Assembly: GCA_018970725.1 (NCBI GenBank)
Contig: JAGWVU010000017.1
Coordinates: 1-64,000, forward strand
Source of the DNA: Verrucomicrobiota bacterium
Lineage (GTDB): Bacteria; Verrucomicrobiota; Verrucomicrobiia; Verrucomicrobiales; DEV007
Direction of reading: 5' to 3'
DNA length: 64,000 nucleotides
The position numbers and the translations under genes were made by a program. Below, one piece after another: positions 1 to 64,000 of the stretch (its first letter is position 1; each line of letters starts with the position of its first letter). The notes beneath the pieces were generated by a model. That model saw nothing but the letters and a program-made list of their open reading frames with translations, did no database searches and had not been told where the DNA came from.

Positions 1-216
1 TGGATCCTCCATGCCATGGATGACATGGGGGTCCCCGTGGAAAATGCATGGCGTTATACGATGGCCCTGCGCCGGAAGGGAGTTTCAGCCGAGGCCCTGT
101 TTTTTGAAAAAGGGGGACATGGCCCCAAGGCGTTCGAGGCGAATCCTTCGTGGGAGGGGGCGCTCGAGCAATGGCTGGTCCGTCGTGGCCTCGCGCAAGG
201 GGAGCGGACCCAATGA
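1..216 (+). CDS. C-terminal end of an alpha/beta-hydrolase (esterase/peptidase-like), cut by window edge
   Basis: Only the last 71 codons are present; the frame is open to base 1, so the gene begins outside the window. The visible part reads like the end of an alpha/beta-hydrolase of the acetyl-xylan-esterase/dipeptidyl-peptidase type: a segment with D-D-x-x-V-P-V-E-N, which in the family carries the acidic residue of the triad, then a helix rich in Arg and Lys, then F-E-K-G-G-H-G, which carries the catalytic His. It ends W-L-x-R-R-G-L, as such enzymes often do. Its stop overlaps the start of the next gene by 4 bp (ATGA), so the two are probably co-translated. The family call is fairly safe; the substrate cannot be told. 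Confidence 0.7.
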   Translation, partial: WILHAMDDMGVPVENAWRYTMALRRKGVSAEALFFEKGGHGPKAFEANPSWEGALEQWLVRRGLAQGERTQ

Positions 217-1229
217 ACGACCTGTCGATCGAGCAGCTCCGGGGGCGGTTGGAGTTCCGCGGCGTGAAAATGAAGGTGCCGGGAACCGTGCGCCGCGAAT
301 TTCGTCGTTTCCGGGGGGAGGAAGTGGATGTCGATGCCACCGGGGCCCGGAGCGCCATTTGGTTAACGCCCGCCGAGGCGGAGGTTTTCGGGGTGGGGGA
401 GGCGGAGAAGTTGATCCCGCCGACCGCGGAACCGGGCGATCCGCCGGAGTCCGGGCGCCTCGCGTTGGCCAACTTTTGGCACGACGGGGAAAACTGGGTG
501 GCGGTGGTCCGGCCGGCGGAGGTGCAGAACGTGATCGTGCAGCAGGAGATTTTTTTGCGCAGCCCGATTTTCAAACGACCGCTGGCGGCGCACGGGCAGA
601 TCCGCTTCATCTTCCGGGAAGGGGCCTGTCTTGAGTTGCATCCCCAGGAGGCGGGGCAGGCCCCGTATGCCGGGCGTCCGGTCGATGACATCGTGGTCAG
701 CGCGGAGGCCGCCCGGCCCAAGATCGAGGGGTTTCCGGCGTTTGATCTGATCGGTGGGGCGAAGGGCTGGTTCCGGCAATCGATGCGTTTCACCTCCACC
801 GAAGACAAGGCGGAGCGGATGGTGCAGACGGGGCACACCGTCCACCAATTCCTGCTGCACTTGGAAGGCGCGGAACCGCAACGGGTCTTTCTCGAAGCGG
901 TGCGGCGGGCCAACGAGATCGGCCTGGACATGCCCTACAACCTCCTGGCCATCGGCGGGACGCAGTGCGTCTATGAGATGTTCAATATTTTGGACCGCTC
1001 GGTGGTGAAGCGGCGGAAAAAACCCGGATGGTCGATCCGTCTTTTCCAGATGTTCGACCGCATGCCCCTGATGGTGGGCCAATACCTCAGCCATCGCGGG
1101 CTTCGTTACACTGAGCCTGCGGGAGTCACCTTCCCAACCTTGAACGAGGAGTGGACGATGAGTGAGGAGGCGAAGCGGCGCTTGGAGCGCAAGCTGGAAA
1201 GGTTCGGCCCCTGGCAAGGCGGGAGGTGA
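213..1229 (+). CDS. Conserved hypothetical protein, possibly related to the Lnb/DUF4105 group
   Basis: A 338-residue protein starting at the ATG inside the ATGA overlap with the hydrolase upstream. An in-frame start 63 bp earlier would run into that gene and is not needed. No signal peptide or membrane segment is visible. The C-terminal half has a stretch around residues 210-265 with T-G-H-T-V-H-Q-F followed by Y-N-L-L-A-I-G-G-T-Q-C. This loosely resembles the Y-x-L-L-x-x-N-C pattern of DUF4105/Lnb papain-like membrane proteins, but the conserved Asn is missing and the match is weak. The translational coupling suggests a role linked to the hydrolase. Treat as unknown function. Confidence 0.6.
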   Translation: MNDLSIEQLRGRLEFRGVKMKVPGTVRREFRRFRGEEVDVDATGARSAIWLTPAEAEVFGVGEAEKLIPPTAEPGDPPESGRLALANFWHDGENWVAVVRPAEVQNVIVQQEIFLRSPIFKRPLAAHGQIRFIFREGACLELHPQEAGQAPYAGRPVDDIVVSAEAARPKIEGFPAFDLIGGAKGWFRQSMRFTSTEDKAERMVQTGHTVHQFLLHLEGAEPQRVFLEAVRRANEIGLDMPYNLLAIGGTQCVYEMFNILDRSVVKRRKKPGWSIRLFQMFDRMPLMVGQYLSHRGLRYTEPAGVTFPTLNEEWTMSEEAKRRLERKLERFGPWQGGR

Positions 1230-1245
1230 AGCGGGGGCGGAGGAT

Positions 1246-1274
1246 TTCAGAGAAGTGGGATCAAGTCTTAAAAT
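1246..1274 (+). promoter_or_regulatory. Possible promoter of the sulfatase gene at the edge of an A/T-rich island
   Basis: TTCAGA at 1246-1251 and TAAAAT at 1269-1274 are separated by 17 bp, matching a housekeeping promoter at 4 of 6 and 5 of 6 positions. The stretch 1267-1305 is almost purely A/T, which stands out strongly in this GC-rich DNA. A second box, TATAAT at 1294-1299, is perfect but has no partner at proper spacing and would start RNA only a few bases before the ATG at 1310. The match is by eye and start sites are unproven. Confidence 0.35.
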
Positions 1275-1309
1275 ATTTGAAATTTATTAAAATTATAATA
1301 AATTGAGAA

Positions 1310-3055
1310 ATGAATCGTTCCGTTCCAGCCCGGCGGAAGCGGCTTGTCGCGAGCCTGATCGGGTGGGCCGTCCTTCTGATGGCGGCCGGGGGTGCCGCCG
1401 GCCGGCCTAACATTCTTTACATTCTGACGGACGATCAGTCGTTCCGCACCGTGGGATGTTATCGTGACGAAGGCGCTTACGATTGGGTCCGCACCCCCAA
1501 CCTGGATCGTCTGGCGGACCGGGGAGTCCGGTTCACCCATGCCTATTTGGGGAGTTGGTGCCTGCCCTCCCGCTTCACGGCGCTGACTGGGCTGCATCCG
1601 TATGGCATTGAGTCGTTCCGGCACGGGTTGGTCTATCCCCGCAATTCCTACGATCCGGACCGGGTGACGTTTTGGCCCCGGGTCTTCCGGGCCGGGGGAT
1701 ACTACACCGGGATGATCGGCAAATGGCATACCGGCAAGGACGCGGGGTTCGGCCGGGATTGGGATTACCAGATCGTGTGGAATCGTCCCGCGGGAAGCCG
1801 GGCCAATGCCGGAGCCTATTACGGAGACCAGGACATCTATTTTCACGGTGCCAGGAAGCCGGTCCGGGTGAAGGGGTATCCGGCGGATCATTACACGGGT
1901 TGGGCGGTAGATTTCATCCGGGAACGGGCCCGTGGATCGCAGCCTTGGGCCCTGTGGTTGTGTTACCCTAACGCCCATCCGCCCTTTGTTCCCGCGGAAC
2001 GGGATCGTGATGCGTTCCCCGGGGTCAAGGTCCCCGCACCGTCGGATATTTTCGTGCCGGCGCCGGGGAAACCGGCCTACCTTTCGAAATTTCATGTCTG
2101 GACACCTGGGGCGGACGGCGAGCCCTTGATGCGGCGGGTCAAGACGCCGACGGCCGGGGGAAGCGCCTTGAAAGGGGAGAGCCTCTCCGCTTGGGCCCGG
2201 CAGTATCAGCAGTGCGTCCGGGCCATCGATGACGGGGTGGGGCGGATTCTGGCCGAGCTTTCCGCGACGGGGCAGGACCGGGAGACCTTGGTCATTTTCA
2301 CCTCGGACCAGGGCTTCGCGATGGGGCAACACGGTTTTGCGCACAAGCTGGCTCCCTACGACGACAACATCCGCTCTCCGCTCATCATCAGCCAACCGGG
2401 GGAGATTCCCGAGGGACGGGTCTGCCGGACTCCGGTGGGCGGGGTGGATTTGGTGTCGACGATCTATGCCCGAGGCGGGGTCAAGCCTCCCGAGCCGCTA
2501 CACGGGCATGATTTGGGCCCTTTGCTGCGGAATCCTCAGGACCGTTCATGGAGCCATCCGGTGGTGCAGAGTTACACCCGGATGGGGTTCGGGCAAAGGA
2601 GCGCGCAGGTCTGGCGGAGTCGATCGCCGATCGGGCCGCCCGTCCCGTGGTGGGTCTCCGTGGTCCGTGGGGACTACAAATACGTCCGCACGATGGTCCG
2701 GGGAGAAGTCGAGGAACTTTATGATCTGCGCGCGGATCCTGCGGAGCTGGTGAATCTGGCGTTGAGCGAGAAGAAAGCTCCCATCTTGGAGGAGATGCGC
2801 GGTTGTCTGGACCGTGAACTCAAGCGGACGAAAGCGCCGTTCGCGGAGCGCATGCCGCCTACGGGGACTGCGGCGGCGCGTGCCAAGACGACCCGGGCCG
2901 CCAAGGTGGAGCAGAAGCCCGGGCTCAAGGGTTGGTTCGCGGCGCACCCGTTCCGGCGGCCGGAGGAGCGGGGGCTGCTGGCGGTGAAGGCGGGACCGGC
3001 GGTGAAACCGGTGGCCAGACCTGGGAAGCGAGCTTGTCCCGGATGGAAGTCATGA
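1310..3055 (+). CDS. Secreted sulfatase (arylsulfatase/iduronate-sulfatase-like)
   Basis: A 581-residue type I sulfatase that would hydrolyse sulfate esters, probably on polysaccharides, outside the cytoplasm. An N-terminal signal peptide (R-R-K-R, hydrophobic core, then A-A-G-R-P) leads into N-I-L-Y-I-L-T-D-D-Q, which holds the metal-binding Asp pair. The key C-x-P-S-R motif is at residues 84-88; Cys84 must be converted to formylglycine. K-W-H-T-G near residue 140 and S-D-Q-G-x-x-x-G-Q-H-G near residue 340 are further family motifs. Sulfatases of this type are common in Verrucomicrobia that eat sulfated glycans. No sulfatase-maturing radical SAM enzyme is in the window. The last ~60 residues are basic, low-complexity, and overlap the convergent gene by 131 bp. 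Confidence 0.9.
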   Translation: MNRSVPARRKRLVASLIGWAVLLMAAGGAAGRPNILYILTDDQSFRTVGCYRDEGAYDWVRTPNLDRLADRGVRFTHAYLGSWCLPSRFTALTGLHPYGIESFRHGLVYPRNSYDPDRVTFWPRVFRAGGYYTGMIGKWHTGKDAGFGRDWDYQIVWNRPAGSRANAGAYYGDQDIYFHGARKPVRVKGYPADHYTGWAVDFIRERARGSQPWALWLCYPNAHPPFVPAERDRDAFPGVKVPAPSDIFVPAPGKPAYLSKFHVWTPGADGEPLMRRVKTPTAGGSALKGESLSAWARQYQQCVRAIDDGVGRILAELSATGQDRETLVIFTSDQGFAMGQHGFAHKLAPYDDNIRSPLIISQPGEIPEGRVCRTPVGGVDLVSTIYARGGVKPPEPLHGHDLGPLLRNPQDRSWSHPVVQSYTRMGFGQRSAQVWRSRSPIGPPVPWWVSVVRGDYKYVRTMVRGEVEELYDLRADPAELVNLALSEKKAPILEEMRGCLDRELKRTKAPFAERMPPTGTAAARAKTTRAAKVEQKPGLKGWFAAHPFRRPEERGLLAVKAGPAVKPVARPGKRACPGWKS

Positions 3056-3599
3056 TGAGGGGGAAGGCTTTCATTTGGGAGCCGATGACGAAATTCTGGG
3101 GAACCAGAGCCCCGGGATCGAGGTGCAGCCGGTAAACGAGGAGGGTTTTGCGGCCTTCCTCGACCGGATCGAAAAACCACTGACCCTCGACGTGGCGGAA
3201 ATCGCCCCGAAGCCGGCGGAAATCGACCTTTTGGGGATAGGTCAGGACGTGCTCCATGACGTAGTTGAAGGTGCGGCCGGAGGCTGTCGTCTCTTGGGCG
3301 ATGAGGCAGACATTGGCCTCGCGGGAGAGCAACTGGGCCTTCCGGAGGTTGGCAATGAAAGTGGGCATGGACTCCTTGTCATCGAGCAGGGCCCAGACCT
3401 GTTCGACAGGGTGATTCAGGAGAATTGCGGCGGCCGTGAAGCGTTTGGCTTCGGCCTGATGCTCCCAGAGGAGGTATTCACCGGCGAGCAAGCGGGCCTG
3501 ATCTTCCGGGGTGAATTCGAGGAAGGGCTTGGCGGGAAGGGTTGTCAGGGCGAGCATCCAGACGGAGGCGGCGCAGCACAAGGTTTTCATGGTTTGCAT
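2925..3599 (-). CDS. Secreted START/SRPBCC-like protein with proline-rich tail
   Basis: A 224-residue protein; a start at the fourth codon (3590) is equally possible. The N-terminus is a signal peptide ending near T-L-P-A-K-P. Residues ~50-190 read as a START/SRPBCC (polyketide-cyclase-like) helix-grip fold: N-H-P-V-E-Q-V-W-A-L-L-D-D near the start and a closing amphipathic helix M-T-S-I-R-D-K-L-A-S-Q. Such domains bind lipids or other hydrophobic ligands. The tail after residue ~195 is nearly all Pro, Ala and Ser, and its DNA is antisense to the 3' end of the sulfatase gene. No ligand can be named. Confidence 0.7.
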   Translation of the reverse strand: MQTMKTLCCAASVWMLALTTLPAKPFLEFTPEDQARLLAGEYLLWEHQAEAKRFTAAAILLNHPVEQVWALLDDKESMPTFIANLRKAQLLSREANVCLIAQETTASGRTFNYVMEHVLTYPQKVDFRRLRGDFRHVEGQWFFDPVEEGRKTLLVYRLHLDPGALVPQNFVIGSQMKAFPLIMTSIRDKLASQVWPPVSPPVPPSPPAAPAPPAAGTGAPRTNP

Positions 3600-3670
3600 A
3601 TCGGGTCGGGTTTCTCAACACTCCCGGGAAGAACAACGTCCGGGGGGATGGTTCCATTCAAACGTGGGGG

Positions 3671-5098
3671 TCAAATGCCCAGTTTGTCACGGATTTTGTT
3701 GACCAAGCCGCTCCCGATGATCTCGTCCGCCCGTTTCACGATCTCCTGGATCAGCTCGAGGATATCGCCGTCCCCGGCCCAATGGCGGCGCAGGATGGCG
3801 GGATCGGCATGGTTGAGCAACTGGTTGAGGGCGAAGGCGGTGAGCGCCACGTCGTCGAGGTAACCCACGGGGCCGATGAGGCCTTCGGGAAGGAGGTCGA
3901 CAGGGAGGACGAAGTAGGCGAGCACGCCCGCCAGCATTGATTTGGGCTTGGCCGGGATTTGGGGATCCGCCATCAGGCAGAGCAGGAGGTGGAGCAGGTC
4001 GGGCGCGAGGAGGACATAGCGGAGCCAGGGATGATCCTTGCCGACGTGCGATTCCGCCCAGGCGGTGACTTGGGCGCGGAGACTGCGGTAAAAGCCGCCG
4101 TGGCCGGAAGTTTCGGCGGCGTCGTAGTGCCGTGGCCGCCAGTCCTTTGGAAGCATGGTCCGGAGCAGCGAGGCGCCCGCCGGACCGGCCTGGACCGGGA
4201 GTCGCGCGGCTGCGGCGGCAGGGACGAGGAAGAAGGAGCCGTGGGGGTAATCGATGCCGCCGCAGCGCACGGGACCGTGGAGGACCGTGATGATGGCAAA
4301 TCTGCCGGGCTCGAACTCCCGGGCCTGACCCGGACCCAGATCCCAGCGCACCACCTCGAACTGGCGGCAGGAGACGAGGGAATCCCCCTGGGGTTGCACC
4401 ATGCCGGGAGTGACGTCATCGAAGTCAATGCTGCGCAGAGCCTCCTCCAGGTGCAAATCGCGAGTTTTGCCGTCCGGCCCGGTCCGGTTCCAATCGTAGA
4501 CGCGGTAGGTGGTGTCGCTGTTCTCCTGGATCTCATAAATCAGCAGGCCGGCTCCGATGGCATGGAGCCGGCCGCTGGGGATGAAGAGAACATCCGAGGA
4601 GCGGGGATGAATCACATGGATCAGCTCCTCGAGCCTGCCCTGGGCCAGAGCCTCGCGAAACGCGCCGGGGGTGACGCCGGGGGAGCGCAGGCCGGCGTGG
4701 AGGACGGCTCCGGGCTCCGCATGGGCCACATACCACATCTCCGTCTTCGGCTCCCCGCCCAGACCGGTGGCGATGCGTTCGGGTGGATGGACCTGGATCG
4801 AAAGCGCTTCCCGGGCATCGAGGATTTTCAAAAGAAGCGGGAATGGACCCGGGCAGGGGCCGACTCCGAAAATGGCCTCCCGGTGCAGGTGCCAGAGTTC
4901 GCCCAGCGTCTTCCCGGCGAAAGGGCCGCCGGCAACGACACTTTGAGCCTCGGGACGATCCACGATCTCCCAGGACTCACCGATCTGGCGGCCAGGGGGA
5001 AGTTGACGGTGGAGCCGCGTTTCCATGGCCCGGCCACCCCAGATCCGGTCCTGGTAAACCGGGACGAAGGAAAGGGGCTCGAGGGCGTCGGGATTCAT
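3671..5098 (-). CDS. manA: Class I mannose-6-phosphate isomerase fused to a DUF1232 membrane domain
   Basis: A 475-residue protein. Residues 1-~330 are a type I phosphomannose isomerase, which interconverts mannose-6-P and fructose-6-P. Metal ligands are visible: Q102-V-H104 in the I-Q-V-H-P motif, E120 in K-T-E-M-W-Y-V, and H179 in G-R-L-H-A-I-G. The family usually ends about here. Residues ~365-430 instead match DUF1232 (YkvA type): a D-P-x-x-P-x-x-x-K motif, then a hydrophobic stretch, Y-F-V-L-P-V-D-L-L-P-E and G-Y-L-D-D. DUF1232 is a small membrane-associated domain usually found alone. One uninterrupted frame covers both, so this is a true fusion and not a frameshift. The gene is divergent from ftsK. 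Confidence 0.85.
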   Translation of the reverse strand: MNPDALEPLSFVPVYQDRIWGGRAMETRLHRQLPPGRQIGESWEIVDRPEAQSVVAGGPFAGKTLGELWHLHREAIFGVGPCPGPFPLLLKILDAREALSIQVHPPERIATGLGGEPKTEMWYVAHAEPGAVLHAGLRSPGVTPGAFREALAQGRLEELIHVIHPRSSDVLFIPSGRLHAIGAGLLIYEIQENSDTTYRVYDWNRTGPDGKTRDLHLEEALRSIDFDDVTPGMVQPQGDSLVSCRQFEVVRWDLGPGQAREFEPGRFAIITVLHGPVRCGGIDYPHGSFFLVPAAAAARLPVQAGPAGASLLRTMLPKDWRPRHYDAAETSGHGGFYRSLRAQVTAWAESHVGKDHPWLRYVLLAPDLLHLLLCLMADPQIPAKPKSMLAGVLAYFVLPVDLLPEGLIGPVGYLDDVALTAFALNQLLNHADPAILRRHWAGDGDILELIQEIVKRADEIIGSGLVNKIRDKLGI

Positions 5099-5323
5099 GG
5101 CTTGAGGAGGGAATTCCAGTCAACCTGTGCCGGGGAACCGGCTTGCGCAGCCAAAATTTTGTGGGGAGAGGACGATAAAATCGCCCCTCAGCCCTGAAGC
5201 ATCGGGCTCCTCGACAAAATATCAACAGTTCTTAATTTATTCGTTGCTCCGGGAGGTCCGGCATATATGGTTTTTGGCCGGGGGCGGTATTGCCGCAAGG
5301 CCTTCCCCCCTGAGCCTGGAAAC

Positions 5324-8038
5324 ATGTCCTCTCCGAAACGAAACGTTCCACCGAAGCCCCCGGTTGCCGACCGTGGGGCTGATGATTTTTTGCAGGCCCG
5401 CCGGCGGCGCGGGATGGTCGCCTTGGCCTGCGCCGGCGCGGCCGTTCTCTATTTCTTCGCCCTGACCTCCTACACGCCGCACGACTTGCCCTCGTGGGTT
5501 CCGTTCAGCCGGGCCTTGGGACCGGACCATACTCCGGTCAATCTGGTCGGTCCGGTGGGCGCGTTGGCCGCCGGCTTAGGTTACCATCTCTTCGGCGCGG
5601 CCGTCTATTTCATCCCGGTCATGATGGTCTGGCTGGGGTTTGCCACGGTGGCCGGATTTGCGGTTTGGCGTGGGCGGACGATTCTGGCGGCGCTGGCGTT
5701 TCTGGTTTCGGCCGCGTGCCTCATCGATTTGCAGCCGGTCTTTCTGCGGGACTGGATTCTGAAATACAACCTGCCGCAAAGTCCGGGAGGGCTGGTGGGG
5801 CACGTCATCGGGCATGAATTGACCGGGAAGTATCTCGGCCCGCTCGGTTCCAGTGCGGTGATGCTGGTGCTCTATCTCTGCGGGTTGCTGGGTTTGACCG
5901 GTTTTCGTCCGATCCATTTTGGCCGGGTGTATGTTCCCGATCTCGAAGACTGCATCCAGCACCCGGTGGTGGACGGCTATCAGCGCAGACCGGCCTTCCC
6001 GGTGGCCTCCTACGCGATGCTCGAGACGGTTGCTCCGGTGGCCGCCGTTCCCGTGCGCCCGATCCGGGTGATCGAGCTTGAGAGTGATCCTGACGATGGC
6101 ATGGAACTCGGCTCCGACTGCATCCCCGAGTATGACAATGGAAAGCCCGGGCCGGTGGCGCAGCGGTTTCCGGCTCCGACGATCCGCCTGGAAGAGACGG
6201 ATCCGGGCACAGATGAGGCGGATTTGGCGTTGCCTGCCGCCAGCTGGGAAGGGGGGGCGGTCTATGGTGGCGGTTCGTCGGGCCGGCGGGTGGAGCCGCC
6301 GGATGCGGAACTCGACCCTTTGACAGAGGATCTCCGGGAGCCGGTGGCCCCCGTGGTGAGGCGGGCCCCGCAAATCGTGGATGCGGCGCGGTCCCGGCGC
6401 CCCCGGCGGGATCCCCGGCCCGTGGTGCCGGAGGATGCCAGTGTGCCGGGCTCGTTCTATCGTCAGGGCACTGCCTTTCAAGGCTATGCCCTGCCCTCCA
6501 TCGAATTGCTCGACTGCGAGGAGGAGAAGAACGTGGCCGAGGTGACCGACAAGGAATCCCTGTTGGAGACCCAGCGGGTCATCATCGAGACGTTGCGCAC
6601 GTTTGGCTTGATTGTGAGTCCCGGTGACATCACCCGGGGGCCGACGATCACGCGGTATGAAATTTATCCTCCCGTGGGCCAGAGCGTGAAAAAAATCGCG
6701 GCGCTGGAGGCGGATCTGGCGCGGGCCACGCGGGCGGAGCGGATCAACATTTTGGCGCCGATTCCCGGTCTGGACACCGTGGGCATTGAAATCGCCAACC
6801 ACAAGAAGGTGTTGGTGCCGTTGCGGGAGCTGTTGGAAGACCCAAAGTTCACCGACGGCAAGGCGCAAATCCCCCTGGCTCTGGGCAAGGATGTGTATGG
6901 GAACCCGCTGGTGGCCGATCTGGCGGCGATGCCGCACCTCTTGGTGGCCGGGGCCACGGGAAGTGGGAAGAGCGTCTGCATCAACTCGATCATCGTCAGC
7001 CTGTTGTGCCGTTTCACTCCCGAGGAGCTGCGCTTCATCATGATCGATCCCAAGGTGGTGGAGATGCAGATCTACAAGGATTTGCCGCACCTCGCCGTGC
7101 CGGTGGTGACGAATCCCAAGAAGGTCCTGCTGGCCCTGCGCTGGTGTATCAATGAGATGGAACGCCGGTATGAACTCTTTGCCGAGGCCGGGTGCCGCAA
7201 GCTCGAGGAATACAACAACCGCCACCAGCGGCAGATGCAGCGGCGCGCCCGGCGGGCGGGTGTGATGCAGCCCGAGCTGTTCCCGAGGGAGGAGCTGAAC
7301 GGTCGCTCCGCCGTCATCCATCCTCCGGTCCTTGATGCCAACGGAGAGGAGGCCGAGGACGATTGCCAGTCGAAACTTCCCTTCATCGTGGTCATCATCG
7401 ATGAGTTGGCCGACCTGATGCAGACCGCTCCGGCTGAGGTCGAAACCGCGATTGCCCGGCTCTGCCAGAAGGCCCGGGCGGCCGGCATCCACCTGATTGT
7501 CGCCACCCAGTCCCCACGGGTCGATGTGGTCACCGGGTTGATCAAGGCCAACATCCCGTCGCGCATCGCGTTCCAGGTCGCTTCGATGACCGACAGCCGG
7601 GTTATTCTTGATCGGGCCGGAGCGGAGCGTCTCGTGGGCAAGGGGGACATGTTGTATCAGCCGCCGGACACCCACGTGATGGTGCGTGCCCAGGGGGCGT
7701 TCGTCACGGATGACGAGGTCCAGGACATCGTGGAACATTGTGCTTCCCAGTCCGCGCCGATCTTTGATCGTTCCATTCAGGACAATCTGGATGCGGAGAC
7801 CGAGGAGGAGGCCGAGGCGGGAATGTCCGATGCCGACGAGGAGATCCTCGACAAGTGCATCGAGGTGATTCTGGCGGAGCGCAAGGCCTCCACCTCCTTC
7901 CTCCAGCGTCGGCTGCGGCTCGGTTACACCCGGGCGGCCCGTATGATGGACATTCTTCAGGAGCGCGGGATCGTCGGGCCGGGAGACGGGGCCAAACCGA
8001 GGGAAATTCTGATCGCTCAAGATCCGGACCTTGATTAA
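5324..8038 (+). CDS. ftsK: DNA translocase FtsK/SpoIIIE
   Basis: A 904-residue FtsK, counted from the ATG at 5324; an in-frame start 57 bp upstream adds a non-conserved leader. Four membrane segments (about residues 31-48, 76-106, 118-135 and 175-193) anchor it at the division septum. A long acidic/proline-rich linker follows. The motor begins near residue 410 and holds Walker A G-A-T-G-S-G-K-S at ~543-550 and Walker B V-V-I-I-D-E-L-A-D at ~687. The last ~65 residues form the winged-helix gamma domain (S-F-L-Q-R-R-L-R-L-G-Y-x-R-A-A-R), which reads KOPS sequences and activates XerCD at dif. All parts for terminus segregation are present. It is followed 21 bp later by the RodZ-like gene. Confidence 0.95.
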   Translation: MSSPKRNVPPKPPVADRGADDFLQARRRRGMVALACAGAAVLYFFALTSYTPHDLPSWVPFSRALGPDHTPVNLVGPVGALAAGLGYHLFGAAVYFIPVMMVWLGFATVAGFAVWRGRTILAALAFLVSAACLIDLQPVFLRDWILKYNLPQSPGGLVGHVIGHELTGKYLGPLGSSAVMLVLYLCGLLGLTGFRPIHFGRVYVPDLEDCIQHPVVDGYQRRPAFPVASYAMLETVAPVAAVPVRPIRVIELESDPDDGMELGSDCIPEYDNGKPGPVAQRFPAPTIRLEETDPGTDEADLALPAASWEGGAVYGGGSSGRRVEPPDAELDPLTEDLREPVAPVVRRAPQIVDAARSRRPRRDPRPVVPEDASVPGSFYRQGTAFQGYALPSIELLDCEEEKNVAEVTDKESLLETQRVIIETLRTFGLIVSPGDITRGPTITRYEIYPPVGQSVKKIAALEADLARATRAERINILAPIPGLDTVGIEIANHKKVLVPLRELLEDPKFTDGKAQIPLALGKDVYGNPLVADLAAMPHLLVAGATGSGKSVCINSIIVSLLCRFTPEELRFIMIDPKVVEMQIYKDLPHLAVPVVTNPKKVLLALRWCINEMERRYELFAEAGCRKLEEYNNRHQRQMQRRARRAGVMQPELFPREELNGRSAVIHPPVLDANGEEAEDDCQSKLPFIVVIIDELADLMQTAPAEVETAIARLCQKARAAGIHLIVATQSPRVDVVTGLIKANIPSRIAFQVASMTDSRVILDRAGAERLVGKGDMLYQPPDTHVMVRAQGAFVTDDEVQDIVEHCASQSAPIFDRSIQDNLDAETEEEAEAGMSDADEEILDKCIEVILAERKASTSFLQRRLRLGYTRAARMMDILQERGIVGPGDGAKPREILIAQDPDLD

Positions 8039-8059
8039 GGTGGCGGCCAGCCCTTCCGC

Positions 8060-8689
8060 ATGTCCGGATCGATTGGAGACCAGCTCAAGGAGGCCCGTGA
8101 AGGACGCGGGTTGTCCGTCCCGGACGTTTCCCATGTCACCCGCATCACCGAGGCCCAGATCCTCGGGTTGGAGGCGGGCGATTACTCGGCGTTTCCCAGC
8201 CTCGCCTATGCCCGAAGTTTTCTCGGCATCTACAGCAGCTTTCTCGGGGTCGATGCCAGGGGCGAGATCGAGGCCATGGCCCGGCCCGGTTTGACCGAGT
8301 TTCGCGGGGCCCGGCTCGCTCCCAAGGTGGTCACGGAGCCTCAGGAGACGATCATCCCGATCGTCAAAGGTCTTCCCGAAGTCCGGCCGCGTCAGGTCAA
8401 GTCGGTCCTCGTTCCATTGATGTTCCTGACGATGCTTCTCCTCCTGCCCACCGCTTTCCTTCTGGGGAGACGGCAGGGGCAGGCCGAAGCCCGCGCCCGG
8501 GTGGAGGCTCCGGCTCCCCCGGGGGTCGAGCCGGCTCCAGAACCGCCGGGGGCCGGGGGGGCGGGCGGCGATCCAATCTCGCGCCGGAAGGCGAGCGACG
8601 GCAGTCTTCCTTCCGCCCCGTTGCGTCCGCCCTTACCCAGTCCGGCCTTGGATTCGCTGATCGGTGCGCCGGCTCCTCCGGTTCCATGA
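8060..8689 (+). CDS. RodZ-like membrane protein with N-terminal HTH
   Basis: A 209-residue protein. Residues ~5-70 are the HTH_25 helix-turn-helix of RodZ, seen in I-G-D-Q-L-K-E-A-R-E and Y-x-R-x-F-L-G-I-Y. A single membrane segment follows at about 115-136, then a Pro/Ala/Gly-rich tail. In the family this cytoplasmic HTH binds MreB and the protein links the elongation machinery to the membrane. The usual periplasmic DUF4115 beta domain is missing, so this is a short form. Its stop overlaps the next start (ATGA at 8686-8689). It lies 30 kb from mreBCD, downstream of ftsK. A membrane-bound regulator unrelated to cell shape is the alternative. Confidence 0.75.
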   Translation: MSGSIGDQLKEAREGRGLSVPDVSHVTRITEAQILGLEAGDYSAFPSLAYARSFLGIYSSFLGVDARGEIEAMARPGLTEFRGARLAPKVVTEPQETIIPIVKGLPEVRPRQVKSVLVPLMFLTMLLLLPTAFLLGRRQGQAEARARVEAPAPPGVEPAPEPPGAGGAGGDPISRRKASDGSLPSAPLRPPLPSPALDSLIGAPAPPVP

Positions 8690-9573
8690 ATTTTCGCTGG
8701 ATGCCGACGGTCGGATCCAGCATAAAGCTTCCTTTCCCTCCTTGCCAGAAGATGTCCCGCTGCCCCCAGATCCCACTCGTTCTCCCTTGGATTCTCGCGA
8801 CCGTGATCGGCGGTTCCGGAATCGGCCGGGCGCAATCCATTTCCGAGGCGGCCCGTGAGGTGTATCAGGCCCATCAGGATGCGCTCGCGGTGGTCACGGC
8901 CCGGTGCCTGATCGAGTTCACCACGGAAAAGGGAAGCCTGCCCGATCAGGAGCAATCCACCCAGACGCTCGGCACGGTGATCCACCCGCGCGGACTCGTC
9001 GTGGTTTGCAACAGCGCCTTGGACCCGAGCGTCGGCATGGTCGGGCAAAAGGGGCGGGCGGCCGGCAGCGAGGAATTCGTGACGGTGACCAAGGCGGAAG
9101 CCTCCTTTCCGGAAATCCAGATCAATCTGGCGGATGGTTCGGAGTATACCGGCACCCGGCTCCAGCAAAATCTCGACCTGGACCTTGCCTTCATTCTCAT
9201 CAATCCGAAGCAGGTCGCCGCGCGCAAGGTTCCGTTGGCAGCGGTCGATCTCTCCAACAAAATCCCCGAGGGCGGCCTGAGCATTGCGGATCCGGTGATC
9301 GGGCTCTCCCGGTCCTCGTCGGTTTACCGCCATATCCCGACGGTCCTGCCCGGTTACGTCACCGCGATTTCGAAGCGGCCGGAGTCGACGTTTTACATCA
9401 CCACCGCGGGGAATTCCCAAGGCGTGCCGGTGTTCGACGTCGAAGGACGTTTCGTCGGGATCACGGTGCAGCGGATCGTGGATGGACAGCGCACCAACGT
9501 CTTGGGAACACTCGCCGCCGGGATGGTCAAGTCCCTCGCGGACCTGGCCAAGGGCAAGGCGGGAATCAAATAA
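8686..9573 (+). CDS. Secreted HtrA/trypsin-fold protein with a missing catalytic His (probable pseudoprotease)
   Basis: A 295-residue protein if the coupled ATG at 8686 is used. The ATG at 8752 gives 273 residues beginning directly with a clean signal peptide and may be the true start. The fold is that of S1C/HtrA proteases. The line T-V-I-H-P-R-G-L-V-V-V-C-N-S-A-L-D aligns with the family's G-L-I-V-T-N-N-H-V-V-D, placing Ser where the catalytic His belongs. The Asp region D-L-D-L-A-F-I-L-I and the Ser region G-N-S-Q-G-V-P-V-F-D remain, but the usual G-N-S-G-G-P is altered. No PDZ domain follows. It probably binds peptides or scaffolds rather than cuts. It is coupled to the RodZ-like gene. 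Confidence 0.75.
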   Translation: MNFRWMPTVGSSIKLPFPPCQKMSRCPQIPLVLPWILATVIGGSGIGRAQSISEAAREVYQAHQDALAVVTARCLIEFTTEKGSLPDQEQSTQTLGTVIHPRGLVVVCNSALDPSVGMVGQKGRAAGSEEFVTVTKAEASFPEIQINLADGSEYTGTRLQQNLDLDLAFILINPKQVAARKVPLAAVDLSNKIPEGGLSIADPVIGLSRSSSVYRHIPTVLPGYVTAISKRPESTFYITTAGNSQGVPVFDVEGRFVGITVQRIVDGQRTNVLGTLAAGMVKSLADLAKGKAGIK

Positions 9574-9612
9574 TCAGTTGAAGGAATCCTGGGATCGCCG
9601 AAGGCAGCAACC

Positions 9613-10659
9613 ATGAAATTTGGAATCATCGGGGCGGGCATGATCGCCAAGTTCCACGCGCAAGCCATCCGCGCGATGGCCGACGGCGAACTTCTTTCCG
9701 TGTATGGGCGGCGGCCGGAAGCCGCGGAGGAACTCGGCCGGGAATTGGGGTGTCGCGCGTTCTGCGATCTCGATCAGTTCCTTGCCGATCCCGGGTTGGA
9801 GATCGTCACGATCGCGACGCCCTCCGGGGCCCATCTCGAGCCGGCGCTGGCAGCGATCCGCGCGGGGAAACACGTGGTCGTCGAGAAGCCGATCGAGGTG
9901 ACCACGGAACGGATCGATCTCATGATTGCCGCCGCGCGCGAGGCCGGGGTCACCCTGTCCGGGATCTTCAACCGCCGCTTCACCCCGGCGGTCGCGGCCT
10001 TGAAACGGGCCGTCGGGCAGGGGCGATTCGGCAGAATCACGATGGCGGATGCCTACGTGAAATGGTATCGCACCCAGCAGTATTACGATTCCGGGGCGTG
10101 GCGCGGGACCTGGGCCTTGGATGGCGGCGGAGCCGTCATGAACCAGGGCATCCACACCGTGGACCAGTTGATCCACCTCGCCGGTGATGTCCGTTCCGTG
10201 TGCGCTTCCACCGCTTGCTTGGCCCATACCGGGATCGAGGTGGAAGACACCGCGGTGGCCACGGTCGAGTTTGTCAGCGGAGCGCTCGGCGTCATTCAAT
10301 GCTCCACCGCCTGCTGGTCCTCCACCGGTCACCCGGCCGAGGTGCACCTGTGTGGGGAGAAAGGGTCCGTCTTTCTGGCGGACGAGCGGTTCCGGGTCTG
10401 GGACTTCATGGACCCGGATCCCGGGGACGAGGTGATCCGGGAAGAGCTGATGCAAGGGAGCCAGGCTCGTGGAGTCGGGGCCAACGATCCCAAGGCGATC
10501 AATTTCCTCGGGCACCAGCGCAATTTCGAGGATGTGGTGCAGGCGATCCGGGAAGGTCGTAGCCCGGCGGTCGATGGCACGGAAGCGAGGAAAGCGGTGG
10601 CCTTGATCAATGCGATTTACCAGAGCGCCCAATCCGGCGGCGTCCGGATCCAGTTGTGA
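9613..10659 (+). CDS. Gfo/Idh/MocA-family NAD(P)-dependent oxidoreductase
   Basis: A 348-residue soluble enzyme. The N-terminal Rossmann fold starts G-I-I-G-A-G-M-I-A, and H-V-V-V-E-K-P-I near residue 95 holds the E-K-P signature lysine of the family. The C-terminal half has the beta-sheet substrate domain with G-G-G-A-V-M-N-Q-G-I-H near residue 175, where the catalytic His of the D-x-x-x-H type is found. These enzymes oxidise or reduce sugars and cyclitols such as inositol or glucose derivatives; the substrate cannot be told. There is no signal peptide, unlike many PVC members that carry a Tat leader. It stands between an HtrA-like gene and convergent glnB. Confidence 0.9.
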   Translation: MKFGIIGAGMIAKFHAQAIRAMADGELLSVYGRRPEAAEELGRELGCRAFCDLDQFLADPGLEIVTIATPSGAHLEPALAAIRAGKHVVVEKPIEVTTERIDLMIAAAREAGVTLSGIFNRRFTPAVAALKRAVGQGRFGRITMADAYVKWYRTQQYYDSGAWRGTWALDGGGAVMNQGIHTVDQLIHLAGDVRSVCASTACLAHTGIEVEDTAVATVEFVSGALGVIQCSTACWSSTGHPAEVHLCGEKGSVFLADERFRVWDFMDPDPGDEVIREELMQGSQARGVGANDPKAINFLGHQRNFEDVVQAIREGRSPAVDGTEARKAVALINAIYQSAQSGGVRIQL

Positions 10660-10740
10660 GCTAACGGAAACGAAAATTCCCGGGTGCGCGGCACCGGTCG
10701 GAATTGGCGACCGCGCGAACCCGGGAATGGGCGGTGAAGT

Positions 10741-11232
<492 letters not shown>

Positions 11233-11251
11233 TCAGGAAACGAACTGACCT

Positions 11252-11278
11252 CCATGTGATAAGTTTCTTACCACATGG
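11252..11278. promoter_or_regulatory. 12-bp inverted repeat in the glnB divergent intergenic region
   Basis: CCATGTGATAAG (11252-11263) and CTTACCACATGG (11267-11278) are inverted copies agreeing at 11 of 12 positions around a 3-base centre. No T-run follows on either strand, so it is unlikely to be a terminator. A dyad of this size between two divergent genes suggests an operator for a dimeric regulator, or a structured leader of the gene at 11347. Confidence 0.4.
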
Positions 11279-11300
11279 AATCCCTCGGATGATTTCGTTG

Positions 11301-11317
11301 CCTTGGTTCGTCCAAGG
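11301..11317. promoter_or_regulatory. Second, 6-bp dyad upstream of the secreted protein gene
   Basis: CCTTGG (11301-11306) and CCAAGG (11312-11317) form a perfect 6-bp inverted repeat with a 5-base centre, ending about 12 bp before the ribosome-binding-like GGAG at 11331-11334. It could fold as a hairpin in the leader or serve as a small operator. It is weaker than the dyad at 11252-11278. Confidence 0.25.
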
Positions 11318-11346
11318 AAGGTAAGATTCAGGAGTTGTTTTTCGGG

Positions 11347-12288
11347 ATGTGGCGCTTTCCTCAAATGTTCGTGGTGACCTTGGTGGCGTGTTTACCGGCG
11401 CGTTCTCCCGGGGCGGGGGAACCGCTTCCGGCGCCCTCGTATCAGCCGGGCCGGGAATACGTGCTCCGCAGCGTGCAGCATGCGGAAACGGTGGTGGGGG
11501 TCTCCGGTGACGCCAAGGCGCGGCAGGTGGCGGATGTGGAGTTGGAGGTCCGTTCCGTGTGCCAGGCCCGCAAGGGGGAGGCGAAGTTGCGCGACGTGGT
11601 GGTGGAACTGCTGGCCATGAACATCAAGGTGCGGCTCGGGAGTGTGGAGATGCGCTATGACTCGAGGCAGCCCGAGTCCGGAAAGACCTTGCTGGGGCAG
11701 ACCTTTCGGCCGTTGATCGGCAAATCGTTTTCGGTGACTTTGGATGAGGCGGGTGACGTGGTGGCGACGGCAGGGATGGAGGCCTTTTCCACCGGAGACC
11801 ATTTGCTGGCGCAGCAGTTCGGCCCGGAGCAACTCAAGCAGATCGCGACCCCGGCGTTGCGGCTGGGAGTGCCGGTTGGAGGGGTGGTCATGGGGGCGAG
11901 TTGGAAGCAGGACCGGGAGATCGAGCTGGGACCGGGGCAACGGCTGACGGCGTCGTTCGATGTCGCGTATGCCCGGGACGAGTTGTTGGAGAACCGGGCC
12001 CATGGCGTGATCGAGTATGGAGCCGGGATTGATGCGGATCTGGAGACGGCTCCGGCGGATGGAAAGGTCCCGGGGATGAAGATCCGGATCCGCGAGGGCC
12101 GGGTCAACGGGGCGGTCTCGATCGACAAGGAATTGCGTTTTCCCCGGAGTGGGATGTCGATGACCACGTTGACGATGAAGTTGCCGAACCCTGCGGAGCC
12201 CGGGGAAACGGTGGAGATTCCGGTGCGGCAGAGCATGGAGTTCGAGTTGTTGTCGACCCGCCGGCTCGGGCCGTTCGATCGCCCGTGA
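11347..12288 (+). CDS. Secreted protein of unknown function, DUF6263-like
   Basis: The ATG at 11347 was chosen because AGGAG lies 12-13 bp upstream; a TTG at 11335 would sit directly against that site. This gives 313 residues. A signal peptide ends near R-S-P-G-A-G. The mature part is rich in beta-strand pattern with few Cys and no membrane segment. Residues ~110-160 carry L-I-G-K-S-F-S-V-T-L-D-E-A-G-D-V, a pattern common to DUF6263-type periplasmic proteins of unknown role. It is followed by dnaE 51 bp downstream, but no functional link is apparent. Its upstream region holds two dyads shared with the divergent glnB. Confidence 0.65.
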   Translation: MWRFPQMFVVTLVACLPARSPGAGEPLPAPSYQPGREYVLRSVQHAETVVGVSGDAKARQVADVELEVRSVCQARKGEAKLRDVVVELLAMNIKVRLGSVEMRYDSRQPESGKTLLGQTFRPLIGKSFSVTLDEAGDVVATAGMEAFSTGDHLLAQQFGPEQLKQIATPALRLGVPVGGVVMGASWKQDREIELGPGQRLTASFDVAYARDELLENRAHGVIEYGAGIDADLETAPADGKVPGMKIRIREGRVNGAVSIDKELRFPRSGMSMTTLTMKLPNPAEPGETVEIPVRQSMEFELLSTRRLGPFDRP

Positions 12289-12339
12289 GGGCCTGCGTGG
12301 TGGTTCGGTGAGGATGTTGCACCATCGCGGAGATGGGCT

Positions 12340-15300
12340 ATGCTCTCACCAATGTCCGATTCTCCCGCCGTGTCCGACTTTGTTCACCTGCACTTGCATA
12401 CCGAGTATTCGACGCTGGATGGCGCGGTGCGGATCAAGCAGTTGATGGCGCGGGCGGCGGAACTGGGGATGCCGGCGGTGGCAATGACGGACCACGGCAA
12501 TATTTTCGGGGCGATCGAGTTCTATCAGAAAGCGAAGAAGGAAGGGGTCAAGCCGATCATCGGGTGCGAGATGTATTTGACGCCGCCGGGGGTATCGATG
12601 CAGGCGCGGAAGAAACTGCCCGGGGAGCGGAAGACTTCGCACCTGACGGTGTTGGCCCAGAATGCCACGGGGTTCGCCAACCTGACCAAGTTGGTTTCCG
12701 CGGGGCACTTGGAAGGATTTTATTCCAAGCCGCGGATTGATCACGAGTTGCTGGCCCGGCATTCCGAGGGGTTGGTGGTGTTGAGCGGATGTCTCCAGGG
12801 AGAGATCAACCAGTTCATCACGGACAACCTGATGGACGAGGCCCGGGCCAGTTTGCGCCGCTTTCTCGATGTGTTCGGGAGGGATCGCTTTTTTCTGGAG
12901 GTTCACGACCACCAGCTGGAACAGCAAAGGAAATGCACGCGGCAGATGGTGGAGTTCGGCCGTGAGTTCGGGCTCAAACTGGTGGCTGCCAACGATGTCC
13001 ATTTCCTCAACCGCTCGGACCATGATGCGCACGATATTCTGATCTGCATCGGCACCAACAAACTGAAGCTGGAAGAGAACCGCATGAAATATTCCACGGA
13101 GGTCTATTTCAAGACCGCCGAGGAGATGAAACGGCTCTTCAGCGAGTTGCCCGAAGCGGTGACGAACACCCGATTGGTGGCGGACATGTGTGAGTTGGAG
13201 ATTCCGCTCGATGCCACCAGTATTGCCAAATACCCGAGGTTCAACTCGCCCGACGGGACGCCCCGTGAAGACTATTTCCGCAGGGTCTGTCAGGAGGGCT
13301 TGGCGGGGCGTTACGGAGAGGAGCGTTTGTGCGCGGAACCGGCTCTCCGGGAACGGTTGGAATACGAGATCGGGATCATGGAGAAGATGGGCTTCATCTC
13401 TTACTTCCTGATCACCTGGGACTTCATCAAGTGGGCCAAGGATCATGATATCCCGGTCGGTCCCGGCCGGGGCTCCGCCGCCGGCAGTTTGGTGGCCTAC
13501 GCACTGGGAATCACCGATATTTGTCCGATCCGGTTCGGCCTCATTTTCGAACGTTTCCTCAATCCCGAGCGGGTATCCCCGCCGGACGTTGACGTGGACT
13601 TCTGCCAAACCCGCCGTCCCGAGGTGATCGAATATGTCCGTCGCAAGTATGGCGAGTCGTCGGTCTCCCAAATCATCACGTTCGGCACCTTGGGAGCCAA
13701 GAGCGTGGTCCGCGATGTGGGGCGGGTCCTGGGGTTCAGCTACAGCGAGGGCGACCGGATTGCCAAGATGATTCCCAACGAGCTGAATATCACGCTGGCC
13801 GGGGCGATCGAGAAAAATCCGGAGTTGAAGCAGGAGATCGAACGCAGCGGTCCCCTGACCCAACTCTGGGAGGCGGCCACGTTTCTGGAGGGGTTGAAGC
13901 GGGGCACCGGGGTGCATGCCGCCGGGGTGGTGATCGCGGATCGGGACCTGACGGATTTCATTGCCTTGGCCCGGGCCAAGGAAGGGGAGGTGACGACGCA
14001 GTATGCGATGGAACCGCTGACCGAGCTCGGCATGCTCAAGATGGACTTCCTCGGTCTGAAGACGCTGACCGTGATCCAGGATGCGGTGACGCTGATCCGG
14101 CGCAAGGTGCCGGACTTCGATCACGGGAAGATTCCCTTGGATGATCGCAAGACATTGGAGCTGCTGAACCAAGGGGAGACCTGCGGGGTGTTCCAGCTGG
14201 AATCCGGAGGGATGGTGGATCTCTGCAAACGTTTCGACGTGCGCGGCATCGAAGACGTGATTGCACTCATTGCCATTTACCGACCCGGGCCGATGCAGTT
14301 CATCGACACTTACATTGCGCGGAAAAAGGGGCGGGAGAGTGTCGAGTATCCGCACCCGCTCTACGAGCAGATCGCGAAGGAGACTTACGGGATTCTCATT
14401 TATCAGGAACAGGTGCAGCGGGTGGCGAACGTGGTGGCCGGTTATTCGCTCGGTCAGGCCGACCTGTTGCGCCGCGCCATGGGCAAGAAGAAGCCCGAGA
14501 TCATGGAGAAAGAGCGGGCCAAGTTCGTCGCCGGGGCCCAGGCGGTGAACCATATCGACGCCAAACTGGCGAACGAGATGTTCGATACGCTGGCGAAGTT
14601 CGCTGAATACGGGTTCAACAAATCGCACTCCGCCGCCTACGGCTTCATCAGCTACCAGACCGCCTATCTCAAGGCGAATCATCCGGTGGAATTCATGGCC
14701 GGACTGCTCTCCAACGAGATCAACAACACCGACAAGATTTCGGTCTTTGTGGCGGAGTGTCAGCGGATGGGGATCCGGATCCTGCCGCCCTGTGTCAACC
14801 GCAGCGGACTCAAGTTTTTCCCCGAGGACGGGGAGGATCGTTGGGGGGACCCGGTGGCCGGGATCCGGTTCGGCCTGGCCGCCATCAAGAATGTCGGGAC
14901 CGGGGCCATGGAGTTGACGGTGGCGGAGCGCCAGAGCGGCGGTCCCTTCAAGAGTCTCGAGGATTTTTGCAATCGGCTGGACTCGAAGACGGTGAACAAG
15001 AAAGTATTGGAAAGCCTGATCCGGGCCGGAGCCTTCGATTTCCTGGGTGAAACACGGGCGGGACTTTTTGCGCGGATCGACGCGGCGATCGCCACCGCGG
15101 CCAGTGCGCAACGGGACCGGAAGGCGGGACAGTTTTCCCTCTTCGGCCTGGACGAAATGGTGGGGGCGCCGGAGCCGGAGGCGGAGATCCTGACTGCGCC
15201 GGTGGCGGAATGGCCCAAGGAGGAGGTTTTGGCGCACGAGCGGGAGTTGCTTGGGTTCTATGTGACCGGGCATCCGCTGGACGCCTACAAGAAATCGTTC

Positions 15301-15879
15301 AAGGTTGGTCGTTACAAGAAGCTCAACCAGATCCAAGCCCTGCCGGAAAGCCGCGTTCCGGTGAAGTTCGCCGCCTTGATCAAGGAGGTGCAGGTGAAAT
15401 ATTCGAAGAAGGACAGCCGGGCCTTCGCCATCCTACAGCTCGAGGATTTCGGCGGCAGTCTGGAGCTGCCGATTTGGAGCGACCTCTATGCTTCCGTCGG
15501 TTCGCTGCTCCAGGTAAACACCGTGATCGAGTTCAAGGCGCAGATCTCCCAAGATCGTCAGGACCCGAATGCGAGGAGGCTCAACGTCCAGGAGATCCAG
15601 CGCCTCGACCCCCTTCCCTTTGATCCGGCCGAGTTTGAAAAGCAAGCCGTGGAGGCTCCGATCGAGGAACTGACCCTGATCCTGGATTGTGCGACGGATT
15701 CCGTTTCCGATCTCCAACGGATCCACGCGATCGCCAAGCGACACCGGGGGCTCTCGCCCTTGCGGCTCCGGATCCACCTCCGGGACGGCAGTTCGCACCT
15801 GCTGCTGACCAACCGCAGGTATTGGATCGACGCAACGGAAGACGCCAAAGCCGACCTGGCTCCTTGGCTGGAGGCATGA
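12340..15879 (+). CDS. dnaE: DNA polymerase III alpha subunit
   Basis: An 1179-residue replicative polymerase; the ATG five codons in (12352) is an equally good start. The N-terminal PHP domain opens V-H-L-H-L-H-T-E-Y-S and contains M-T-D-H-G-N. The palm carries P-D-V-D-V-D-F with Asp416 and Asp418, and Asp569 in M-D-F-L-G, the three catalytic Asp of the C-family. G-R-G-S-A-A-G-S-L lies shortly before. Fingers, a helix-hairpin-helix region and a C-terminal OB fold follow, giving DnaE1 length and order. The gene is not in an obvious operon upstream; parA begins 80 bp downstream. Confidence 0.97.
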   Translation: MLSPMSDSPAVSDFVHLHLHTEYSTLDGAVRIKQLMARAAELGMPAVAMTDHGNIFGAIEFYQKAKKEGVKPIIGCEMYLTPPGVSMQARKKLPGERKTSHLTVLAQNATGFANLTKLVSAGHLEGFYSKPRIDHELLARHSEGLVVLSGCLQGEINQFITDNLMDEARASLRRFLDVFGRDRFFLEVHDHQLEQQRKCTRQMVEFGREFGLKLVAANDVHFLNRSDHDAHDILICIGTNKLKLEENRMKYSTEVYFKTAEEMKRLFSELPEAVTNTRLVADMCELEIPLDATSIAKYPRFNSPDGTPREDYFRRVCQEGLAGRYGEERLCAEPALRERLEYEIGIMEKMGFISYFLITWDFIKWAKDHDIPVGPGRGSAAGSLVAYALGITDICPIRFGLIFERFLNPERVSPPDVDVDFCQTRRPEVIEYVRRKYGESSVSQIITFGTLGAKSVVRDVGRVLGFSYSEGDRIAKMIPNELNITLAGAIEKNPELKQEIERSGPLTQLWEAATFLEGLKRGTGVHAAGVVIADRDLTDFIALARAKEGEVTTQYAMEPLTELGMLKMDFLGLKTLTVIQDAVTLIRRKVPDFDHGKIPLDDRKTLELLNQGETCGVFQLESGGMVDLCKRFDVRGIEDVIALIAIYRPGPMQFIDTYIARKKGRESVEYPHPLYEQIAKETYGILIYQEQVQRVANVVAGYSLGQADLLRRAMGKKKPEIMEKERAKFVAGAQAVNHIDAKLANEMFDTLAKFAEYGFNKSHSAAYGFISYQTAYLKANHPVEFMAGLLSNEINNTDKISVFVAECQRMGIRILPPCVNRSGLKFFPEDGEDRWGDPVAGIRFGLAAIKNVGTGAMELTVAERQSGGPFKSLEDFCNRLDSKTVNKKVLESLIRAGAFDFLGETRAGLFARIDAAIATAASAQRDRKAGQFSLFGLDEMVGAPEPEAEILTAPVAEWPKEEVLAHERELLGFYVTGHPLDAYKKSFKVGRYKKLNQIQALPESRVPVKFAALIKEVQVKYSKKDSRAFAILQLEDFGGSLELPIWSDLYASVGSLLQVNTVIEFKAQISQDRQDPNARRLNVQEIQRLDPLPFDPAEFEKQAVEAPIEELTLILDCATDSVSDLQRIHAIAKRHRGLSPLRLRIHLRDGSSHLLLTNRRYWIDATEDAKADLAPWLEA

Positions 15880-15958
15880 AGGTCCATCACTCCGGTTGAC
15901 TTTTGGGCGCGGGAGTTGGACCATCAGCCTCGCAAACGGTCCTTGCGGACTCACAGGC

Positions 15959-16834
15959 ATGGCGGCGAAAATCTGGGCGTTTTTGAATTTCAAGGGAGGG
16001 GTTGGCAAAACCACCGACACGGTCAACCTCGCCGCGATCCTGGCCAAGCATCCGGATTTCCGCGGTAACCGGGTGCTTGTGATCGATCAGGATCCACAGT
16101 GCAACGCCACCCTCTGGTTCCTGACAAGGGAGCGTTATCACGTCGCGACCAGCCGCAACAAGAGCGCCTACCATCTTTACGAAGCGCAGATGCGTGGTTC
16201 CCAGGTGCCGATTCAGGACGTGATCACTCCGGTCTACCGCGATCCGGAATCGGGCGGGGGCATCGATCTGGTTGGGGCCTCGTTCGACATGCTGGAGCAG
16301 GAGGAGGATCCGAGTTTGGGAGGGGAGGCGGCCAAGGCGGCCACGGTCATCCAGCGGGCCATCGAACCGGTCCGTAACGCCTATGATTACATCCTGATCG
16401 ATTGTCCTCCCGGGTATTCCATTTTCACCCGGAACGCCTTGCGGGCGGCGCAACACGTCATCGTGCCTTACACGGCGGACTATCTCGCCCTCGAGGGGAT
16501 CAAATGGATCAAGCAGCTTCGGGATCGCTTTGCGCGCGGGCACGCAGACCCGAACTCCGTCGCCCGGATCGGTGGCGTCATCGTGAACCGTTACCGGGCC
16601 GGATTCCGGGCGAGCGACGCCGCGCTGGCGGAACTGCGGGTGGTGCTGGACGAACTGGGGGCGCAGACCGGGGAGAAGATCCATCTCTTCCGGCCTTTCA
16701 TCCGCGAGGCCACGGCCGTGACCGCGGCGAACAACGAGCAGCGGGCCCTGGTCGATTGCGAGCCGACGGCGGTGCGGCGCGATTTCATCCGGGTTGCGCA
16801 TGATCTGGTGCAGACCTTCCGTCGCCATGTCTGA
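15959..16834 (+). CDS. Orphan ParA/Soj-family ATPase
   Basis: A 291-residue P-loop ATPase starting at the ATG at 15959; an in-frame TTG 63 bp upstream is less likely. The deviant Walker A motif K-G-G-V-G-K-T-T is near residue 11, with the signature lysine of ParA/MinD proteins, D-Q-D-P-Q-C-N-A-T follows near 44 and I-L-I-D-C-P-P-G near 145. In the family the ATP-bound dimer binds DNA and moves cargo along the nucleoid. No parB and no parS-like dyads are beside it. The next gene overlaps by 8 bp, so that unknown protein is the natural candidate for its partner or cargo adaptor. Chromosome segregation is less likely than positioning of another structure. Confidence 0.85.
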   Translation: MAAKIWAFLNFKGGVGKTTDTVNLAAILAKHPDFRGNRVLVIDQDPQCNATLWFLTRERYHVATSRNKSAYHLYEAQMRGSQVPIQDVITPVYRDPESGGGIDLVGASFDMLEQEEDPSLGGEAAKAATVIQRAIEPVRNAYDYILIDCPPGYSIFTRNALRAAQHVIVPYTADYLALEGIKWIKQLRDRFARGHADPNSVARIGGVIVNRYRAGFRASDAALAELRVVLDELGAQTGEKIHLFRPFIREATAVTAANNEQRALVDCEPTAVRRDFIRVAHDLVQTFRRHV

Positions 16835-17486
16835 GGGGGAATGCGGTTCGGTTTTGGAGCGGCGGGCCAAGGTTGGTCCGTTGGCGGAAGGCTTGCGCAA
16901 ACTGGCCGATACCCTGGAGGCGAATCAGGCGCTCTATGAGCCGATCACCTTCGAACGCGAGGCAACGCTGCTGGCCCAGCGTCTGCGCGAATTCCTGCTG
17001 CGTGAGCCGGCGTTGCATCGCGTTTCCGAGCGGATGTTTCTGGAGTGCCGGGCCGCCTGGTTGCGGGCCTGGCAGCAGGCGCCGGCGGAAATGGAACGGC
17101 GTTGCGAGAACGTTCTGGGCCGGTTGCCGCACCACGTCGCGGAGGAGAGCGAGGTGAGTTGGCGGCTCCATCTTCTGGTGGAAGTGATCCTCCTGATGCC
17201 GGATGCGGCGGGGGTTCTGGCGTTGACCGAAGCGCAAGGGGTCGAAAGCCCGGTCCGCGGGATGGGGGGGGACGTCCATGTGGAGGATCGCGGGGCGACG
17301 GATGCCCTGTTGCTTTGGGGGCAGATGAGTCAGGAGGAATTCCTCTTGAGCTGGGGACGGCTCGATCCCGGGTTGCTCCGCCGCTGCGCCGGATTGGTCG
17401 GGGTCACCTTGACGCGCCCGACTTTGGCGGCGAAGCGCAAGCTCCACGCCTTGGCCGTGCGCCTGTTCCGGAACACCCGCATGTGA
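16827..17486 (+). CDS. Hypothetical protein coupled to the orphan ParA
   Basis: A 219-residue protein from the ATG at 16827, overlapping the end of parA by 8 bp. It is predicted to be mostly helical and rich in Arg, Leu and Glu, with no signal peptide and no clear membrane segment. A conserved-looking block W-R-L-H-L-L-V-E-V-I-L-L-M-P near residues 112-125 is the most hydrophobic part. It matches no family that I recognise. The overlap with parA argues that the two proteins are made in step and act together, for example as an adaptor or nucleotide-exchange partner; this is inference from position. Confidence 0.6.
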   Translation: MSEGECGSVLERRAKVGPLAEGLRKLADTLEANQALYEPITFEREATLLAQRLREFLLREPALHRVSERMFLECRAAWLRAWQQAPAEMERRCENVLGRLPHHVAEESEVSWRLHLLVEVILLMPDAAGVLALTEAQGVESPVRGMGGDVHVEDRGATDALLLWGQMSQEEFLLSWGRLDPGLLRRCAGLVGVTLTRPTLAAKRKLHALAVRLFRNTRM

Positions 17487-17489
17487 GCG

Positions 17490-18263
17490 ATGGAGAGGGA
17501 GGGGGCCGCGCGACCTTACGCGTTTTTCGATCTGGATGGCACCTTGTTGCCCTGGGACACGCAGCTCCTGTTGGCGGCTTTCGTGTTCCGGCGCTCGGGA
17601 TGGAGGCGTTTCTTCCTCGTGCCGGTCCTGCTCGCGCTGCCGTTGAAGCTCGGCGGTCTGGTGGACACGCGGACCCTGAAACGCCTTTTTCTCGGCTTCC
17701 TCAGTGGTCTGGAACCGGGCCGGATCGAGGCCATGGCGGATGAATTCGTGGATCGGGTGGCTCTCCCGGCGATGTGGCCGGAGATGCTGGCGGAGATCGA
17801 GAGCCGGCGCGGGGAAGGGTGCGTTCTGGTGCTCAACACCGCCAGTCCCGGATTTTACGCGGAACGGATCGCCCGCCGGTTGGGCTTTGATCATTGCGTG
17901 GCCACCGGGATGGAGATGGGGGGCGGGGAACGTCTGGCCTGGCCCCCGGCGTTTTCCGGGCCCAATAACAAGCGACGGGCCAAGGTGGAGGCGATGCGGG
18001 CGAGGGGCTGGCTTGCTCCAGGCTCCGGACTTCCGCTGCCGGGAGCATGGGCTTACACCGACAGCGCCGCGGACCTGCCGCTGCTCGAATGCGCGGAGTT
18101 CGGCGTGCTGGTGCATCCGCGCCGTGCCCTGCGGGTGCTGGGCGAGGCCAAAGGGTGGCGCGTCCTGCGGCCCTTGCCGGCCGTTTCCCGATGGCGCCGG
18201 GTCATCCTGGGGATGGCGCTGCTTTTTGGCTGTTGGAACCCTTCGCGAGGGAGTAACAGATGA
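17490..18263 (+). CDS. HAD-superfamily IB hydrolase (phosphoserine-phosphatase-like)
   Basis: A 257-residue HAD phosphatase. Motif I is F-F-D-L-D-G-T-L at about residue 10, with the nucleophile Asp and general-acid Asp. Motif II lies in V-L-N-T-A-S near 115, motif III lysine in N-N-K-R-R-A-K near 155, and motif IV in Y-T-D-S-A-A-D-L-P-L near 190. The large helical cap inserted between motifs I and II places it in subfamily IB, which includes SerB-like and lipid phosphatases. The cap and the C-terminus have hydrophobic stretches that may touch the membrane. It starts 3 bp after the previous stop, and its end overlaps the ABC gene by 4 bp. Confidence 0.85.
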   Translation: MEREGAARPYAFFDLDGTLLPWDTQLLLAAFVFRRSGWRRFFLVPVLLALPLKLGGLVDTRTLKRLFLGFLSGLEPGRIEAMADEFVDRVALPAMWPEMLAEIESRRGEGCVLVLNTASPGFYAERIARRLGFDHCVATGMEMGGGERLAWPPAFSGPNNKRRAKVEAMRARGWLAPGSGLPLPGAWAYTDSAADLPLLECAEFGVLVHPRRALRVLGEAKGWRVLRPLPAVSRWRRVILGMALLFGCWNPSRGSNR

Positions 18264-19054
18264 GCGTCATGGAAGAGACCGATATCGTTCGCCTGCGCGG
18301 GGTGAGCGTGCGCCGCGGGGACACGCTTTTGCTCAACGGGGTGGATTGGACCGTAAGGCCAGGGGAACAATGGGCCGTCCTGGGGGCCAATGGATCCGGC
18401 AAGACCTCGCTCCTCAACACGCTTTCGGGATTCCTCCAGCCGACTTCCGGCAGCATCGAGGTCTTCGGCCAGCGCTTCGGGCAGACCAACTGGAACGAGT
18501 TGCGCCGGGTCATCGGGGTCATCAACCACACGGTCGCGGATTGGATTCAGGAAGGCGAGACCGCCCTCGAGATCGTCATCGGAGGTATCCACTCGCAGAT
18601 CAACTACTGGGGGCGCATCGCGAAGAAGGACGTGGTCCGGGCCCGGGAAACCCTTGACAGTTTCGGGATGGGACCGGCGGAGAGCCGCACCTGGGCCCAA
18701 CTTTCCCAAGGGGAGCGGCAGCGCGTGCTCATCGCGCGGGCCATCATGGCTGCCTACCGCATCCTCATTCTGGATGAACCTTGCGCGGGACTCGATCCCG
18801 TGGCCCGCCACCGGTTCCTCGAGTTCATGGATGGGATCGCCTCCCGTCCCGGCGCGCCCGCGTTGTTTCTGGTGACGCATCATGTCGAGGAGATCACGCC
18901 GGGTTTTGATCATGTCCTCCTTTTGCGGCAAGGCGGGGTCCTGGCCGCCGGACCCCGGGCGAAGGTGCTCAACGCGGCCTTGCTGAGCCGGGCTTACGAC
19001 GCTCCGGTGAAGCTGCGCCAGTCCGCGGGACGGCTCTTTTTGGAGATGGAGTGA
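18260..19054 (+). CDS. ABC transporter ATP-binding protein
   Basis: A 264-residue ABC ATPase. Walker A is G-A-N-G-S-G-K-T near residue 41, the signature is degenerate L-S-Q-G-E near 152, and Walker B L-I-L-D-E-P is near 174 with the switch His in V-T-H-H. The L-S-Q-G-E signature and the Y-D-A-P-V-K end resemble ModF-type or YlmA-type ATPases, which work as single ATPase domains with no known permease. No permease gene is adjacent here. It is the last gene of the parA run and overlaps the HAD gene (ATGA), so it may act on the same substrate or envelope structure. Confidence 0.85.
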   Translation: MSVMEETDIVRLRGVSVRRGDTLLLNGVDWTVRPGEQWAVLGANGSGKTSLLNTLSGFLQPTSGSIEVFGQRFGQTNWNELRRVIGVINHTVADWIQEGETALEIVIGGIHSQINYWGRIAKKDVVRARETLDSFGMGPAESRTWAQLSQGERQRVLIARAIMAAYRILILDEPCAGLDPVARHRFLEFMDGIASRPGAPALFLVTHHVEEITPGFDHVLLLRQGGVLAAGPRAKVLNAALLSRAYDAPVKLRQSAGRLFLEME

Positions 19055-19058
19055 AGCC

Positions 19059-20840
19059 TCACTCCGCGCTCCATTCCCCGTCCCAAATCGGACCGTGATC
19101 GATGCCCCGGTTGTCTTGGTAGAGGCTGAAGGTGGATTCCATCCGTTTCAGGAAGGCGGCGAAGGCGGCGTCGTCCCGGTGGAAAAGCGAATTCGGGTCG
19201 TCCGGGATGAGGCCGGCTTTGCGCAGGGCGAAGTGAAGTTGTGTCAGGTTGTCGCCAAAGAGGGCGAGCCGGTCCTTTTGGGAAGCGGTGGTGCATCCGG
19301 CCAGGGTGGCGCGGAAACATGTTTCCATGGTGGGAAAGAGAGGCGCGTAGATGGCTTGCATGACCGCGCGATTCACTTCGTATTGGCTGCCTTTGTAGAC
19401 CGGTGATTGCGCCTCCTTGTGCACGAGCATCCGGGCGTCGAGTTGATCATACAAGGCGCGCATGTGGGGCCATCCCGGGCCGTAAGCCCGATGCAGCCAA
19501 TCATCGAGAGCGGCCCTGACATTGAGGCGAGGATCCCACAACTGTTTGGCGAGGAGATAGTTGATCGGGGCATTCACGCCCCAGGCGCTGGTGCCGATCA
19601 TCCGGGCGCCCCAGATTTTGTGGCTGGCGGCGGCCGGCAGTTCGCGCTCGAGGATGTCGAGGGAAACCGGAAGCGGTGCGCCGTGGTAGCCCCGCATCCA
19701 GGTGGAGTAATTGTGATAGACGAGGCGCGGGGTGGCGCGGCTCCACTTCTCCATGACGCCGGGGAATTCGGCGCGATAGACCGGTTTCAGGAGGCCGTAA
19801 CCATAATAGTTCAGGGGAGCCCAACAGAGGCTCATGTTATCCGGGAGTTCCGGCAGGGGGGCTTCCGGGGGATATTGGTAGTTGTAATAGACAAAACCAC
19901 CCAGCCTTCGCCCGGGTCGTTCCCGGGCCACGATCTCCGCCACCCGTTGGTAGAAGGTCAGGATGGCGCGCGCGTGATTCGGTTTTCCGTGAGGATCCGT
20001 TTCCACGAGTGGTGCGCAACGCTCACAGGTGCAGAAGCCGCCGCCATCCGTGGGGGAGAGGCTCGCCATGGGGCGCTCCGGATGGCGGTCGATATTTTCG
20101 ATGACGCGTTGCGCGAAAAGTTCCACCAGACCGGGGGCGGTAGTACAGAAAAAAGTCACCTTGCCCCGGCGCTCGAAGTTTCCGTTGGACGGTTTCCATT
20201 CGGGATGCGCCACGAAGTCCGCGGGTTTAAGATAATCATCCCAAGAATGGCCGTAAGCGGCGAGCCAGGGATTAAGGCTGTTGGTCAGGCGTTGCCGCTT
20301 CATCCAATCGAGCGTGGGGAGATGGCGGCCCGTGAGTTCCCGCTCGCTCTCCCCGAGGTAGGCCAGAGCCCGGATCGTGAACCCGGGGGCCCCGCGCACT
20401 TCTTCCGCCAGTTCGAGGTCTTCCAGCTTCCGGCGCGGGATTTCCTCGCCGAGCGGTCCGGGGAGAAGCCAGCGCACCCCGAGGCAGCGTTCCGCAAATT
20501 CCAAGGTGCCCCAGAGAGTTCCATGACTGGGGACCTCCCACAAGCCGGGGCGCTCGCTCTCGTTGCCCGCGATGACGATGTCGCTCTTTTCCATCCGGAG
20601 GACAAAACCATCGTGGGGCAGGCTGTCGTCGCGGTGGAGGCGGATTGCCGGTTGGGCGGTCGGGCCGGGGACCATCGGGAGCATTTCTCCGGTGGAAGCG
20701 AGCAAGAGACGCTGCAATTCCCGGGCCGCCCAGCGGGTGGTCTCCGGAGCGTCCGCTTCGAGCTGGATGACCCGTTCCGGGGCGGCCTGAACCAGCCAGG
20801 GCAGGAGGAGGAGGAACCAGAGCGTGGTCGTGGGGCGCAT
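19059..20840 (-). CDS. Secreted DUF4838 protein with GH20-like N-terminal domain
   Basis: A 593-residue protein from the ATG at 20840; four codons further upstream another ATG exists. A signal peptide ends near V-Q-A-A-P. Residues ~25-120 look like the small alpha/beta domain found in front of GH20 and alpha-glucuronidase barrels (A-A-R-E-L-Q-R-L-L). The main body fits DUF4838: T-D-G-G-G-F-C-T-C-E-R-C-A, F-V-Y-Y-N-Y-Q-Y-P-P and Y-H-N-Y-S-T-W-M. The two-Cys C-T-C-E-R-C motif is typical of the family. These proteins are predicted glycan-active enzymes in Bacteroidetes and PVC bacteria; activity is not established. It converges on the ABC gene with 4 bp between. Confidence 0.8.
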   Translation of the reverse strand: MRPTTTLWFLLLLPWLVQAAPERVIQLEADAPETTRWAARELQRLLLASTGEMLPMVPGPTAQPAIRLHRDDSLPHDGFVLRMEKSDIVIAGNESERPGLWEVPSHGTLWGTLEFAERCLGVRWLLPGPLGEEIPRRKLEDLELAEEVRGAPGFTIRALAYLGESERELTGRHLPTLDWMKRQRLTNSLNPWLAAYGHSWDDYLKPADFVAHPEWKPSNGNFERRGKVTFFCTTAPGLVELFAQRVIENIDRHPERPMASLSPTDGGGFCTCERCAPLVETDPHGKPNHARAILTFYQRVAEIVARERPGRRLGGFVYYNYQYPPEAPLPELPDNMSLCWAPLNYYGYGLLKPVYRAEFPGVMEKWSRATPRLVYHNYSTWMRGYHGAPLPVSLDILERELPAAASHKIWGARMIGTSAWGVNAPINYLLAKQLWDPRLNVRAALDDWLHRAYGPGWPHMRALYDQLDARMLVHKEAQSPVYKGSQYEVNRAVMQAIYAPLFPTMETCFRATLAGCTTASQKDRLALFGDNLTQLHFALRKAGLIPDDPNSLFHRDDAAFAAFLKRMESTFSLYQDNRGIDHGPIWDGEWSAE

Positions 20841-20938
20841 GCACCCTGTCAAACGTTCCCGGACCTGGCATTCTTTCGGGCAAGGTTTCCCGGAACAAAG
20901 CGCTCGAAACGGAAGCGGACCGGGCGTATCCTCGTTCC

Positions 20939-21298
20939 ATGAAATCCGTGGTTCCCTGTGCCCGGGCGCTCCTTGCGCTGCTCCTTCCCGGCAGTCTGGT
21001 GCTCAGCGCCTGCACCCAGGAGGCGCAGAATGAAATCGGGCGATCGATCCAGAATTGGACGGGCGTCAACGGGGTCCTCGAAATTTACGCGGGGGACAAG
21101 CTGGTGAAACGCTTCGTCGGCGTGGACAAGTTGACCACCGCGACCGCGACGGGCGGCAGTTCTTCGAGACCCTATCGATTCGGGTATGGGGTGCTTGATG
21201 AGAACCTCAACGCCACGAAGGACGCCGGGGAAAAGCGGGTCTACTTCGAGTTCAGCGATTACTCGACGAACTACATCTTTTACGAGAGTCCTCATTGA
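20939..21298 (+). CDS. Small lipoprotein of unknown function
   Basis: A 119-residue protein with a lipoprotein signal: hydrophobic core and lipobox L-S-A-C around residue 24. The mature part is about 95 residues and ends in a Tyr/Phe-rich strand pattern (Y-F-E-F-S-D-Y-S-T-N-Y-I-F-Y). It matches no family that I recognise. It is divergent from the DUF4838 gene, with 98 bp between the two starts. Confidence 0.65.
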   Translation: MKSVVPCARALLALLLPGSLVLSACTQEAQNEIGRSIQNWTGVNGVLEIYAGDKLVKRFVGVDKLTTATATGGSSSRPYRFGYGVLDENLNATKDAGEKRVYFEFSDYSTNYIFYESPH

Positions 21299-21384
21299 AG
21301 CTCTCCGCGGTCGCCGGAAAGCGGCTCCTCGGTTGAACGATTCCCGGTCTGCCCTCACCAAGCGGCGGGAACAGGAGAGACACC

Positions 21385-23766
21385 ATGGCGCGGATTTGGC
21401 TCAGCTTCGTGATTTTGTGGCTCGTGATTGGGGGATTCGGCGGGGCCTCGCTGGGAGCGGGGGAATTCCGTTCCGCGTGGCAGGATGAGTCGGATCGGGT
21501 CTGGTTGGGAGAGGATTATTGGCCGGAGCGTCTCGCGGATTGGCGGATCCGGGCCGGTGCGGCCGAGTGTGTGGCGGGGCCGGGGGAACCGGGACACCGG
21601 GCGGTGCGGGTCCTGACGCAGCGCTTGGGCACCGGGCCGGGCGGTTTTGTCATGGAGCTTCGTTTTGAGTCCGCGGATCCGGTGGAAGCGGGGATCCGGT
21701 TCGGGGAAGGAGCTGGGGCGTGGAAGCTGGGGCACGGCCGGGACGGCACGGTGTTCCGCGGTCAGGGAGCGCCAGGGGGCGCGGGGAACGGGGTGGCCCC
21801 GGCGGGAGCACGGGTTCTCCGGATCGAGGGGAATGAAGAAGGGGGCGGGATCGTGGTCCGGACCGCGGTGCTGGACGATGCGGGAGCCAAGTTTGCGGAG
21901 CGGATCGATACGGTGGAGGAGGCCTTGGTGACGGGGCCGGTTTCGTTTTTCGCGACGGGCGGCGCGCGTCTCACCGGTTTGCGGATGGAGGGGGCGAGAT
22001 GGGTGACGGATCAGCGGGCCCATTTCGGGCCGATCGCCGGGGCGGTGCACACGTTGAGTCGCGGCGTGCTGAAGCTCACGGCGCAGTTGCTGCCGGTAGG
22101 GGCGGATGATCCGGACCGGGTGTTTCTGGAGACGGCGCGTCAGGGAGAATGGGAAACCATTGGCGAAGGGGTGATCGAGGTGCCGGGGTGGACGGCGACG
22201 TTCCGGATACCGAATTGGCGGGAGAACGAGGATGTGGCCTACCGGGTGGTATATGGGGAAGCGACCTGGGGCGGAACGATCCGGCGCAATCCTTCCGATC
22301 GCATGGAGCTCAACGTGGCGGTCTTGGCGGGGAGTGGCGCCCTTCTGGACGGGGCGGCTCCGTTCCCGTCCGGCGGGGTGAGGGAAGTGGTGGCCGGCGT
22401 GGGCAAGGCAGGACCGGACCTCCTCTTTTTTCCCGGTGGCCAGGTGCGACCGGGACGCGTGGTGGACCGGGGGAGCGTGTCGGGGATGACGATGGATTAC
22501 CTCCAGGGATGGTATCTCTGGCAGGCCTCGTTCCAAGATCTGACGCGGGATTTGCCCTGCGTGGTGTTGCCCGGGCCGGAAGATGGATTCCAGCGGGCGC
22601 TCTGGGGGGAAGGCGGTCGCCCGGCCCTGAGGGAAACGCTGGGCGGGTATCTGCATCCGGCCTCTTTCGTGCAAATGGTGCATCGGACCCAGACCGCCCA
22701 CCTGCCGGATCCGGTGGAGCCCGCTCCCGCGCTGCAGGGGATCCCGGTGTTTTTCACGGAACTGAACTACGGCCGGGTCGGATTCGCGGTGATCGAGGAT
22801 CACAAATGGAAGTCGGGCTGCGAGGGGATCGGTTTGCCGTTGGCCGGGGATGTGCGTCCGGAATTGGTTTCCGACCCCGCCGTGGATCCGCGCCAGTTGG
22901 ATCTGCCGGGCTTGAAACTTTGGGGCGAGCGTCAGTCCGCGTTTTTGGAGCGTTGGGTGGCGGACTGGGCGCAGACGGATTTGAAGGTCGCCCTGTCCGG
23001 AGCGTTGTTGGCGCAGATGGCGACCCATCAAGGGCCGGATCCGAAGGAGGCCGGGGCCGATCTTTCCACGAACGGTTGGCCGCAAGCGGGCCGTCGTTCG
23101 GCTTTGCAGATCCTGCGCAAGGGCGGGGCCTTTCATTTGGCGGCGGATGGCGGGTTGCCCTCGGTCATCCGTCACGGGGTCGAAACCCATGATGACGCGG
23201 TGCACTCCTTTGCGGTGCCGGAGCTGGTTCCCTCCGTCCCCCGGTTCTGGAAGCCAAGGTCCTCGGGCGGTGGTCGTGAGTCCGGGCAACCGTTCTGGAT
23301 GGGGCGGCACGTGGACGGGTTGCGCAATCCGGTCACGGTGGTGGCGGCGGGTCAACCGGAAGCGGAGGGCCGGGTTCCCGGGGGATTCGCCATGGTGCGG
23401 CTCGACCGTTTTGCCCGGAAGATCCACTGCGAGGCGCTGCGGATTTCCGGCGGTGGATGGATTCCGCTCGAGGGATGGCCGGTGACCCTTTCCCAGGAAG
23501 ACAACTTCGGTGGGCCGCCACGCTCGTGGTTGCCGCCGTTGCAGGTGAACGGGATCGCCAAGCCGGTGGTGCAGGTTTGGAGTGTGGCGGACGGGAAGCT
23601 GGTCTACGCGCGGCGGCTCCGGGAGCCGAGCTTCACGCCCTGGGTGCCGGAACCGGGCCGTTACGATGTGCGCATCGGGGATCCGGACACGGGACTGTGG
23701 ATCGACCTGAAGGGCGTGGAAGCGGCCGAGGAACCGTATCGCGAGGCCCGTGTGATCGAGTTCTGA
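21385..23766 (+). CDS. Secreted PhoD-like protein with degenerate metal sites (probable pseudophosphatase)
   Basis: A 793-residue protein with a signal peptide ending near S-L-G-A-G. Residues ~30-200 look like a LamG/jelly-roll beta domain. The rest aligns by eye with the PhoD-like metallophosphatases common in PVC bacteria: D-Y-L-Q-G-W-Y-L-W, F-F-T-E-L-N-Y-G-x-x-x-F-A-V-I-E-D, N-G-W-P-Q and the G-L-P-S-V-I-R-H-G block. At the places where the family binds metal this protein reads F-P-G-G-Q (for G-D-Q), P-G-P-E-D (for D-D-H-D) and A-D-G-G-L-P (for G-D-Q-H-L-P). Catalysis is therefore doubtful, and a glycan- or surface-binding role is possible. The family match is from memory. Confidence 0.65.
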   Translation: MARIWLSFVILWLVIGGFGGASLGAGEFRSAWQDESDRVWLGEDYWPERLADWRIRAGAAECVAGPGEPGHRAVRVLTQRLGTGPGGFVMELRFESADPVEAGIRFGEGAGAWKLGHGRDGTVFRGQGAPGGAGNGVAPAGARVLRIEGNEEGGGIVVRTAVLDDAGAKFAERIDTVEEALVTGPVSFFATGGARLTGLRMEGARWVTDQRAHFGPIAGAVHTLSRGVLKLTAQLLPVGADDPDRVFLETARQGEWETIGEGVIEVPGWTATFRIPNWRENEDVAYRVVYGEATWGGTIRRNPSDRMELNVAVLAGSGALLDGAAPFPSGGVREVVAGVGKAGPDLLFFPGGQVRPGRVVDRGSVSGMTMDYLQGWYLWQASFQDLTRDLPCVVLPGPEDGFQRALWGEGGRPALRETLGGYLHPASFVQMVHRTQTAHLPDPVEPAPALQGIPVFFTELNYGRVGFAVIEDHKWKSGCEGIGLPLAGDVRPELVSDPAVDPRQLDLPGLKLWGERQSAFLERWVADWAQTDLKVALSGALLAQMATHQGPDPKEAGADLSTNGWPQAGRRSALQILRKGGAFHLAADGGLPSVIRHGVETHDDAVHSFAVPELVPSVPRFWKPRSSGGGRESGQPFWMGRHVDGLRNPVTVVAAGQPEAEGRVPGGFAMVRLDRFARKIHCEALRISGGGWIPLEGWPVTLSQEDNFGGPPRSWLPPLQVNGIAKPVVQVWSVADGKLVYARRLREPSFTPWVPEPGRYDVRIGDPDTGLWIDLKGVEAAEEPYREARVIEF

Positions 23767-23775
23767 GCGACGGAA

Positions 23776-24408
23776 TTATTTCGCCGGCAAATTGGTCCAG
23801 CGCAGGTTGCGGTAGGCGGCCCAGGTTTGGTAGGTGGCGAGGCCGAGCGGCACGCACATTTCGATATCGCCGGGGCGCATGTCGATCTTGGCGCCTTCGT
23901 GGTTCAGGTTGACCACCTCCCGTTCGCCGATCCAGCAGGTGATGAACCGGTCGGTGACGCGGATCTTGACCGGATACCAGACGCCGTTTTCAAAAGCCTC
24001 GACGGTGGCCGTTTCGTTTTCGGATGCGTCCATGCCGTTGATGCTGGAGATGCCCACCAACCCCCCGCCCCAACCGCCGCAGACGAAGGTGCAGTGGCTG
24101 TCTTTGACCGGAATCGTGAGGGCGAGGAAGAAGTCGTCTCCGTTCACCTTTTTCGCTTCCAAGCTGATCTCATAGTTGACTTTGGCAGGGAGTTCGCCCT
24201 TCCAGACCACCGCGGTCAGGGGTTCCCCTTGGTCGAGCCGCAAATCCCCGCTGGCCTCGTCGATCCATACCCGGCCCTCACCGCCGAACTTGACCGCCTC
24301 CCATTTTCCGAGCGTTTTGCCGTCGAGGAGCGGAATCGGAGCCGGGGCCTCGGCGGCGGGGACCAATCCGATGGCGAGGAAGAAGAGAGAGACGATTCGG
24401 GGGATCAT
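23776..24408 (-). CDS. Secreted DUF1080 (3-keto-disaccharide-hydrolase-like) protein
   Basis: A 210-residue protein from the ATG at 24408; 18 upstream in-frame codons lack signal-peptide character. The signal peptide ends near A-A-E-A-P. The mature part has the DUF1080 concanavalin-like beta-jelly-roll: P-L-L-D-G-K-T-L-G-K-W at the start, then W-Y-P-V-K-I-R-V and a C-terminal Y-R-N-L-R-W block. DUF1080 proteins are abundant in PVC and Bacteroidetes genomes, and some hydrolyse 3-keto-glycosides. It converges on the PhoD-like gene with only 9 bp between stops. Confidence 0.8.
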   Translation of the reverse strand: MIPRIVSLFFLAIGLVPAAEAPAPIPLLDGKTLGKWEAVKFGGEGRVWIDEASGDLRLDQGEPLTAVVWKGELPAKVNYEISLEAKKVNGDDFFLALTIPVKDSHCTFVCGGWGGGLVGISSINGMDASENETATVEAFENGVWYPVKIRVTDRFITCWIGEREVVNLNHEGAKIDMRPGDIEMCVPLGLATYQTWAAYRNLRWTNLPAK

Positions 24409-24489
24409 GGGATGGCGTTGTTCTTTTGGCTTACAGCATTTCCCAGGGTTCCGCCAGCACAAGATCGTCCGGGGCCCATACCCCGCCGG

Positions 24490-25686
24490 TCACGGTGGTG
24501 GCGAAGGGTGGGCGAGCGCGCAGTCCCAGTCTTTCCAAACCGCCTCGTAACCGAGCCGCCGGAGGACCAGCGCCATTTCCTCCGGGGAACGGTCATCGGC
24601 AATCTCGAATTGGCCGGTGGCGGACTGGTGACCGGCTTCCGCTTCGCTCAAGGCCTCGATCCTGCCGCGCTTGGTCCGGTGGAGATTCCCGCTTCCCGCC
24701 CCCGTGTAGCCGCCTGGTTCGGTGTGGCTGCCCGCGCTCAGGTGGGTGATGCCGAGAGGAATCAAACCCTCCCGCAAGCCGGCCGGTTCCCGGGTGGAGA
24801 GGACGATGCCCAAATCGGGAAAGGCGAGCCGGAACGCCGCGATCAACTGCACCATCTCCCGGTCGGAAAGCTGGGTGAACGGGGTGAACTCTCCGGCGTG
24901 GGGCCGCAGCCGGGGGAGGGAGACGGTGAGTTGGGATTTCCAACAGTGGCGCTGCAGGTAATCGACGTGGGCCGCGAGGGCGGTGGCCTCGAACCGCCAG
25001 TCGCTCAGTCCGTGGAGGGCCCCGATGCCGAGCCGACGGAAGCCGGCGGCGTAGGCGCGCTCCGGGGTGTCCAGCCGCCAGTCGAAATCTTTCTTGGGAC
25101 CGGCGGTATGGACGATGGCGTAGGCGCTGCGGTCGTAGGTTTCCTGATAGACCACCAGCGCTTCCGCGCCGGCTTCGACCATGCGACGGTATTCCTCCTC
25201 CTCCATGGGACCGACTTCGAGGGCGATTCCCGGGATCTCGTCCCGGAGCGCGGCGATGCAGTCCGCGATGTAGTGGTTGGGGGCGAAGCGAGGGTGTTCC
25301 CCGGAGACGAGAAGGATGTGGCGGAATCCGCGCTCCTTGAGGGCCCGGGCCTCACGGATGACTTCCTCCACGGTGAGGGTCACGCGCAGGATGGGGTTGT
25401 CGCGCGAGAAGCCGCAATACTTGCAATTGTTGACACATTCGTTGGAGAGATAGAGCGGGGCGAAGAGGCGCATCGCCTTGCCGAACCGTTGCAAGGTCAG
25501 GCGGTGGGAGGCTTGGCAGAGGCCTTCCAGCGCCTCGCCCGCAGCGGGGGAGAGAAAGCGGGCGAAGCGGGTCATCGGTGGCCCCGCGCCCTCGAGGGAC
25601 GCGCGCACCGAGGCTGCGGTGGCGGTATGGGTCAGATCCTGCCAGGACTCCCAGGGAAGGCGGTCGAATGCCGTGGAAAAGGACAT
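24490..25686 (-). CDS. thiH: 2-iminoacetate synthase ThiH (tyrosine lyase, radical SAM)
   Basis: A 398-residue radical SAM enzyme from the ATG at 25686. It cleaves tyrosine to dehydroglycine and p-cresol for the thiazole ring of thiamine. The 4Fe-4S cluster motif C-V-N-N-C-K-Y-C-G-F is near residue 84, and the TIM barrel continues with V-S-G-E-H-P, E-V-G-P-M-E-E-E-E-Y and G-A-L-H-G-L-S-D-W, all ThiH-type. Sequence length and the absence of extra C-terminal Cys separate it from HydG. No other thiamine gene is near; it sits 10 bp after pheA in a run with tyrS. It could have another tyrosine-derived product, but ThiH is the best fit. Confidence 0.88.
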   Translation of the reverse strand: MSFSTAFDRLPWESWQDLTHTATAASVRASLEGAGPPMTRFARFLSPAAGEALEGLCQASHRLTLQRFGKAMRLFAPLYLSNECVNNCKYCGFSRDNPILRVTLTVEEVIREARALKERGFRHILLVSGEHPRFAPNHYIADCIAALRDEIPGIALEVGPMEEEEYRRMVEAGAEALVVYQETYDRSAYAIVHTAGPKKDFDWRLDTPERAYAAGFRRLGIGALHGLSDWRFEATALAAHVDYLQRHCWKSQLTVSLPRLRPHAGEFTPFTQLSDREMVQLIAAFRLAFPDLGIVLSTREPAGLREGLIPLGITHLSAGSHTEPGGYTGAGSGNLHRTKRGRIEALSEAEAGHQSATGQFEIADDRSPEEMALVLRRLGYEAVWKDWDCALAHPSPPP

Positions 25687-25696
25687 GGGTTCAGTT

Positions 25697-26617
25697 TCAG
25701 GATTCGAGCCGGTATTTCGGATAGACGCCCAAGAGAATCGAGTCCGCCACGGTCCGCAAGCGCTCGAGGGCGGTATCGACCCGTGCGGCGGCTTCCGGGG
25801 CCACTTCGAACTCGACGACAAAGGTGTATTCCCAGGAACGATCCCGCCGCGGCAACGGGTAAATGATGGCCAGATTGATGCCGGCCTCGGCGAACACGGC
25901 GAGGGATCTGGCGAGGCCCCCGGGCTCGTCGCGGCCCAGGTTGAACAGCAGGCAGATTTTCTGGATGTCTCCGGCCCGGCTTAACTCAGCCGGATTCAGG
26001 ACCACCCCGCCGTTGGGGTGGGGTTCGATCACCCAGAACCGGGTCACATTGCCATAGCCGCCGCCCGGCACGGGATCATCCACGCGGCGCATGATCTGCA
26101 AGTTCGGGTACCCAAGGGGCGCGTTGATCGAGGTGATGGCCGCGATCCCCGGGTCCGAGGCGGCCTCCCGAGCCGCGGCGTCGGTGCTGGCGCAGGTCTC
26201 GAACCCGAATGGATGCCCGGCGCGCAAGGTGTCGAGGGTTTCCTTGCATTGCCGCATCGGAATGGGATGGGTTTTGACCACCCGTACGTCCTCCAAACGA
26301 CCGGACTGGTTGGTCAGCCAAAGTTCCACCGGGACCGCCACTTCGCGGACAATGCGCACCCCGGTATCGCTCCCGGCCAAGGCACCGTGGGTTGGCAGGA
26401 CGGGTTGGACGACGGCGTGAAGGGTTTCGTCGACGATTCCGGCGAGTTGGTTTTCGACCGCCATGACGCCGCAATCCACTTCCCCGCGGCGGACGGCTTC
26501 GTGGATTTCCCCATGGGTCGGGTAACCGGTGAGTTCAAGGTCCGGCCCCAATTGCCGGGCGGCTTGGTGGGAGAAGGTGACGGGGAGTGAACCCAGGTAA
26601 GCCACGCGGCGTTTCAT
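25697..26617 (-). CDS. pheA: Prephenate dehydratase with C-terminal ACT domain
   Basis: A 306-residue monofunctional prephenate dehydratase that makes phenylpyruvate for phenylalanine. Residues ~1-190 are the two-lobed catalytic part: A-Y-L-G-x-x-x-x-T-F-S-H-Q-A-A at the start, V-E-N-Q-L-A-G-I-V-D-E-T-L near 53, and T-R-F-W-V-I near 192 with the key Thr. The ACT domain (~215-300) starts K-I-C-L-L-F. The Phe-binding E-S-R-P motif reads Y-P-L-P-R-R here, and the G-A-L-V motif reads G-G-L-A, so feedback control may be changed. There is no chorismate mutase domain. It overlaps tyrS by 4 bp. Confidence 0.88.
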   Translation of the reverse strand: MKRRVAYLGSLPVTFSHQAARQLGPDLELTGYPTHGEIHEAVRRGEVDCGVMAVENQLAGIVDETLHAVVQPVLPTHGALAGSDTGVRIVREVAVPVELWLTNQSGRLEDVRVVKTHPIPMRQCKETLDTLRAGHPFGFETCASTDAAAREAASDPGIAAITSINAPLGYPNLQIMRRVDDPVPGGGYGNVTRFWVIEPHPNGGVVLNPAELSRAGDIQKICLLFNLGRDEPGGLARSLAVFAEAGINLAIIYPLPRRDRSWEYTFVVEFEVAPEAAARVDTALERLRTVADSILLGVYPKYRLES

Positions 26618-27840
26618 TGGGGCCTGATCTTGTGGAATTTTTTCTTCCCGGCCTGAAGGAGGATGACGCCGTCTTCGAGGTGGCCTTCGTCAATCGTCGC
26701 TTGGATGTCCGTGGCCGGGGCTCCGTTGAGGCGGGCCCCGCCCTGCTGCACGAGGCGGCGGGCATCGCTCTTGGTGGCGCAGAGACCGGTTTCGACGAGG
26801 AGATCGAGCAGGCCGATTCCCTGGCGCAGCCGGTCGAGGGGCAGAGCGGTCTCCGAGAGGCTGCCCTTCACTTCCTTGGCCGTATCGCGGGCCAGGGTGG
26901 CGGCGCTTTCTCCGTGGCAAAGTTTGGTGACCTCGAAGGCGAGGCACTCCTTGGATTCGTTGAGGGCCGCGCCCTCGCGCCGCCCCATCTCCCGGACCTG
27001 ATCCATCGGCAGGAAGGTGAAGTAGGCGAGGAACCGTTCCACATCCCGGTCATCGGTGTTCCGCCAGTATTGATAGAAGTCGACCGGAGAGGTGCGCTGG
27101 GGATCGAGCCAGACGGCGCCGGAGGCGGTCTTGCCCATCTTTGCACCAGTGGCGGTGGTCAGGAGGGGGAAGGTGAGGCCGAAGGCGGGGCCGCCACCGA
27201 GGCGGCGGATGAGGTCGGTCCCGGCGAGGATGTTGCCCCACTGATCATCCCCGCCGATCTGCAGGGTGCAGCCGTGGTCCTGATGGAGACGCAGGAAGTC
27301 GTAGGCCTGGAGCAACTGGTAGTTGAATTCGATGAACGAAAGACCTTCCTCACGCTCCATCCGGGCACGGTAAGATTCCGCGCGCAACATTTCATTGACC
27401 CGGAAGTAGCGGCCGATGTCCCGCAGGAAATCGATGTAGCGCAGTTCCAGAAGCCAGTCTGCGTTGTCGAGAAAGCAGCCCTTTTCTCCGTCGAGATCAA
27501 GATAGCGCCGGAGTTGGGCGAGGATGCCGACGCCGTTTTGCCGGATGACCTCCCGGGTGAGCATGGCGCGCATTTCCGTCTTGCCGCTGGGGTCGCCCAC
27601 CATGGTGGTGCCACCGCCGATGATCGCCAAGGGCCGGTGCCCGGCGCGCTGGAGGTGGGCCATGGCCATGATCGGGACCAAGCTGCCGCAATGGAGGCTC
27701 TCCGCAGTGGGATCAAATCCACAGTAAAAGGTGAGCGGTCCCTTGGCGAGCTGGGACGGCAAGGCCTCCGCGTCGGTGCATTGTTTGACGAATCCGCGCT
27801 CGGCGAGCGTCTCGAAGATGGTGCCGTTCTCTCTGTTCAT
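26614..27840 (-). CDS. tyrS: Tyrosyl-tRNA synthetase
   Basis: A 408-residue class Ic synthetase that charges tRNA-Tyr. The bacterial type I pattern is clear: Y-C-G-F-D-P-T-A-E-S-L-H-C-G-S-L with the H-x-G-H-like site near residue 40, G-G-G-T-T-M-V-G-D-P-S-G-K, and K-M-G-K-T near 230 for the KMSKS loop. A C-terminal S4-like domain ends with A-R-L-N-G-A-P-A and the G-K-K-K-F-H tail. It overlaps the methyltransferase gene by 4 bp upstream and pheA by 4 bp downstream, so the three are tightly coupled. Confidence 0.95.
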   Translation of the reverse strand: MNRENGTIFETLAERGFVKQCTDAEALPSQLAKGPLTFYCGFDPTAESLHCGSLVPIMAMAHLQRAGHRPLAIIGGGTTMVGDPSGKTEMRAMLTREVIRQNGVGILAQLRRYLDLDGEKGCFLDNADWLLELRYIDFLRDIGRYFRVNEMLRAESYRARMEREEGLSFIEFNYQLLQAYDFLRLHQDHGCTLQIGGDDQWGNILAGTDLIRRLGGGPAFGLTFPLLTTATGAKMGKTASGAVWLDPQRTSPVDFYQYWRNTDDRDVERFLAYFTFLPMDQVREMGRREGAALNESKECLAFEVTKLCHGESAATLARDTAKEVKGSLSETALPLDRLRQGIGLLDLLVETGLCATKSDARRLVQQGGARLNGAPATDIQATIDEGHLEDGVILLQAGKKKFHKIRPQ

Positions 27841-28451
27841 GTTCCGCTTGGTTCCCCGCGTTTCGCCAGGATGATGCGCTCGCGTCCCTCGCGCCCCGGG
27901 TAGGCCCGGTCCGGGACCCGGGAGTGCAAAATTCCAAAGCCATGGGCGCGCAGCGCGTCCTCCAAATCCGCGAGGCTGGTTCCGAAGGGAGGACGTCCGT
28001 CCCCGGGCCGGTGGTCGTCATCGTAGGGGTCCAGATAGAACACCCCCAGCAAATGTCCCCCGGGCCGCAGGGCGGTGGCGACCGCCTTCAAATAGTCGTT
28101 CCTCCGCGCCGGATCGATGGCGCAATAACACGTGTGTTCCCAGACCCAGTCGAAAGCGTCGCGCAACTCCGGGTCCAACGCGAAGAGATCCCCGGTGGTG
28201 AAGCGCTCCCGTCCGGCCGGAGGAAAACTGCGGGCGCGGTCGATGGCGGTGGGCGCGAGGTCGAGACCGAGGACGCGGGCTTCCGGGGCGGCGGCGGCGA
28301 TGGCCCGGACGTCGTGGCCCAATCCGCAACCGGGGACGAGGATGTCCCCCTGGAGGGGAGTGGCGCGGAGGAAGTCCGCGAGGGGCGGAGCGGGGAAGCC
28401 CTTGTCCCACGGGGTCTCGCCCTGTTGGTAGTGATGCTCCCAGTCAGTCAT
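27837..28451 (-). CDS. SAM-dependent methyltransferase, thiopurine-methyltransferase (TPMT) family
   Basis: A 204-residue class I methyltransferase. The N-terminus has W-E-x-x-Y-Q-Q-G-E-T-P-W-D, and the SAM-binding motif is I-L-V-P-G-C-G-L-G-H-D near residue 37, both typical of the TPMT group. The D-L-A-P-T-A-I motif follows, then W-E-H-T-C-Y-C-A-I. Bacterial members methylate thiols, selenium/tellurium compounds or thiocyanate-like anions. The substrate here is unknown. It overlaps tyrS and the thioredoxin-like gene, which fits a role in a shared transcription unit without a shared pathway. Confidence 0.85.
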   Translation of the reverse strand: MTDWEHHYQQGETPWDKGFPAPPLADFLRATPLQGDILVPGCGLGHDVRAIAAAAPEARVLGLDLAPTAIDRARSFPPAGRERFTTGDLFALDPELRDAFDWVWEHTCYCAIDPARRNDYLKAVATALRPGGHLLGVFYLDPYDDDHRPGDGRPPFGTSLADLEDALRAHGFGILHSRVPDRAYPGREGRERIILAKRGEPSGT

Positions 28452-29058
28452 TCGCTTTCCCTCCGTGCAACTGCCGGACCGCGTTTTCGAGTTCCCGGAA
28501 ATAATCCTGCGCTTTGCCCGGCACGTAACCGGTGCGGCGGTAGGCGGTGGATCCGTCCGGATGGAGAATCAGGACGGAAGGGAAACCCCTCACATCGTAA
28601 TAGGTTTTGAATTGTTGCAGCGCCGCCGGGGCTTCACGGGGGTTTTGCGGGAAATCCAGGTAGAGCAGGGTCAGGTTTTCCCGGGCCAGCCGGTTGAACG
28701 ATTTGGAGAGGAAAACCTCTTCCCCGAGCAGCTTGGCATTGGAGGACCAGGAAAGGCCCGTGAACAGGATGAGCAGCGGACGACCGAGGAGTTCACTCTT
28801 CCGTTTGGCGCGGGCCGGGTCCCGCTCCCAGCGCGCGAAATCCTCCGGACGTTGCGGGGTGGAAAGAGTGGGCCGGGCCGGGTCGGGCAAGGCACCGGCC
28901 GCGGGTTGGGTTTCCGGCAGGAAGGAGGAGGCCGTGTCCTCGTGGGCGGCGGGTTCCGGACCCGGGGCTTCCGGGGAGGAGACGTCAGGGGACTGACAAC
29001 CGCAGGGAAGGAGGCAGAGCGGAATGAGGAAGAATGGTGCCCTGGCGATGCGCATCAT
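28444..29058 (-). CDS. Thioredoxin-fold lipoprotein lacking the CxxC pair
   Basis: A 204-residue protein from the ATG at 29058; the frame continues upstream into tRNA-Val and cannot be coding there. The lipobox is L-L-P-C-G-C, so it is probably tethered in the periplasm or outer membrane. After an Ala/Pro/Glu-rich linker (to ~80) comes a DUF255/thioredoxin-like fold: P-L-L-I-L-F-T-G-L-S-W, then F-K-T-Y-Y-D-V-R-G-F-P-S-V-L-I-L, with the cis-Pro loop intact. The place of the catalytic W-C-x-x-C reads W-S-S-N-A, so both Cys are gone. It likely binds a partner rather than doing redox chemistry. It is the first gene of the operon and overlaps the methyltransferase gene by 8 bp. Confidence 0.75.
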   Translation of the reverse strand: MMRIARAPFFLIPLCLLPCGCQSPDVSSPEAPGPEPAAHEDTASSFLPETQPAAGALPDPARPTLSTPQRPEDFARWERDPARAKRKSELLGRPLLILFTGLSWSSNAKLLGEEVFLSKSFNRLARENLTLLYLDFPQNPREAPAALQQFKTYYDVRGFPSVLILHPDGSTAYRRTGYVPGKAQDYFRELENAVRQLHGGKAND

Positions 29059-29097
29059 TCTGGGCGGAGAGAGGGGTGGGCCGGAGCCAGGAGGCAA

Positions 29098-29169
29098 TGC
29101 GCGATACAGGATTTGAACCTGTGACCCCCACCGTGTCAAGGTGATGCTCTACCCCTGAGCTAACCGCGC
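29098..29169 (-). tRNA. tRNA-Val(GAC)
   Basis: A 72-nt tRNA on the minus strand. The acceptor stem GCGCGGT pairs with ATCGCGC (one G-U), then come TA, the D arm GCTC/GAGC, an anticodon stem TCACC/GGTGG around loop TTGACAC with anticodon GAC, and the T arm ACAGG/CCTGT around TTCAAAT. The discriminator is A and CCA is not encoded. A weak promoter-like pair (TTGCGA at 29212-29207, TACCTT at 29090+ side at 29190-29185, 16 bp apart) lies upstream. Confidence 0.95.
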
Positions 29170-29256
29170 GAGACTGGGAGGTGAAAGGTAGAAAGGGATC
29201 GGCCGATCGCAACTGATTTGTTGCAGTTTGGCATGGATCGTCCTTGTTGACCTGCC

Positions 29257-30144
29257 ATGGTGGTCCCCGGCACTGAGATTCCGGCCTTGATCAAGCTGCT
29301 CGATGATGAGCATCCCACCGTGCGTGCGGCGGTGCGGAAGCGCCTGGCCGATTTGGGGCCGGACCTGGAGCGCTTGCTGGAATTGCATGCCCCGGCCGGG
29401 TCCGAACCCCTCCGTGAGCTGGCGCTCAGGCTTCGCCGGGAGTTTCTCCGGGAGGAATTCCTGCTCGGTTGGGCGGACTGGATGGCCAGGCCTTCCTCAC
29501 TGGCGAAATTGGAGGGGGGGCTCAAGCTGCTGGCGACCCATCTTTCCGCCGGTGGCGGTCGGGCGGACGAAATCGCTTCCGGGATCGAGGCCCGGCTCGA
29601 CTCGTTGGCCGATCTTCTCCTGCGTCTCGAGCCCCGGCCGGATTTCCGGGACTTGGCGGATTTTCTCTTCGCCAGCGGTCGTTTCCGGGGCAATGAAGAG
29701 GACTACTACGCCCCGGCGAACAGCAATCTGGATCGCGTTCTCCAAGACCGTCTGGGCAACCCCATCCTCCTTGCCTGCGTCATGATGTCCGTCGGGGCCA
29801 GGGTCGGGATCGAGGTGGGGGGGTGCAATTTCCCGGGCCACTTTCTGGCGCGCCATCAAGCGGTCGGGAACGGGCCCCTTTACGTGATCGATTGTTTCAA
29901 CGGCGGGCGGATTTTGCCGGCCGAGGTCCTGATCCAACATCAACCCTTCGCGGTTCCGGAGGTTGAGACCGTGGTGCGGGCGGAGGCCCCGGCGGAGGTG
30001 ATTCTCTGCCGCGTCTTGAACAATTTGGAGCAGGCGTTCGAGCGGGAGGGCAACGGTGCCGAGCAGCGTTTCGTCCACGACCTTTGGAGTGCCACCTCGG
30101 CGGGGGTTGGCGACGACTTCCTCCGGGGCCGGGGCGGTTCCTGA
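29257..30144 (+). CDS. SirB1-family protein (transglutaminase-like fold)
   Basis: A 295-residue protein of the SirB1/transglutaminase-like family. The N-terminal ~60 residues look like a short HEAT-type repeat (L-L-D-D-E-H-P-T-V-R-A-A-V). The core carries Y-Y-A-P-A-N-S-N-L-D-R-V-L and L-G-N-P-I-L-L-A near residues 148-175, then G-G-C-N-F-P-G-H-F-L-A-R near 188, which is the family hallmark with a Cys and a His at the transglutaminase-like centre. The function of SirB1 proteins is poorly known. It is divergent from tRNA-Val. The Gly/Arg tail is not conserved. Confidence 0.8.
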   Translation: MVVPGTEIPALIKLLDDEHPTVRAAVRKRLADLGPDLERLLELHAPAGSEPLRELALRLRREFLREEFLLGWADWMARPSSLAKLEGGLKLLATHLSAGGGRADEIASGIEARLDSLADLLLRLEPRPDFRDLADFLFASGRFRGNEEDYYAPANSNLDRVLQDRLGNPILLACVMMSVGARVGIEVGGCNFPGHFLARHQAVGNGPLYVIDCFNGGRILPAEVLIQHQPFAVPEVETVVRAEAPAEVILCRVLNNLEQAFEREGNGAEQRFVHDLWSATSAGVGDDFLRGRGGS

Positions 30145-30273
30145 CGGCGGCAGAAAAAAATCCGGATTTTTCGTGCAAGCGACCGGGTCGTCCGGCGTCT
30201 CGCCAGACAACCGGGAGACTTTTCCCGGTGGCTTACGACTCATTAACTCAACATTCCAGCAACGCTTCATCTC

Positions 30274-30651
30274 ATGAAATTCACGAACTCCCTTTGGGCG
30301 ACGGCCATGGCGGCGTTTGCCCTCTTTCTTGCGGTTCCTTCCCCGGCTTCCGCGGATCACGATCACGGACGCCGCTGCCACGGTTGTTGCAACCGGTGCG
30401 GCAGCTCGCTTTATTCGACTCATGTGATCGTCGGGTATGACCGGTGCGGGCACCCGATTTATTCCTGGGTTCCGGTGTCGCACAGTTGCTCGACCCGGCA
30501 TGGATATAACTACAACTACGGGTACAGTTATGGTCGCCCCGTGTATCAGGCTCCGAACTATTACAGTCGCGGTGGATGCCGGCAACCGATCGTGGTGAAC
30601 CCCTACTGCCCGCCCTCGCGCGGAGGCTTCCACATCACCTTCGGGTTCTGA
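30274..30651 (+). CDS. Small secreted Cys/Tyr/His-rich protein
   Basis: A 125-residue protein with a clear signal peptide ending S-P-A-S-A-D. The mature part (~98 residues) starts D-H-D-H-G-R-R-C-H-G-C-C-N-R-C-G and has about eight Cys, many Tyr and several His. A Tyr/Asn/Gly-rich run (Y-N-Y-N-Y-G-Y-S-Y-G) follows. Cys and His at the start suggest metal binding or disulfide cross-linking, and the Tyr run suggests an extracellular structural role. I recognise no family; similar small proteins occur in Verrucomicrobia. A palindrome at 30156-30171 lies in the 129-bp upstream gap. Confidence 0.6.
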   Translation: MKFTNSLWATAMAAFALFLAVPSPASADHDHGRRCHGCCNRCGSSLYSTHVIVGYDRCGHPIYSWVPVSHSCSTRHGYNYNYGYSYGRPVYQAPNYYSRGGCRQPIVVNPYCPPSRGGFHITFGF

Positions 30652-30704
30652 GGTGAGGCGGCCGCCTGATCGGGCCGCCTGCGAGGTGGAGCCCGGTCAG
30701 GAGG

Positions 30705-31604
30705 TTACACGTCGCAAACCATCGCCGCGTTGCGCAGGGCCAGTTCGTGGTCTTGCCAGGTGGGGATGAATTCCTGAACCAGATACCCCTTGTAACCGCT
30801 CGCGAGAATTTCGCGGAGGATGGCCGGGTAATTAATCTCCTGACGGTCGTCGAGTTCCTGGCGGCCCGGATTTCCGGCGGTATGATAGTGACCGATGATG
30901 TCCTTGTGTTCCCGGATGCGGCGGATGATATCCCCGTCCATGATGGAGACGTGGTAGATATCGAAAAGCAGTTTCATGTGAGCCGGGGCGCCGACGGCTT
31001 TGACGAGATCGGCGCAGAAGTCGAGGTGATCACCGAAGTAGCCCGGGTGACCCTTCATGGGATGGGAGTTGTCCCTTGAATTGAGGTGTTCCAGGACGAG
31101 GGTGACGCCTTTTTCCTGAGCGAAGGGCATGACTTCCTGCCAGACATCGATGCAACGTTTGGCGGCTTCATCCTCCTTCATGCCTTCATAGCGCATGCCG
31201 GTGAACGTGATCACATTGCGGCATTGCACCTCGTGGGCCGCCTGGATCGATTCCCGGAGTTTTTCGACGGTCCGGGCGCGGAATTGGGGATCACAGGGGC
31301 CTTGGGCGAATCCATGGCTGCTGACGAGGGAGATTTCGAGTCCGAGTTCGCGGACGGCGGGGTAGAATTTGCGATCGATGCCCTCGATGCCGGTGAAGCC
31401 GATTTCCTTGCAGAGCTTGGCGAGGGCCAGGGTGTCCATGCGATCGTTGAAGGTCCATCCCATGATCGATTGCCGGAAGCGTCCGTTGCGGATCTTGAAA
31501 TCCGCGGGGGTGGAGGAGGCAGGGGCTTGGGCCCGGGCGGATTCGGGCAGGGTAGAGCCAAGCCCCAGGGCGACGGTGGCTCCGAACAGATCGCGGCGTT
31601 TCAT
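30705..31604 (-). CDS. Tat-exported sugar isomerase/epimerase-like TIM barrel (hydroxypyruvate-isomerase-like)
   Basis: A 299-residue protein from the ATG at 31604. The N-terminus K-R-R-D-L-F-G-A-T is a twin-arginine signal, ending near A-R-A-Q-A, so it folds before export. The rest is an AP-endonuclease-2/xylose-isomerase-type barrel: T-G-I-E-G-I-D, V-I-T-F-T-G-M-R, L-V-L-E-H-L-N-S with the metal Glu near 178, L-L-F-D-I-Y-H-V with the Asp/His near 213, and a closing Q-E-F-I-P. These match hydroxypyruvate-isomerase-like proteins. PVC bacteria export many such isomerase-like proteins of unknown substrate. The nearby cupin gene diverges. Confidence 0.82.
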   Translation of the reverse strand: MKRRDLFGATVALGLGSTLPESARAQAPASSTPADFKIRNGRFRQSIMGWTFNDRMDTLALAKLCKEIGFTGIEGIDRKFYPAVRELGLEISLVSSHGFAQGPCDPQFRARTVEKLRESIQAAHEVQCRNVITFTGMRYEGMKEDEAAKRCIDVWQEVMPFAQEKGVTLVLEHLNSRDNSHPMKGHPGYFGDHLDFCADLVKAVGAPAHMKLLFDIYHVSIMDGDIIRRIREHKDIIGHYHTAGNPGRQELDDRQEINYPAILREILASGYKGYLVQEFIPTWQDHELALRNAAMVCDV

Positions 31605-31708
31605 GGCGCATTGTTGCGGTCGGATGCGGAGGGGCGCAAGGTGAAAACGGTATCGGGCTGACCCAGAAAAAAGTTGCCCCGGGGGGCGGAGTGGTGGGAG
31701 AGGGAGGG

Positions 31709-32062
31709 ATGACCGTTGTCCAAACCACCACCGGGATTCCCTTTGTGACCAAGGATGGCTCGACCATCCGGAGTTTTCTGGATCGGAGCAACGCGCCGGT
31801 GAGCAACCAGAGTCTCGCGGAGGCGACGGTGCCGGCGGGTGGGGCGACGGAGCGGCATTACCACAAGCTGAGCGAGGAGTTCTATCTGATTCTGGAAGGG
31901 AACGGCCGGATGGAAATCGACGGGGAAGAGCGTGAGGTGGGGCCGGGGGATGCGATCCTGATTCCCGCCGGGGCATGGCACCGGATCGCGGCGCGGGGGA
32001 CGTTGCGTTTTCTCTGCTGCTGCGCTCCGCCGTATGCGCACGAGGACACGTATTTTGCTTGA
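31709..32062 (+). CDS. Single-domain cupin
   Basis: A 117-residue cupin from the ATG at 31709, with GGGAG/GGAGGG upstream; a GTG at 31691 would add six residues. Cupin motif 1 is G-x-x-x-E-R-H-Y-H-K-x-x-E-E-F-Y near residues 45-60 with the two His and the Glu metal ligands, and motif 2 is G-P-G-D-A-I-L-I-P-A-G-A-W-H near 80-93. It has a Cys-Cys-Cys run after motif 2. Such small cupins bind metals or sugars; the exact role is not known. The convergent MFS gene ends 21 bp away. Confidence 0.85.
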   Translation: MTVVQTTTGIPFVTKDGSTIRSFLDRSNAPVSNQSLAEATVPAGGATERHYHKLSEEFYLILEGNGRMEIDGEEREVGPGDAILIPAGAWHRIAARGTLRFLCCCAPPYAHEDTYFA

Positions 32063-32082
32063 GCCGGGGGCGGGGCGGGGGC

Positions 32083-33297
32083 TCAGATGCGCCAGACGTT
32101 GGATTGGCTGCCGCGACCGCCTTGGTAGCCGAGGGCGAAGAGGAGGATGCAGGCGGCGCACATGAGGCCGAGGATGAGCCAGTAAGCGGTCCAGCGCGCG
32201 GGGTCGGGCGCGACCATGGAAGAGTGCAGCCAGCCGACGGCGAGGGTTCCGATGACGCCCCCGGCGCCGGTGGAGATCAGGCTGAGCAGGGCTTGGGCTT
32301 GGGAGCGGAGGCGGGGTTCGACCCTGCGGTCGAGGAAGAGGCGTCCGGCCTCGAAGAAAAACGTCCAGCAGAGGCCGTGGAAGCTGATGCCGAAGAGGAC
32401 CCACGGGAAGGAATGGGAGGAAGCGCCGAAGGCATACGCGAGATAACGGAGGAGACCGCACGCCATGGCGAAGAGGAAGAGCCACTTGATTCTCCAGCGT
32501 CGCAGCATGAAGCCGAGGAGCAGCATGGCGGCCACCTCGCTGATTTGGCCGAGCGTCATGCCGGCGGCGATGTGGTGGTAGTGCAGCGCCTCCAGTTGCA
32601 GGGAGCTGTGCATGTAATACGCGGCGAGCGGAATGGAAAAGAGGAAGGTCGTGAGCATGAAGACCGCGATGTCGCGCTGGCGTAGCAGGGTCAGCGAGGA
32701 AAGCCCGAGGAGTTCCGGCCAATTCTTCGCCGGTTGAGCGCCGGGAGGGGTGTGCGGCAACAGGAGACAGGCGGCGGTGGCCACAACGCGGATCCCGACC
32801 GAGAGCTTTCCGGCAAGAGGCGAGGTGTCCGCCCCGAGGGCGCTGATGGTCCAACCGGCGATGATCCAGCCGATGGTGGCCCAGACCCGGTAAAAGCCGA
32901 AGCGGTGTTCCCGATCCCGGAGACTGGTCAGCGCGACTGAATTGAACAGCGGCCAGATGGGGGCCGTGAGCAGGGAGGAGACGGTGAAATGAAAGAGAAA
33001 GAGGCCGGGGTTGGTCCCTCGTTCCAATTCATCGAAGGCAAGCCAGAGAAACGGGATGCCGACGAGGTTGCACCAGAAGAGGAGGCGTTCCGCCGCCACC
33101 TTCTGGTCCGCCCGCGCCGCGATGGCGAGGGGGGAAAGCACGGCGGAGAGCGGCGGGATGAGGTAAGCGATGGTGACCAGGTGGGCCCAGTGACGCTCCT
33201 TCAATACATTGGCCAGAACCGGGAGCCAACAGCCCGGGGTGGCGGCAAAAAGGAAAAAGCAGGCGGAAATCCAGCCACGGTGGCCGCGGAGAGGCAT
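32083..33297 (-). CDS. MFS transporter, nucleoside:H+ symporter/LacY-like group
   Basis: A 404-residue integral membrane protein from the ATG at 33297, with 12 hydrophobic segments in two bundles of six. It resembles the Nuc_H_symport/NupG branch: P-P-L-S-A-V-L-S-P in TM2, F-N-S-V-A-L near TM4, F-G-x-x-R-V-W-A-T-I-G-W in TM5 and E-V-A-A-M-L-L-L near the middle. The substrate may be a nucleoside or a sugar. It is divergent from a response regulator (140 bp between starts), which could control it. Confidence 0.82.
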   Translation of the reverse strand: MPLRGHRGWISACFFLFAATPGCWLPVLANVLKERHWAHLVTIAYLIPPLSAVLSPLAIAARADQKVAAERLLFWCNLVGIPFLWLAFDELERGTNPGLFLFHFTVSSLLTAPIWPLFNSVALTSLRDREHRFGFYRVWATIGWIIAGWTISALGADTSPLAGKLSVGIRVVATAACLLLPHTPPGAQPAKNWPELLGLSSLTLLRQRDIAVFMLTTFLFSIPLAAYYMHSSLQLEALHYHHIAAGMTLGQISEVAAMLLLGFMLRRWRIKWLFLFAMACGLLRYLAYAFGASSHSFPWVLFGISFHGLCWTFFFEAGRLFLDRRVEPRLRSQAQALLSLISTGAGGVIGTLAVGWLHSSMVAPDPARWTAYWLILGLMCAACILLFALGYQGGRGSQSNVWRI

Positions 33298-33436
33298 GGG
33301 GGAGGAGCGGGTGCGGGAGACAGTCTGCCAAACCGGGGCGACCCGCAAGGAAGGGAAAAGTCTTTATTTTGGGGATTTTCTCGCAAATTGGTGTGAAAAT
33401 TGCGTCCAAAGGCCCAGTCAAAAATCCCAGCCCCCG

Positions 33437-34135
33437 ATGTTCACCCCGGATTCACCCCAAACCGAGTCAGGTCCGAAACGTGTCAAGCCCCGGCATCGCG
33501 GGCACAGGGTGGTCATTGTCGATGATCACCCGATGATCCGGGAGCACCTCGGTTACCTTCTGATGAGGCAGTTGGGGGCGGTGGTGTGCGGGGAAGCGTC
33601 CAACAGCCGGGAGGGGATGGATGTGATCGTCAACACGGAACCGGACGTGGCGATCGTGGATTTGAAGCTGCCCGGGACTTGCGGTTTGGAACTGGTCAAG
33701 GAGGTCACGGCACGTCGCTTGAAGACGCGGGTTCTGGTGCTCTCGATGCACGACGAGGAACTCTACGCGGAGCGGGCCTTCAAGGCCGGGGCCAACGGCT
33801 ACATCACCAAGGAAAACGTCTCCTCGGAGGTTGTGAGTGCGATCGAGCAGGTGATGGACGGCAGGATTTACGCGAGCGAGGCGGTGGCGGCGCGGTTGTT
33901 CGACAGGGTGGGGCGCCTGGCGAGGACCGAGTTGGACTTGTTGACGGACCGGGAACTGGAGGTCTTTCTCCACTTGGGCCATGGCAAGAACACCCGGGAG
34001 ATTGCCAGCGAGCTGATGTTGGGCCCCTCGACCGTCGACACCTACCGGTCCCGGATCAAGACCAAGCTGGGGCTGAGATCGTCCGCGGAATTGTATCAGC
34101 GGGCCGGGCTCTGGGTGCGCGAGAACGGGGGGTGA
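33437..34135 (+). CDS. NarL/FixJ-type response regulator
   Basis: A 232-residue two-component regulator from the ATG at 33437; longer in-frame starts run back into the divergent gene and are not supported. The receiver begins V-V-I-V-D-D-H-P with the acidic pocket, the phospho-acceptor Asp is in V-A-I-V-D-L-K-L-P near residue 73, and K-A-G-A-N-G-Y-I-T-K holds the conserved Lys. The LuxR-type HTH (~165-225) carries L-T-D-R-E-L-E-V and V-D-T-Y-R-S-R-I. No histidine kinase is adjacent, so its partner is elsewhere. Confidence 0.93.
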   Translation: MFTPDSPQTESGPKRVKPRHRGHRVVIVDDHPMIREHLGYLLMRQLGAVVCGEASNSREGMDVIVNTEPDVAIVDLKLPGTCGLELVKEVTARRLKTRVLVLSMHDEELYAERAFKAGANGYITKENVSSEVVSAIEQVMDGRIYASEAVAARLFDRVGRLARTELDLLTDRELEVFLHLGHGKNTREIASELMLGPSTVDTYRSRIKTKLGLRSSAELYQRAGLWVRENGG

Positions 34136-34191
34136 GGCAGAAAAAAGGTGCGGGAAGGTGGGGAGCAAACGATACTCCACGGATTCGCGCC

Positions 34192-35007
34192 ATGGCCTTT
34201 CTGGAGATTCAGGACTTGAGCAAGACCTTCGCCCCGCGTCCGGGTTTCCCTGGGAGGGCCGGCTCGACCGGGGTGCGGGCGGTGGAGGGGGTTTCCTTCC
34301 ATCTGGAGCGCGGCGAGATCATGGGATTGGTCGGGGAATCCGGCTGCGGCAAGACGACCCTGTGCCGGATGATCATGCAGCTGCTGGAGCCTGATTCGGG
34401 GCGGGTTGTGTTGGAGGGGCAATCCCTTTCTGACTTGTCGCCCGCCGCGTTGCGGCGTCGACGGATCGATTTCCAGATGGTCTTCCAAGACCCGTATGCC
34501 TCGTTGAACCCGCGGATGACCGTGTTTTCGATGCTGGAAGAGGCGGTGCGCCAGCGGCACCCGGATTGGACGCGGGCCGGATTGGAGGAGCGGGTGGGCG
34601 ACCTGTTGGACCGGGTGGGGTTGTCCCGACGGTTCGCGCGGCGGTATCCCCACGAATTTTCGGGAGGGCAACGGCAGCGGGTGGCGATCGCGCGGGCCTT
34701 GGCTCCGGAGCCCAAATTGGTCATCGCGGATGAACCGGTTTCGGCGCTGGATGTGTCGGTTCAATCCCAGATTTTGAACTTGCTGCAGGAGTTGCGGCGG
34801 GAGTTGGAGTTGACGATGCTCTTCATTTCCCATGATCTGGGGGTGGTGCGTTACATGGCGGACCGGATCATGGTAATGCGGCGGGGACGTGTGGTGGAGA
34901 GCGGGGAAGCGGAGGCGTTGTTCCGCGAGCCCCGGGATCCCTATACGGTGGAGCTGTTGGCAGCCATTCCGAAGATTGTGCGGCGCGGGGGCGGGAATCA
35001 TGCATAG
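34192..35007 (+). CDS. Oligopeptide-type ABC transporter ATP-binding protein (OppF/DppF-like), orphan
   Basis: A 271-residue ATPase from the ATG at 34192. Walker A is G-E-S-G-C-G-K-T near residue 44, then V-F-Q-D-P-Y-A-S-L-N-P-R (the Opp/Dpp Q-loop signature), signature F-S-G-G-Q-R-Q-R near 160, Walker B L-V-I-A-D-E-P near 178 and the switch His in I-S-H-D-L. The D-P-Y-T-x-x-L end is also Opp-like. The permease, binding protein and second ATPase are not beside it. The next gene, a membrane protein with a signal peptide, overlaps by 8 bp. Confidence 0.88.
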   Translation: MAFLEIQDLSKTFAPRPGFPGRAGSTGVRAVEGVSFHLERGEIMGLVGESGCGKTTLCRMIMQLLEPDSGRVVLEGQSLSDLSPAALRRRRIDFQMVFQDPYASLNPRMTVFSMLEEAVRQRHPDWTRAGLEERVGDLLDRVGLSRRFARRYPHEFSGGQRQRVAIARALAPEPKLVIADEPVSALDVSVQSQILNLLQELRRELELTMLFISHDLGVVRYMADRIMVMRRGRVVESGEAEALFREPRDPYTVELLAAIPKIVRRGGGNHA

Positions 35008-35761
35008 GATCTGCTTTGTTCTGCTGTGCGGTGGAGCGTTTGATGCGGGGGCCGCGACGGACGCTGTCCGCCCGGAATGGACCACCCGGGAAGGGGGGCG
35101 GATCCGCGCGGAACTCGTCCGGTATTCGTGGGCGGACCGCAGCCTGATCCTGCGGAAGGACGGGGAAGGGGAAATGCGGATGGCGGCCCAGGATTTGGAC
35201 GGGCGCGGCAAGGTCCGCTTGTTGTTCGCCGAGCCGTTTCAGGATTGCGTCATGGCGCATCGGCAGGAGCTGGCCGAGCTGCCCGCTTTCCGGGAGCGGC
35301 TCGAATGGTTGCGGCGGTGGGGAGTGATTCTCAGCGGGGTGAGCGTGGCGGGAGTGATCGCCATCAGTTGGTTTTTGAGTCGTTTCCTCTTGCGGCGGGC
35401 TTCGCTTGGGGGCTGCCTTTTGGTCACGGCGCTGGCCATCGGACTTGGAGTCGCGGGAGGTTGGGTGGTGTTTTGGGGACGGGCCCGGCTTGGCGCGGAG
35501 CATACGATGGAGCTGGCGGGCCTGATGATGGCGGCGCACGCGGTCCTGCTCATGGTGGCGATCCGGCTCCTCAAAGCCGGGGGTTTGCTCCGCGCCTTTT
35601 TCTGGTGGGCGGGCCAGTGGACCATTCTTTTGGTTTGGCCGGTGGTGGTCCTTTGCGCCGCCATCGCCTCCCAGATCCAGATCCATGGGCACGGCTGGAA
35701 TGAGAGCGCGGTGGATCGTTACCTCGGCGAGGTGTGGTTGGTGCCGATGGGTTTGATTTGA
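35000..35761 (+). CDS. Membrane protein with SHD1-like N-terminal domain
   Basis: A 253-residue protein from the ATG at 35000, overlapping the ABC gene by 8 bp. A signal peptide (ending near A-G-A-A-T) is followed by W-T-T-R-E-G-G-R-I-R-A-E-L-V, then S-L-I-L-R-K and A-A-Q-D-L, a ~50-residue pattern typical of the SHD1 domain that PVC bacteria place in envelope proteins. After it come four membrane segments between about residues 110 and 240. The protein is not a recognised ABC permease. It may couple the orphan ATPase to the membrane, or act in an envelope complex. Confidence 0.6.
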   Translation: MHRICFVLLCGGAFDAGAATDAVRPEWTTREGGRIRAELVRYSWADRSLILRKDGEGEMRMAAQDLDGRGKVRLLFAEPFQDCVMAHRQELAELPAFRERLEWLRRWGVILSGVSVAGVIAISWFLSRFLLRRASLGGCLLVTALAIGLGVAGGWVVFWGRARLGAEHTMELAGLMMAAHAVLLMVAIRLLKAGGLLRAFFWWAGQWTILLVWPVVVLCAAIASQIQIHGHGWNESAVDRYLGEVWLVPMGLI

Positions 35762-35768
35762 ATAGGCT

Positions 35769-36518
35769 TCAGGCGAGGATCAGCCAGAGGGCTCCCGCGC
35801 CGGAAAGGCCGAAGAGGATCCTGACAAAGATCTCCTGCGGGATGCGGGCGACCAACGGTTTTCCCGCGGCGATGCCGAGGAGCACGGCGGGAAGCAGCGC
35901 GGCATCGAGCCACAGGGTGCGGGGGTTCAGGATGCCGATTTCCCAGTTGAACGGGATTTTGAAGATGTTGAGGAAGAGAAACACCCTGGCTCCGATGCCG
36001 AGGAATGTTTCCTTGGGCAAGCCCTTGAGCAGGGCCCAGATGGAGAAGACGGGGCCGGCGGCGTTGGCCACGGTGGTGGAGACGCCGATGACCAGGCCCG
36101 AGGCGGCGAGGAAGCGACGGGAATGGGGCAGGTGGGCGAGGAAGGTCTCCGAGCGCATCCGGAGGAACTGGAGCAGGAGCATGGCGAGAATGGTCCAGCC
36201 GATGACCCGTTTTGTCATCAGATCGTCGAGGGACCGGAGGACGAGATAGCCGAGGCAGACGCCGGCGATGGAAGGGAGGAGGAGGGGCCAGGCCTGGGCC
36301 CAGGTGGCATGGCGGCGGTAGATCGGGAAGACGACGATGTCCGCGAAGATGAGGAGGGGCAGGACGATTCCGACCGATTCCCGGCCGAAGAAGTGCGCCA
36401 TCACGACCACGTTGAGCAAGGCGAGTCCGGGCAAACCGGTTTTGGCAAAGCCGAGGCAGAAGGCCCCGGCGAGAGCCCAGGCCAGGGTGGAGGCGGGGAT
36501 GTCGAGGTGGGGAATCAC
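35769..36518 (-). CDS. TauE/SafE-family membrane transporter
   Basis: A 249-residue membrane protein with about 8 hydrophobic segments. The repeat motif A-K-T-G-L-P-G-L near residues 25-32 and G-V-S-T-T-V-A-N-A-A-G-P near 145-155 mark the TauE/SafE sulfite/organo-sulfur exporter family. The second motif with N-A-A-G-P is the family hallmark. The substrate may be sulfite, sulfoacetate or a related anion. It overlaps argS by 4 bp downstream of it, so it is co-transcribed with argS. It converges on the SHD1-like gene with 7 bp between. Confidence 0.88.
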   Translation of the reverse strand: MIPHLDIPASTLAWALAGAFCLGFAKTGLPGLALLNVVVMAHFFGRESVGIVLPLLIFADIVVFPIYRRHATWAQAWPLLLPSIAGVCLGYLVLRSLDDLMTKRVIGWTILAMLLLQFLRMRSETFLAHLPHSRRFLAASGLVIGVSTTVANAAGPVFSIWALLKGLPKETFLGIGARVFLFLNIFKIPFNWEIGILNPRTLWLDAALLPAVLLGIAAGKPLVARIPQEIFVRILFGLSGAGALWLILA

Positions 36519-38458
36519 ATCCGTTCCACGACATCGATTCCGAGCAGTTGCAGGCCCTGGCGCAGCACCCGGGAAGTGATCTCGCAGAGCATGAGGCGGC
36601 TGGACCGGGTGGTTCCCTCGGATTTGAGGACCGGGCAGGAATGGAAAAAGGCGTGGTAGGCCTTGGCCAGTTCGTAGAGGTAGTTGGCCAGCACGTTGGG
36701 TTTGTGCTCGTGGAGAACGGCGGGAACCGCTTCACCGAATTGGAAGAGTTTCCGGGCCAGGGCGTGTTCCTCGGCTTCGGTCAGGGTGATTTTCCGGGGC
36801 GGGGTGAAGGGCTTTTCCAGTTTGCGGAAAATGCCGCGCGTCCGGACGTAGGAGTAGAGAAGGTAGGGCGCGGTATCTCCCTTCAGCGAGAGCATCTTGT
36901 CCCAATCGAACACATAGTCGGTCGTTCGCGATTGGGAGAGTTCGGCGTATTTCACCGCGCCCAGACCGACCGCTTGGGCGATCGCGTCTTTCTCCTCCGG
37001 GGTGAACAGGGTGGTGTCGCTTTCCTCCCCGGTCTCGCGGCTGTCGAGAAAGGCGCGGGAACGGGAGATCGCTTCCTCGAGCACTTCGACGAGGCCGACG
37101 TTCTCTCCGGAGCGGGTCTTGAAGGGTTTGCGGTCCTTGCCGAGGATGCTGCCGAAGGCGACGTGGGTGAAGCGGATGGAATCGGACCAGCCGAGGCGGC
37201 GGGCGGCGTCGAAGACCTGGCGGAAGTGGAGGGATTGGGGGTGACCGACGACATACCAGACCTCGTCCGGCCGCCACTCCCGGGCCCGGTAATCGATGGT
37301 GGCGAGATCCGTGGTGGCGTAGAGAAAACCGCCGTCCGATTTGCGGACGATGGCGGGATTGTCCTTCCAGGCGCCATCCTCTTGAATCCGGTAGGGATCC
37401 TCGGAGGGCGGCAGGGTGCCGTCGGAAAAAATGCAGATGGCTCCCTGGCTTTCGCGGGCGATGCCCTTGGCCACCAGTTCCTCCACGAGAGGTTCCAAGG
37501 CATCGTTGTAAAAGCTCTCGCCCAGCACATGGTCGAAGGTCACACCCAGCCGGGCATAGATCCGGGCGAGAGCGGTCAGGGAGAGATCGACCGATTGGCG
37601 CCAGATGCCGAGGTTCTCCGGGTCCCCCTGCTGGAGTTTGACCAACTCCTCCCGGCACGTTTCCAAGGTGTCCCCGGGTTTGCCCATGGCCCGGGCGAGC
37701 GAACGGTTTTCCGGGGAAGCGAAGAACGATCCGACATCCTTGAGCTCTTTTTCCAGCTCGAACCATGCGTCCGCCGCCGTTTTCTTGCGGGATTTGGCGA
37801 GCGCGAGCAAAGCGGATTCAAACTGCTCGATGCGGACGCGGTTGTTGACCGCTTTGTAGAGGCGGACGAATTCCTTGATCGGGTCCTGTTCGAGCGCGGT
37901 GCGGTTGAGCAGGACTTTCCAGCCGTGGATGATCATCCCGAACTGGGTGCCCCAGTCCCCGATGTGGTTGTCCGTGATGACCCGGTGGCCGAGGAAGCGG
38001 GCGATGCGGGCCAAGCTTTCTCCGATGATGGTGCTGCGGATGTGACCGACGTGCATCGGCTTGGCGACGTTCGGGGCCGAGAAGTCGATGACGATGACCC
38101 GGGGGGAGCGGGCCGTGGGAACACCGAGGGTGGGGCTGGAGGCGAGTTGCAGAAGGGCCTTGCCGACGGCCTCGGGCGTGAGGCGGAAATTGATGAAACC
38201 GTTGCCGGCGACTTCCGGAGGGGCGGCCAGACCGGAGACATCGAGATGTTCCACGAGGGAGGCGGCCATCTCCCGCGCGTTTTTGCCGAGCCGCTGGGCC
38301 AGCGTCATCGCCACGGGGGATTGGTAGTCGCCAAAGCGGGGATCCTTGGACGGCTTGACATCGACCGGAAAATCGTCGGGAACCGAGGTGGCGTCGGGGA
38401 ACCGGGTGAGGGCGGTGCGGAGGCGGTCGCGGAGTTGGTCGGGGAAAGTCTCGGGCAT
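36515..38458 (-). CDS. argS: Arginyl-tRNA synthetase
   Basis: A 647-residue class I synthetase for tRNA-Arg. The ArgRS N-terminal Add1 domain contains F-G-D-Y-Q-S-P near residue 43. The H-V-G-H-I-R-S-T site near 137 is the HIGH motif, with S-A-P-N-V-A-K-P just before. The DALR anticodon domain begins near 520 (L-L-Y-S-Y-V-R-T-R-G-I), and the protein ends G-I-D-V-V-E-R-M, the typical ArgRS tail. The KMSK motif is degenerate, as in many ArgRS. The start ATG is at 38458. It is divergent from mreB with 147 bp between the starts. Confidence 0.97.
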   Translation of the reverse strand: MPETFPDQLRDRLRTALTRFPDATSVPDDFPVDVKPSKDPRFGDYQSPVAMTLAQRLGKNAREMAASLVEHLDVSGLAAPPEVAGNGFINFRLTPEAVGKALLQLASSPTLGVPTARSPRVIVIDFSAPNVAKPMHVGHIRSTIIGESLARIARFLGHRVITDNHIGDWGTQFGMIIHGWKVLLNRTALEQDPIKEFVRLYKAVNNRVRIEQFESALLALAKSRKKTAADAWFELEKELKDVGSFFASPENRSLARAMGKPGDTLETCREELVKLQQGDPENLGIWRQSVDLSLTALARIYARLGVTFDHVLGESFYNDALEPLVEELVAKGIARESQGAICIFSDGTLPPSEDPYRIQEDGAWKDNPAIVRKSDGGFLYATTDLATIDYRAREWRPDEVWYVVGHPQSLHFRQVFDAARRLGWSDSIRFTHVAFGSILGKDRKPFKTRSGENVGLVEVLEEAISRSRAFLDSRETGEESDTTLFTPEEKDAIAQAVGLGAVKYAELSQSRTTDYVFDWDKMLSLKGDTAPYLLYSYVRTRGIFRKLEKPFTPPRKITLTEAEEHALARKLFQFGEAVPAVLHEHKPNVLANYLYELAKAYHAFFHSCPVLKSEGTTRSSRLMLCEITSRVLRQGLQLLGIDVVERM

Positions 38459-38605
38459 CGGTCGGCAGACAGTTCAAGAGGGCTGGACGGGATTCAAGCG
38501 GGAAGGGGGAAAAGGTGTTGACATCGGTGGGGGGAAACCGGAGAAAGAGGGGCGTTTTTTCACCGTGACAGGCGGCCGCGCCCGTCCGTGCTTTAGTTCA
38601 CCAAG

Positions 38606-39637
38606 ATGCCTTTCGGAAAGCTTTTCGGGATTTTCTCCGACGACATCGGAATCGACCTCGGCACCGCCAACACCCTCGTCAATGTCAAGGGGCACGGCAT
38701 CGTGCTGAACGAGCCGTCCGTGGTCGCGGTCCAGGCTGGAACCAACAAGGTGGTGGCGGTGGGGGATGAAGCCAAGCGGATGCTGGGGCGGACACCGGGG
38801 GGGATTGTCGCCATCCGGCCCTTGCGTGACGGCGTGATCGCGGATTTCGAAGTGACGGAAGCCATGCTGCGCCATTTCATCCGCAAGGTTTCCAGCGGGC
38901 GCGCCCTGATTCGCCCGCGGGTGGTGGTCGCGGTTCCCTCCGGGATCACCGAGGTGGAGAAACGGGCGGTTCAGGAATCCGCCCGGAACGCGGGAGCCCG
39001 CGAGGTGTTTCTCATCGAGGAACCGATGGCGGCGGCCATTGGCGTGGGCCTTCCGGTGCAGGACGCTTCCGGAAACATGATCATCGACATCGGTGGGGGG
39101 ACGACGGAAGTGGCGTTGATTTCGCTCTCCGGAATCGTCTACAGCCGGAGCGTCCGGGTGGCCGGGGATGAGTTGGACGATGCCATCGCCCTCTACCTGA
39201 AGCGGGCCTACAACATGGTGGTGGGAGAGCGCACCGCGGAGGACATCAAAATCCGGATCGGGTCGGCGTATCCGCAGGGCAAGGAAGCCTCCCTGGAGGT
39301 CAAGGGCCGGGATCTCGTGGCCGGGTTGCCCAAGACCATCAAGATCACTTCCCAGGAGATCCGGGAGGCGATGCTCGATCCGCTCAACACGATCATCGAT
39401 TCCGTGCGGGTCACCTTGGAGCGTTGCCCTCCTGAACTCTCGGCGGATTTGGTGGACCGCGGGCTGGTGCTGGCCGGCGGCGGGGCTCTCTTGCGCGGGT
39501 TGGACAAACTGCTTTCCGAGGAGACCGGGTTGCCGGTTCACGTGGCCGAAGACCCTCTGAGTGCCGTGGCGGAGGGATGCGGCAAGGTGCTTCACGAGCT
39601 TTCCCTCCTCAAACGCTTCGCTACCGCGGAGAGGTGA
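38606..39637 (+). CDS. mreB: Rod-shape-determining actin homologue MreB
   Basis: A 343-residue actin-like ATPase that organises lateral wall synthesis. Phosphate 1 motif is [11 protein letters not shown] near residues 11-22, phosphate 2 is [10 protein letters not shown] near 155-165, and the adenosine motif [10 protein letters not shown] is near 290. The start at 38606 has a short C-A-A-G before it but fits the family's M-x-x-x-x-G-x-F-S. It is the first gene of mreB-mreC-mreD-mrdA-rng, all plus strand and closely spaced. Confidence 0.97.
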
Positions 39638-39699
39638 AGATTCCGGCCATCGTGCGCCTTGCGCGCCCCGCCCGGATCGGCGTAAATTGAGCCGTCCTC

Positions 39700-40608
39700 A
39701 TGTCGCGGGTCAACCTCATCGCGCTCTTGCTCTTGGCCGGGTTGGTGACCGGTCTGATGCTGTTGCCGGGCGAGCGGGTCGCGGCCGTCCGACATACCGT
39801 TTTGGGGTGGGCATCACCCTGGCTCCGGACCAAGAAGGCGGTCGGGACCGTGGTCGACGGCCTGGTGACCCGGAAACCGACTTACGGACAGTTGGAGGAG
39901 GAGAACCGGCGGCTCCAGCAGGAAGTGCAGCACCTGAGAACCTTGAACCGGGGGCTCGACGAAATTTCCCGTCAGAACAACGAATTGCGCGGGGCGCTCA
40001 ACTTGCGGAAACTGCCCCAGTTCGAGTTGGTCGCGGCGGAGGTGGTTAGCCGGGACAGCGGCACTTGGTATAACAGCCTGGTGATCGACAAAGGAGAGCG
40101 GGACGGGCTGGGCGTGAACGATCCGGTCATTGTCGAGACCAAGTTGGTCGGAAAAATTTCGGTGGCGGGCCCGGATTCCTCCATGGTGTTGCTGGTGACG
40201 GACGAGGCTTGCAAGGTCACCGTCCGGGTGATGAGCACGCCGTATTTCGGCATCTCGGAGGGGCAGGGGAGCCAGGGACCTTCCCTGTCCGCCGCCCAGG
40301 GGGAGACCCGGGGGATGCGCGGAGGATGGGCCCCGCGGCTCCGGCTGCGGTATCTTGACAAATTTGCGAGACTCCAGCCCGGCATGAACGTCTACAGCTC
40401 GGGCCAGGGCCGGGTCTATCCGCCCAATTTGGAAGTTGGAAAAATCGTCTCGGTCCAGCCCGGGGACATCACCACCGAGGCGGAGATCGAGCCCGCCGTG
40501 GATTTCAGCGGTTTGGATTTCGTCTTTGTGATCCGGCGCGGGGCCGGGGAAACTACGGCGGAGCCCGGAGCGGTCGCTCCGGCGGAAGCGGGAGCGGAGG
40601 AAAAGTGA
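39700..40608 (+). CDS. mreC: Rod-shape-determining protein MreC
   Basis: A 302-residue periplasmic scaffold that links MreB and MreD to the PBPs. One N-terminal membrane segment (I-A-L-L-L-L-A-G-L-V-T-G) is followed by a coiled coil (~65-95, Q-L-E-E-E-N-R-R-L-Q-Q-E) and the beta-barrel part with V-V-S-R-D-S-G-T-W-Y-N-S and D-K-G-E-R-D-G-L-x-V-N-D-P-V, both hallmark MreC. The tail is Ala/Glu-rich. It starts 62 bp after mreB, and its stop touches the mreD ATG. Confidence 0.95.
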   Translation: MSRVNLIALLLLAGLVTGLMLLPGERVAAVRHTVLGWASPWLRTKKAVGTVVDGLVTRKPTYGQLEEENRRLQQEVQHLRTLNRGLDEISRQNNELRGALNLRKLPQFELVAAEVVSRDSGTWYNSLVIDKGERDGLGVNDPVIVETKLVGKISVAGPDSSMVLLVTDEACKVTVRVMSTPYFGISEGQGSQGPSLSAAQGETRGMRGGWAPRLRLRYLDKFARLQPGMNVYSSGQGRVYPPNLEVGKIVSVQPGDITTEAEIEPAVDFSGLDFVFVIRRGAGETTAEPGAVAPAEAGAEEK

Positions 40609-41186
40609 TGCCGGCCTTCGTGACGGTGACCTTCGTCTTTTTTTGGGTGGCGATGATCGCCCAGGAGTTCCTCGCGCCTTGGATTGTGAGCACGCCCTCG
40701 GGGAACGTGGAAGTTTACTGCCTGCTGCCCTGGGTGTTCTTTTTTTCCCTGGCCCTGGCGGTTCCCTATCCCCTGATGCTGGTCTTCGCGGGACTGACCG
40801 GCTTCATCTGGGATGCGCGCTGGCAGGTGCCCGGAGACATTCCCGACCTGCCCCTCGGGTCCTCGATCATCCTGTTCACCGTTTTCGGGACCCTCCTGCA
40901 GGGGATCCGGCCGTTGTTCCGCCGGGGAAACTGGGTGGTGCCCGTGGTAATGTGCGGTCTGGCGGTTTTCCTGCAACTGTTGAGTCAGGATCTCCTGTTG
41001 AGTTTCCGGCGGAGCGGCTTTGAGTTTTCCGGGGAATTGTGGTTGACTGTGCTCCTCACCTCGGTGGTGTCCACGGCGTTGTCGCCCGCGCTTTTCTGGT
41101 TGAACAGCCGGGTCGCCCGGAGGTGTGGCTACCAGCTCGAGGTCGGGCAATTCACCTTCCGGAGAACGTATGGGCAATCGATTTAG
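40608..41186 (+). CDS. mreD: Rod-shape-determining protein MreD
   Basis: A 192-residue membrane protein with about 5-6 hydrophobic segments. The ATG at 40608 shares its first base with the mreC stop (TGATG) and has GGAGG 7 bp upstream, so it was preferred over the GTG one codon before. The sequence is poorly conserved apart from family features, such as P-x-x-x-x-x-F-x-G-L-T-G-F-x-W-D-A near the centre; the call depends on its place between mreC and mrdA. Its end overlaps mrdA by 17 bp. Confidence 0.85.
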   Translation: MPAFVTVTFVFFWVAMIAQEFLAPWIVSTPSGNVEVYCLLPWVFFFSLALAVPYPLMLVFAGLTGFIWDARWQVPGDIPDLPLGSSIILFTVFGTLLQGIRPLFRRGNWVVPVVMCGLAVFLQLLSQDLLLSFRRSGFEFSGELWLTVLLTSVVSTALSPALFWLNSRVARRCGYQLEVGQFTFRRTYGQSI

Positions 41187-43380
41187 ACTCCGTCTCTACC
41201 TGCTCGCCATTTTGGTGTTGCTCGGGTTGGGCGTGTTGGTCGCCCGGCTCCACAAGGTGCAGGTGGCGGACTACGAGTATTACCGGAGCCGTCTGCCGGG
41301 GGAGAAGGAAGTCACCGTGCGGGTGCCCGGGGTGCGGGGGGAAATCCGGGACCGCAACGGGGTGGTCCTGGCCACCAACCGGGCCAGCTACGAGGTGACC
41401 TTCGATTTGAAGGCGATTCTGGATCGATACCGCGAAACCCTCGGAGAAGGGGAGGAAGTCCCGATGATCCGCTACGAGGCGAACGAGGGCGGCATGACGC
41501 GACCGCGGACCGAGCCGGACATTGTGGCCATCGTCCAGGAAACCGTGATCCCGGAGATGCGGACGTTGGGGTTGGCGGAGGACTTCAACGCGGAGCAAAT
41601 GCAGGTGCATTTCCGGGGCACGAGCGGGCTGGTGCCCTACAGTTACCGGCGGGACCTCACGTTCGGGGACTTCGCGGTGTTCGCGGAGAACGACTACAAC
41701 ATTCCCGGGGTGAACATCGAGGTCAAGCCGCAGCGGGTCTATCCCTACGATGCGCTGGCCTGCCACCTTCTCGGTTACCTCAAGCTGCCGGACATCCAGA
41801 GGGTGGCGGCGGAAAAGCGGGGCGAGTTCGATCACTATGTGGCGGATGATTACGGTGGCGCCGGGGTGGAGAAGAGCCTGGACGATCTTTTGCAAGGAAA
41901 CGCGGGCAAGCGGACCATGCGACGGGATGAGAAGGGGGTGATCCGCGGGGAAATCCGTTACATGCCCCCCACCGCCGGAGCCGATGTCTACCTCACGATC
42001 GATGCGAAGGTGCAATACATCGTGGAGGAGGCGATGCGATCGGTGGGGCGCGGGGCGGCGGTGGTGATGAATCCGCGGAACGGGGACATTCTGGCGATGG
42101 TTTCGGTGCCTTCCTTCAACCCGAACCGGTTCATTCCGGCGGTCTCCTCGGAGGACTGGAACCGATACACCTCGGACGAGACGTCGCCGATGTACAACCG
42201 GGCCTTGAGCCAGCATCCTCCGGGATCGACCTTCAAGATTCCGATCGCTCTGGCGGGGTGCCTCTCAAATACCAACCGCCGCAACTTTTACTGCGGCGGA
42301 GGGGTGCAATACGGCAACAAATTCATGCAGTGCTGGATTGGCTCGAAGGGGGGGAGACACGGCTCGCTCGATCTCAGCGAGGCCATCAAACGGTCCTGCA
42401 ACTGCTACTTTTACCAATACGGAAACGAGACCGGCATCCGCAACATCGTGGAAATCACGGGCAAAATGGGATTGGGACACAAGACGGGGATCCCGTTGGA
42501 GGGGGAAATGCCCGGGCTGGTGCCGACGCCGGAGTGGTTGAAGTTGCGCGGGTTGGTGTGGACCGACGCCTACACGGCAATGACCTCGATCGGGCAGGGA
42601 TTCACGGAAGCCACGCCGCTGCAAATGGCTTCCGTCACGTGCACGGTGGCAAACGGTGGGAAGGTCTTCCAGCCCCGTTTGGTCCGCCAGGTTCTCGGGA
42701 AAAACGGCGTTCCCCTGATGCCGGACCGACCGGTGCTCCAGGCGGATCTCGCGAAGGAGGGGCTGACTCCGTCCGAGTTGGAAGAGGTCAAGCGCGGGAT
42801 GTGGAAGGTGGTCAACGAGGAAGGGGGCACCGCCGGCCGCGCCCGTTCCCCGAACTTTGCCGTCGCGGGCAAAACGGGCACCGCACAGACCGGAAACACC
42901 CGGGAACCGACCAATGCCTGGTTCATCTCCTTCGCGCCTTACGAGGAGCCGGAACTCGCCGTCTCCGTCTTCATCCACAACGCGGATTCCGGTGGGAAAT
43001 GCGGGGCTCCCATCGCCGGGCACATCATCAAGCAAGTCATGGCCATGAAACACGGTTACGTCGTCGAGGCCAAACCAATGGCGGAGGCCGCCGGAAATTT
43101 TGAACGGATCAATCTCGTGGATTTCGACAATGTTGGCCTTGACCAATTCGTGGAAGGAGACGATGCGGACGCGGCCGTCGAGTTGCCCGAGGGGTTTGCG
43201 CCCCGGGTGGTCACGACGGAGCGGGGGATGTTGCAGGAGGCACCATCGTTGCGGGCGCGTCCGGACAGTCGCGGGAGTCTCTGGCCGTTCCCGCCCAAGG
43301 CCAGAAAGTATCCGCAGGCGCGGCGGCCCGCGGAGAAAAAAGGAGGAGGCGGCGGCTTTTTCAAGAAAAAGAGCCGCTGA
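41170..43380 (+). CDS. mrdA: Penicillin-binding protein 2 (elongation transpeptidase)
   Basis: A 736-residue class B PBP from the ATG at 41170 (GGAG at 41161-41164). One N-terminal membrane anchor is followed by a dimerisation domain starting V-P-G-V-R-G-E-I-R-D-R-N-G. The transpeptidase has the active serine S353-T-F-K356 in H-P-P-G-S-T-F-K, the S-C-N motif in R-S-C-N-C-Y, and K568-T-G in A-G-K-T-G-T-A-Q-T. This matches MrdA/PBP2, which crosslinks lateral wall. The C-terminal ~60 residues are basic and end G-G-G-F-F-K-K-K. RodA (mrdB) is not in the window. Confidence 0.95.
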   Translation: MGNRFRLRLYLLAILVLLGLGVLVARLHKVQVADYEYYRSRLPGEKEVTVRVPGVRGEIRDRNGVVLATNRASYEVTFDLKAILDRYRETLGEGEEVPMIRYEANEGGMTRPRTEPDIVAIVQETVIPEMRTLGLAEDFNAEQMQVHFRGTSGLVPYSYRRDLTFGDFAVFAENDYNIPGVNIEVKPQRVYPYDALACHLLGYLKLPDIQRVAAEKRGEFDHYVADDYGGAGVEKSLDDLLQGNAGKRTMRRDEKGVIRGEIRYMPPTAGADVYLTIDAKVQYIVEEAMRSVGRGAAVVMNPRNGDILAMVSVPSFNPNRFIPAVSSEDWNRYTSDETSPMYNRALSQHPPGSTFKIPIALAGCLSNTNRRNFYCGGGVQYGNKFMQCWIGSKGGRHGSLDLSEAIKRSCNCYFYQYGNETGIRNIVEITGKMGLGHKTGIPLEGEMPGLVPTPEWLKLRGLVWTDAYTAMTSIGQGFTEATPLQMASVTCTVANGGKVFQPRLVRQVLGKNGVPLMPDRPVLQADLAKEGLTPSELEEVKRGMWKVVNEEGGTAGRARSPNFAVAGKTGTAQTGNTREPTNAWFISFAPYEEPELAVSVFIHNADSGGKCGAPIAGHIIKQVMAMKHGYVVEAKPMAEAAGNFERINLVDFDNVGLDQFVEGDDADAAVELPEGFAPRVVTTERGMLQEAPSLRARPDSRGSLWPFPPKARKYPQARRPAEKKGGGGGFFKKKSR

Positions 43381-43449
43381 AGAAGTCGCCGTGAAGAAAC
43401 AATCATTCAGAAAAGGGAAAGTTTGGAAGTCTTTCCCGGAGGGAGAAAC

Positions 43450-45054
43450 ATGGTAAGAAGTTCAGCACCAGACATCACACGCATGGCATTCAATCAGATC
43501 AGAAGGCTTTTCGGGCTGAAACGGCTCAACGAGGGAATCCGCATCGTCGTCAATTGCGAGAAACTGGAGAACCGGGTCGCTTTGCTGGAGAACGGTTCCG
43601 TTGAGGAATACGGAGTGGAACGGGTCGACTCCGAGAACCTCGTGGGGTCGATTTTCAAGGGCAAGGTCAAGAACATCGAGCAAGGCTTGAAGGCGATGTT
43701 CGTGGACATCGGGCTCGAGAAAAACGCGTTCCTGCACTTTTGGGATGCGATTCCGGAGGCGCTCGATGCCGGGATGGAGGAGATCCGGCGGCCGAACTCA
43801 GCCAAGAAGAAGCAGAAAATCACCGCCAAGGATATTCCCGACCTGTATCCGGTGGGGTCGGAAATTCTCGTGCAGGTGACCAAGGGAGCGATCGGCAACA
43901 AAGGGCCCCGCATCACCACGAACATTTCCCTGGCCGGGCGTTTCATGGTGTTGATGCCCCGGAACGATCAGTTCGGGATCTCCCGGAAGATCGAGGATCC
44001 CAAGGAGCGGGCCCGTCTCCGCAAGCTCATGGAGCAGTTGCAAATTCCCGAGGGCATGGGCGTCATCCTGCGCACCGTTTCCCAGGGACAACGGCTCCGC
44101 TATCTGGTGCGCGACCTCAACATCCTGCTCGAACAGTGGGACCAAATCGAGGACAATCGCGACACCATGAAAGCCCCGGCCTGCGTTTTCCGGGAACCGA
44201 ACATCATCGAACGCACGGTGCGCGACTTCCTCACCGACGAGGTCGAGGAGGTCATCATCGACAACGAGGAGGTCACCGAGCGGATGAAGGACATGGTCGG
44301 TGCCATCTCGCGGAGGTCGCGCAACCGCATCACCTTCCACAGTTCTCAGGAACCGATTTTCGAGAAATTCGGCATCCAGCGGCAGATCGATGACGCCTTT
44401 TTCCGTCAGGTCTGGCTGCCCTGCGGCGGGTATCTGGTGATCGACGAGACGGAGGCGCTCATTGCGATCGACGTCAACACCGGCCGGAACAAGGGCGCCG
44501 GGGACAAGATGATCCTGGAAACCAACTTGGAAGCGGCGGCGGAAGTGGCCCGGCAACTGCGGCTGCGGAACATCGGCGGGCTGATCGTGGTCGATTTCAT
44601 CGACATGCGGAGCCGGAAGGATCAGCAGGCGGTTTACAAGGTGATCAAGGACCGCTTGAAGCGGGACAAGGCCAAGACCCAGGTGATGCCGATCTCGCCT
44701 CTGGGTCTTTTGGAAATGACCCGGCAACGGCTCAGTGAAAGCCTCAGCGTCACCGTCTCCGAGCCTTGCTCCTACTGCAACGGTCGGGGGGTGGTCAAAT
44801 CCACGACCACGATGAGTGTGGAGCTGCAGCGCAAGATCAACGCCCTGATGTATCGCAAGCACATCACCGCCCGCAGCCTGCTCATCATCGTGCACCCGGA
44901 GGTTCTGCAGCGGCTCAAGACCGAGGACTCGGCCCATCTCGTGGAGTTGGAGCGGCGTCACGAGGCCCGGTTCACCTTCCGCAGCGACCCCAACTACCAC
45001 CGCGAGCAGATCAGCATCTGCAATGCGGAAAACGGTGAGGAATTGAAGCTTTGA
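43450..45054 (+). CDS. rng: Ribonuclease E/G family endoribonuclease
   Basis: A 534-residue RNase of the Rng/CafA type. The ATG at 43450 has a strong GGAGGGA 6 bp upstream. The S1 domain begins G-S-I-F-K-G-K-V near residue 65 and carries an insert of basic residues. The 5' sensor/RNase H part follows with R-T-V near 205, and the catalytic metal site I-A-I-D-V-N-T-G-R is near 340-348 with Asp also in V-V-D-F-I-D-M near 385. The Zn-link C-x-x-C-N-G-R-G near 440 holds two subunits together. Rng trims 16S rRNA and decays mRNA. Its place after mre/mrdA echoes the mreBCD-rng order of Proteobacteria. Confidence 0.93.
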   Translation: MVRSSAPDITRMAFNQIRRLFGLKRLNEGIRIVVNCEKLENRVALLENGSVEEYGVERVDSENLVGSIFKGKVKNIEQGLKAMFVDIGLEKNAFLHFWDAIPEALDAGMEEIRRPNSAKKKQKITAKDIPDLYPVGSEILVQVTKGAIGNKGPRITTNISLAGRFMVLMPRNDQFGISRKIEDPKERARLRKLMEQLQIPEGMGVILRTVSQGQRLRYLVRDLNILLEQWDQIEDNRDTMKAPACVFREPNIIERTVRDFLTDEVEEVIIDNEEVTERMKDMVGAISRRSRNRITFHSSQEPIFEKFGIQRQIDDAFFRQVWLPCGGYLVIDETEALIAIDVNTGRNKGAGDKMILETNLEAAAEVARQLRLRNIGGLIVVDFIDMRSRKDQQAVYKVIKDRLKRDKAKTQVMPISPLGLLEMTRQRLSESLSVTVSEPCSYCNGRGVVKSTTTMSVELQRKINALMYRKHITARSLLIIVHPEVLQRLKTEDSAHLVELERRHEARFTFRSDPNYHREQISICNAENGEELKL

Positions 45055-45152
45055 GAGATCCGGGGTTGCATCGGGGCCGACATCCGCTTAACTGCCCTTG
45101 GAAAACCCCGCTCAGGTCCACGATCAATCGTCCAACAAGAAAGAAGGTCATC

Positions 45153-45272
45153 ATGAAACTCATCAAACTTTCGGTCCTCGCTCTCGCAGCGCTCGCTTCG
45201 GTGCTTTGTGCCTCTTGCGCCAAGAAGCAAGCCGCGGCTCCGGCTCCCGGCTACGTCGAATACGGCAAGTGA
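45153..45272 (+). CDS. Very small lipoprotein (39 residues)
   Basis: A 39-residue reading frame from the ATG at 45153, preceded by AAGAAGG about 6-12 bp upstream. It has a basic start M-K-L-I-K-L, a hydrophobic core and a lipobox C-A-S-C at residues 19-22, leaving a mature peptide of about 18 residues with K-K-Q and A-A-A-P-A-P-G. Small lipoproteins of this size exist, such as entericidin-like ones. A strong terminator follows 40 bp after the stop, which supports a real gene. It is part of the rng transcription unit or has its own promoter. Confidence 0.6.
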   Translation: MKLIKLSVLALAALASVLCASCAKKQAAAPAPGYVEYGK

Positions 45273-45311
45273 TTCCGGACCGGGATTCGTCCCGGATGGA
45301 AGCATTTGCAG

Positions 45312-45338
45312 ACGGGTCCTTCGGGGCCCGTTTTTTTT
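45312..45338 (+). terminator. Rho-independent terminator after the mre-rng-lipoprotein run
   Basis: Stem ACGGGTCC (45312-45319), tetraloop TTCG and stem GGGCCCGT (45324-45331) pair over 8 bp with one G-T, followed by eight T (45331-45338). A UUCG loop and a long T-run make it strong. It separates the lipoprotein from tRNA-Met. Confidence 0.9.
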
Positions 45339-45415
45339 GGGGGGAGACGCTGTGCTCTTTGATCGAAGGAGTTGACAATGGCCCGCATCCCCGCACTTTT
45401 ACGGTCCCCAAGAAT

Positions 45416-45487
<72 letters not shown>

Positions 45488-45537
45488 CGTTTTTCATTTG
45501 TGGGACGAGGGTGCGTTCCTCGAAGAGTGGGAGATAA

Positions 45538-45565
45538 TTTGAATAGGTTTTGGCTTCTATTCAAA
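45538..45565. promoter_or_regulatory. 9-bp inverted repeat, likely operator of the LysR-like gene
   Basis: TTTGAATAG (45538-45546) and CTATTCAAA (45557-45565) are perfect inverted copies with a 10-base centre. The repeat ends 8 bp before a TTGACA box, thus at about -65 to -40 relative to the predicted start, where LysR-type regulators normally bind to control their own gene. A-runs on its right side also permit a weak terminator on the minus strand. Confidence 0.55.
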
Positions 45566-45573
45566 AAAGCTCG

Positions 45574-45602
45574 TTGACAATCCACCCTGGCACTTTCATC
45601 AT
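45574..45602 (+). promoter_or_regulatory. Probable promoter of the LysR-like / ClpX-like unit
   Basis: TTGACA (45574-45579, perfect -35) and CATCAT (45597-45602, 4 of 6 for -10) are 17 bp apart. The start would be near 45609, giving a leader of about 38 nt to the ATG at 45647. The upstream 9-bp dyad fits an activator or repressor site. Confidence 0.5.
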
Positions 45603-45646
45603 CAGGGAGCGTCTCTGCTTCCACGGGAGGCGGCGCGTTTCCTGCC

Positions 45647-46792
45647 ATGGCCACCTCCTCACTGGATCCCGAAACCATCGCCCGGATGGCGCTGCCGCTC
45701 TCGTTGCTTGCGAAGGCGGTGAACTTCGAGAACCAAACCGCGGCCGCCCGTGGTTTGGATGAGCCGCAGGCGAACATTTCGCGGGCGGTCCGGTTGCTCG
45801 AATCCGTCTTCGGAATCGATCTGATCGAGAAAAACGCGGGTTCAAAAAGCAGGTGGAGCCCGGCGGCCATCAGGCTGGCCGAGGTGTGGAATTCCTTCGC
45901 GGCGAAGGTTGTCGAGTTCCGGGACGACCGGCAAGTGGTGCGCGTGGCCACCCTGGAGGGAATGATCCCCTTGGCCATTCAATTCGTGAAGGCGATCATC
46001 GATTCCCCACAGGTGGCCGCCGTCGAGGTCGACATGCTTGAATTGTCCCGGTTGGAGGAGTTGTTTGGCCGAGGCGAGATCGACGTCGCCTTCAGCTGCC
46101 GGAAGACGAACGCGATGGATTCCTGTTGGTCCAAGGAGCTGGGATTCCAGCGGCTCGCCCCGCGGGGGGGAACGGCGGATGGGGTGCAAATCATGAGCAT
46201 CGGGAAATACCTGATGGAGACCCCCGAATCCATCCCGGGCAAGGTGGTGGTCTCCAATTCGCTCGGGTTTCGCGAGGCTTTCCGCAAGAAGTACGGAGGC
46301 TTTGACCATGACTATCCCTCGGCCCCCCGGAAACACCGGGACGAGGCGACCGACTTCACCTCGCCCGTTCTGGTCGTAACCTCGAAAGCGCTTTCCCAGA
46401 CGATTCGTATGCTGGTCGAAGAACTTGAGGTCGATTGGTCCGTGGTTTTGCCCGAGGTCGCTGAACCGTCTCCCGGGGAGGATCCGGAACTCGATGGCCG
46501 CGGTGCAGAAGAGTCCGGGGGGGCGGGCTTTGCCGGAAACCGGGAAGGCGTTCAGGGAACGCGGGCGCTGCGTGACCTCTTGCGGGAACTCTTGCCCAAG
46601 GTCCTGCCACAGCGTGCCGAGGATGCGGTGAGCGGGACGGAATTGATCCGCCGGCTCAAGGAGGATCTCGGTGGCGACTATACCGAGGCCAATCTGCGCT
46701 ATCATTTTTCTACCATGGCAAAGGCTGGTTCGACGATCGCCAAGGTGAAGCACGGTCAGGGCTATTACCTGAGCGCAGGCCTGAAGCGGTGA
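45647..46792 (+). CDS. LysR-like regulator with an extra C-terminal winged-helix domain
   Basis: A 381-residue protein. Residues ~15-80 match the LysR HTH: L-S-L-L-A-K-A-V-N-F-E-N-Q-T-A-A-A-R, S-R-A-V-R-L-L-E and W-S-P-A-A-I-R-L-A. Residues ~98-275 have a substrate-binding-like domain (V-V-R-V-A-T-L-E-G). LysR proteins usually stop near 300 residues. Here an acidic/Gly linker (~275-305) leads to a further ~75 residues with T-E-L-I-R-R-L-K, L-R-Y-H-F-S-T-M and G-Q-G-Y-Y-L, a winged-helix pattern. Two DNA-binding-like domains in one LysR protein are unusual. The following ClpX-like gene begins 114 bp later, with a weak hairpin between. It probably regulates that gene and itself. Confidence 0.75.
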   Translation: MATSSLDPETIARMALPLSLLAKAVNFENQTAAARGLDEPQANISRAVRLLESVFGIDLIEKNAGSKSRWSPAAIRLAEVWNSFAAKVVEFRDDRQVVRVATLEGMIPLAIQFVKAIIDSPQVAAVEVDMLELSRLEELFGRGEIDVAFSCRKTNAMDSCWSKELGFQRLAPRGGTADGVQIMSIGKYLMETPESIPGKVVVSNSLGFREAFRKKYGGFDHDYPSAPRKHRDEATDFTSPVLVVTSKALSQTIRMLVEELEVDWSVVLPEVAEPSPGEDPELDGRGAEESGGAGFAGNREGVQGTRALRDLLRELLPKVLPQRAEDAVSGTELIRRLKEDLGGDYTEANLRYHFSTMAKAGSTIAKVKHGQGYYLSAGLKR

Positions 46793-46815
46793 AGCCCCTT
46801 GCCGGGCGTCCGTGA

Positions 46816-46838
46816 CTCCCCGAGCGGGGGGTTGTTGT
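46816..46838 (+). terminator. Weak hairpin between the LysR-like and ClpX-like genes
   Basis: CTCCCC (46816-46821), loop GAGC and GGGGGG (46826-46831) pair over 6 bp with one T-G, followed by TTGTTGT. It has a short broken T-run, so it may only slow or attenuate transcription into the downstream gene. It is not clear whether the ClpX-like gene also has its own promoter. Confidence 0.4.
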
Positions 46839-46906
46839 AAGACTAACCAAAACAACAAATACATCCGGCGGAGAAGTCCGGAGTCCAACCTGGAAAGTTC
46901 CATCTC

Positions 46907-48637
46907 ATGAAATCTGACATGTATCCTGACGGTCCTGACGTTGATTCTACGGGGCTCAGTGGGGCATTTTCTTCTCCCCTCCGCCTCCTCCCGGCCCCGG
47001 AGGAGATGGAGGCCGAGCTCGACCTCTACATTGTGGGTCAAAAGGTTGCCAAGAGAGCGGTTTGCCGGGCGGTTTATGATCACTATGTATCGCTATCCTT
47101 GCGCGAGGTGGAGCCGAATCCTGACGGTCACCGTGGGAGTCATCTGCTGTTGTTGGGACCGACCGGTTGTGGCAAATCCTACATGGTGAAGATCCTTGCA
47201 CGGTTCCTTGGGGTGCCGGTCGGTTTTTCTTCGGCGAGCGGACTCGTCGAGGCCGGTTACAAGGGGACCTCGGTGGAAAGCGTGGTGCGGAACCTCATGG
47301 ATGCAGCTGGTGGAAATCCCCGGGTCGCGGAACGGGGGATCATTTTCATCGATGAGATCGATAAAATTCGTCGCGCGGTTGATCTCGTCCGGGACGTCAG
47401 CGGGGAAGGGGTGCAGCAGGGTTTGCTGACGCTGATGGACGGCCGGATCAGCAAGGGGGCGGAGGGATACGAACATGCCCCGGTGGATACGAGCCGGGTG
47501 CTGTTTGTTTGTGCGGGGGCCTTTGTCAGGCTGCCCGAACTGGTGAACAAGCGGATCGGCCGGGATGATCAGCGGAAGGTCGGTTTCCTTGAGCAGGTGC
47601 GGTCCGAGGCCGGGGTGAGCGAGGAGCGCCCGATCTTTGCCTCGTTGTGTCAGGCCACAACCGAGGACTTCGACGAGTTCGGCATGATCCCGGAGTTCAT
47701 GGGCCGGTTCGGCTCCCTCGCGGTGCTCCATGAACTGGGGGTGGAAGAATATCGTCGGATTCTTTCGGACAAGACGCAGAATGGTCCCTGGCAGCGGCAG
47801 CAGGAGATCGCCCGGGTTCATGGCATCCGGCTGGAAATCAGTGATGCTGCGGTGGGGAAACTGGCGGAGCGGACTGCCCGGTTGGGGGCTGGGGCGCGCG
47901 GTTTGCAACGGATTCTTCATGAGAGTGTCAACCGGATGGACCAAAGCTGGCCGCGGCTGGCGGATCAGGGCGTCACCCGGGTGGTCATCAATGAAGACTG
48001 CGTCGCGGGAACCGCCCCGCCCCGGTTGGTGACGAGCAAAAAACGCAGGCCGAAACGCAAGGACATTGAGCTGCGGGCGATTGCCTCCAGTTGGCTGGCT
48101 CCGGCATCGGCGCAGGAACCATCCGGAACCCAACCGATCCACTCAGGTGGCAACCCGCTGGTCAGTGTCTACATCCAGCAGGCGTTGGAGAAGGTGGGAT
48201 GGAAGGACGCCCGTGATGTGGCCCGGCGTTGGTGGGAGGCGTTCATGAAGGAGAACGAGCACAAGCCAGCCCTGATGCTTTTCCTCTTGGAAAAGCTCAT
48301 CATCCGGCAGGCCACGTTGGAGCAGTATTACGATGCCTACGTTTACAGTTTCACCGAGGATATTCAGGCCGTTCTGCATTTCCTCGATTACAGACTGGCC
48401 AAGCAGCAGTTCGAGGATCGAAAGCGCGCCGCCGCCGCGGAAAAAAACAAGCCCGTGGCGGAGCCGGAGCCGGACGGCGACGCGGTTTCTTCAAGCGGGG
48501 GGAAGGAACCGGAGGACGTTTGTGCCGAGCCGTTTCTGGAGGCAGCGATTGATCTTTTCAATGGGTTTTGGATCGATTCGGAAGGTGGTTCTCCGGACGA
48601 ATCCCCTGAGGATCCGGATGGAGACATCCCGTTTTGA
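46907..48637 (+). CDS. Divergent ClpX-like AAA+ protein without Zn domain, with long C-terminal extension
   Basis: A 576-residue AAA+ unfoldase-like protein. Y-I-V-G-Q-K-V-A-K-R (41-50) opens the ClpX core. Walker A G-P-T-G-C-G-K-S is at 84-91, Walker B I-I-F-I-D-E-I-D at 145-152, G-V-Q-Q-G-L-L-T-L at 168-176, F-G-M-I-P-E-F-M-G-R-F with the Arg finger at 258-268, and sensor II G-A-R-G-L at 329-333. The N-terminal Cys4 zinc domain is absent. The pore loop is G-Y-K-G (117-120) instead of G-Y-V-G, and the RKH loop is shortened without R-K-H. A V-G-F at 225-227 stands where ClpX has the ClpP-binding I-G-F. Residues ~370-576 are an unknown extension. It may be a dedicated unfoldase under the LysR-like protein. 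Confidence 0.85.
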   Translation: MKSDMYPDGPDVDSTGLSGAFSSPLRLLPAPEEMEAELDLYIVGQKVAKRAVCRAVYDHYVSLSLREVEPNPDGHRGSHLLLLGPTGCGKSYMVKILARFLGVPVGFSSASGLVEAGYKGTSVESVVRNLMDAAGGNPRVAERGIIFIDEIDKIRRAVDLVRDVSGEGVQQGLLTLMDGRISKGAEGYEHAPVDTSRVLFVCAGAFVRLPELVNKRIGRDDQRKVGFLEQVRSEAGVSEERPIFASLCQATTEDFDEFGMIPEFMGRFGSLAVLHELGVEEYRRILSDKTQNGPWQRQQEIARVHGIRLEISDAAVGKLAERTARLGAGARGLQRILHESVNRMDQSWPRLADQGVTRVVINEDCVAGTAPPRLVTSKKRRPKRKDIELRAIASSWLAPASAQEPSGTQPIHSGGNPLVSVYIQQALEKVGWKDARDVARRWWEAFMKENEHKPALMLFLLEKLIIRQATLEQYYDAYVYSFTEDIQAVLHFLDYRLAKQQFEDRKRAAAAEKNKPVAEPEPDGDAVSSSGGKEPEDVCAEPFLEAAIDLFNGFWIDSEGGSPDESPEDPDGDIPF

Positions 48638-48805
48638 TCCAACATCGCCCCGTCGGACGAGGGGGGGGACGGCGTAGATCCGCGCTTGATCGGGGCGGTG
48701 ACCTTTGTAGGGTGTCGCTGCAGGGGAGATCGTTTGGCGGAGCCCGCACCGGGGTTTCCGTCGTAAACCCTCCCGGTTGCTTCCTTCATTCAACCGTCCC
48801 CCGTT

Positions 48806-51800
48806 TTGTTTTCGATTCGCCATTCCGCAATCCTCCTTGTTGTCTTGACCCTCGGGACCGTGCCTGTGGGGGCGTCTCCCTCTTGGGAAATGGTCGGTCC
48901 GACCCTGGAGCGTTATTGCCATGAGTGCCATGGCGGGGCCAAGACCAAGGGCGGCGTGAATTTGAAGGCGTTGTCCGCGGATCCGCAGGTGGCGGCCGAG
49001 TCCGGGCTCTGGGAGAAGGTCTTTGATACCGTGGAGAGCGGGGAGATGCCGCCCCCCAAGGCCAAAGCTCTGCCGGCCCCGGAAAGTAGAGCGCTTCTCG
49101 CTTGGGTCACCGCCGCGCTGGACGCCATCGGCGAACCCGGTGATCCTGGGCAAGTCACGCTGCGGCGGCTGACGCATGCGGAATATGATTTCACGATCCG
49201 GGATCTCACGGGGCACGCCTACGGGTTCTCCAGCGAATTCCAGTCGGACGGCGGAGGCGGCGAGGGGTTCTCGAACACGGGGGACGTGCTCTTTCTCAGC
49301 CCCCGGCAACTCGACCAGTATTTCGGAGCGGCGCGGCAGATCGCGGATCGTGCCACCATTCTTCCCGGCAGCGGCATCCGCTTTCATCCGCAGCGGATTG
49401 GGCTACGCGGTCCGGAGCAGTGGAAGGCGCAGGCGCAGCAGGCGCTTTACGTGTGGTATCAACAGAAGGCGGCGCCGCATCTGCCCAAGGATTTTGAAGA
49501 CAAGCGGGAGGCGGATTACATGCTGGCCTGCTGGAAGCATCACCATGGGCAGCGGCCCCTCGCGGAGCTGGCCCGGGAGAGCGGGTTGCGTCTTCCCTTC
49601 CTGCAAAACTGGTGGAACCTGCTGAACGGCGTGGAACCTCCCTCCCGCTTTCTCGACCTGACCCGGGTCGCTTGGCGGGAGTTGCCGGGGCCGGACCCGG
49701 CCGCGCCCGGGAAACCGCCGGCCGCGGTGGTGGAAAAGATCAAAGCCATCCAGCAAGATCTTCTGTCTTGGAACGACCCGAAACGGCCGGGATGGGGAGT
49801 GCAGCGGCGTCAGCAGGATTCCGACGGCATCCGACCCTACCCGATGCAACTTGAGGTCAAGGGGCAGAAGCAGGTGCGCCTCTGCATCGGGGACACGGGC
49901 GATGGTCCGGCCGGGGACATTGCCCTCATCACCGCGATCGAGGTCCGGGCGGGAAAAGAGGTGCTCAACTACTTCGCCTGGTTGGACCGCCAGATCGCGC
50001 AGGATCGGAAGAGCCTGTCGGCTGCTCCCGCGCCGCCTGACGCGGACCAGACGAGGAAGCGCTTGGCGCAGTTGGAACAGGTGAGGGGAGCGTTCGGGAA
50101 ACATCCGCACGCCGGGCGGACCCTTGAGCCGCACGTGCTTGCGCTGGCGGCACCGCAGGTTTTCACCCTGCCTTTGCCGGACAACGCCTGGCGGGTCCGG
50201 GCGGATACCCGGTTGGATCTGCAGAATCCGGAAGCGGATAAGGCGACGATCCAATGGACCCTGACCACCGGGGCCCCGCCGGAGGTGGGCAAGATCCTGC
50301 CCGGAGTCCTCACCGTGTGGAAAATCCAGACGGAGACGGCCCGCCGGACAATGGCGGATTTCAATGTTATGAGGGCGGCGTTCCCGGACGCGCATGAGCG
50401 GCTCTTGGAACAGGTGGCGGGCAACCTGTATCGCAACACGCCGAACCACACGGTCTATTACTTCAGCGATGCCCAGTTAGCGGAGATGCTTTCCGAGCGG
50501 GAGCGCGAGGAGTTGAAGGCGATGAAGAAGGACTGGATGTTCACCGCTCCGGGGCGGATGGACGACAAGCAGAAAAAGGCTTGGGATGAAGCTGTCCGCC
50601 CCCAGCTCGGGCTGTTCGCCGCCCGCGCCTGGCGCCGGCCGCTCGGCAGAGAGGAAGCCGCCGATCTCGAGGTGCTCTACCAGCGGGGAGTCGCTGCCGG
50701 GATGGATCGGGAATCCGCCGCCCGCGAGGTCCTCGTCCGGGTGTTGGTCTCTCCAAACTTTCTCTACAAACCGGAGCCGCGGCCTGCCGAAACCGTGGCC
50801 GCGCCGGGGATCGACGGACCTCTCTCCGCTTGGGAACTCGCCTCCCGGCTCAGTTATTTCCTCTGGTCGTCGATGCCTGACCGCGAGCTGCGCGAGGCGG
50901 CGTCGGGGGGGAGTCTGACCAAGCCGGAGGTGCTGGCGGCGCAGGCGCGGCGCATGCTTCGTGACCAGCGGGTGGAGGCGTTGGCCCAGGAATTCGCCGG
51001 CCAGTGGCTCGGGTTCAAGGGGTTCGAGGGGGCGGACTCGGTGGATCAACGGAAATTCCCCGAGTTCACCGCCGGGTTGCGAGCCGATTTTGCCCGTGAG
51101 CCGATGATTTTCTTTTCCAAGCTGTTCCGTGAGGATCGGCCGGTGGGGGATATCACGGGCGGAGCCTACACCTTTCTGAACGAGCGCCTGGCCCACCACT
51201 ACGGGGTTCCCGGGGTCACGGGACCGGAATTCCGCGAGGTCAACGTCGCGGACCGCCACCGTGGCGGCGTGCTTGGGATGGGCTGCATCCTGACGAAGAC
51301 CTCACGACCGAATCGGACCAGCCCGGTGTTGCGCGGGGATTACCTGTATCACGTGATCCTCGGTCAGTCCTCGCCTCCCCCGCCGCCGAACGTGCCCAAA
51401 CTCCCGGAGAACGCGGTGAAACCGGCGTCTCTCCGCGAGGCCTTGGAAGCGCATCGGGCGGACCAAGCCTGTTCCGTGTGTCACGACCGGATCGACCCGC
51501 TGGGCTTCGCGTTGGAGTCGTTCGATCCGATCGGCCGTTTCCGGGCCATGGACGAGGCCGGAGACAAAATCGACGACACCGGCAGGTTGCGGGACGGGAC
51601 CGAGCTGGCGGGGATTGACGGGTTGCGCCAGTATCTTCAGGAGCACCAGAGCGAGGTGCGGGAACAATTCTGCCGGAAGTTGCTCGGATATGCGTTGGGG
51701 CGGAGGGTGTTGACCACGGACAAGGCGCTTCTCGCCGAGATGCAGAGCGCGCTCGACGCCCAAGGAGGCAAGGTTTCCGCCGCCGTCGTGACGGTGGTGC

Positions 51801-51880
51801 AGAGCCGGCAATTCCGCAACGCCCGGCGCGAGCCTACCGGCGTGGCTTCCCATTCTTCCATCATCCCCACACGACCATGA
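48806..51880 (+). CDS. Secreted planctomycete-type cytochrome c with DUF1587/1595/1592/1588/1585
   Basis: A 1024-residue protein that begins at a TTG (48806), since no ATG precedes the signal peptide. The leader ends near P-V-G-A-S. A haem site C38-H-E-C-H42 sits in the PSCyt1-like domain. The order is then DUF1587 (T-L-R-R-L-T-H-A-E-Y-D-F-T-I-R-D-L near 112), DUF1595/DUF1592 (A-R-A-W-R-R-P-L-G near 610; W-E-L-A-S-R-L-S-Y-F-L-W-S-S near 675), DUF1588 (C-S-V-C-H-D-R-I-D-P-L-G-F near 890) and DUF1585. These large PVC proteins bind haem and are thought to act in extracellular polymer breakdown. The DUF1552 gene follows with an ATGA overlap, as usual for this pair. Confidence 0.93.
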   Translation: MFSIRHSAILLVVLTLGTVPVGASPSWEMVGPTLERYCHECHGGAKTKGGVNLKALSADPQVAAESGLWEKVFDTVESGEMPPPKAKALPAPESRALLAWVTAALDAIGEPGDPGQVTLRRLTHAEYDFTIRDLTGHAYGFSSEFQSDGGGGEGFSNTGDVLFLSPRQLDQYFGAARQIADRATILPGSGIRFHPQRIGLRGPEQWKAQAQQALYVWYQQKAAPHLPKDFEDKREADYMLACWKHHHGQRPLAELARESGLRLPFLQNWWNLLNGVEPPSRFLDLTRVAWRELPGPDPAAPGKPPAAVVEKIKAIQQDLLSWNDPKRPGWGVQRRQQDSDGIRPYPMQLEVKGQKQVRLCIGDTGDGPAGDIALITAIEVRAGKEVLNYFAWLDRQIAQDRKSLSAAPAPPDADQTRKRLAQLEQVRGAFGKHPHAGRTLEPHVLALAAPQVFTLPLPDNAWRVRADTRLDLQNPEADKATIQWTLTTGAPPEVGKILPGVLTVWKIQTETARRTMADFNVMRAAFPDAHERLLEQVAGNLYRNTPNHTVYYFSDAQLAEMLSEREREELKAMKKDWMFTAPGRMDDKQKKAWDEAVRPQLGLFAARAWRRPLGREEAADLEVLYQRGVAAGMDRESAAREVLVRVLVSPNFLYKPEPRPAETVAAPGIDGPLSAWELASRLSYFLWSSMPDRELREAASGGSLTKPEVLAAQARRMLRDQRVEALAQEFAGQWLGFKGFEGADSVDQRKFPEFTAGLRADFAREPMIFFSKLFREDRPVGDITGGAYTFLNERLAHHYGVPGVTGPEFREVNVADRHRGGVLGMGCILTKTSRPNRTSPVLRGDYLYHVILGQSSPPPPPNVPKLPENAVKPASLREALEAHRADQACSVCHDRIDPLGFALESFDPIGRFRAMDEAGDKIDDTGRLRDGTELAGIDGLRQYLQEHQSEVREQFCRKLLGYALGRRVLTTDKALLAEMQSALDAQGGKVSAAVVTVVQSRQFRNARREPTGVASHSSIIPTRP

Positions 51881-53202
51881 ACCTGAACCGACGCAGATTT
51901 CTCCGGGGCACCGGTGTGGCCCTTGGCTTGCCGTGGCTGGAATCCATCACCGCTTTTGGAGCGGATTCGACCAAGCCCTCGGTCAACGTGGCCCCGCGGC
52001 GGTTGGCGGTTTGCTTCACCGGGAATGGAGTCAACCCGTACCATTGGGGGGCGGCGGAGGAAGGCGGAGGGTTGCGGTTCCAGAAGTCGCTCACGCCGTT
52101 GGAGCCGCTCAAGGCCCATCTCAATGTCTTCCGCGGTCTTTGGAACCCGAGCACGGTGGAGGGGGAAGGCGGTCATTACCCGAAGATGAACGTGCTTTCC
52201 GGACTCCGGGTGAAAAAGACCACCACGGATGTGGAGGTCGGCACCACCATGGACCAGATCGTGGCCGCGCGTACCGGGAAATTCACGCCCGTGTCCAACA
52301 TCGTTCTGGGCACCGAGCGGCCCCATTACGCGACGGACTCCGGGTTCACCTCGATCTACTCGGCCTACCTTTCCTGGAGCAGTCCGGTCACGCCGGCTCC
52401 CAAAGAAATTTTCCCGCAGCAGGCGTTCGACCAACTCTTCGACGACGGCAGCAAGCGGGTCCGGGAGAAGAGCATTCTCGATCTGGTCAACGCGGACGCC
52501 AGGAGCCTGCGCGTCCGTCTCAGCAGCCGGGATCGCCAGAAACTGGACGAATACCTGACTTCGGTCGGAGAGTTGGAACAACGCATCGTCAAGGCGGAGC
52601 AATTCAGCCGGTCGGAAACCAACGGGGCTGGTTGGATGCCGACGGTGACCAAGCCCACGATGCAGCGTCCCGGGCCCGGAATCCCCGCGGTGGCGGAAGA
52701 GCATATCCGGCTGATGTTCGACATCCTCGTGCTGGCGTTTCAAATGGACCGGACCCGGGTGGCCACCTTCATGATGAACAACGACCTCTCCAACATGCGC
52801 TTTGCCGCGCTGGACGGGATCAGTTCCGGGATTCACGAACTTTCCCACCATGCCGGGGACGAAAAGCGGCTGGAGATGTATCAGCGGGTCAATGAGTTCC
52901 AAGTGAAGCTCTGGGCCGAGGCCTTGACGAAAATGCACCAGACCGATGAAGGGGAGCGGACGCTGCTGGAAAACAGCATGATTCTGCTGACCAGCAGCCT
53001 GTTTGATGGCAACGCCCACGATTCCCGCCAGCTGCCCGTGGTCCTGGCCGGGGGCGGAGGGGGCACGGTCCGGGGCAACCGCTTCCACGATTTGATGGAG
53101 GACCCGAATCGCAAGCTCTGCCGGTTGCATCTGGCGCTGATGAAACGGATGGGGGTTGAGGTAGACCAGTTTGGCGATGCCGCGAACGCCCTGGAGATCT
53201 GA
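51877..53202 (+). CDS. Tat-exported DUF1552 protein
   Basis: A 441-residue protein with the twin-arginine leader N-R-R-R-F-L-R-G-T-G. It has the DUF1552 pattern L-A-V-C-F-T-G-N-G-V-N-P, G-H-Y-P-K-M-N-V-L-S-G, T-S-I-Y-S-A-Y-L-S-W and a C-terminal half with G-I-H-E-L-S-H-H near residue 325, resembling the sulfatase-like/alkaline-phosphatase fold of DUF1501 relatives. The gene overlaps the cytochrome gene (ATGA at 51877-51880), and such pairs occur together throughout PVC genomes, so they surely act together outside the cytoplasm. The exact reaction is unknown. Confidence 0.92.
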   Translation: MNLNRRRFLRGTGVALGLPWLESITAFGADSTKPSVNVAPRRLAVCFTGNGVNPYHWGAAEEGGGLRFQKSLTPLEPLKAHLNVFRGLWNPSTVEGEGGHYPKMNVLSGLRVKKTTTDVEVGTTMDQIVAARTGKFTPVSNIVLGTERPHYATDSGFTSIYSAYLSWSSPVTPAPKEIFPQQAFDQLFDDGSKRVREKSILDLVNADARSLRVRLSSRDRQKLDEYLTSVGELEQRIVKAEQFSRSETNGAGWMPTVTKPTMQRPGPGIPAVAEEHIRLMFDILVLAFQMDRTRVATFMMNNDLSNMRFAALDGISSGIHELSHHAGDEKRLEMYQRVNEFQVKLWAEALTKMHQTDEGERTLLENSMILLTSSLFDGNAHDSRQLPVVLAGGGGGTVRGNRFHDLMEDPNRKLCRLHLALMKRMGVEVDQFGDAANALEI

Positions 53203-53300
53203 CGCGATTTCTTCGCGACGAAAGTGATTGCGAACACCGGTTTTTTCCTGTTCGGTTCCTTCTTCTCCGCCCCGGAGGACACGAAGATCCCACCCCTGTC

Positions 53301-56300
53301 ATGACCCGTTTCCTGATTCCCTGCATCGCTTGGCTGGCAACCACCTTGATGGTTTCCGCCCAAGACGTGGCTCCCCATGCCCCCTCCGCCGAACCCCCGG
53401 CCGCGGCCAAGACCCGCTCGCAAGCCGTGGCACCGCCGACCCGGGGAGAGCGCATCGTGCTCATCGGCAACGGATTGGCCGAGCGCGACGTCCATTACAG
53501 CCGGATCGAGACGGAGTTGCATCTGCGTTACCCCGGGCATCAGCTCTTTTTGCGCAACATGGGACACGTGGGGGACACCCCCGGGTTCCGGCCTCATCCG
53601 GCGCGGGTTTCCCAGTGGGCGTTCCCGGGTGCGGAAGCGTTTCATCCGGACAAAAAGGTGCACAACGGCAAGGGATTTTACTCGACCCCGGACCAGTGGC
53701 TGACCCATCTGCAGCCGGACACGATCGTGGCGTTTTTCGGCTACAACGAATCGTTCGACGGTCCCGCCCGGGTGGCCAATTTCGAGGCGGAGCTGGATGC
53801 CTGGGTTGGGCATACCTTGAGCAAGGCTTATAATGGCAAGGAGGCTCCGCGCCTCGTCCTGGTATCGCCGGTGGCTTTCGAGAACCAGACCGCCCTGCGC
53901 GACCTGCCGGACGGGGAAAAGGAAAACGCGAGTCTGATCCTCTATTCCGCCGCGGTGGAGAGCGTGGCGAGGAAGCGTGGATTGACGTTCATCGATCTCT
54001 TCAAACCGACCCGGGCCGCTTATGCCGCGGCGAAAACTCCGTTGACGACCGGTGGCTTCGTTCCCAATGAAGAGGGGTATCAACTGGTCGCGCGGCTTCT
54101 CGCGACCGGACTTTACGGGGAGCAGGCCCGGGAATCCAAGGCGGATCCGAAGCTGCTCCACGCGGCGGTCCGGCAGAAGGATTGGTTTTGGAACTGCGAC
54201 TACAACATCCTCAACGGAGTCCACACCCATGGGCAGCGCTACAACCCGTTTGGGCCCCAGAATTATCCCGACGAGGTCCGGAAGACGCGGGAGATGGCCG
54301 CCCTGCGGGACGAACTGATCCATGACGTGGCCTCCGGGGCCAAGACGGCGCTGGTGGTGGACGATGGGAAAACCCATCCGCTGCCTCCGGTGCCGACCAA
54401 CTATCAACCCAGCGTGAAGAACGGCAGCAAGGAGTATCTCTACGGAGAGGATGCCGTGAAGTCCCTTGCCGTTCCGGACGGCTATAAGGTCGAGCTTTTC
54501 GCCAGTGAGAAGGAATTCCCCAACCTCGCCAATCCGGTGCAGCTCTCCTTCGACAACAAGGGACGGCTCTGGGTGGCGGTCATGCCCACGTATCCGCACT
54601 ATCGCCCCGGTGATGCCTTGCCGGACGACAAACTGATCATCTATGAGGACACCAACGGGGATGGCCGGGCGGACAAGGAGACGATCTTCGCAGACAAGTT
54701 GCATTTGCCGATCGGCTTCGAGTTTGCTCCGGAAGGGGTTTACTTGTCGCAGGAACCGAATCTTGTGTTGCTCCGGGATGCGGATGGCGATGACCGGGCG
54801 GACAGCCGGGAGATTGTGCTTGGAGGCTTCGATTCGCACGACACCCACCACGCGATCAGTGCCTACACGGCCGATCCGAGTGGGGCGTTCATGATGTGTG
54901 AAGGCGTGTTCCTGCACTCGAACATCGAAACACCTTACGGCCCGGTCCGGTGTGTCGATGGCGGTTTCTTCCGTTACAGTCCGCAGCGGGGGCACTTGGA
55001 ACGCACCATCCAGATGAGCATCCCGAACCCGTGGGGTTTCGTGTTCGACGGGTGGGGGCAGGACTTTCTCCTGCACACTTCCGGCACGACGATGAATTAC
55101 GCCTTGCCACTTGAAGTGAAGCCGACCTTCGGCAGCAAGACGCCATCGGCCCGCGACCTGGTTCCGGAGGGGCACAAGGTGCGGCCCACCAGCGGGTTGG
55201 AAGTGGTCAGCAGCCGTCACTTTCCGGACGAGGTCCAGGGGGATCTGATCTACTGCAACGCCATCGGGTTTCTCGGGATCAAACAAGTCAAGATCGAGGA
55301 CGAAGGGACCGGTTGGAAAACGGCGCATCGTCATGATTTGCTGAAGAGCAGCGACGGGAACTTCCGCCCCGTGGACCTCGAGTTCGCGCCTGATGGCAGT
55401 CTCTACGTGGTGGACTGGCATAACGTCCTGATCGGCCACATGCAGCACAATGCCCGGGATCCGCTGCGCGACCATGTCCACGGTCGGATCTACCGCATCA
55501 CCTACCCCGGCCGTCCGCTGTTGAAGCCGGCGCCGGTCGATGGCGCGGCCATTCCGGCCTTGCTCGAAAACCTCAAGGAACCGGAGATCCGGACGCGGTA
55601 TCGCACGCGCCGTGAGTTGCGGGAACATCCGGTGACCGCGGTTCTCCCGGCCTTGAAGTCGTGGGTCGGCGGTCTCGATCCCAAGGATCCGCGCCATGAA
55701 CATCATGTGCTCGAGGCGCTCTGGACCAGTTGGGGCCTGAACGCGGTGGACGAGTCTTTGCTCCGGCAAATGCTCGAGTCCCGGGATTTCCATGCGCGGG
55801 CCGCCGCCGTGCGGGTGCTCCGCTACAACACCCATCGTGTCCCGGACTTCGCGCCGCTGCTGGAAAAGGCGGCCGTGGATCCGGAAGGACGGGTCCGGCT
55901 CGAAGCGCTGGTGGCCGCCTCATGGCTCCCGGATGCCGCCACCGCCTCCAGAATCGTGGCGACCGCCTCCGCCCAACCGCTCGACGAGTGGAGCAAGGCC
56001 GCCGCGAAGACCGCCGCGGACCGTTTGGCCGGAGTTGCGGAGAAGGAGACACCGGATCATCCCGAGTTGCCCGCGCCCGCCCATCTCAGCGCGGAAGCGA
56101 AGGCGCAGTATCTGGCGGGCCAGAAGATCTATTTCCGGGAGGGGCACTGTGGCACCTGTCACCAGCCGAATGGCAAGGGTCTTGATCCCGCGTTTCCCTC
56201 GCTGGAAAAGAGTCCCTGGGTGTCGGGGGATCCGGACCGGATCATCAAGCTCGCCATGTATGGGCTGATGGGACCTCTGGAGATCGGTGGCAAGAAGTAT

Positions 56301-56504
56301 GATGGCCAGGTCCCCATGACGCCTTTCGCCGGGATGCTTAAGGACGACGAAATGGCCGCCGTCCTCACCTTTGTGCGCAACAGCTTTGGCAATCAGGCCG
56401 AAGCGATCTCAACGGCGCAGGTGAAGGCGATTCGCGCGGCCAATCCCGGCCGGATCCAGTTCTACACCACGGAAGAATTGTTGAAGCAACACCCGCTGCG
56501 CTGA
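53301..56504 (+). CDS. PVC-type giant secreted protein: SGNH + beta-propeller + HEAT + cytochrome c
   Basis: A 1067-residue secreted protein with a signal peptide ending near M-V-S-A-Q. Residues ~50-280 are an SGNH-hydrolase-like domain (V-L-I-G-N-G-L-A-E-R; F-F-G-Y-N-E-S near 150). Residues ~400-740 are a six-bladed propeller with F-D-N-K-G-R-L-W-V-A-V, calcium-like D-T-N-G-D-G-R-A-D and D-A-D-G-D-D-R-A-D loops. HEAT-like helices follow (~745-920), and the C-terminal cytochrome c carries C-G-T-C-H near 950 with a later Met. In PVC bacteria such proteins are thought to oxidise or bind sugars outside the cell. It follows the DUF1552 gene by 98 bp. Confidence 0.92.
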   Translation: MTRFLIPCIAWLATTLMVSAQDVAPHAPSAEPPAAAKTRSQAVAPPTRGERIVLIGNGLAERDVHYSRIETELHLRYPGHQLFLRNMGHVGDTPGFRPHPARVSQWAFPGAEAFHPDKKVHNGKGFYSTPDQWLTHLQPDTIVAFFGYNESFDGPARVANFEAELDAWVGHTLSKAYNGKEAPRLVLVSPVAFENQTALRDLPDGEKENASLILYSAAVESVARKRGLTFIDLFKPTRAAYAAAKTPLTTGGFVPNEEGYQLVARLLATGLYGEQARESKADPKLLHAAVRQKDWFWNCDYNILNGVHTHGQRYNPFGPQNYPDEVRKTREMAALRDELIHDVASGAKTALVVDDGKTHPLPPVPTNYQPSVKNGSKEYLYGEDAVKSLAVPDGYKVELFASEKEFPNLANPVQLSFDNKGRLWVAVMPTYPHYRPGDALPDDKLIIYEDTNGDGRADKETIFADKLHLPIGFEFAPEGVYLSQEPNLVLLRDADGDDRADSREIVLGGFDSHDTHHAISAYTADPSGAFMMCEGVFLHSNIETPYGPVRCVDGGFFRYSPQRGHLERTIQMSIPNPWGFVFDGWGQDFLLHTSGTTMNYALPLEVKPTFGSKTPSARDLVPEGHKVRPTSGLEVVSSRHFPDEVQGDLIYCNAIGFLGIKQVKIEDEGTGWKTAHRHDLLKSSDGNFRPVDLEFAPDGSLYVVDWHNVLIGHMQHNARDPLRDHVHGRIYRITYPGRPLLKPAPVDGAAIPALLENLKEPEIRTRYRTRRELREHPVTAVLPALKSWVGGLDPKDPRHEHHVLEALWTSWGLNAVDESLLRQMLESRDFHARAAAVRVLRYNTHRVPDFAPLLEKAAVDPEGRVRLEALVAASWLPDAATASRIVATASAQPLDEWSKAAAKTAADRLAGVAEKETPDHPELPAPAHLSAEAKAQYLAGQKIYFREGHCGTCHQPNGKGLDPAFPSLEKSPWVSGDPDRIIKLAMYGLMGPLEIGGKKYDGQVPMTPFAGMLKDDEMAAVLTFVRNSFGNQAEAISTAQVKAIRAANPGRIQFYTTEELLKQHPLR

Positions 56505-56517
56505 GCCAACAAGCGGC

Positions 56518-57090
56518 TCAGCTTGGGGTCGGGCTGTCACCCGTCGGTTCCGGGGTCGGCCCAGTCTGGTGGTAGGCAACCCACCAGTGGTGGATCAGCG
56601 GTCCGAGGTCATCGAACCGGACCTTCAGGGCGTGGGAGGAGATGTTGACGGGGGTTCCGGTCATCCCGATGTTTGCGGACCCGGCCATCCTCGCCAATCG
56701 GCCCTTACCCTCGAGCAGGGCTTCCGGAGAACGGACGAGGATGTTGAGGATCTGCGTTCTTTGAATCGTGGTCACGGACAGTCCGGTGATCTCCTCCCAG
56801 CGGATCCGTCCCGCGGCGACGGCGCTGGAATTGTCGATGATCCCCTCGGCATCGATGACCAGGCCGGGTCGGAAATCAAAGAGTTTGGTCAGGGCGAAAA
56901 GCCCGCAGGCGCCGAAAAACAGCACGGCCACGCCACCGACGACCTTCACCACCGGGGACGACAGTTCCGGATCCTTGGTGCCCAGGAACCAGATGCCGAG
57001 GGCGACGAAGGCGAGAGAGCCGAGCAGGGTCAGGAAGATCTTGCCCTTGCTCAGGGGAATCACAACTGGCTTCGAGGGGAGCGTTTCCAT
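56518..57090 (-). CDS. STM3941-like membrane-anchored protein
   Basis: A 190-residue protein from the ATG at 57090. The frame is open far upstream but that part is a shadow of the opposite-strand amidohydrolase gene. Two membrane segments lie at about 17-35 and 48-67, followed by a PH-like domain with G-L-V-I-D-A-E-G-I-I-D-N-S-S and I-R-W-E-E-I-T-G-L-S-V. This fits the STM3941 family of unknown function. A short Pro/Thr tail ends it. The convergent giant PVC gene stops 14 bp away. Confidence 0.75.
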   Translation of the reverse strand: METLPSKPVVIPLSKGKIFLTLLGSLAFVALGIWFLGTKDPELSSPVVKVVGGVAVLFFGACGLFALTKLFDFRPGLVIDAEGIIDNSSAVAAGRIRWEEITGLSVTTIQRTQILNILVRSPEALLEGKGRLARMAGSANIGMTGTPVNISSHALKVRFDDLGPLIHHWWVAYHQTGPTPEPTGDSPTPS

Positions 57091-57174
57091 CGTGCCGCAC
57101 TGTCTCCTGCAAGAAAGGACTTTGTCATCGCGCAAACTCTGAAGAATTCGGATCCTGCGCCCGTGAATCTGGCG

Positions 57175-58626
57175 ATGCAGCGGTTTTCCTGCCTTTCCGG
57201 TTGGTTGGTCCTGTTCGCCGCATGGTTTTGGGGCGGGCGGGATTTGCCGGCGGCGGATGAGCCATTCGATCTGGTGATCCGCGGCGGGCGGGTGATGGAT
57301 CCCGAAAGCGGGCTCGATGCAGTCCGCGGGATCGGCATCCGGGACGGGATGATCGTCGCGATATCGGAGGGGCCGTTGAGCGGGCGCGAGGTGATCGATG
57401 CCCGGGGGCTCGTGGTGGGGCCGGGTTTCATCGATTTGCATCAGCATGCCTTCGACGAGGAGAGCATCCGGCTGAAAGCGAGGGACGGAGTGACGAGCAT
57501 TCTTGAATTGGAAGCCGGCACGGCCGGGGTGGCCCGGTGGTATGGGGAACGGGCAGGTGTCTCCCGTCTGAACCACGGGGTCTCGGCCGGGCATATCCCG
57601 GTGAGGATGAAAGTGATGGGAGATCTCCCCTCCTTTCTGCCGAAGTCGGATTCCCGCGCGGCCACCCGGACGGCATCGCAGGATGAACTCGAAGAGTTGC
57701 GCCGGGAATTGGCGCGCGGGTTGACGGAAGGCGCGGCGGCGGTGGGATTCGGGTTCGGCTACACCCCGGCGGCCACGGAGGCCGAGATCGAGGCCATGTT
57801 CGAGGTGGCGGCGGCGCACCGGGCCGGTTGTCATGTGCACTTGCGCGGGCGACGGGATGAAGCCGTGGAGGAAGTGCGTCGCCTGGCGGAGATGGCCACC
57901 CGCACCGGGGCGCCCTTGCACGTCGTGCACCTGCAGGCCACCGCCACCACCAGCACGCCCGCGCTGTTGCGGCTGGTCGCAGACTTGCAAGCGACCGGTC
58001 GGGACGTCAGTTGCGAGGTGTATCCGTGGACCGCCGGCATGACGGAGATCCAGTCCCCGCTCTTCAATGAAGGCTGGGAGGAGCGTTATGGCATCAGCTA
58101 CGGAGACATGCAATGGGGAGCCACCGGGGAGCGCCTGACCCCAGCCAGTTTTGCCCGGTTCCGGCAGACCGGCGGGCTGGTCATCGTGCACTCCAATCGC
58201 GAGGAGACGGTGACCGGCGCGGTATCGCATCCGCTGGCGATGATTGCGAGCGACGGTCTTCCCGGGCATCCCCGGAATGCGGGAACTTATGCGAGGATGC
58301 TGGGATTCTACGTCCGGGAGCGCGGCGTTCTGGATTTGCGGACGGCTCTGGCCAAGATGAGCCTGATGCCCGCCCGGAGGCTTGAGACCCGCGTCCCGTC
58401 GATGAAAAAGAGGGGGCGCGTGCAGGAAGGCTGCTTTGCCGATCTGGTCATTTTCCAACCTGAAACGGTCGGCAGCCCCGCCACCTATGAAGACGCGGCG
58501 CGGCCATCCGGAGGAATTCCATGGGTGTTGGTGGCCGGAACCGCCGTGGTGCGCAATGGCCGCCTCGTGGAGGAGGCCCGCCCCGGCCGGTCGCTCCGGG
58601 CTCCGGTTCCCGGGGGGGGAAATTGA
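57175..58626 (+). CDS. Secreted N-acyl-D-amino-acid deacylase-type amidohydrolase
   Basis: A 483-residue metal-dependent amidohydrolase from the ATG at 57175, with a signal peptide ending near L-P-A-A-D. The N-terminal beta part D-L-V-I-R-G-G-R-V-M-D-P and P-G-F-I-D-L-H-Q-H near residue 85 give the first metal site, with Q replacing the usual T/S. G-H-I-P-V-R near 143, H-V-H-L-R near 220, H-V-V-H-L-Q near 245 and the catalytic Asp in I-A-S-D-G near 360 follow. This is the D-aminoacylase/D-glutamate-deacylase pattern. The signal peptide means it acts outside the cytoplasm. The next gene is a decayed D-amino-acid aldolase, so D-amino-acid catabolism is the likely theme. Confidence 0.85.
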   Translation: MQRFSCLSGWLVLFAAWFWGGRDLPAADEPFDLVIRGGRVMDPESGLDAVRGIGIRDGMIVAISEGPLSGREVIDARGLVVGPGFIDLHQHAFDEESIRLKARDGVTSILELEAGTAGVARWYGERAGVSRLNHGVSAGHIPVRMKVMGDLPSFLPKSDSRAATRTASQDELEELRRELARGLTEGAAAVGFGFGYTPAATEAEIEAMFEVAAAHRAGCHVHLRGRRDEAVEEVRRLAEMATRTGAPLHVVHLQATATTSTPALLRLVADLQATGRDVSCEVYPWTAGMTEIQSPLFNEGWEERYGISYGDMQWGATGERLTPASFARFRQTGGLVIVHSNREETVTGAVSHPLAMIASDGLPGHPRNAGTYARMLGFYVRERGVLDLRTALAKMSLMPARRLETRVPSMKKRGRVQEGCFADLVIFQPETVGSPATYEDAARPSGGIPWVLVAGTAVVRNGRLVEEARPGRSLRAPVPGGGN

Positions 58627-58680
58627 GTCCGGAGTTTGTCACGGATCCTGCTGCCACTCCGGCGAACTGTTCCCGCTGCC

Positions 58681-59233
58681 ATGAACCGACGTCATTTTCT
58701 CCGCTCCGGTGGTGGCGACGCGCGAATTGATGGTGGCTTCCGGTCTGAACCTCGAGATCTTCAGCGGAGCCGGCACCGGCACCTATGACATGATGGACGG
58801 GATCCCCGGGTTCACCGATGTCCAGGTCGGCAGTTATCTTTTCATGGATTGCCAGTATCTGGAGATCGGTGGTGTCCGCAACGACGTGGTCTATGACGAT
58901 TTCGCCTCATCCCTCACGGTGCTGGCCACGATCATCAATGCCAATCATCCGGCGGAAACCCTCGTGACCGATGCCGGGTCCAAGGCGCTCACCCTGAATC
59001 TGCCACCGGCCCGTGTCGTCGGCGAACCGGGGTTTGAGTATTCCGCCCGGTCGGATGAATATGGGATGATCACGGTCTCCTCGGCCACCCGGGAGTATCG
59101 GGTCGGGGAAGTGCTCGAGGTCATCGTCCCGCACTGTGATCCGGTGGTGAATCTCCATGATGTGCTCTACGGCATCCGCGGCGGGCGGGTGGAATCCGTG
59201 CTGCCCGTTTTGGGGCGGGGCAAGTCCCAGTGA
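58681..59233 (+). pseudogene. Remnant of a D-threonine/D-serine aldolase (DSD1-like) gene with internal deletion
   Basis: The reading frame from 58709 (GTG) gives 174 residues that match only the C-terminal beta domain of DSD1/D-threonine aldolases: S-G-A-G-T-G-T-Y near the start, and P-H-C-D-P-V-V-N-L-H-D near 150 with the zinc His/Cys pair. The PLP-binding barrel (about 250 residues with the catalytic Lys) is missing. Just upstream at 58681 an ATG in another frame reads N-R-R-H-F-L-R-S-G-G-G, a Tat leader such as these proteins carry. So the old start and the old end survive, joined out of frame after a deletion. It is 54 bp after the amidohydrolase gene. Confidence 0.8.
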
Positions 59234-59266
59234 CGGGAGACCCGTTGAAAGCCTCTCGCAACGGAC

Positions 59267-60238
59267 TCACGGGTCCTCTTGCCTCACCGGATAGGCCAGC
59301 AAGGAAGGCTGGATTTCCGTCGTGACCGGGCCGGTTCCCTCGCGGCGCAGGAGACAACTGAAGCCGCCCGCCCCGAGGCCTTCACCGGGAAAGAGGCGGT
59401 AGGATGGAGCCTCGTGGAGCCGGGAGCGCCAAGGGTCGAGGTGGGGGACCGGGAGCGCGTGAAAACACGGAGTCCGCTTGAGAAACCAACCGATCACTTT
59501 TTCGTTCTCTTCCGGGGAGAAGGTGCAGGTGGTGTAGAGCAGGTGACCTCCCGGTCCCACCGTCCGGGCCGCCGCGGTGAGGATCCGTCTCTGGCGGCGG
59601 GCGTTGTGCTGGATCACCGTGTCGTGAAAGCAGCCGGGGTTTTCGATCCCCTTCGTGAGCAGGGACTGGCCCGAGCAGGGGGCATCGACCAGGACGACAT
59701 CAAATGCCTCCGGCAGGGCGGTGGCCAGGTCCGCCGGGTCCAGCCTTTGGGTGAAGGCGGGGCGGATGCCGCACCGGGCCAGATTGTGGCGGAGAATGCC
59801 GAGTCGTTTGCCAATCACTTCGTTGGCAAGCAAGAGTCCCGGGGACAGGGCCCGGTGGGCAAAGATGGATTTGCCTCCCGGAGCCGCGCAAACGTCGAGG
59901 ATGCGCGGCTCCGGGGGCGTGGCCAGGGTGAGGAGAGGGGAGGCCGCCCAGACGGAGGAGAGGTCCAGCGAGTAGAACGCACCGGACTCGTGCCGTGGAT
60001 CCTGACCGGGACGAAAACCGGGGGATACGGGATCGAGCCAATCAGGCCAAGGCCAGGCGGAGGTGACCGGAGGGCGTGTCGCGGCATGCGCCTCGCGCCA
60101 GACCGGGTCCGGCGGAGCGGTCCAAAGGATGGCGCGCTGTTCGGGGCCGGGACTCTGGAGCGCTTCAAGGAAGGCGGCGCTTCCGGCTTCGTCCGGAAAG
60201 AGGCGCTGCGCGAGGTTGCGTTGGAGGCGCGACGGCAT
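59267..60238 (-). CDS. RsmB/RsmF-like RNA m5C methyltransferase
   Basis: A 323-residue NOL1/NOP2/Sun-family methyltransferase. The SAM motif D-V-C-A-A-P-G-G-K-S lies near residue 116. The catalytic pair is in V-D-A-P-C-S-G-Q near 183 (motif IV Cys) and T-T-C-T-F-S-P-E-E-N-E near 235 (motif VI Cys). It has no N-terminal NusB-like domain, so it is more like RsmF/NSUN than RsmB. Its target is C5 of a cytosine in rRNA or tRNA. The PAP2 gene precedes it by 7 bp on the same strand. Confidence 0.88.
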   Translation of the reverse strand: MPSRLQRNLAQRLFPDEAGSAAFLEALQSPGPEQRAILWTAPPDPVWREAHAATRPPVTSAWPWPDWLDPVSPGFRPGQDPRHESGAFYSLDLSSVWAASPLLTLATPPEPRILDVCAAPGGKSIFAHRALSPGLLLANEVIGKRLGILRHNLARCGIRPAFTQRLDPADLATALPEAFDVVLVDAPCSGQSLLTKGIENPGCFHDTVIQHNARRQRRILTAAARTVGPGGHLLYTTCTFSPEENEKVIGWFLKRTPCFHALPVPHLDPWRSRLHEAPSYRLFPGEGLGAGGFSCLLRREGTGPVTTEIQPSLLAYPVRQEDP

Positions 60239-60245
60239 GGGCTAC

Positions 60246-60926
60246 CTACGGTGCGCGTTTGAGGCGACGCCGCAGCCGGAGCATGGGCCAACCTCCGGCG
60301 ATGCCGGCGATGATGCCGATGATGGCGCCGACGGTGACATCGGTGGGGTAGTGTTGTTTGTCGTAGACCCGGGCCCAGGCCATGGCGGCGGCGAACGCAG
60401 TGGCGGGAACGCCCACTTCGGGCACCGCGATGAGCAGGGGAACGGCGGTGCCAAAGGCCGTGGAGGTGTGCCCGGAAGGAAAGCCGTGGTATCGGGCCTG
60501 AAACTGCGGTCCCTTGAAGGTGAGGTGGGATTCCCCGGTGTGCGGACGGGCCCGGCCGATGGGAAAGCGCAGCAGATTGCAGAAGGCTCCGGCCAGAACG
60601 GTGGTCATGAACGTGACCAGGGCGAGTTTCTGGAGATAGCGGGAACGCCGGACCCGGCCGATCCCCCAGAGCGCGATGACGATGACGATGTTGTATTGGG
60701 CCAGACTGCCGGTGGCTCCGATCCGGTGCGCGATTTCGCGGATCTGCTTGTCCTTGCCGGCGCCGATCCACCGGACCCAGCCGGGGTCGTTGGGGAAGCC
60801 GACAGCCAGGGCCCACCATGCGGTGAGGAGGAGCGTGAGGGCGACGGCGAGCCGGTGGCGCCGCAGAAAGCCGCTGGTGAGGAGCCAGCTGGCTCGGAGA
60901 TCGCGTCGGAGGGACAACGGGGTCAT
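60246..60926 (-). CDS. PAP2-family membrane phosphatase
   Basis: A 226-residue membrane protein with about five hydrophobic segments. The three phosphatase motifs are present: R-F-P-I-G-R-A-R-P near residue 127 (K-x6-R-P type), F-P-S-G-H-T-S near 150, and Y-D-K-Q-H-Y-P-T-D near 198 with the nucleophile-assisting His. It dephosphorylates lipid phosphates such as undecaprenyl-PP or lipid A. Its start overlaps the glycosyltransferase gene by 4 bp, which suggests the two act on the same polyprenyl-linked sugar or lipid A. Confidence 0.88.
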   Translation of the reverse strand: MTPLSLRRDLRASWLLTSGFLRRHRLAVALTLLLTAWWALAVGFPNDPGWVRWIGAGKDKQIREIAHRIGATGSLAQYNIVIVIALWGIGRVRRSRYLQKLALVTFMTTVLAGAFCNLLRFPIGRARPHTGESHLTFKGPQFQARYHGFPSGHTSTAFGTAVPLLIAVPEVGVPATAFAAAMAWARVYDKQHYPTDVTVGAIIGIIAGIAGGWPMLRLRRRLKRAP

Positions 60927-62542
60927 CGGTTCTTCGGGTCGATGCGGAGGATGGCCAGTTTTCTCTCCTCCCAGATGGGACGGGCCATTTCGGTCACGAC
61001 GTGGCTTTGTTGCAGGGCCAGGATTGATTTGGAGGCGAGTTCCTTTTCGGGCATCACGAGGTAAGCGGGGCCGGGGCGGAGTTGGGTTCCGGAGTTCAGT
61101 TCACGGTAAGGCCGCCGCACATAAAGGAGGGAACGGAAATAACCGGTCTTGTAGAAAATGAGGGGGCGGTCAGGGTCCGGAAAGAGGCTGGCCATGGTTC
61201 GGCCGTTTTGGCGGAGATCGCCCTTCTGGTCCATGTAGACCCCGGCGTGGAGCAGACCGCCTCCGGCAAATCCAGCCATCACCAGGCAGGTGTGGAGCAG
61301 CGGGGCGGAGGCGGTTTTTCCCTGTCCGGGGAGGTGGGGCAGGAGAGCGATGGCGAGGCACACGAGGGCGGCCAGCCCTCCCGGAAGCCAGGCGCTCTGC
61401 AGGAGAAGCGGGACCACGACGGCCGCGCTCAAAATGACCACGAAAGCCAGCCATCCCCCGGCGAGGTTGGCCTGCGCCCATTGGCGGTCGATCTCTGATC
61501 GTGACGCTTCACCGAGACGGTTGAACTGGTGCACCGTCCAGAGGAACAAGGCCGGGAAGAGAGGCTGGCAGTAGCGCGCCGAGCCGTGGGGAAGCAGGAG
61601 GAGAACGGCCAGACCGAAGACCACTCCCCAGCCGGCTCCGCGGATCACGTGGTCCCATTTGGCCACTTCCGGCGGGCGATCGGTCGGGCCGGGCAGGGAG
61701 CGGGTTTGCCACCAGGTCAGGATGAGCAACGGGGTCCAGGGAAGCAGATCGCCGGCCACTTGCACCGGGCGGAGCAACCAGGATTTCAAGTTGAGATCCG
61801 CGAAACGAATCCGCTCCGCCGCCTCCCCGGCCCAGACGCCGGTGGTCTTTCCGGGATCCCCGGTGAGCCGCAGGTTCAGGATCGTCCAAGGCAGGAAAAC
61901 GGCCGCCATCAGGAGCAGCCCGGTGAGGTGGGGGAGGGAGAGCAACTCCTTGAGCCGACGGGAAAAAACCAGCGCCGGAATCGCGGTGCCATAGAACAAC
62001 GCGAGGTGGACGGGGCCCTTGGTGAGCATACCCAAACCGAGAAAGATCCAGGGAATCGTGTAGGCCCGCCATGGTTTTCCCTCACTCCACCAAACCCCCC
62101 AGAGAACGCAGGCAATCCCGGTTTGGGCCGCATACATGGCCTCGATCTCCGCGGTGCGCCCCTTGTCCATCATGGCGAGGGTCGTCACGAAAAAAAGGCC
62201 GGTGGAGAGGGCCCCGGTTTCCCCGAATCTTCGCCGCAAGGCGAGGGCCGCCGTCACCACGAATCCTGTGAGCCAAAGCACCGAGGGAAGGCGCGCCGCC
62301 CAATCGCTCCGCGTCCCCGTGACCAGGAAGGCCGCCGCGATGGACCAGTTGATCAGCGGAGGTTTTTTTTGGTAGACGGCCCCGCCGATCTTCGGGACGA
62401 TCCAATCCCCGCTCTCGATCATGGTCCGGGCGGGAAGAATCCGCCGGGGCTCTTCACCACGGGGTTCGATGGAGCCGAGATACGGCAGATAGAGCGCCGA
62501 GCAGAGCACGATGGCGTTGAGGACGGTGGCCCGGGGGTTCAT
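60923..62542 (-). CDS. ArnT-like GT39/GT83 membrane glycosyltransferase
   Basis: A 539-residue integral membrane enzyme from the ATG at 62542; a TTG at 62581 overlapping the upstream stop (TTGA) would add 13 residues. It has about 12 hydrophobic segments. The first loop after TM1 reads E-P-R-G-E-E-P-R-R with the acidic/Arg metal motif, and Q-K-K-P-P-L-I-N-W follows; both mark ArnT/PMT-type enzymes, which move sugars from polyprenyl phosphate to lipid A or protein. The tail after residue ~430 is a periplasmic domain. It is coupled to a PAP2 phosphatase downstream. Confidence 0.88.
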   Translation of the reverse strand: MNPRATVLNAIVLCSALYLPYLGSIEPRGEEPRRILPARTMIESGDWIVPKIGGAVYQKKPPLINWSIAAAFLVTGTRSDWAARLPSVLWLTGFVVTAALALRRRFGETGALSTGLFFVTTLAMMDKGRTAEIEAMYAAQTGIACVLWGVWWSEGKPWRAYTIPWIFLGLGMLTKGPVHLALFYGTAIPALVFSRRLKELLSLPHLTGLLLMAAVFLPWTILNLRLTGDPGKTTGVWAGEAAERIRFADLNLKSWLLRPVQVAGDLLPWTPLLILTWWQTRSLPGPTDRPPEVAKWDHVIRGAGWGVVFGLAVLLLLPHGSARYCQPLFPALFLWTVHQFNRLGEASRSEIDRQWAQANLAGGWLAFVVILSAAVVVPLLLQSAWLPGGLAALVCLAIALLPHLPGQGKTASAPLLHTCLVMAGFAGGGLLHAGVYMDQKGDLRQNGRTMASLFPDPDRPLIFYKTGYFRSLLYVRRPYRELNSGTQLRPGPAYLVMPEKELASKSILALQQSHVVTEMARPIWEERKLAILRIDPKNR

Positions 62543-62577
62543 GCGCCGCGCCAGTAGACCAGTGAATCCGCCCAAGT

Positions 62578-63189
62578 TCAACCGAGTTGATCCGGTTCCT
62601 CGCCCACCGCCGCGAATCGTTGGAGCACCCGGGCGATCCCTTCCTCACGACGGCCCGGATTGATGAGAATCTGGATATGGGAGACGAACTCGCTCTTGGC
62701 CCGGACCAACGCGGCCACGCCGATCGGATCGGTCTTCCCGATCAATTCCCGCGCGGCCACGAGGAGATCCAGAGCGGGGTGTCGAAGTCCCCGGTAGGCC
62801 GGCGGATGATCCCGGTCCGTTCGCGGGTCCGGCACCACAGCGTTGGGGAAATACCAGCGACCGGTATCGATCAGGTGGGCAAGCGAGGCCCGGATCTCCG
62901 AGAATTTCGCCTGCTGTTCCCGCCCGGATTCAGATGGTTGTTCCGCCAGATGAATGGCGAGGGCCAGATCCCGGCAGGCGCGATCCGCCCAGCGCAGGAG
63001 GCTGTCGAAGTACGGGGCCGCCCAGTCAGGTGGTGGGGGGGGATGGCAAGGTTCCGGTTCGGACGGTGGAGTCCGGGAAATCCGCGCCACGCTCCGCACC
63101 GCGACCCAAGCGGACATCAGGGCAACGCAGGCGGAAGCCAGAGCGACCCAGGCGAGAGGATCCCACCGGAAGGCATGGTCTGCCATCAT
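62578..63189 (-). CDS. Hypothetical protein with N-terminal membrane anchor
   Basis: A 203-residue protein. Residues ~12-33 form one membrane helix (A-W-V-A-L-A-S-A-C-V-A-L-M-S-A-W). A short Pro-rich linker leads to a mostly helical domain with R-W-A-D-R-A-C-R-D-L near 68, Y-F-P-N-A-V near 115 and P-A-L-D-L-L-V-A near 138. It matches no family that I recognise; W-Y-F-P-N-A resembles a motif in some uncharacterised membrane proteins. It precedes the glycosyltransferase gene and may be part of the same transcription unit. Confidence 0.6.
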   Translation of the reverse strand: MMADHAFRWDPLAWVALASACVALMSAWVAVRSVARISRTPPSEPEPCHPPPPPDWAAPYFDSLLRWADRACRDLALAIHLAEQPSESGREQQAKFSEIRASLAHLIDTGRWYFPNAVVPDPRTDRDHPPAYRGLRHPALDLLVAARELIGKTDPIGVAALVRAKSEFVSHIQILINPGRREEGIARVLQRFAAVGEEPDQLG

Positions 63190-63197
63190 CGGAGGAA

Positions 63198-63974
63198 TCA
63201 GTTGTCGGGCTGGAGGGGAGGAAGCAGGCCTTGTCCCAGAGGCACGCTGGTATCATCCGGGGCGGGAAGATCGGGCAGGGAAAGATTTTCGGGCGCTTCG
63301 AAATTTCCTCCCCGTGGCGACGGCATGGAAGGAACCGGTTCCTCGAAGGCTTCCCGTGGCATTTCACTGATGCGGGCCCGGCGCAGCATTCCAGTGCGGA
63401 CAATCCCCTCGGTGCCGTCCGGGAGAATCACGCCGGACCACTCTTCCCCGGGCTTGTTCACTTCCACCAGCCCGCCTTCCGGAAGGATTTTCGGCACCGG
63501 TGAGGGGCTGTCGTAAGGATAGAATTCCGTTCCCGTAGGACTTTGGACCACTTGGAATTGCTGGGGGGCGAGCGGGCCGTCGGGAGCCTTGGCGGGAGCA
63601 GCGTGGCCTCTGCCCAGCCCAGCGATGGTCACCCGAGAAGGCTTCGGCGCCGGTTTCGGCTTGGGAGCCGGTTCCTTCCTGGGTTCTTCCGGGGCTTCCG
63701 GGGCTTCCGGCGTGGGAACCGTGAGTTCCGCCGGTTGCAGGCCGGCCGTGGGACTCTTCGGGCGGTTCCACGGGAGAGTGAAGCCGGGACCGTTTTTCTC
63801 CGGGGCTGGGGCGACCGCCACTTGCGGCGCTGCCGTGGTCTTGGCGGAGGAGGGAGGGGCGGCCGGGGCGGCGGAAGCCCTGGGCGTGGGCGACGGGGCG
63901 GGGGCACCGATGACGACGGGGGCGGCGGCCGCTTCTTCGCCAGAAGTTGAGGGCTCGACCCGGGTCCGTTCCAC
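63198..63974 (-). CDS. Ala/Pro-rich protein with an SH3-like region, start uncertain at window edge
   Basis: From the GTG at 63974, which has GGAGGA 6 bp upstream, the protein is 258 residues. The frame remains open to the window edge, so a longer protein is possible. Residues 1-~140 are very rich in Ala, Pro, Glu and Lys. Residues ~148-198 carry Q-S-P-T-G-T-E-F-Y-P-Y-D, G-G-L-V-E-V and G-I-V-R-T-G-M-L, which looks like a bacterial SH3-type repeat. The tail is Pro-rich. It is 8 bp from the next gene. The role is unknown; an envelope-linked scaffold is plausible. Confidence 0.5.
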   Translation of the reverse strand: MERTRVEPSTSGEEAAAAPVVIGAPAPSPTPRASAAPAAPPSSAKTTAAPQVAVAPAPEKNGPGFTLPWNRPKSPTAGLQPAELTVPTPEAPEAPEEPRKEPAPKPKPAPKPSRVTIAGLGRGHAAPAKAPDGPLAPQQFQVVQSPTGTEFYPYDSPSPVPKILPEGGLVEVNKPGEEWSGVILPDGTEGIVRTGMLRRARISEMPREAFEEPVPSMPSPRGGNFEAPENLSLPDLPAPDDTSVPLGQGLLPPLQPDN

Positions 63975-64000
63975 CGACCTTCCTCCGGGCCGCGGGTCCG

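Follow-up and report, generated by a model that had tools for sequence, protein, structure and literature searches.

A ClpX-like AAA+ protein with a C-terminal adaptor domain and an SSB-like tail, encoded beside a LysR-type regulator in a Verrucomicrobiota genome

In ClpX, the RKH loop is responsible for ssrA recognition, and the same unfoldase remodels Mu transpososomes. Conflict systems of the FGS and AP-GTPase (Roc) kinds, together with effector-associated domains, were described by Kaur et al. (2020, 2021; PMC7159879, PMC8195603), who also mention a Clp-like AAA+ protein fused to a Death-like domain. The C-terminal tip of SSB is DFDDDIPF (PMC10164576). In mycobacteria, ClpX was shown to be stimulated by the ten C-terminal residues of SSB, with the terminal Phe being required (PMC7847540). 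In Streptococcus mutans, an LPF tripeptide at the C-terminus of SsbA suffices for degradation by ClpXP, a recognition that is reported to vary with the strain and to be absent from other bacteria (PMC5143411). The locus analyzed here lies in a window of 64,000 nucleotides (positions 1 to 64,000 of contig JAGWVU010000017.1 of a Verrucomicrobiota bacterium, order Verrucomicrobiales), to which all coordinates refer. It encodes a LysR-type regulator and a ClpX-like protein, and the latter is the interesting half, with a clade that is tied through its relatives to predicted conflict systems.

The locus and its private regulator

An intrinsic terminator between rng and tRNA-Met (45310..45333, + strand; a 10-pair stem followed by T5, found by scan) closes the mre-rng region and is followed by tRNA-Met (CAT; 45416..45488, +). 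Downstream lie a dyad with two perfect 9-bp arms, TTTGAATAG-N10-CTATTCAAA (45538..45565), a promoter-like TTGACA-17-CATCAT (45574..45602, +; 10 of 12 positions) and two intact frames on the + strand, 114 nt apart. The first encodes a regulator of 381 aa with a LysR helix-turn-helix and an extra C-terminal winged helix (45647..46792) and the second a ClpX-like AAA+ unfoldase of 576 aa without the zinc domain (46907..48637). All of these elements had been listed in the preliminary description, which was correct in this respect. An equally long perfect inverted repeat appears in just 0.9% of 1000 dinucleotide shuffles of the region 45489-45646, and we regard the dyad as a candidate autoregulatory operator; for the promoter-like site, chance alone would give 1.0 occurrence in the scanned 3.95 kb. 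The stem in the 114-nt gap is weak (z = -1.4), so that a terminator or attenuator between the genes was rejected and co-transcription of the two is possible.

The regulator is a single open frame. Its helix-turn-helix (residues 19-65; 45701..45841, +) matches HTH_1 (PF00126) with 28.3 bits against a cut-off of 26.6, and Pfam gives no match to the LysR_substrate domain (PF03466) in the protein. The second winged helix, which had been noticed before, is indeed present at residues 305-376 (46559..46774, +), where HTH_20 matches below its cut-off. It is homologous to, and 47-57% identical with, the N-terminal domain of an order-wide protein of ~340 aa, which is unrelated to the regulator in its other parts and retains the pattern AIKGTELI...YSDATLRYHFS...IAKV..GQGY. 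This domain was matched in 54 of the 57 genomes searched, usually once in each, and in the phylum sample it is confined to the order. For the LysR half, a search of 387 genomes of the order gave four weak matches only (E 3e-4 to 7e-4) and no specific homologue, and a tblastn search with the regulator against all other loci that carry the adaptor domain described below gave no match. Since the LysR half is without a specific homologue in the order and the winged helix is shared with an order-specific protein, the regulator is, as far as tested, a lineage-private chimera. Its AlphaFold model, made from the single sequence, reached a pLDDT of 43 and was set aside.

The preliminary description had suggested that the two genes would form, if conserved, a dedicated system, in which the LysR-type protein would be turned over by its own ClpX or would control it. 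This reading is favored by the same-strand arrangement with its 114-nt gap, by the dyad and promoter-like site that precede the regulator, and by a broken LysR_substrate piece that is found about 1 kb downstream of the ClpX-like gene at the sister locus, L138. Yet this fragment does not resemble the window regulator, no regulator homologue was found near other family members or in the order, both congeners lack the segment, and homologues of the two genes are found apart. The pairing is real here and is not conserved, so a dedicated system is not supported as such. Of the earlier interpretation, the divergent ClpX paralogue and the second winged helix are retained, while the pairing as a conserved system is, judging by these searches, largely refuted, and we consider it improbable.

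The window is homologous to both congeners up to exactly the 3' end of tRNA-Met (45488-45491) and again from ~48883-48914, where the homologous part lies at a different genomic place in each of them. Neither place has a counterpart of the 3.4-kb regulator-ClpX segment. The GC of the segment is close to that of the flanks. A tRNA-anchored genomic island was considered and rejected, as a duplicated tRNA end or attachment-site repeat was found neither in the window nor at the matching position on contig C53, and we claim no more than a private 3.4-kb segment at a rearrangement breakpoint.

A ClpX-like clade with altered substrate recognition motifs

The housekeeping tig-clpP-clpX locus, with the single full clpP of the genome, lies on contig C14, and a further ClpX relative, of a kind present in most relatives, lies on contig C88. 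The window gene does not adjoin clpP. Its product scores 268.7 bits against NF003745 (equivalog cut-off 359) and 240.4 bits against TIGR00382 (cut-off 370.75), has no Pfam match to the N-terminal C4 zinc-binding domain, and its AAA+ region begins near residue 30. The ClpX-like clade to which it belongs stands apart from canonical ClpX on a long stem with a support of 100/100, and the closest ClpX-like relative, its sister, is a Prosthecobacter MAG protein (L138) with 59% identity. The earlier assignment as a divergent, zinc-domain-free paralogue distinct from the housekeeping clpX is thereby confirmed. PADLOC reported nothing specific for the regulator or for the ClpX-like protein.

By motif comparison, the protein has a Walker A motif GPTGCGKS (47156..47179, +), a pore-1 loop GYKG (47255..47266, +) and, at residues 225-227, the tripeptide VGF (47579..47587, +), which corresponds to the IGF loop by which ClpX docks on ClpP. 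Every family member compared retains Walker A and B, both pore loops, sensor 2 and the xGF loop, and lacks the RKH loop segment. Together with the established biochemistry of ClpX, the kept xGF and the lost RKH loop predict that the ring still docks on ClpP and no longer reads ssrA-type tags. We can suggest that this accessory AAA+ unfoldase forms a ClpX-type ring, which would dock on the housekeeping ClpP via the xGF loop and, since both the zinc domain and the RKH loop are lost, would not use ssrA-type recognition.

The C-terminal adaptor domain and its genomic company

Behind a linker of ~57 residues the protein carries a separate, C-terminal helical domain of ~100 residues, which we call the adaptor (core residues 428-498; 48188..48400, +; residues 406-508 were modelled and searched). 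This domain and the SSB-like tail that follows it were missed by the earlier reading. No Pfam model matches the adaptor. AlphaFold predicts with confidence a five-helix fold (pLDDT of 91), and fold searches with this model gave no convincing PDB relative and no known adaptor fold, so that the adaptor may or may not be Death-like. The adaptor profile was found in 11 of 387 genomes of the order, in the window genome alone in a phylum-wide sample of 388, and at 44 places in a species-level collection, where the records are labelled Verrucomicrobia, Planctomycetes, acidobacterial Sulfopaludibacter, Deltaproteobacteria and Bdellovibrionales; its spread across lineages is patchy. The adaptor is also fused to VirD4-like ATPases (~28 proteins, one of which was scanned and is T4SS-DNA_transf), to a ParA-like ATPase with a KGGVGR motif, to a DUF4062 P-loop NTPase which has two copies, and to a GNAT.

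In an alignment of 49 adaptor copies the mean column identity is 71%. Fourfold-degenerate sites are largely randomised between the copies, which indicates that the conservation reflects selection on the protein and led us to reject a recent spread at the DNA level. An origin from phages or plasmids was also rejected, because the phage and plasmid collections gave no match and a single IMG/VR contig carries the domain. With the window protein and one outlier excluded, the adaptor has a mean identity of 68% versus 59% for the AAA+ body. In the window protein itself the adaptor is mostly less conserved than the body and is among the most diverged copies, mostly with 30-40% identity to the others. 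No second copy was found in the window genome; a second adaptor-bearing protein is present in two relatives, the GNAT in G302 and the KGGVGR ATPase in L096.

About 8 of the 18 ClpX-type loci lie among conflict-type genes (FGE-sulfatase, LRR-Roc-COR, TIR or KGGVGR), a count that is weak evidence when taken alone, since genes of the FGE-sulfatase type occur frequently in these phyla. Six of these loci contain LRR-Roc-COR GTPases, FGE-sulfatase-fold proteins and/or a large protein with Rossmann-like and membrane-like parts (these parts, and the TIR-like C-termini of some of the LRR-Roc-COR GTPases, were assigned by eye), and one of the six has a TIR gene as well. At the seventh, from IMG/VR, the ClpX-like gene is followed by a large protein common to two of the six clusters, and at the eighth it stands side by side with, and convergent to, the adaptor-bearing KGGVGR ATPase. 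At a locus other than this eighth one, the adaptor-bearing GNAT is within the same cluster as the ClpX-like gene. A cluster of the Haloferula type combines a ClpX-like gene with Roc-COR and FGS genes. Around the window gene (L141) no conflict genes such as Roc, FGS or TIR were found in 44.0-63.9 kb, and none were seen near the sister locus. Judged by its surroundings, the window gene is thus an orphan with respect to the predicted network of conflict genes; with no conflict genes nearby and no second adaptor copy, it has no visible partner for recruitment by a like domain.

One possible option is that such an orphan is a recently acquired and decaying gene, without function in the window genome. 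The segment is missing from both congeners and sits at a synteny break, and the adaptor is diverged with no partner copy in the genome, all of which favors this option. Against this, both frames are intact, all catalytic and docking motifs are retained, the GC is near that of the flanks, and the DIPF end of the protein is retained in its sister, so that we find decay quite improbable. The reading that we prefer, and to which we give about an even chance, is an adaptor-guided, ClpP-docking accessory unfoldase of a predicted conflict network, which is locally wired to a LysR-type regulator. The helical adaptor would direct the unfoldase as effector-associated domains do in predicted conflict systems, and the window gene would be a network orphan placed beside a private regulator. 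This regulator probably acts through the upstream dyad on its own gene and perhaps on the clpX-like gene.

The SSB-like tail and comparison with known systems

After the adaptor, the window protein ends in an acidic tail with the sequence DGDIPF at its end (48575..48634, +), which resembles the C-terminal tip of SSB. In the window protein and in its sister, the acidic tails are diverged and both end in DIPF; one adaptor-bearing VirD4-like protein ends in DDDDMLPF. The DNA collected for this analysis holds 1570 distinct ORFs with a length of 120 aa or more, a rough background as many of these ORFs are not genes. The pattern (an acidic residue, at most one other residue, an aliphatic, Met or Phe residue, then PF) occurs at the end of three of them only, and all three are adaptor proteins: the two sister ClpX-like proteins and the VirD4-like one. 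Given this pattern and the reports from mycobacteria and S. mutans, the tail may serve as a docking tip for SSB partners, as a stimulator of the ring or as a degron, and docking is favored on account of the acidic lead-in. In the reading that we prefer, the DIPF tail is a docking tip of this sub-branch, which would bring the unfoldase to SSB partners, that is to replication or repair proteins, or would stimulate the ring.

If the DIPF end were instead a degron, by which the housekeeping ClpXP removes its paralogue, it would agree with the sufficiency of LPF on SsbA in S. mutans; that recognition is reported to depend on the strain and to be absent from other bacteria (PMC5143411), and the acidic lead-in resembles SSB more than a bare degron. 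This role is, in our opinion, very unlikely. Another hypothesis is that the protein is a ClpX duplicate for DNA maintenance, which remodels replication or repair complexes and for which the tail, and not conflict, is the key. The presence of the SSB-like tip, the link between the SSB tail and ClpX in mycobacteria (PMC7847540) and the absence of conflict genes near the window gene and its sister all fit such a role. However, the clade is patchy (11 of 387 genomes) and often found in conflict-type clusters, and the adaptor is common to proteins of such clusters, and we consider DNA maintenance unlikely. A bolder proposal, and an improbable one, joins the tail to the conflict reading: ClpX-type unfoldases and DNA-pump ATPases of a bacterial immune network may carry mimics of the SSB tip, with which they would dock, when activated, on fork proteins that ride on SSB, and would unfold or degrade them, halting the replication of the phage (or of the host).

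In this ClpX-derived clade, substrate choice appears to have shifted from ssrA-type recognition to an adaptor domain that can be exchanged. This domain is also the mark of VirD4-like ATPases, of a ParA-like ATPase, of a DUF4062 P-loop NTPase and of an acetyltransferase, in Verrucomicrobiota, Planctomycetota, Acidobacteria and Deltaproteobacteria/Bdellovibrionota MAGs, and it can be used as a sequence handle for collecting a part of the predicted conflict network that has not been described before. The DIPF tail offers a simple and directly testable hypothesis on the destination of the unfoldase.

Compared with known systems, the regulator shares the N-terminal HTH_1, above its cut-off, with LysR-type regulators (CysB-like HTH), but it is without a LysR_substrate match and adds a C-terminal winged helix common to an order-specific protein. 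The likeness to the conflict systems of Kaur et al. is that ClpX-like relatives have FGE-sulfatase, Roc-COR and TIR genes as neighbours, and that the adaptor, like effector-associated domains, is a small, non-catalytic helical domain found on many NTPases and effectors; in contrast, the adaptor here is C-terminal and matches no Pfam model, and the window copy has neither such neighbours nor a second adaptor copy in its genome. The acidic tail ends in D-I-P-F as SSB-Ct (DFDDDIPF) does, but here it is found on a AAA+ unfoldase without an OB fold. With ClpX (TIGR00382/NF003745) the window protein shares the AAA+ core from end to end, with pore-1, pore-2, sensor 2 and xGF, whereas it lacks the zinc domain and the RKH loop, falls below the equivalog cut-off, belongs to a separate clade with a gene that is not beside clpP, and has gained the C-terminal adaptor domain and the SSB-like tail.

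A winged-helix relative of the regulator C-terminus

The C-terminal domain of the LysR-type regulator is related to the first 70 residues of a ~340-aa protein that is encoded elsewhere in the same genome, on the minus strand of contig C20 (L064:5645-6703), and that has counterparts in relatives (L036-L063). This protein is found order-wide, mostly as one copy per genome, and is built of an N-terminal winged helix followed by a separate C-terminal domain; searches of Pfam and NCBIfam gave no match for it.

Variable sequence after tRNA-Met

The 3' end of tRNA-Met (position 45488 in the window; also L157 and L158) is a variable junction, and the sequence that follows it is different in each of three congeners. 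In genome G002, ~1.8 kb lie between this end and the next conserved gene.

Neighbours of the ClpX-like genes and carriers of the adaptor domain

At the locus of the closest ClpX-like relative, a broken LysR_substrate fragment (L138:7758-8030, minus strand) lies between the ClpX-like gene and a tRNA-Leu (L138:7395-7477), with a transposase on the other side. Large unnamed proteins of 720-780 aa (L136:5551-7761, L135:17128-19470 and L094:1090-3252) are repeatedly encoded beside ClpX-like genes. Each has membrane-like segments as well as a Rossmann-like stretch of the GGTxETVREA type, and they may combine SLOG and membrane modules; those of these proteins that were scanned matched no family.

The helical adaptor domain is also carried by VirD4-like ATPases (L074, L076, L085, L090, L097, L100, L101, L107, L114 and others). 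Near these, in Deltaproteobacteria/Bdellovibrionota MAGs, flagellin-like and glycosyltransferase-like genes are found and no conjugation genes were recognised. In a Phycisphaerae MAG, a 1542-aa DUF4062 protein (L110:5732-10360, plus strand) has a P-loop (STAND-like) region and ends in two tandem adaptor copies.

A second ClpX-like paralogue

The window genome encodes a second ClpX-like paralogue of ~550 aa on contig C88 (L003:1117-2754, minus strand), which is widespread, being present in most relatives, and lacks the zinc domain. It differs from canonical ClpX and from the window family alike.
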